Positions 1 through 18,723 of a DNA stretch of 18,723 nucleotides are shown in pieces. The stretch spans positions 1-18,723 of the forward strand of contig JAFOJB010000339.1 in the NCBI GenBank assembly GCA_017420455.1, read 5' to 3'. The translations under genes were made by a program, and so were the position numbers. This DNA is from Blautia sp. GTDB taxonomy: Bacteria; Bacillota; Clostridia; Lachnospirales; Lachnospiraceae. Position 1 is the stretch's first letter; every line of letters begins with the position of its first letter. The notes below the pieces were generated by a model. That model saw only the letters and a list, made by a program, of their open reading frames with translations. It did not search any database and was not told the origin of the DNA.

Positions 1-998
1 TCTTCCTTTTCAAAGGAGGTCTTTTCCTTTCCTGCTCTATAGATCCGGCTGCCAAGAAGTCCCGCTGCCAATACGACGATCAGGCTGCCAAGGAATACCT
101 CCAGAGAAATTTCCATGAAATATCCCATTCTTCTAAGGGCCATATACCCAAATAAAAGCAGCAGAAATCCTGTGACAAACAGGATTTCCAGAAGGCGGCT
201 CTTCCATCTTCCCAAATCAAGCCGCCTTCTCGGAAAAGAGAGCCATGCGCCTGCTTTTAACCGTCCCTTTCTCTTTTTTTCTGTTCTTTCCCTGTCCGGA
301 TATTCTCTTCCTTCTCCCCGGAATGCTTCTTCGCCTTCCCGGAAAGACGGTTCTTCTTCCCAGAGATCTCCCCCCTTCCTTTCCGATCTCTGCTCTCCGG
401 GAAGAATCCCCTTTCTGCCCTCATCCTCCGTTGACGGTTCCTCCTTTCCCCCGTTCCGTGTCCGGGAGAGAAGAAGCCTGATTTCCTCTGTGGGGATGGT
501 TTCATCCAGAGCCTTCCGGTAAATCCCGTACCCCAGCTCCACTGCCGCCTGATCCTTGTGCTCGATCTTGGGAAGAAGGTATTCCATCAGCTCCCGGAAC
601 TGCTGCCCGCTTTCCCGGTCATAACCCGGAAGGCAGCAGAAATACAGCTTCTTCTTTTCCGGGTCCAGATAGATAAATTCCGGATCCAGCAGAAGCTGGT
701 CCTGTCCCAGCAGATATTCCTCCATTTCCTCCAGGATGGCAAGACATCCTTCAAATACGGTGACAAGCTCCTCCTTCCCAAGTTTTTTTCCTTCATAAAG
801 AGAGAGCATGTTCTGGCGGGAGGTGATATCGTAGCAAAGCTGCAGCTTCCCGTCGATTTTCCGGACATGGCAGGGCAGAACCTGGGTCATGGTATTTCCT
901 GTCAGCATCCGGAGCTGATAAGAATCTTCACTAACATAGGATTCCTCATGAAAGATCAGGTAATTATGGTTGGAATCCCTTTTATATTCCGCGTTCAT
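1..998 (-). CDS. DUF6382-type protein of the Tad pilus locus, 3' end outside the window
   Basis: The frame is open from an ATG at 998 to the left edge, giving 332 residues with no stop. The N-terminal ~185 residues (MNAEYKRDSNHNYLIF...) resemble the DUF6382 domain found in Clostridia beside Tad pilus genes. A low-complexity Arg/Glu/Gly/Lys-rich linker follows (about residues 190-265). Two hydrophobic, probably membrane-spanning segments come next (about 279-295 and 303-316), then a charged tail at the edge. Proteins of this family usually end in a forkhead-associated (phosphothreonine-binding) domain, which would lie beyond base 1; that is inference. A GGGAG ribosome site precedes the ATG by about 13 bases, rather far. 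It is the last gene of the pilus run seen here, 81 bases after tadE and separated from it by a hairpin. Its precise role is unknown; a regulatory or assembly-platform role is a guess. Confidence 0.72.
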   Translation of the reverse strand, partial: MNAEYKRDSNHNYLIFHEESYVSEDSYQLRMLTGNTMTQVLPCHVRKIDGKLQLCYDITSRQNMLSLYEGKKLGKEELVTVFEGCLAILEEMEEYLLGQDQLLLDPEFIYLDPEKKKLYFCCLPGYDRESGQQFRELMEYLLPKIEHKDQAAVELGYGIYRKALDETIPTEEIRLLLSRTRNGGKEEPSTEDEGRKGILPGEQRSERKGGDLWEEEPSFREGEEAFRGEGREYPDRERTEKKRKGRLKAGAWLSFPRRRLDLGRWKSRLLEILFVTGFLLLLFGYMALRRMGYFMEISLEVFLGSLIVVLAAGLLGSRIYRAGKEKTSFEKE

Positions 999-1048
999 AT
1001 TCAAATTCTGTTTCTCCCTGGAACTGAAGATCGGGCGATAAACGGATG

Positions 1049-1077
1049 CAGTTCCCGGCCTCGTCGGCTGGGAACTG
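1049..1077 (-). other. intergenic RNA hairpin between tadE and the DUF6382 gene
   Basis: Bases 1049-1060 pair with 1066-1077 (12 bp, one non-Watson-Crick position) around the 5-base loop TCGTC. On the coding strand it begins 2 bases after the tadE stop codon. No T-run follows, so it is not a classic terminator. A processing or partial-attenuation role that lowers expression of the following gene is plausible but inferred. Confidence 0.5.
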
Positions 1078-1079
1078 TG

Positions 1080-1607
1080 CTATTTATGGCCTGATCCTGA
1101 CGTAGTCTGTCTCACCCTGTATTCCCGTATTGTCCTGGCGGGATGCAGCACGGCGGCTCTTCCCTCTGTTTCTATGGTTCCACGAAAGCCAAATACCGGC
1201 CAGAGCTGCGGCGATGTACACTGAACCAGAATCTCCTCCCCTGCCGAAACGCCAAGGCTGCTGTCAGCAGCATTCATACCGAAGGCGCAGGACTGAAGCC
1301 TTTCCTGCATCCGTTCCTCTGCAGCCGTCTCTCCGCTGCCGTTCCCCTGCATTTCCACCATGCTTCCCAGAAGCGCTGCTTCGTGCGCCCCGGCTGTCAG
1401 CACAGCCCGGTTATGCACATAAAAAAAGAGCCACAGGATTCCCATCAGGGTGAACAGTACCACCGGCATGACCAGGGCCGCCTCTACGGTGAAGCTTCCT
1501 TCCGAAAAATCCGGTTTTTTCTTTCCCGGCCTTACAGCGGTGTAATTCCCGGCTTTCCTGCAGAACCGGAGAATAAAGAAGCGGCTGTTTCCTTCCTTTT
1601 TTACCAT
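1080..1607 (-). CDS. tadE: TadE-like minor pseudopilin
   Basis: This 175-residue protein has a 37-residue basic leader, then GSFTVEAALVMPVVLFTLMG, a hydrophobic pilin-type helix (about 43-64). Cleavage after Gly37 would give a mature start SFTVE with the conserved Glu at position 5, as in type IV prepilins. The rest is a small extracytoplasmic domain with two cysteines (Cys107, Cys129 approximately). TadE-type pseudopilins are processed by the locus prepilin peptidase and are thought to prime or cap pilus assembly. The gene overlaps the prepilin peptidase gene by 7 bases (ATGGTAA), implying translational coupling. The 37-residue leader is long for a prepilin, so a later start is possible. Family assignment is firm; the exact role in this organism is inferred. 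Confidence 0.85.
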   Translation of the reverse strand: MVKKEGNSRFFILRFCRKAGNYTAVRPGKKKPDFSEGSFTVEAALVMPVVLFTLMGILWLFFYVHNRAVLTAGAHEAALLGSMVEMQGNGSGETAAEERMQERLQSCAFGMNAADSSLGVSAGEEILVQCTSPQLWPVFGFRGTIETEGRAAVLHPARTIREYRVRQTTSGSGHK

Positions 1608-2029
1608 AGCAGCACCTCCCCCAGATACCCCGCCAGCAGAAAGGGCAGAAAGGGAATCCTTTCTTTTCTCGTGGCCTTATCCTTCAGAAGAAGGAAAGCT
1701 GAAACCAGAAAAGCCAGGAAAAAAGACAGTCCCAGAACAAATACCAGCTCTTCCGGAGAAAGGACCGTTCCCAGTACTGTCAGGGCCAGAGCGTCCCCCA
1801 TACCGAACTGACTGCTGCTGAGCAGGCTTACTGCGATAAAGCAGCTGCCGATTCCCACTGCGCAGATCCTGCTCCTGGTAAATCCCTCCGTCAGAGCGGT
1901 ATAAAGCCCTCCTGCCGCAATGCCCGCCAGCGTAAGAGGCAGAAAGATTTCCCTCTTCCGGATATCGCGGATACTGTTGATTCCCAGGAACAGCAGGAGA
2001 ATTCCCTGAACGATTTTTGTCTGTACCAT
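1601..2029 (-). CDS. prepilin peptidase (A24 family, TadV/CpaA-like)
   Basis: This is a 142-residue integral membrane protein with about five hydrophobic segments, the size of the minimal A24A peptidase without the N-terminal methylase domain. The two catalytic aspartates of this aspartic protease family are visible: Asp22 in SIRDIRKREI and Asp79 in the FGMGD motif. It should cleave the leader of the Flp pilin and of the two TadE-like pseudopilins encoded beside it, at the cytoplasmic face of the membrane. The ATG at 2029 follows AAGGAAGGG by 7 bases, a good ribosome site. Its 3' end overlaps tadE by 7 bases. Confidence 0.88.
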   Translation of the reverse strand: MVQTKIVQGILLLFLGINSIRDIRKREIFLPLTLAGIAAGGLYTALTEGFTRSRICAVGIGSCFIAVSLLSSSQFGMGDALALTVLGTVLSPEELVFVLGLSFFLAFLVSAFLLLKDKATRKERIPFLPFLLAGYLGEVLLW

Positions 2030-2086
2030 ATCGCATCCCTTCCTTTTTTTCTCATTACAGGCAGCTGCGGCAATGACCTTTTACAT

Positions 2087-2134
2087 CTGCTGCAGTGCTT
2101 CTCTCATTCATGACCACACCTGCTGCAGTGCTTC
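2087..2134. repeat. 15-bp direct repeat around the stop of the pseudopilin gene
   Basis: CTGCTGCAGTGCTTC occurs at 2087-2101 and 2120-2134, with a period of 33 bp (11 codons). On the coding strand both copies encode KHCSRC in the same frame, but a TGA (2106-2104) falls between them. It looks like a duplication of the CxxC tail in which the second copy lies beyond the stop. Confidence 0.7.
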
Positions 2135-2901
2135 CATCCCTCCACCTCGGATTCCGGCACCAGAAGCACGGTTCTTTTCAGGCCTCTGCAGGAACCTGTA
2201 TTATGATACCGGTCTCCATCCTCCGTCACATAGACCACACTCCCCGGAGGCTTCCCCCTGCTGCAGATTTCGCAGCCATGGTAATGATGGCCATATTGAT
2301 TCACAGCGTCCGGCACAGAGCTTCCCGGTATCGTATGAACAGAAAGACTGAGATAACTGCAGCCCGGATCAGAATGGATCACATGTCCTGTCTGTGTGAT
2401 ATAGACCATCTGTTCCGCTGTGTGCCCGTCCGTTCCGCCTCCGGAACTGATCTTTCCGCTTCTTCCGGTCCAGCAATGCACGCAGACCCGATTTTCGCAG
2501 GGAATATCCCCCAGAGGCAGCAGCAGCGCCGGAAGATGGATCCGGCCGGCACGTACCAGGGTCATCTCCTCTCTCCCGGCGCTTCCCTTTTCCGCCTCCA
2601 GAAGCCCTGCCTGCTTCGACTGAGCGCAAAGCATGGAAAGCCGGACTGTCTGTATCCGGTAAATATCCAGAAAGGAGAGCATCGTGATCATCCCGAACAG
2701 AAAAACGGGGAGCACCAGAACCGTTTCCACACAGATTCCTGCCATTGCCGCAGTTCTTTTCTCATGCGGCAGGGAAAGATGTTTTTTCGATCTTTTTCTT
2801 TTTTCACAGAATCGTCTGATCCTGGAAGGTCCTGAAGGCAGCGGAGAACGCCCTTTCCTCCCTTTTTCATAATTTCGAAAAAACATCTTTCCCTGCCGCA
2901 T
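2104..2901 (-). CDS. TadE-like pseudopilin with duplicated C-terminal Cys/His (YHxxxC) module
   Basis: The chosen ATG at 2901 is preceded by AGAGGGG at 5 bases; a GTG at 2916 overlapping the previous stop (GTGA) would add five residues. From the ATG the product is 265 residues: an unusually long, very basic cytoplasmic leader (1-50), a pilin-type segment GICVETVLVLPVFLFG with a TM helix (about 57-78), a spacer, then two similar modules. Module 1 (about 166-213) has VYITQTGHVIHSDPGCSYL...CEIC; module 2 (about 223-262) has VYVTEDGDRYHNTGSCRGL...HCSRC. The pattern of hydrophobic strand, His, Cys and CxxC resembles small metal-binding modules attached to secreted Clostridia proteins, so Zn binding or a disulfide-stabilised surface domain is inferred. 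The 5' end carries a perfect 28-bp inverted repeat that could switch the gene off by inversion (see findings). The family is probable; the function is unknown. Confidence 0.72.
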   Translation of the reverse strand: MRQGKMFFRNYEKGRKGRSPLPSGPSRIRRFCEKRKRSKKHLSLPHEKRTAAMAGICVETVLVLPVFLFGMITMLSFLDIYRIQTVRLSMLCAQSKQAGLLEAEKGSAGREEMTLVRAGRIHLPALLLPLGDIPCENRVCVHCWTGRSGKISSGGGTDGHTAEQMVYITQTGHVIHSDPGCSYLSLSVHTIPGSSVPDAVNQYGHHYHGCEICSRGKPPGSVVYVTEDGDRYHNTGSCRGLKRTVLLVPESEVEGWKHCSRCGHE

Positions 2902-2902
2902 G
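2763..2902. repeat. perfect 28-bp inverted repeat with 84-bp spacer (candidate intragenic inverton)
   Basis: Bases 2763-2790 are the exact reverse complement of 2875-2902; the flanking bases on both sides do not pair. The pair lies inside the first 47 codons of the pseudopilin gene, and the right arm covers its ATG. The spacer 2791-2874 is 84 bp and begins exactly at a codon boundary (after codon 9, CGA). In the inverted state the reading frame would give 14 new codons (SFSFFTESSDPGRS) and then TGA. A 28-bp mRNA hairpin burying the start codon is the alternative effect. Confidence 0.85.
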
Positions 2903-2912
2903 CTTTCCCCTC

Positions 2913-4637
2913 TCACGGCTCCCTGCTGCTGTAGCCGTAGATTCTCCTGATCTCAAAATTCTGTCTGAGATTTGCCTTTACATTCACAAATACCTCTGCG
3001 TCACAGATACATGCGTCCAGGCAGAAGGAAGGATCCTCCAGGCGCATCTCCTGTTCCACTACATCCATTGTCCGGATCACCTTATCCTGTTTATCCATCT
3101 TCCTTAAAAAGACATATAATATTTCTCTGTAGGATATTCCGTCTGCTGTTCCTCCCCAGAAGCTTCCGGGCGGCGCAAGGAGTCCCGGCATCGTCTCCAG
3201 CTGTTCCAGGGAAAGAAGCATATTCGAGGCAGTCTTTCTGAGAGGAAGCGTCTGTCCGGAAAAAAGGAGACGGGTTTCCAGAAGGCTTTCTGCATAAACC
3301 CAGGTATACCGGACCGCCTGCTCCACAAGGCTCCTGTCCGGTTTTACCAGATAGGAATCACATACACTGTCTGCAAGCCGGGAAATACTTTCCCGGAGCG
3401 GGCGTTCCGCCAGCATCGTCTCCAGATTCACTCCCTCCCGGAAATGCAGGATTCTGCGGGCTGTTTTCCGGATATTCTGAAGATCCTCTTCCTCTCCCCA
3501 CAGAATGTACTCGATCTGAAAGGCAGGGAAGGAAGGAGCGCTCTCCTCGAGAGAATGCATTTTTTCCATGATGTATGCATCAAAAAGGTCGATGCTTTCC
3601 GCACTGTCATCCGGGAGGAATCCGTCCGGAATCTCCATTCCCTGATTCAGGCTTCTTCCGGAAAGAAGACTTCCGGACGGATTCTGCCCCGGAGTATTTC
3701 CGGCGGTATCCGGAAGCAGAAGCTGTTCCCCCTGTGTTTCTCTGAACGATATCACAGGCTGAAGAGGATCCAGCATTTCCCCTGCTGTCACCTCTGTCCG
3801 GGTATTTCCGTCCGTCAGAAGTGTATCGTTCTCCAGATTTTCTGCCGCTTTCCGGATGCTTTCCTGCTCCGCTTTCGTGATTTCCTCCTGATAACGCTGC
3901 AGATAATTCTCCTGTTCCAGCTGTTCACCCTTTTCACACAGCTCAGCAGCTGCCGCAGAGTCCAGCTTTTCCTGCGGCCTTTTAGCTTTGTTCTGCGCGT
4001 ACAGCTCCTTCATATAGGCTGCTGCCTGCTGAAAAAAAGGTTCTCCCTGGTAATCCACAGCCAGCCGGTACCCGGTAAACCCGCCCCGTCCGGGAACAAG
4101 GGTCTGGTAATTCTGTGTCAGGACCGGATCCATATACCTTCGGAATTCATTGTACACAGAAGAGAGCTCCAGACCTCCCTCCCCGCCTGCATCCAGAAAC
4201 AGTACGTCAAACCGTTCCAGCAGTTCTCTGTCATATTCACCGAAAACGGAAAACAATCCGATATCCACGCCATTCTGGATCTGTGTCCTGGCCCCGGCCA
4301 TCCGGACCGACAGCATTCCGGCGCAGACAAGCGTGGTCATCCCTCCAAGAAGAAGCGCCAGAAAAACCGTCATGCTTCCCGGCAGGAACCTGTTAATACA
4401 GAAAGGCCGTATCCTGTTTTCTTCTCTCTCACGGTTCTTTTTCCTTTCCATTCTTTCCTGCAAGATACAACTCCCCTCCTCATCGGCTTTTCCTTTGCTT
4501 CTTCCTTTCTGTCTCCTCCTGCCGGCTGTTTCCGGACGTTTCTGCCTGCTTCTTTCTCCCGCCTGTTTCCGGACGTTTCTGCCTGCTTCTTTCTGTGCTT
4601 CTCCTTCCGGCTTTTCCGGACGGGCTCTCCCCTGCAT
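2913..4637 (-). CDS. DUF5702-type membrane-anchored protein of the Tad locus
   Basis: This 574-residue protein has an Arg/Lys/Glu-rich N-terminal region (1-87), one TM segment (FLPGSMTVFLALLLGGMTTL, about 85-110), then a large extracytoplasmic domain. The part after the TM (VRMAGARTQIQNGVDIGLFSVF, YDRELLERFDVLFLD) matches the DUF5702 family, which occurs in Clostridia Tad loci and resembles TadG-type proteins in position and topology. The start is uncertain. The ATG at 4637, 21 bases after the pilin stop, has only a weak GGGAA ahead of it; an ATG at 4451 (MERKKNREREEN) is preceded by AGGAAAG and would give a more usual short leader of about 25 residues. A 32-bp tandem repeat at 4526-4594 lies in the extra N-terminal part. 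Its 3' end overlaps the following gene if that gene uses GTG. A structural or surface role in the pilus system is inferred. Confidence 0.78.
   Translation of the reverse strand: MQGRARPEKPEGEAQKEAGRNVRKQAGERSRQKRPETAGRRRQKGRSKGKADEEGSCILQERMERKKNREREENRIRPFCINRFLPGSMTVFLALLLGGMTTLVCAGMLSVRMAGARTQIQNGVDIGLFSVFGEYDRELLERFDVLFLDAGGEGGLELSSVYNEFRRYMDPVLTQNYQTLVPGRGGFTGYRLAVDYQGEPFFQQAAAYMKELYAQNKAKRPQEKLDSAAAAELCEKGEQLEQENYLQRYQEEITKAEQESIRKAAENLENDTLLTDGNTRTEVTAGEMLDPLQPVISFRETQGEQLLLPDTAGNTPGQNPSGSLLSGRSLNQGMEIPDGFLPDDSAESIDLFDAYIMEKMHSLEESAPSFPAFQIEYILWGEEEDLQNIRKTARRILHFREGVNLETMLAERPLRESISRLADSVCDSYLVKPDRSLVEQAVRYTWVYAESLLETRLLFSGQTLPLRKTASNMLLSLEQLETMPGLLAPPGSFWGGTADGISYREILYVFLRKMDKQDKVIRTMDVVEQEMRLEDPSFCLDACICDAEVFVNVKANLRQNFEIRRIYGYSSREP
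4526..4594. repeat. two identical 32-bp direct repeats, period 37 bp
   Basis: Bases 4526-4557 and 4563-4594 are identical, separated by 5 bp. They lie in the 5' part of the DUF5702 reading frame. Because 37 is not a multiple of three, the two copies are read in different frames (AGRNVRKQ versus SRQKRPET), and loss or gain of a copy would shift the frame between the start at 4637 and the membrane segment. Confidence 0.85.
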
Positions 4638-4657
4638 TTCCCGGCGGCATCGCCCGG

Positions 4658-4846
4658 TCAGATTCCCGCGCTCTGACTGGTTACTTTCGCAAGCAGCGTC
4701 TCAACCAGACTGGTCAGCTGGTCCTTGAAGATGACCACGAGTCCGATCAGCACGATCAGGACCAGGATGATCTCCACCACGCCTGCCGCCTCCTCATCCT
4801 CCAGAAAATCCCGGAAGACCGTTTTCACTTCGTTCATTGTATTCAC
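4658..4846 (-). CDS. flp: Flp-family type IVb major pilin
   Basis: This 62-residue protein has a short acidic leader and the pilin segment EEAAGVVEIILVLIVLIGLV followed by IFKDQLTSLVETLL, the classic Flp layout of a short prepilin with one long hydrophobic helix. Glu25 fits the conserved Glu5 of mature pilins if cleavage follows Ala20, so Ala replaces the usual Gly before the cut. Ile26 stands where many Flp pilins have Tyr. An ideal ribosome site, AAGGAGGTG, lies 6 bases from the ATG, the strongest in the locus. A hairpin sits just ahead of it. Both fit a structural subunit needed in large amounts. It should be processed by the prepilin peptidase at 1601-2029 and polymerised by CpaF/TadB/TadC. 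Confidence 0.9.
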   Translation of the reverse strand: MNTMNEVKTVFRDFLEDEEAAGVVEIILVLIVLIGLVVIFKDQLTSLVETLLAKVTSQSAGI

Positions 4847-4856
4847 CTCCTTCCCG

Positions 4857-4876
4857 GATGACTGCGATCAGTCATC
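4857..4876 (-). other. hairpin directly upstream of the pilin ribosome site
   Basis: Bases 4857-4864 and 4869-4876 form a perfect 8-bp stem (GATGACTG) with a 4-base loop. It fills the short gap between the tadC stop (4884) and the pilin ribosome binding site. There is no T-run. A role as an mRNA 5' stabiliser or processing boundary that raises pilin yield is inferred. Confidence 0.55.
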
Positions 4877-4883
4877 TGATCCG

Positions 4884-5900
4884 CTATATCCTGTAGAATG
4901 TGAGGAACGCCGGAATCAGAATAATGAACATTACCAGAAGCATCAGAAGGATCATCGGGATGAGGAGTCTGGTGGAGGCAGTTTCGCCCTGTATCCTGGC
5001 CTTCCGTTTTCTCTCCTCCCAGGCCTCCAGGGATTCCCTTTCCAGAAGCTCTGCCAGCTGTGCTGTCCCCTTCTGCAGGTTCTGCACCAGAAGTACGGAA
5101 AATACCCGGTATTTTGCGGTTTTACAGCGTTCTCCAAACCGGAGGCATGCATCATTTTCCGACACGCCGCTGTCCACTTCGTTGCAGAATACCGTCAGTT
5201 CTTCATAGACCGTCCTTTTTTCTCCGGAAGACTGACGATAGACCCGTACCATCTGCCGGAAGGCTTCTCTGGCTGTCATTCCTGCCTGGATAAACAACGT
5301 GAATTTCATGATAAAACCAGGATAGTCCCGAAGCAGTTCCTCTGCTCTCTTTTCTTCCCTTTCCTGCTTTTCCCGGATTTTCAGGATCATGAGGAGCACG
5401 CCGGAAAGCATTCCCAGAACAGCGACAAGGCTCCCTGTTTTCTCCGGTATCCTTGTCCATGTAAGTATCCGGCCTTCATATTCTGCGGGAAGATAGTAAT
5501 AATCCGGATCCGCCTTCTCCCGGTTCAGAAGCGCGGCCTCCTCCAGGATCTCCTGCGTGCCGTCCTCCTGAACGCCGTCTCTTTCCTTTTCTGTCTCCTC
5601 CTTCTCTTCCTGGACCCTGGGCGGGATTTTGAATGCAACCTCTTCCTGACTGTCCTCCTCATGCATGACCAGGTCCTCATGAGACACGACACTTTTCCTG
5701 GCGATCCTTTCGACCGGGGCTTCTGCTTCACGGATATTCCTGACCGTAAGGAGCAGCCCAAGAAGATTTCCCATCATTCCTGCCAGAAGCAGGAGACGGA
5801 AACCCTTTCTTTTTTCCTCCGAATCCAGCGGGATCCTCCCGATCCCTGCCAGCACTGCTGCCATAAGAAGGAGAACGAATAATCCAATATGCACGTACAT
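4884..5900 (-). CDS. tadC: TadC-like inner-membrane platform protein (type II secretion F domain)
   Basis: From the preferred ATG at 5900 the protein has 338 residues; an ATG two codons earlier (5906) is too close to the AGGAGG site, which sits 7 bases from the chosen ATG. Two N-terminal hydrophobic segments (about 3-20 and 36-52) are followed by a long acidic/basic cytoplasmic linker (about 58-125). A third TM lies near 155-175, then the T2SSF domain (LLRDYPGFIMKFTLFIQAGMT ... NDACLRFGERC ... LLERESLEAWEERKRKARIQGETASTRLLIP) and a C-terminal TM. The LxDYPxFxxKxxxLxxAGMT pattern is typical of the Clostridia TadC group. It should form the membrane platform with TadB on which CpaF acts. The preceding 22-codon frame ends in ATGA overlapping the 5906 ATG. 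Confidence 0.87.
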   Translation of the reverse strand: MYVHIGLFVLLLMAAVLAGIGRIPLDSEEKRKGFRLLLLAGMMGNLLGLLLTVRNIREAEAPVERIARKSVVSHEDLVMHEEDSQEEVAFKIPPRVQEEKEETEKERDGVQEDGTQEILEEAALLNREKADPDYYYLPAEYEGRILTWTRIPEKTGSLVAVLGMLSGVLLMILKIREKQEREEKRAEELLRDYPGFIMKFTLFIQAGMTAREAFRQMVRVYRQSSGEKRTVYEELTVFCNEVDSGVSENDACLRFGERCKTAKYRVFSVLLVQNLQKGTAQLAELLERESLEAWEERKRKARIQGETASTRLLIPMILLMLLVMFIILIPAFLTFYRI

Positions 5901-5998
5901 TTTCATCCCTCCTGTTCCCTCTTCAGGGCATACAGGCTGAGTAAGTGAATATCCTCCTGTTCCGCCTGCATTTTCACCCCTCCTGTTCCCTTTTCAGG
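5898..5998. repeat. duplicated 30-bp translation-start segment
   Basis: Bases 5898-5927 and 5969-5998 match at 28 of 30 positions, with a period of 71 bp. Each copy contains, on the minus strand, GGGAACAGGAGG, then GTGAAAATG or ATGAAAATG, that is a complete ribosome site plus start codon. The duplication created a small reading frame between tadB and tadC. Confidence 0.8.
5903..5971 (-). CDS. possible 22-residue peptide between tadB and tadC
   Basis: The frame MQAEQEDIHLLSLYALKREQ... has 22 codons, starts at an ATG 7 bases after AGGAGGGG, and ends in a TGA that overlaps the upstream tadC ATG (ATGA). Its translation signals are as good as those of tadC itself because they are a copy of the tadC start region. 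The peptide has no recognisable motif, and its C-terminal part (LKREQEG) is encoded by the second repeat copy. It may be a coupling leader that feeds ribosomes to tadC rather than a functional protein. Confidence 0.35.
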   Translation of the reverse strand: MQAEQEDIHLLSLYALKREQEG

Positions 5999-6001
5999 AA
6001 C

Positions 6002-6829
6002 TCAGACTGTGATATCGAGGATACGGCTTCCCAGATAAGCAGCTCCCGCGTATACCAGAAGGCAGCAGGTCATCAGAATGATTCCCATGGAATTCCGGTA
6101 CATGGGGGAGAGAAATTCCGGCGAAGCTGCTTTCAGATAAAGGAGGATCGCCGCCGGCATCAGGTCCATGATCAGCTGTTCATTTTTCCTGGCTGCCAGG
6201 GAGGCTTCGATTTCCTCCTCCACCTCCAGCTTCTCCCCCAGCATCCGGCTGGTCTTTTCCAGAATCTCATCCAGGTTCCCCCCTGTCCTTCGGGCCGTCT
6301 GGAAGACTTCTGCGAAATTCATGATGTCCTCCAGCCCCGTTTCCCGGCCGAACGACCAGAAAAGCTTCTCCAGAGGTACACTTACTCTCCGCTGTGTTTC
6401 CATATACCGGAAAGCAGCAAGTACCTCGCTGTCCTTCGGCAGTTCCCCGGCAAGCTCCGGGATCGAGGAGCGAAGCGCATTTTCCGCCGAGTATCCTGCC
6501 CGGATCCCGACGCAGATACTGTCCAGCGCAATCTTAAACTCCCTGTTCATCTTCCTTCGAAGATTCTTTTGCAGTCTTCGTACCTTCCAGCGGACATAAA
6601 GAAAGATCAGCGGACATAAAAACAGTATGGCTGCAAAGGATTCATAGAACAGGTAATCAAGCCCCACACACAGAATAAAACCTTCAAGACAAGCCCTGAT
6701 ATATTCTTTCCGGGGTACTTTTCCATAACGAACAACCGTGTTTCCCGCTTTTTTGTTTCTCTCCTGATCATTCGTGCAGGCCTTTTCTCTTTTTTTCACA
6801 GACCATAAACGCCTTCCTTCCTGGAACAC
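6002..6829 (-). CDS. tadB: TadB-like inner-membrane platform protein (type II secretion F domain)
   Basis: This protein has 275 residues from a GTG at 6829. A basic N-terminus leads to two hydrophobic segments (about 46-78), then a T2SSF domain (FKIALDSICVGIRAGYSAENAL ... FAEVFQTARRTGGNLDEILEKT) and C-terminal membrane segments ending near YAGAAYLGSRILDITV. AGYSxExAL and TGGNLxExL are typical of TadB/GspF proteins. It should pair with TadC as the platform for the CpaF motor. The start is uncertain: the GTG lacks a clear ribosome site, and a second GTG (residue 11) lies about a dozen bases after GGAAGGAAGG. The gene is separated from cpaF by a 357-bp gap with its own promoter-like cassette. 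Confidence 0.85.
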   Translation of the reverse strand: MFQEGRRLWSVKKREKACTNDQERNKKAGNTVVRYGKVPRKEYIRACLEGFILCVGLDYLFYESFAAILFLCPLIFLYVRWKVRRLQKNLRRKMNREFKIALDSICVGIRAGYSAENALRSSIPELAGELPKDSEVLAAFRYMETQRRVSVPLEKLFWSFGRETGLEDIMNFAEVFQTARRTGGNLDEILEKTSRMLGEKLEVEEEIEASLAARKNEQLIMDLMPAAILLYLKAASPEFLSPMYRNSMGIILMTCCLLVYAGAAYLGSRILDITV

Positions 6830-7051
6830 CTCAGCTATGTAAATGATATTTGCTGTGTACTATCAGACAAAAAGACAGGCAGCTTGGGACAGTTATTTCT
6901 GAATGAATTCTCAGGAATCTCCTTTGATCAGATCACTGGCCTCCATCCACTGCACGACTTTTTGCATGAAGATCATATTGTTCCGGATTCGATCCCGAAC
7001 CGCCTTTGTTGGTAAAAATGGGAATTCACCGCCGGATCCGACGGCTTCCTT
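6830..7051 (-). other. non-coding leader upstream of tadB
   Basis: No convincing gene is seen between the promoter cassette at 7052-7126 and tadB. One minus-strand frame ends in MEASDLIKGDS at 6911 and reads like protein, but it has no ribosome site and no recognised family, so it may be a gene remnant. If transcription starts near 7070, tadB has a leader of about 240 bases. Confidence 0.4.
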
Positions 7052-7126
7052 GCAGAAGAAATCTGCTGATAAATGGAGTATATGCCTGCCGCTCACAAAA
7101 GTCCATAGGAAATTTTGTCGAGTGGG
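7052..7126 (-). promoter_or_regulatory. Spo0A-type promoter cassette, copy A (upstream of tadB)
   Basis: On the minus strand a Spo0A-like box (CTCGACAAAA, 7122-7113) is followed 7 bases later by a -35 TGGACT (7105-7100), a 17-base spacer and a -10 TATACT (7082-7077). A GCAGA/TCTGC hairpin (7052-7066) lies downstream of the expected start. The arrangement is the same as in the copy upstream of cpaF, with no gap in 75 bases. The box has one mismatch to TTCGACAAAA. Confidence 0.6.
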
Positions 7127-7186
7127 TTAAAAATCTCAGGCTGTTTTTTGTGAATCATTTATGATTGCATTCCGAAAGGATTTCCT

Positions 7187-8443
7187 TCATCCTTCAGGCT
7201 TCTTTAGCTTCTCTGTCCGCTTCAGTTTTCCAAGGAGCTGCAGGACTCCTTCCCTGTTTCTTTTATACAGGGGATTCAGCAGGATATCCCCATCCTTGTA
7301 CCCGCAAATCTCGGTGATCTCTTCAACCTTTCTTTTCCCCTCTGTGCTTCTTCCCAGATGGACAAGAATCTCCACACCTGCGGCGATCTGCCGCCGTATG
7401 GCTTCCATAGGCAGCTCCATTCCCATCATGGTCATGGTTTCCAGCCGGGAAAGCATATCCCGGCAGCTGTTGGCATGAAAAGTAGAAAGACTCCCCTCAT
7501 GACCTGTATTTAAAGCGGTCAGAAGATCCAGGGCTTCCCCGCCCCGCACTTCTCCCACGATAATTCTGTCGGGCCTGCACCGCAAGGCCGTACGGATCAG
7601 ATCGCGTATCGTCACAGATGTTCCTCCGGCCGTGTTCGCGTTCTTCGCCTCCAGACGAACCAGATTTTCTATTCCCTGCAGCCGCAGCTCCGCGTTATCC
7701 TCGATCGTGATGATCCGCTCTCCCCTGGGAATGTATTCGGACAGGGCATTCAGAAAGGTGGTCTTTCCGCATCCGGTCCCGCCTCCGATCATGATGGAAT
7801 AGCGGGCCTCTACCAGCTTTTTCAGAAACTCAGCGCCTTCCGGGCTGATACTCCCGAAGGCGATCAGCCGGTCCATGGTGATGGGGCGTTCCGAAAAGCG
7901 TCTGATGGTAAGGACAGGCCCGTCCAGGGCTGCCGGAGAAACAATGGCATTTACCCTCGCCCCGTCCGGGAGCCTGGCATCTACAACAGGGCTGGATTCA
8001 TTGATCACCCTGTTGCATCTTCCCGCGATCTGCTGAATGACATCCATCAGTTTCTCTCTGGAGGTAAAGGTCCGGTTCCATCTGCTGATCTTCCCCTCCC
8101 GCTCCACAAATACCGCATCCGGTCCGTTCACCATGATCTCCGTGACCGTATCATCCTCCAGCAGTTCCTGCAGGATATCCAGCTTCCGCACCGAATAAAA
8201 CAGCTCCTGCCGCAGATCGATCCGCTCCTTAAGGCTCAGCATCTTCTCCTCTGTGTGATTCAGGATCAGATCATCGATCTGCTCCCGGATCTCCTCATCC
8301 GAAAGCTCCCGGGCGATATCGAGGCGCTCCATCAGCTGCCTCCGCGTCCTTAAAAACAATTCCTTATTCATTTTCCTGTAACCATCTGTCAGGTCCTGCC
8401 GCCTGGTTTTTCCGGGTGTCCGGCCTGACTTAAGCTTTCTCAT
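7187..8443 (-). CDS. cpaF: CpaF/TadA secretion ATPase of the Tad pilus
   Basis: This 418-residue cytoplasmic ATPase powers Flp pilus assembly. It has a basic/helical N-terminus (1-90), an N-terminal domain containing VTEIMVNGPDAVFVEREGKI (100-119), Walker A GGGTGCGKTT (220-229), an acidic Asp-box-like stretch TIEDNAELRL (246-255), Walker B RIIVGEVRG (293-301) and a His box GHEGSLSTFHAN (314-325). All are intact and typical of the PilT/GspE superfamily, CpaF branch. The start is not certain: the ATG at 8443 has no good ribosome site, whereas Met25 (MNKELFLRTRRQ) follows AGGAA closely. A promoter cassette lies about 60 bases upstream. This is the first pilus gene of the run; no TadZ or CpaB gene lies ahead of it. 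Confidence 0.93.
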   Translation of the reverse strand: MRKLKSGRTPGKTRRQDLTDGYRKMNKELFLRTRRQLMERLDIARELSDEEIREQIDDLILNHTEEKMLSLKERIDLRQELFYSVRKLDILQELLEDDTVTEIMVNGPDAVFVEREGKISRWNRTFTSREKLMDVIQQIAGRCNRVINESSPVVDARLPDGARVNAIVSPAALDGPVLTIRRFSERPITMDRLIAFGSISPEGAEFLKKLVEARYSIMIGGGTGCGKTTFLNALSEYIPRGERIITIEDNAELRLQGIENLVRLEAKNANTAGGTSVTIRDLIRTALRCRPDRIIVGEVRGGEALDLLTALNTGHEGSLSTFHANSCRDMLSRLETMTMMGMELPMEAIRRQIAAGVEILVHLGRSTEGKRKVEEITEICGYKDGDILLNPLYKRNREGVLQLLGKLKRTEKLKKPEG

Positions 8444-8485
8444 ATTTATTCATGGAATTTCCCGTCCGGAACCGGAAGGGACCCT

Positions 8486-8560
8486 GCAGAAGAACTCTGC
8501 TGCAGAAATAAGTATACGCTTTGTATTTTCTGATGTCCATAAGAAGTTTTGTCGAATGGG
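8486..8560 (-). promoter_or_regulatory. Spo0A-type promoter cassette, copy B (upstream of cpaF)
   Basis: The minus strand carries TTCGACAAAA (8556-8547), an exact match to the inverted Spo0A box TTTTGTCGAA. It is followed at 7 bases by -35 TGGACA (8539-8534), a 17-base spacer and -10 TATACT (8516-8511), then the GCAGA/TCTGC hairpin (8486-8500). Transcription would begin near 8504, giving a leader of about 60 bases for cpaF. The distances equal those of copy A. Confidence 0.65.
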
Positions 8561-8581
8561 CTGCATCTGTTATTCCTTTGT

Positions 8582-8747
8582 CACAGTTCACGGTCTCACC
8601 GTCTGGGGACTTCATGTGTTTTCAGGGTGTCTGCAGCCATGAGAGCCGACAGACGCCGAAAACACATCCGTCCCCGGCCGATCATGCGCTAAACGCGTGC
8701 CACTGGCACGCAGCGCCGCCAGTCGTCGATGCCCGCATCGACTCATT
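8582..8747. repeat. structured intergenic repeat element, copy 1
   Basis: It shares both ends with the element at 12841-12997: 38 of 42 bases at 8583-8624, and GATGCCCGCATCGACTCATT against CATGGCCCGCAACTCATT at the other end, while the middle differs. It contains three hairpins: 8615-8633 with 8650-8666 (TGTGTTTTC...GAAAACACA plus GTCTG/CAGAC), GCGTGCC/GGCACGC at 8695-8711 (3-base loop), and GTCGATG/CATCGAC at 8725-8742. No credible reading frame is seen. With the short flanking stretches it fills the gap between the phosphatase stop and the cpaF promoter. Confidence 0.6.
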
Positions 8748-8809
8748 CCTCCGCCTTGCCTGAACGATTTTATCCTGTGCCATCTGTAAAGGTTATTTGT
8801 GTACAGTTT

Positions 8810-10726
8810 CTAAGATCCATGATATTCCACGCACAGCATCGTCAGATCGTCAAACTGCTCCGCATCGCCGACAAAAGTATTCACAGCGCTGCGGACGCTT
8901 CGGAGAATTGCTTCCGGACTGCCATCCGCGCAGCTGTTCAGCGCAGAAATCATGCGATCCTTCCCGAACATCTTCCCGTCAGCGGCTGTTGCCTCCGGAA
9001 CTCCGTCCGTATAGACAAAGAGCTTATCCCCGGGGGACAGCCGGAGCTCGTAATCTATATATTGAACCTTTTTCAGGCCGCCAAGCACAAAACCGTGTTG
9101 ATCTTTATAAAGCGCAAAGCAGCTGTCCTTTCTCCGGATCGCCGGGGACTCATGTCCACCGTTCGCAGCTGTCAGTTTCCCTGAGGATATCTCCAGAATA
9201 CCTAACCAGACGGTAACAAACATTACCGCCTGGTTGTTATTACATAGCGTTTCGTTTGTTCTTGACAGAATCTCAGAGGGGCTTCGCGCCTGTCGCGCGA
9301 AATCTTCAAGGATTCTCTTGGAGAGCATCATGAACATCGCTCCCGGGATCCCTTTGCCGCTGACATCCGCGATGATCAGGCACAGATGATCCTCATCGAT
9401 GAAGAAAAAGTCGTAAAAATCTCCTCCCACAACCCGCGCGGGATCCATGGAAGCATACAGATCCACCTCGTGCCTGTCCGGGAAGGGCGGGAAAATGTGC
9501 GGCAGCATGCTTTCCTGGATCTGACGGGCGGTGCTCAGTTCCCGGAGGATCAGCTGCTGTTCCCGTTTCTGATTCTCCAGTTCCATCTGCTCCCGCTCCA
9601 TCCGGCGGATCGTGTTCATCTGGTCGTTCAGTGCCAGACTGGTCCGGTTAATTTCCTGTTTTATGATCTCAAATTCCGTGGTGAAGAAGGGAACACCCGC
9701 CAGAGGCTCCAGTTCCTGTCCCATGTGGGTGATCCCGTTGATCAGCTTTCTATACTGCCGCATGAACCTTCTCAGCCACAGCTCATACACAGCCAGCGCG
9801 GTCAGGAGCATGATGAGGGACAATATGACCACTGTTATACGGACCCGGCGGATCACCCGTTCAGATTCCTCCATGGATACCTCCCTCACCAGCATCCACC
9901 TGGGAGAAGGCATCGCCATGGAAAACGCGGAAACAGACCGGCCGGATTCATCGCTGAAAATATTTCCGCTGTTGCTTTCCGAGATCAGCTGCTCCGGGTT
10001 CCCGCACGCATCTGAGCCCGTGTGGTAGAGCTCCTCCCGCTCCATGGTAAAGATATGCCACGTGCTTTTCCTGTCCTTCAGCGCGGAAAACAGCCTGTCA
10101 AAGGCAGCCTGGTCGATCAGCATCATGACGCAGCATTCGCCGAAGCGTACGTCCACCGCTTTCCATGCGGCGATCAGGTAACCACGGGGCGTGTTTTTAT
10201 TCTCAAATCCGTACATATCTGCTCCGGAAACCGGACCGACCCAGACGGTCTGTCCCAGCGGCACATCCAGGATCCGCTTCTTCATTTCCTCCGGAAGAGG
10301 GTTGTCCTCTGGGTCGTCATGGAAGTAGTTTCCGTCGGGCAGCGTTCCGAAAAGGCTTCCGTCCTTTCGCATGATAAACAGGCCGTTCGCCCAGTCCGCA
10401 TGAGTGATCTTCTCACGCAGATAATCCACACAGGCAGCCTTGGTATTGTACATCTCTGCGTCAGAGGCAAAATGCAGCCTGATACAGGATATGACCCGCT
10501 GATCTGTAATTACGTCCCGGACACTGTCAATGGCCGTGGTAATGGACGGCGGAACCGTACTGGAAATGGTCTCAAAGCCGGCGGCGTTTACCTCCTGTTC
10601 CTGCTGCAGTATCATTTCCGTAAAAGAACGGGAATAAAGCGTGCTGAGCACAGTCACGATGAACAGCGCCATGACCAGCATCGGCAGCAGGATCTGGAGC
10701 CGAAGTGATTTAAGCTGCTTCTTCAT
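8810..10726 (-). CDS. membrane sensor PP2C phosphatase, SpoIIE/RsbU type
   Basis: This 638-residue protein has TM1 (about 11-31), a large extracytoplasmic sensor region (32-296) that looks like a double-Cache fold, and TM2 (about 297-315). A linker (320-350) and a coiled-coil stretch (about 352-400) follow, then a C-terminal SpoIIE-type PP2C domain. Metal-binding and catalytic motifs are intact: RVVGGDFYD (431-439), DVSGKGIPGAMFM (454-466), YTDGVPEA (572-579) and FDDLTM (625-630). Such enzymes dephosphorylate STAS-domain anti-anti-sigma factors in partner-switching pathways; no STAS protein or RsbW-like kinase is encoded here, so the target lies elsewhere. The ATG overlaps the stop of the solute-binding protein gene (ATGA), so the two are made together. 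This suggests that the binding protein, alone or with ligand, acts on the sensor domain. Confidence 0.9.
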   Translation of the reverse strand: MKKQLKSLRLQILLPMLVMALFIVTVLSTLYSRSFTEMILQQEQEVNAAGFETISSTVPPSITTAIDSVRDVITDQRVISCIRLHFASDAEMYNTKAACVDYLREKITHADWANGLFIMRKDGSLFGTLPDGNYFHDDPEDNPLPEEMKKRILDVPLGQTVWVGPVSGADMYGFENKNTPRGYLIAAWKAVDVRFGECCVMMLIDQAAFDRLFSALKDRKSTWHIFTMEREELYHTGSDACGNPEQLISESNSGNIFSDESGRSVSAFSMAMPSPRWMLVREVSMEESERVIRRVRITVVILSLIMLLTALAVYELWLRRFMRQYRKLINGITHMGQELEPLAGVPFFTTEFEIIKQEINRTSLALNDQMNTIRRMEREQMELENQKREQQLILRELSTARQIQESMLPHIFPPFPDRHEVDLYASMDPARVVGGDFYDFFFIDEDHLCLIIADVSGKGIPGAMFMMLSKRILEDFARQARSPSEILSRTNETLCNNNQAVMFVTVWLGILEISSGKLTAANGGHESPAIRRKDSCFALYKDQHGFVLGGLKKVQYIDYELRLSPGDKLFVYTDGVPEATAADGKMFGKDRMISALNSCADGSPEAILRSVRSAVNTFVGDAEQFDDLTMLCVEYHGS

Positions 10727-12513
10727 GGCTGTTTTTCCTCCGTATTCCCTGTGAAACGGCTCTCATAATCTTCAGGTCCGTAAGGCTCTACCCCCCTGTC
10801 CCTCTGCACCTGCTGAGACAGGGGAACGATTATAGCTGCTGCGGCATCCCACATCTTCTGATATTCACGAAAAACCTCCGGCTCTCCTGTCGCGATCACC
10901 TTCTGGATCGTCTCGTCCCGGATCCGGAGGAATTCCTCCTCGGTTTCAGCCACGCACATATCACGCCAGGTCGATTCCATGATCGCATCTGCTTCCTTGA
11001 GGATCTGAAGCTGGTCCCGGCTCAGGCTGCTGAGACTGGAGGTGATCGCTTCGCCGCAGTCGTTGCGGAAATCCATCGCACCTAAATTGTAATGAGCATC
11101 CGTTGGAAGCTCTACACCATAATGAGCACAGATGTCTTTGGAAATATTGTTGGTCATGTTGTCGATCATGTATTCCCGGGTTGTGGTGACAAAATCCAGG
11201 GGATAACCGTCCGGATGCTTTGCCAGCTTCAGCAGCATCGGCCACCTGTCCGTCAGCCCGCTGAAAACGCCCCACTGAACATAGTAGTTGTCCGGAGAGG
11301 GGCTGCCCTGCATATATTCATCCAGCTGTGCCTGGCCGTATTCATTCATCCGGGGAACCCCGTTTTCATCATAATCCCAGGTCACTCCCTTCTGGCCTAC
11401 AGCGGCATCCCGCAGGAAATCGAGATCAGCCATGAAATTGATCAGCTTCAGCGCCGCTTCCTTATGCTGGGTGTTTGCCGAAATGAACCACATAAATGCG
11501 GAACCGTTGCCTAACAGCTGATTGACGTTGGTATAATAATTGGTGCCGGCGGAAGGAACTGTACCGTATCCGGCCAGGGTGTCCGGGTCCTTCCTGACGC
11601 TGGCCTCGTAGAACGTAGTCTTCCCGTTGTGAAGACCGAGATACTGACCCCGGGCACATTTGGCGTCATGCTGCGTGATGGTCTGATAAAAGCTCTCTAT
11701 ATCGAAGGAGCCGTCCTCCTTTCCGGCATGGTAAAGCTTATTGTACCATGCCATGGACGTCCACCACATGGAATGCTCCGGATCCGTATAACCATCGTAG
11801 ATTTCATTGGTGAAGATGTTGTTCTGATATTTGAACGCACCCCAGTAATCCAGGCTGACCTCGGCCCGGAAGGCCGTGGCGTATCCGGTGTGGTTGTCAA
11901 TCCCGAACAGATAGGTGGGGTAGCCCTCCTCCGTATAAGGGTGATTGGCGTACATCTGCTTAAGCACCCTGAGATAATCGTCCTCGTTGTTGATGGGCGG
12001 GTAGCCCAGCTCCTTGTAGTAATCCCAGCGGACGACGAAGCCCCGGTTATATGCCTGGTTATGGTATCCCGCCCCGTTGATTCCAATCTTCTCGGGTATG
12101 AACCAGAACCCGTCTTCGTCGTGATTGATCTGCCTGATCACCTGGCAGGCCAGACCAACATCTCCCTTGAGCAGATTCGGCGCGTATTCTTCCAGGTACG
12201 GGGCGATATTCAGCGCCAGGCCCTTTTCCCGGATCTCAAAAAGATTGTTGTTGGTAATCAGGATATCCGGCAGGTTTCCGCTGTTCATCATGGAGGTGTA
12301 TTCCTCCTGCGACACATAGACGTACTGAATCTCCATGCCGATCTGATCTTCCAGATACCTCCATATCCCCAGCTGATCTGCTCCGTTCACCCGGGCTCCG
12401 GAACGATCGAGGGTATCGCCGATGGTAAGCACAGGACGAATCTCCTCAGCGAGGGTGGAGGATGACAGGAACAAAAGCAGAGCTGCCAGCACCGGCAGCA
12501 GAATTTTCTTCAA
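10723..12513 (-). CDS. secreted extracellular solute-binding protein, sugar/peptide ABC type
   Basis: This 596-residue protein starts with TTG at 12513, six bases after AGGAAGG. The signal peptide (MKKILLPVLAALLLFLSSS, cut after TLA at residue 22) has no lipobox cysteine, unusual for a Firmicute binding protein, which is normally a lipoprotein. The body resembles the large LplA/COG1653-type binding proteins: LTIGDTLDRSG, LPDILITNNNLFEIREKGLALNIAPYL, NGSAFMWFISANTQHKEAALKLINFMADLDFL. It has about 100 more residues than many relatives, mostly C-terminal. No permease or ATPase gene is nearby. It is translationally coupled to a membrane phosphatase with an extracytoplasmic sensor, so a co-receptor role rather than transport is inferred. 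The ligand is unknown; oligosaccharides are a guess from the xylanase upstream. Confidence 0.85.
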   Translation of the reverse strand: MKKILLPVLAALLLFLSSSTLAEEIRPVLTIGDTLDRSGARVNGADQLGIWRYLEDQIGMEIQYVYVSQEEYTSMMNSGNLPDILITNNNLFEIREKGLALNIAPYLEEYAPNLLKGDVGLACQVIRQINHDEDGFWFIPEKIGINGAGYHNQAYNRGFVVRWDYYKELGYPPINNEDDYLRVLKQMYANHPYTEEGYPTYLFGIDNHTGYATAFRAEVSLDYWGAFKYQNNIFTNEIYDGYTDPEHSMWWTSMAWYNKLYHAGKEDGSFDIESFYQTITQHDAKCARGQYLGLHNGKTTFYEASVRKDPDTLAGYGTVPSAGTNYYTNVNQLLGNGSAFMWFISANTQHKEAALKLINFMADLDFLRDAAVGQKGVTWDYDENGVPRMNEYGQAQLDEYMQGSPSPDNYYVQWGVFSGLTDRWPMLLKLAKHPDGYPLDFVTTTREYMIDNMTNNISKDICAHYGVELPTDAHYNLGAMDFRNDCGEAITSSLSSLSRDQLQILKEADAIMESTWRDMCVAETEEEFLRIRDETIQKVIATGEPEVFREYQKMWDAAAAIIVPLSQQVQRDRGVEPYGPEDYESRFTGNTEEKQP

Positions 12514-12812
12514 TACAACCCTTCCTTTCTTTGCTCAGGTGTTCTTTCTGCGACAGCAGTTATGTTTTCACCCTTGCCACTCCTCTTGCAAAGTATGGGC
12601 ACAGGGCTACTTTCAGCTTTGAGAAATATATAAATAGATCCGGTATCCTCCAGAATTTCATAGATTTCTGAAGCAATATTCAGGATCTTTAGCAGGATGA
12701 TATTCGATATCGCCTCCCATACTTTCAGAATACCCGGAGAAGATTCCGGCAGATAAAACTGTTTGTTCAGCATATCCTGATTATACGTGCAATCACAGGG
12801 TTTATCAATCAT
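12510..12812 (-). CDS. doubtful 100-residue frame ahead of the solute-binding protein
   Basis: The frame runs from an ATG at 12812 to a TGA that overlaps the TTG start of the binding protein (TTGA), the same kind of junction seen between the binding protein and the phosphatase. The middle part (GILKVWEAISNIILLKILNI ... EIYEILEDTGSIYIFLKAE) reads like an amphipathic helix plus strand; the last 40 residues look less protein-like. No family is recognised. Against it, the ATG has a poor ribosome site (AAGG two bases away), and a good promoter (-10 at 12785-12780) lies inside its first codons. Transcription from that promoter would begin near Met14 (12773). It may instead be a long untranslated leader. 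Confidence 0.3.
   Translation of the reverse strand: MIDKPCDCTYNQDMLNKQFYLPESSPGILKVWEAISNIILLKILNIASEIYEILEDTGSIYIFLKAESSPVPILCKRSGKGENITAVAERTPEQRKEGLY
12780..12808 (-). promoter_or_regulatory. sigma-A promoter for the solute-binding protein/phosphatase pair
   Basis: The minus strand has -35 TTGATA (12808-12803), a 17-base spacer and -10 TATAAT (12785-12780). The expected start near 12773 gives a leader of about 260 bases before the TTG at 12513, long enough to hold a regulatory structure, although no known riboswitch was recognised. Confidence 0.6.
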
Positions 12813-12840
12813 AACCTTGTGTGCTGATGTACATATTCGT

Positions 12841-12997
12841 TACAGTTCACGGTCTCACCGGCTGGAGATTGCATGTGTTTTCAAGTGTCCGGCGTCCTGA
12901 CGGACTTCAGAAGAATCTTTGTCCGCAGTCAAAGAGCGGCCCGTCCTGCAGACACGGACAAAGATTCTTCTGAAGTCAGCATGGCCCGCAACTCATT
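12841..12997. repeat. structured intergenic repeat element, copy 2, with a 23-bp perfect stem
   Basis: Its ends match the element at 8582-8747. The core differs: a perfect 23-bp inverted repeat (12903-12925 with 12955-12977) surrounds a 29-base loop, and a smaller GTCCG/CGGAC stem lies at 12887-12905. It sits 75-230 bases after the xylanase stop codon and about 35 bp upstream of the promoter at 12780-12808. It may end xylanase transcripts, but no T-run follows on the minus strand. Bases 12998-13070 hold nothing recognisable. Confidence 0.65.
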
Positions 12998-13070
12998 TTC
13001 CGGCCGTTCACTGATATGGGGTAAGGGGTCCGCCTGACAGCTGCAGGAACCGGTCTCCTGTTTCCGGATT

Positions 13071-14297
13071 TTACACAGGGACAGAAACCGTAAGCGGTTC
13101 CATCTCTTTTTTCAGTTCAAAATGTTCTTTCTTTCCCCTGCATTCCAGTTCATACAGTCCCCGGAACCCCTCGAGGGTAACATTTCCTTCTTCATCCGCA
13201 GCAGTCGTCACATTCGTCGTCCATTCTTCATGGATCAGACGGCAAAGCTCCCTGTAGGAAGGCTTCTCCGTGTTATCCTTACGGATCAGGCCGCTCGGCG
13301 CGTTCAGCCAGGCGCCGTCCGCGAAATCCCAGCCGGTCACAGCCTCTACCAGAGGATGGGCGAAGAGAATTTCCAGCATTTCCTTCCACTCCCGCATCTG
13401 ACGCTCCTCTCCTTCCGGAGTTGAAGGCCAGTCCTCCACCTGATAGTCATTCAGATCCACGATATCTCCCGGCATCAGATGACCGGATACCAGCGTATTC
13501 TCCGTAAAATGCAGAGGGAGGCCGAATACCGAATATCTCTCCAGGATATCTTCCAGCCAGGCTTTTCCTTTGTATCCCTGGTGCTGATGGGTCTGAATGC
13601 CGATCGCTCCGATCGGAACTCCTGCCGCAAGGCAGCCGTCGATCAGGATCCGGTATTTTTCCGATAGGTCAAAATCATTGATCAGTAAAAGCGCGTCCGG
13701 GTTTGCCGCGGCAGCTGCCTGAAATACCTCTTTTACAAGACCGACCCTCCCCAGATCCCTGCAGATTCTCGTGACAGCATTATCATAGCGGTCATAGATG
13801 GGCATGATCACTACCTCATTGATCACATCCCAGATGTCGATCAGTCCGCGGAAAGCACGTACATCCCTGTCGATCCTTGCGAGCTGTTTATCCAGGATGG
13901 TCTTGTTGTCATACTCCATCAGCCAGTCGGCGCACACCGTATGCCAGCACAGGGGATGCCCTTTTACCTTCGCTCCATGCTCCGTAAGGTAGCGGGCGGC
14001 CTTGCGCAGACCGTTCTCATTCGGCTTTCCCTCTACAGGCTCATACCTTCCCCAGTAAAAGGGAAGCGTGCCATAATTAAAAAGCTTTGTCCATTTGTCC
14101 ATCCGTTCGGCATAGAATGCTTTCCTGCCGCTCTCTATGTCATCCGCCGTCAGAGGAAGGCTGTCGAAGCCTCCGCACCCGAACAGGAATGCGTGCCTTA
14201 CAAGCTTTAAAGATACTTTTTCCCCGGCCAGAGGGCGTCCCTGGGAATCCTGAAGGTGTATGGCAGCATTTGCTTTTCTGTGTGCATATTTATCCAT
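13071..14297 (-). CDS. intracellular GH10 endo-1,4-beta-xylanase
   Basis: This 408-residue enzyme has an N-terminal beta-strand module (ANAAIHLQDSQGRPLAGEKV, 9-28) and then a GH10 barrel. GH10 signatures are HPLCWH (114-119), DVINE with acid/base Glu161, INDFD (206-210), QTHQHQG (235-241), FTEN with nucleophile Glu266, and GWDFADGAW (322-330). A C-terminal beta module (360-405, TTAADEEGNVTLEGFRGLYE) follows. There is no signal peptide, so it probably acts in the cytoplasm on imported xylo-oligosaccharides. AGGAG lies 7 bases from the ATG. A promoter at 14397-14425 gives a leader of about 90 bases. The gene is divergent from the NhaC antiporter. All catalytic residues are present, so an active enzyme is expected; related aryl-xyloside activity cannot be excluded. 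Confidence 0.92.
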   Translation of the reverse strand: MDKYAHRKANAAIHLQDSQGRPLAGEKVSLKLVRHAFLFGCGGFDSLPLTADDIESGRKAFYAERMDKWTKLFNYGTLPFYWGRYEPVEGKPNENGLRKAARYLTEHGAKVKGHPLCWHTVCADWLMEYDNKTILDKQLARIDRDVRAFRGLIDIWDVINEVVIMPIYDRYDNAVTRICRDLGRVGLVKEVFQAAAAANPDALLLINDFDLSEKYRILIDGCLAAGVPIGAIGIQTHQHQGYKGKAWLEDILERYSVFGLPLHFTENTLVSGHLMPGDIVDLNDYQVEDWPSTPEGEERQMREWKEMLEILFAHPLVEAVTGWDFADGAWLNAPSGLIRKDNTEKPSYRELCRLIHEEWTTNVTTAADEEGNVTLEGFRGLYELECRGKKEHFELKKEMEPLTVSVPV

Positions 14298-14396
14298 ATT
14301 AAATCTCCTGTCTGATAAACACTCTTACATAACTGCCGGTAACGCAGCCTCCATCCGTTGTGCGGCTGAAAATCCGTAAACTGCCTTCTCCTGACC

Positions 14397-14425
14397 ATTA
14401 TACTATTCTCCTTTTTTGCATACAA
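14397..14425 (-). promoter_or_regulatory. sigma-A promoter for the xylanase gene
   Basis: The minus strand has -35 TTGTAT (14425-14420), a 17-base spacer and -10 TATAAT (14402-14397). It is about 100 bases upstream of the xylanase ATG and back-to-back with the antiporter promoter. Confidence 0.6.
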
Positions 14426-14455
14426 TCCCCGTTTCTCCTTTTCTCCCGGGAATTC

Positions 14456-14484
14456 TGGACATAAGCTGCTGTTTTGCGTATAAT
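14456..14484 (+). promoter_or_regulatory. sigma-A promoter for the NhaC-type antiporter
   Basis: The plus strand has -35 TGGACA (14456-14461), a 17-base spacer and -10 TATAAT (14479-14484). Transcription would start near 14491, some 30 bases before the ATG at 14521. The two divergent -35 boxes are about 30 bp apart, so a single regulator could act on both genes. Confidence 0.7.
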
Positions 14485-14520
14485 GAAGAACAAAAAAACC
14501 TTATCAACAGGAGACAACCA

Positions 14521-15825
14521 ATGAATTCCACACAGACAGAACCCAATTCCAAAGCACTTTTACCAATCATGATTTTCCTGGTGGTTTATCTGGGAAACGG
14601 TATTTATTTTGAGTATATCCATCCGGAAAAAGGCCAGATGGGCTTTTATGTAGTATCCGTAGTGCTGGCTTTTTCCATTGCTCTCATCACTGCGTTTCTT
14701 CAGAACAGGACATTATCCTTCGAGGAAAAGATCCATATCTGCGCCCAGGGAATCGGAGATGACAATATCGTTACCATGCTGTTCATTTTTCTGATAGCCG
14801 GAGCCTTCAGCGGCATCGCCAAAGAAGCGGGCGGCGCTCTGAGTACCGCAAATCTTCTGCTGAATATTCTCCCAGGCCGTTTCGCGGTCCCGGGGCTTTT
14901 TGTCATTGCCTGCCTGATCTCCATGGCCATGGGCACCAGTGTCGGAACCATTACCGTACTGGTCCCGATCGCCTGTGTGATCAGTCAGAATGGGAATTAT
15001 CCTCTCCATCTCTGTACGGGGATCGTTGTCGGCGGAGCAATGTTCGGCGATAATCTTTCTTTCATCTCGGATACGACCATCGCCGCCACCAAGACCCAGG
15101 GCGTCGCCATGAAGGACAAATTCCGTACAAACCTGAAGATCGCGCTGCCTGCTGCGCTGGCAACTCTGCTGCTCCTTATCATATACTCGCTGAGAAGCCC
15201 CGGACTGGAGCTAGGGCATTTCCCCTGCAGTTTTCTCCAGGCGCTTCCGTACTTCGTCGTACTGGCACTTGCGATCTGCGGAATGAATGTTTTTATTGTT
15301 CTTCTCCTCGGAATCCTCCTGTTTACAGTTTCGGGCATCATGACAGGATCCCTTGCCTATGCCTCGGCGCTGTCCTCTATGGGGGCCGGTATTAACGGAA
15401 TGTTTGAAACAATGATCGTAACTGTTCTGGTGGCGTCGCTCGCTGCGCTGATGAAAGAGAACGGCGGATTTGCGTTTCTCCTTCAGCTGATCCGGAAAAA
15501 GGCAAAAGGAAAGAGAGGCGGGATGCTCGGCATTGCCGTGCTCACTGCGATTATGGATATCGCTACTGCCAACAATACGGTAGCTATTGTCATTGCCGCA
15601 CCGATCGCCAGAGACATCCGCCTCGAATACAATGTATCACCGGAAAGAACTGCCTCCCTGCTCGATACCTGTTCCTGTATCGCCCAGGGCATCCTGCCTT
15701 ACGGCGCACAGCTTCTCGTTGCGGCAGGCATCGCGCAGATAAGCAGCGTAACGCTCATCCCGTTTCTGATCTATCCCTTCCTGCTGTTTCTGTTTGTCCT
15801 TCTTTCCATTCTGAAGGAAAGATGA
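14521..15825 (+). CDS. NhaC-family Na+/H+ antiporter
   Basis: This 434-residue membrane protein has about 11-12 hydrophobic segments. The start at 14521 is set by AGGAGA six bases ahead and by the promoter at 14456-14484; an in-frame ATG at 14416 lies upstream of the promoter. NhaC signatures are MAMGTSVGTITVLVPIA (135-151) and GGAMFGDNLSFISDTTIAAT (171-190), with the second-half counterpart MDIATANNTVAIVIAAPIA. The family exchanges external H+ for internal Na+, or transports organic anions/amines in some members, so the substrate is not settled by sequence alone. It is the only plus-strand gene here, followed by a large terminator-like palindrome. Confidence 0.88.
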   Translation: MNSTQTEPNSKALLPIMIFLVVYLGNGIYFEYIHPEKGQMGFYVVSVVLAFSIALITAFLQNRTLSFEEKIHICAQGIGDDNIVTMLFIFLIAGAFSGIAKEAGGALSTANLLLNILPGRFAVPGLFVIACLISMAMGTSVGTITVLVPIACVISQNGNYPLHLCTGIVVGGAMFGDNLSFISDTTIAATKTQGVAMKDKFRTNLKIALPAALATLLLLIIYSLRSPGLELGHFPCSFLQALPYFVVLALAICGMNVFIVLLLGILLFTVSGIMTGSLAYASALSSMGAGINGMFETMIVTVLVASLAALMKENGGFAFLLQLIRKKAKGKRGGMLGIAVLTAIMDIATANNTVAIVIAAPIARDIRLEYNVSPERTASLLDTCSCIAQGILPYGAQLLVAAGIAQISSVTLIPFLIYPFLLFLFVLLSILKER

Positions 15826-15844
15826 AGCAGATCTCCGGAAGAGG

Positions 15845-15959
15845 AAAGGGCTGTGAAAAAAGTCCTGTCCTGACGATCCACGCCCCCTGCAGGATGTCTG
15901 AAATACAGGCATTCCGGCAGGCGGTATGGAAAGGACAGGTGCTTTTTTCACAGCCCTTT
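15845..15959. terminator. long near-palindromic bidirectional terminator-like element
   Basis: Bases 15845-15862 pair perfectly with 15942-15959 (18 bp, AAAGGGCTGTGAAAAAAG), followed inward by CCTGTCC/GGACAGG (15864-15870, 15933-15939). A third, imperfect stem lies inside (CCTGC...TGTCTG-AAATA-CAGGCA...GCAGG, about 15886-15921). The plus strand continues as CCCTTTTTTG, a good T-tract for ending the NhaC transcript. On the minus strand it could end the convergent CapA transcript. The inner 60 bases are far more than a terminator needs, so a mobile palindromic element is an alternative. Confidence 0.65.
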
Positions 15960-16019
15960 TTTGTCACAATAAGAAATGCCGGATATAACGGCTGGAGCGT
16001 TTCTTTGTGAAACCGTTCC

Positions 16020-17234
16020 TCAATAATGTGTAAATTCTTCCGGCGGGTCAAAGTAGACGGAGGAGGTATCCCGGCTCAGGTCGAATACGATTTCTGTACC
16101 GGCCGGGTTCCAGGTAAAGGTGAAGTCGAAGCCGGCCTTTTTCTCCCAGGCAGCCAGATAGGCTGTCACTTCTTCCCCCTTTGCGTCCCTTCGGAGCGGC
16201 GTGGGCTTTGCCTGATCGTCGATCCAGCAGGGGATGAATCCGGCGCTCACAAGCCCGGTCCTGTCAAACTCCGCCTTGGCGATGATGGTGTTTCTCGAAT
16301 ATTCCGCAAATGGATAAAACGGGATCTTCCCGGGTTTTATCATCTTAAACACATCGTAGTCCCACCAGGGCTGTATCCCCGGCCAGCCGAAGAAGTCGGT
16401 GTGCCTCTGTTTTGCGTTTCTGGCGTCGGGATCCATGCCGCCGGTTACCGTCACAAAATTGCCGAGGCCATAGTAAATGGGTTTTCCCCGATAGATTTCT
16501 ATGCTGGAAAGGGCATGGGTATGGCAGCACAGAACCATCCCGGCGCCCAGATCTATGGCGTAATGCGTAAGATCCAGCTCGTACTGATTCAGAAGCGGTT
16601 TCCCGGCGCTGCCGCTGTGGAAATACACGATCACATGATCCGCGTTTTCCCTGGCGCTGCGGATATCATCCGCCATATTCTTCTTTCCTCTGGGATCCGC
16701 GATGGTATAAATGGCTGTGGGGGAGCCTCCCGGCTCTGCCCGGTCATTGCAATAGGCCGTTGCGATACGGATATAGGCACAACCTGTTTTCATGATCGTG
16801 GCATAGCATTCCCGGGGGCCGGTCAGATTGTAGTGGAGAAACGCGAATTTCATTCCTTTTCTCTCTACAATGGCAGGTCTGCGGGCTTCCTCATAATTTT
16901 CTCCTGAACCGCAGACGGCGATGCCCAGTTCCTGAAGGCGCTCCCGTGCATCCAGGATTCCGTATGGACCCTGATCAAAGCAGTGGTTCCCGCCGATCGT
17001 TACCACGTCAAAACCGGCTGCCTGAAAAGCCGTCAGATTTTCGGGATCGGCCGCAGGCGCGGAATGAGACTCCATATTGCTCCAGCATGGCCGGTTCGTG
17101 TGCGGCGCTTCCATATTGCCGATGGTAATATCTGCATGGGTCAGCAGATTTCTGGAATTGGAAAAATACGAAGAAGGCTCCGGCGCGTCGAGTATCACAT
17201 CTCCCACGCCCAGAAGGACAGCTTTTTGATCCAT
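16020..17234 (-). CDS. CapA/PGA_cap-family metallophosphoesterase-like protein
   Basis: This 404-residue protein has conserved blocks of the PGA_cap fold: GVGDVILD (Asp12), GNMEAP (39-44), TIGGNHCFDQGPYGI (GGNH at 81-84), VYFHSGSAGKP (203-213), CCHTHALSSIEIYRGKPIYY (236-255) and GLGNF. These include the metal-binding Asp, Glu, Asn-His and His residues of calcineurin-like enzymes. There is no signal peptide or TM segment, unlike CapA proteins of polyglutamate capsule synthesis, so it is probably cytoplasmic and not a capsule protein. The usual His-Trp-Gly motif is replaced by His-Ser-Gly. The C-terminal 140 residues (after FFGWPGIQPWWDYDVFKM) are specific to a subgroup. The start follows AAAGGAAAG by about 9 bases. 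It is downstream of the esterase gene on the same strand, with a hairpin in the gap. The substrate is unknown. Confidence 0.8.
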   Translation of the reverse strand: MDQKAVLLGVGDVILDAPEPSSYFSNSRNLLTHADITIGNMEAPHTNRPCWSNMESHSAPAADPENLTAFQAAGFDVVTIGGNHCFDQGPYGILDARERLQELGIAVCGSGENYEEARRPAIVERKGMKFAFLHYNLTGPRECYATIMKTGCAYIRIATAYCNDRAEPGGSPTAIYTIADPRGKKNMADDIRSARENADHVIVYFHSGSAGKPLLNQYELDLTHYAIDLGAGMVLCCHTHALSSIEIYRGKPIYYGLGNFVTVTGGMDPDARNAKQRHTDFFGWPGIQPWWDYDVFKMIKPGKIPFYPFAEYSRNTIIAKAEFDRTGLVSAGFIPCWIDDQAKPTPLRRDAKGEEVTAYLAAWEKKAGFDFTFTWNPAGTEIVFDLSRDTSSVYFDPPEEFTHY

Positions 17235-17261
17235 AGAGAAGACTTTCCTTTCTCAGACTAA

Positions 17262-17289
17262 AAGGAAACGCCGGTCAAAGCGTTTCCTT
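17262..17289 (-). terminator. hairpin between the esterase and CapA-family genes
   Basis: AAGGAAACGC (17262-17271) and GCGTTTCCTT (17280-17289) form a perfect 10-bp stem with an 8-base loop. On the minus strand it is followed by TTAG, a short T-tract, and ends only 27 bases before the CapA ATG. A weak terminator or attenuator is possible. A second stem, GCCGGT/ACCGGC (17344-17362), lies directly after the esterase stop codon without a T-run. Confidence 0.45.
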
Positions 17290-17368
17290 ATTTTCGTTAT
17301 AAACCCGATCGCTTATCGAAGCTGTTTCCAGCCGGCTGACCGGGCCGGTGCTTTCGACCGGCATCCGG

Positions 17369-18723
17369 TTATTCTTTGAAATCATGTACGATCGCTCCTG
17401 TCCCCAGCCGGGAAGCATATTTTTCCTGCAGCGGCAGGAATTCACGGTCAAAATCCGGCACGACACGGAAATCCTTTTCGATCAGGAGCACAGGCTCCGT
17501 CTCCTCCGAAACCGGACCCCATACGGGAATCGCTTCACAGTTCGGGTCACCCGTGCGCATAAAGGCGGAAAGAGAAGCCGCAATGGCGTCTTCGATCCTT
17601 CCGGATACGCCGGGGATGTTTTCCAGCGGGATCCGCCAGGTGTTGTGCATGAGGAATGGAATATCGGCGCAGTGCCAGGCTGTCCTTCCTCCTTCGATCG
17701 GGAAGTCCAGGGCGAACTGATACGAATACACCTTTCCACCCTGTTTTGCCCGCAGACGGGCGTGCTGCGAGGTCGGTTTCCGGAAAAGCCAGTCCGCAAA
17801 CAGGATATCCACAGGATTCCGCTGCGGATAAGCCTTCCGGAATGCTTCCGCCAGCTCCGCGGCTGCTTCCGCTCCTGCTCTTTTCGACAGTTCTCCGATT
17901 CCTTCTTCACGGGTCAGAGCGCTCCGGTCGATCCCCTGGGACGTAAAGCTCAGGAACTCGCTGTAGCAGGTCCCGATGATGAGCGGAACCTTGAGAGACC
18001 CCTCTCTCCACCCCACCCGCAGGGGATTGCCTGCGAAATGTCCATTCCGGATGGGCATACAGCCGATATTTTTCCCCTGGGCAGCTATGGAAGGCATCAC
18101 ATGGTTATAGGCATCTGCCAGGCGGAACCAGGGCATGGTTTCCAGGTCGGAAACTTTTTCCACATGAAGATACTCCATCATGGCTTCGATACATGGTTTC
18201 GCACTGCCAAGTACTTCTGCGTCGTGGGTAGCTACTTCCCCGCTCAGAATAATGGCCCGGTGATAAAGACCGTCCGCTTCTTCCATCTGCAGAAGCGCCG
18301 TCACCTTTCCGCCGCCGCCCGACTGCCCCACAATGGTCACACAGTCCGGATCTCCGCCGAAAGCAGCGATATTGTCCCGCACCCATCTGAGGGCCGCGAT
18401 CAGATCCAGCATTCCGTTATTGCCGGAATTCTCATACTCTTCTCCATAGTCAGAAAAATCCAGATACCCCAGGATATTCAGCCGGTGATTCACAGATACA
18501 AACACACAGTCGGCTGCCTTTGTCAGGTCGCTTCCATCGTAGCTCTCCCCTTCTATGGAGGAACCATCGCTGAAACCGCCGCCATGGATCCAGAAGAATA
18601 CCGGTTTTTTCTTCTCCGGAGACAGATCTGTCGTCCAGATATTCAGATTCAGGCAGTCCTCTCCCTCCACCCAGTTCCGGTGCGGAACCAGCAGCTCCGA
18701 CTTCGGGCGTTCATAGTGAAGCA
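17369..18723 (-). CDS. type B carboxylesterase, 5' end outside the window
   Basis: The frame is open to the right edge; the visible 451 residues begin LHYERPKSELLVPHRNW, which is inside the family's N-terminal region, so perhaps 40-80 residues are missing. Features of the alpha/beta-hydrolase type B family are GEDCLNLNIW, the oxyanion-hole HGGGFSDGSS, GDPDCVTIVGQSGGG with the nucleophile Ser (codon near 18322-18320; GQSGG instead of the usual GESAGG), the acidic residue in GTCYSEF, and the His in AWHCADIPF. All three triad positions therefore seem present. No signal peptide can be judged. Such enzymes hydrolyse carboxylic esters; a role in deacylating plant polysaccharide side chains would suit the xylanase nearby but is a guess. 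It precedes the CapA-family gene by 134 bp. Confidence 0.88.
   Translation of the reverse strand, partial: LHYERPKSELLVPHRNWVEGEDCLNLNIWTTDLSPEKKKPVFFWIHGGGFSDGSSIEGESYDGSDLTKAADCVFVSVNHRLNILGYLDFSDYGEEYENSGNNGMLDLIAALRWVRDNIAAFGGDPDCVTIVGQSGGGGKVTALLQMEEADGLYHRAIILSGEVATHDAEVLGSAKPCIEAMMEYLHVEKVSDLETMPWFRLADAYNHVMPSIAAQGKNIGCMPIRNGHFAGNPLRVGWREGSLKVPLIIGTCYSEFLSFTSQGIDRSALTREEGIGELSKRAGAEAAAELAEAFRKAYPQRNPVDILFADWLFRKPTSQHARLRAKQGGKVYSYQFALDFPIEGGRTAWHCADIPFLMHNTWRIPLENIPGVSGRIEDAIAASLSAFMRTGDPNCEAIPVWGPVSEETEPVLLIEKDFRVVPDFDREFLPLQEKYASRLGTGAIVHDFKE

Follow-up and report, generated by a model that had tools for sequence, protein, structure and literature searches.

A perfect inverted repeat in a Blautia tad operon, best read as the stem of a conserved mRNA element at the DUF5702/TadE-like junction of Lachnospiraceae

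Among the closest described systems is the kinetic control of the maturation gene in the RNA phages MS2 and Qbeta, for which PMC6071253 gives an account of a ribosome-binding site (RBS) that is open only in the nascent RNA, in Qbeta until its complement has been copied. The locus described here would resemble that account in that folding predicts an RBS that pairs with a complement and is open only in nascent RNA. It differs in lying not in a virus genome but in a chromosomal operon, with the complement 80–194 nt into the coding sequence of that same gene, and in that the helix is kept over much of a bacterial family. A second relevant system is translational coupling by RNA unfolding, exemplified in PMC12548453 by phage f1 genes VII-IX with their long hairpin. 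Here, too, a downstream start is hidden in RNA structure near an upstream stop, with the RBS placed in the structure in 44 of 52 Blautia but only 51 of 96 family genomes; unlike in f1 VII-IX, the hairpin is mostly downstream of the stop and spans the leader-peptide region, and the coupling is our own suggestion. Finally, PMC8040213 reports thousands of candidate structured RNAs from human microbiomes, 2022 of them possibly overlapping coding regions; these are likewise covarying RNA structures in gut bacteria.

The window, by which we mean the whole stretch of 18,723 nt analysed from a Blautia sp. genome, carries on its minus strand a tad pilus operon with an ATPase, two T2SSF proteins, a Flp-like ORF, a DUF5702 protein and a TadE-like protein, and with a type IV leader peptidase, a TadE protein and a DUF6382 protein as further members. 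All coordinates of the operon given here refer to features on this strand. Domain matches place the T2SSE ATPase and the two T2SSF genes at 4884–8443 and the A24 leader peptidase at 1601–2029, the latter being the next gene downstream of the TadE-like gene; a 59-aa ORF at 4658–4837, named by eye from its translation, resembles a Flp-type major pilin. The TadE-like pseudopilin gene itself (2104–2886), with the DUF5702 gene (2913–4637) as its upstream neighbour, lacks a Pfam match and has relatives in 60 of 64 genus genomes, its own included. Its protein (2107–2760) carries, despite the lack of a Pfam match, a conserved C-terminal Cys/His pattern, YHN..SCSGLKR....CSRCG, which is perhaps metal-binding. 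In another genome (locus L284, 1519–2506) the TadE-like coding sequence is divided between two frames that overlap, which may reflect a frameshift or an error of assembly.

The sequence-only reading of the window had pointed to a perfect 28-bp inverted repeat with an 84-bp spacer in the first codons of this gene, and the repeat is confirmed. Its arms, at 2763–2790 and 2875–2902, are 28 nt each, 100% complementary and 84 nt apart, which makes them the longest perfect inverted repeat among those listed for the window at distances of up to 2 kb; one 29-nt pair is also listed, with a complementarity of 76% only. The arm has no further occurrence, with up to 3 mismatches allowed, in the source genome, which is a draft of 593 contigs and 77.9% completeness. 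Folded as minus-strand RNA the repeat reaches a predicted -78.4 kcal/mol (z = -6.9), a stability equalled by none of 200 shuffles, and in a helix scan of the window in 100 tiles of 370 bases (50 places on both strands) it takes both top scores (30.6). The runner-up long helix among the tiles, with a score of 21.4, lies at 3330–3700 within the DUF5702 gene. Two other perfect inverted repeats are found elsewhere in the window: one of 23 bp with a 29-nt spacer at 12903–12977, terminator-like and sitting between xylanase-like and solute-binding-like genes on the minus strand (names by eye), and one of 18 bp at 15845–15959, with arms 79 nt apart between two convergent ORFs, which is possibly a bidirectional terminator.

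In the RNA of the operon, the arm at 2875–2902 forms the 5' arm of the long helix (P1), as judged by the repeat listing and RNA folding, and the stop codon of the DUF5702 gene ends 10 nt before it. In most relatives the homologous arm likewise contains an ATG with its Shine-Dalgarno sequence. The 3' arm (2763–2790), placed by the same evidence and by alignment, falls in the stretch that encodes the leader peptide, ahead of the prepilin-type motif. The 84-nt loop between them (2791–2874) has the orientation seen in relatives when compared with Blautia loops, and at 2843–2857 it holds a diverged form of the loop motif GAAAGG...CTCTC, here GAAAGGGCGTTCTCC, read by eye against the relatives. That the right arm covers the ATG of the TadE-like gene holds insofar as an ATG does lie within it, except that there are two in-frame ATGs there, at 2899–2901 and 2884–2886. 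The second is the likely start, aligning both with the relatives' ATG and with the first residue of the nearest protein-search match (P0002, 54% identity), which begins MFFPH. With this start the Shine-Dalgarno sequence is a weak AGGG within the arm; the stronger GAGGGG of the first, alternative ATG lies upstream of that codon, just outside the arm. The window's own protein cluster (P0001; 2107–2748, 213 aa) starts at an internal Met past the helix, so that its record is without both the leader and the RNA element, and same-species variants in the protein database offer no N-terminal information, the cluster beginning after the helix. In most relatives TadE-like homology starts only at the prepilin-type motif and the preceding leader is variable; this variable leader nonetheless bears an inverted repeat at the same place.

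The genus set comprised 64 genomes, with the gene in 60, of which 58 were tested for the helix, window included; two genomes without upstream sequence beside the gene (G025, G071) and the four without a match were left out, and one locus (L152) was not used. At the DUF5702/TadE-like junction a helix score of at least 13, in a scheme that penalises G.U like any other mismatch, was reached in 53 of the 58, and the genomes without a helix are G003, G027, G031, G069 and G079, of which G079 could be placed only with uncertainty and was scored as a miss. At this junction one Blautia relative near the window (L034, genome G084) carries a helix of 44 positions whose sequence is quite different. The arms of relatives are not identical as DNA, with as many as 7 G.T mismatches within a single helix, and within the Blautia helices we counted 1452 Watson-Crick pairs, 206 G.U, 18 A.C and 26 other combinations. 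Mutation alone is expected to give G.U and A.C at similar rates, strand bias aside, and the large excess of G.U is explained by pairing in the sense RNA, which alone tolerates G.U but not A.C. Relatedness and strand bias inflate these counts, but they would hardly produce a ratio of 11 to 1.

Covariation points in the same direction. For 47 aligned Blautia sequences (helix score of at least 22 required; five divergent sequences excluded) RNAalifold predicted 39 pairs, 29 of them with compensatory changes. A structure of 38 pairs, with 32 in the stem and 6 in an internal hairpin, has 94.1% of its cells paired, 29 of the 38 pairs show two-sided changes, and shifting the partner by 1–3 columns lowers pairing to 46–59%. 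The two-sided changes number 199, compared with 55.3 ± 7.0 in shuffles, none of 500 of which reached 199, with controls that are biased in favour of the helix, as the sequences were chosen by the helix and the structure was derived from the same alignment. The G.U/A.C asymmetry is independent of both of these choices.

Beyond the genus, a match to the TadE-like gene is found in 389 of 396 family genomes. We sampled 109 of these from the best-scoring end of the match list, with a few skipped, and counted 105, having dropped G464 and G474 (not located) and G251 and G156 (mis-located); G005 in this set belongs to Blautia. A helix score of at least 20 was found at the junction in 91 of the 105, mostly the strongest matches, compared with 0 of 105 for same-size segments just upstream, where the maximum was 16.6. 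The family helices have arms of 21–55 positions and loops of 41–238 nt; their arm sequences are very different, with a core like GATGCCCTTTC recurring in many, and some arms are perfect 23–26-mers. In the 96 genomes passing a stricter score, G.U to A.C stands at 234 to 39. Altogether 143 genomes were counted with a helix at this junction, 53 from the Blautia set and 91 from the family set, G005 being common to both. No count was drawn from a further set of outside-genus loci, among which no helix was seen in several with a match beginning inside the protein (L100, L113, L117, L127 and L133, for example), nor in L134. Comparison among genomes shows a predicted long RNA helix at the DUF5702/TadE-like junction that is maintained by selection in most genomes examined, and the repeat in the window is best read as the stem of this putative conserved mRNA element of Lachnospiraceae tad operons.

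A covariance model trained on 11 Blautia sequences matches 51 of the 64 genus genomes, 40 of 53 outside the training set, and scores the window at 90.1 bits on the sense strand versus 52.9 on the antisense strand. Wherever both strands match at the junction in the genus, it is the sense strand that scores higher; G014 is matched on the antisense strand only, and one match in G023 is off-locus. Of 200 family genomes 26 were matched, two of them Blautia, which leaves 24 of 198 outside Blautia, 21 of these at the junction (18 fetched loci, G158, G165, and G191 by coordinates). The off-junction matches are the best ones of G169, G110 and G295 and the second of G158, with E-values of 0.0009–0.005. 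Most other genera escape the model owing to sequence drift.

Intragenic invertons are a described class, and it is as such a DNA switch that the repeat had originally been interpreted. An inverted repeat does flank a spacer inside the gene in the window, the 28-bp arms are perfect, and the flip would, as claimed, introduce 14 new codons and a stop, truncating the gene. The resemblance to the invertons of PMC11892184, as characterised there, extends to an inverted repeat of 10–40 nt around a short spacer near a surface-structure gene; unlike in those, no inversion is seen here and the arms keep RNA pairing, not DNA identity. In relatives the arms have diverged with the gene conserved, an outcome that the sequence-only reading had itself named as refuting a switch, and with mismatches mostly of the RNA type (206 G.T-type versus 18 A.C-type), so that the notion of arms as identical DNA sites is not upheld there; the window's own arms are identical. 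Nor was the spacer found in both orientations among 52 Blautia and 90 family loops, taken from species representatives with one genome per species. The loop motif CTCTC...CCCC is present forward in 36 of the 52 Blautia loops (0.3 expected from shuffling) and 18 of the 90 family loops (0.6 expected) and reversed in none of either set, and GAAAGG is found forward versus reversed in 43 versus 1 Blautia and 40 versus 2 family loops. Pairwise loop scores are higher forward in 1240 of 1326 pairs, with 56 higher in reverse and 30 ties, and of 51 comparisons of the window loop with Blautia loops 47 favour the forward orientation and 1 is a tie. The looser YYTCTC occurs 3 times forward versus 24 reversed in Blautia and 36 versus 14 in the family, an excess of reversed forms in Blautia that we take to reflect purine-rich sense loops and not flipping. 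With the arm, in addition, found at one genome site only, we dropped the inversion switch once relatives had been compared for arm mismatches and loop orientation, and regard it as highly improbable. Seen in a single genome, a perfect repeat could also pass for a mobile element, or for a single template-switch mutation copying one arm as its reverse complement, but either is barely credible for a helix that recurs at this junction in 143 genomes, its arms differing greatly in sequence, and for which the covariance model finds few other places. A mobile repeat was rejected on the uniqueness of the arm in the genome and on model matches at one locus per genome, with few exceptions. Constraint on the protein, by which the sequence-only reading had rightly found the repeat hard to explain, was likewise rejected as the sole cause on account of the G.U/A.C asymmetry and the divergent arms of other genera, despite their recurring core.

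In 52 Blautia genomes the 5' arm follows the upstream stop at a median distance of 8 nt, and in 96 family genomes the median is 7.5 nt; the arm lies within -10 to 25 nt of the stop in 45 and 74 of these, respectively, and most of the rest are further away, with 50–163 nt in some genomes. When start codons are chosen by a simple Shine-Dalgarno score, the best start with its Shine-Dalgarno sequence falls in the 5' arm in the 44 Blautia genomes already mentioned, in the loop in 7 and past the helix in 1. For the family the corresponding figures are 51 of 96 in the 5' arm, 23 in the loop and 13 beyond the helix, the remainder being upstream (6), in the 3' arm (2) or absent (1). For the 50 Blautia genomes in which the arm contains an in-frame start of any kind, folding predicts a mean unpaired probability of the RBS of 0.47 before the 3' arm is present and 0.05 after, with a fall in all 50 and a final value below 0.1 in 44. 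For the window the prediction drops from 0.25 to 0.0004 on completion of the 3' arm, and the mRNA hairpin over the start codon, which had been named as the alternative to inversion, is strongly supported there. Family starts in the 5' arm are similarly covered (0.06 unpaired, rising to 0.40 with the 3' arm scrambled; n = 50), and those in the loop (0.51, n = 23) and past the helix (0.45, n = 13) are predicted to be uncovered. Since the start in 36 of 96 family genomes is likely to be uncovered in this way, hiding the start codon would not be the whole ancestral function, and as the sole function everywhere it is weakened by these two classes. A Shine-Dalgarno sequence with a start, as for a small ORF beginning in the 5' arm, is found there in 13 of 23 genomes of the loop class (5.5 expected) and 6 of 13 of the post-helix class (3.4 expected), figures that are at most suggestive of such an ORF. 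Of the Blautia genomes without a helix, G003 and G027 have a start codon that overlaps the upstream stop, a geometry linked to translational coupling in the account of PMC6728339. This overlap fits coupling as a shared aim, with n = 2 and with G031 lacking an overlap and G069 having a longer gap and none either.

For this window we lean, on balance, towards the interpretation that the helix closes the pseudopilin start on the finished RNA, translation being won by a ribosome that finishes the upstream gene or loads early. In the nascent RNA the RBS would be partly open until the 3' arm, 80–194 nt downstream of the start, is made, and would then be closed. On finished, untranslated RNA the helix would keep the pseudopilin gene silent, and the 5' arm could be kept open by the ribosome ending the upstream gene or by one close behind RNA polymerase. 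The minor pseudopilin would in this manner be tied to the upstream pilus genes and held low relative to the major pilin, and the helix over the start signal probably sets the amount of the minor pilus protein made. The main result against simple closure is the existence of the uncovered loop and post-helix classes in the family set. The gaps of 50–163 nt between stop and helix are also too far for direct opening by the upstream ribosome, the helix-less G031 and G069 lack the stop/start overlap, and the conserved loop motifs are not explained by closure alone. According to PMC12548453, predicted structure just past an upstream stop correlates with weaker coupling, and this counts against closure with ribosome-assisted opening as well.

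These loop motifs suggest, tentatively, a regulated cis-acting RNA, in which GAAAGGA, CUCUC and the CCCC-loop hairpin would bind a ligand (protein, small RNA or metabolite) controlling whether the helix forms, closure of the start being only the output. Several motifs exceed their shuffled expectation. The hairpin with CCCC in its loop occurs in 42 of 52 Blautia loops, where 1.3 were expected, and in 18 of 90 family loops, where the expectation was 3.2; CCCCGAT is found in 30 of 52 Blautia loops (0.3 expected), and GAAAGG and CTCTC are each found in 40 of 90 family loops (3.9 and 10.4 expected, respectively). All 6 pairs of the P2 hairpin show two-sided changes, and CTCTC is found also outside the open frame of the gene in G104, G131, G298 and G227, where the gene starts past the helix. 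However, in most genomes the same letters encode, as seen by eye, a leader peptide in which ..RSL....SP.. recurs, so that part of the conservation may be at the protein level, and the loop of G298, CTCTC included, is crossed by a further small frame. Also against such regulation, the window's own loop has the motif in diverged form only, the CCCC hairpin is absent from 72 of 90 family loops, and no aptamer was matched in Rfam 15, where a search with window positions 1900–4700 and 11 relatives at E ≤ 1 gave 3 matches far below gathering score and none at the helix. RNase III cuts such long double helices, and the element may instead be a processing or stability element, being cut at the junction or protecting the upstream pilin mRNA and so yielding unequal products. 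Arms of 21–55 positions right after the upstream stop, even where the start is uncovered, would suit this, and the loop and post-helix classes are better accounted for than by closure of the start; in Blautia, though, a cut would remove the start codon or split the coding region, and we consider this explanation doubtful. A bolder and rather unlikely proposal is a new family-wide cis-regulatory RNA, placed between pilin and pseudopilin genes, with a drifting long stem and a motif-bearing loop, that would sense a cellular factor, post-stem starts being reached by ribosome carry-over. Such carry-over from the upstream stop across the closed stem would be a bacterial counterpart of ribosome shunting, which in cauliflower mosaic virus reportedly takes ribosomes around a long stem after a short ORF and which to our knowledge is not known in bacteria. 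The arrangement is alike in having a stop codon just before a long stem and, in the post-helix class, the next start past the stem, and unlike in that most Blautia have an open frame running through the stem.

Control of this general kind is already known, and a family-wide element of such form at this junction did not turn up in the open-licence literature searched. We found there no description joining Lachnospiraceae, Tad pili and a hairpin, and no match for the term 'intragenic invertons'. The main text of PMC8040213 contains none of pilus, pili, Tad, Blautia or Lachnospir, and an unnamed entry in its supplementary lists may exist; in PMC2864571 none of the words searched is present.

For the reading of genomes, the case is a warning that a perfect inverted repeat within a gene may be an RNA stem and not invertible DNA. 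The structured RNA found in most Lachnospiraceae genomes examined appears to be unnamed so far, perhaps because it is often inside a coding region and gene prediction may start the protein past it, as happens in the window's own record. Its natural variants represent a large set in which RNA folding, transcription and translation can be set against each other at one junction, and the junction helix is a testable control point for Tad pili, which are surface structures of gut commensals.
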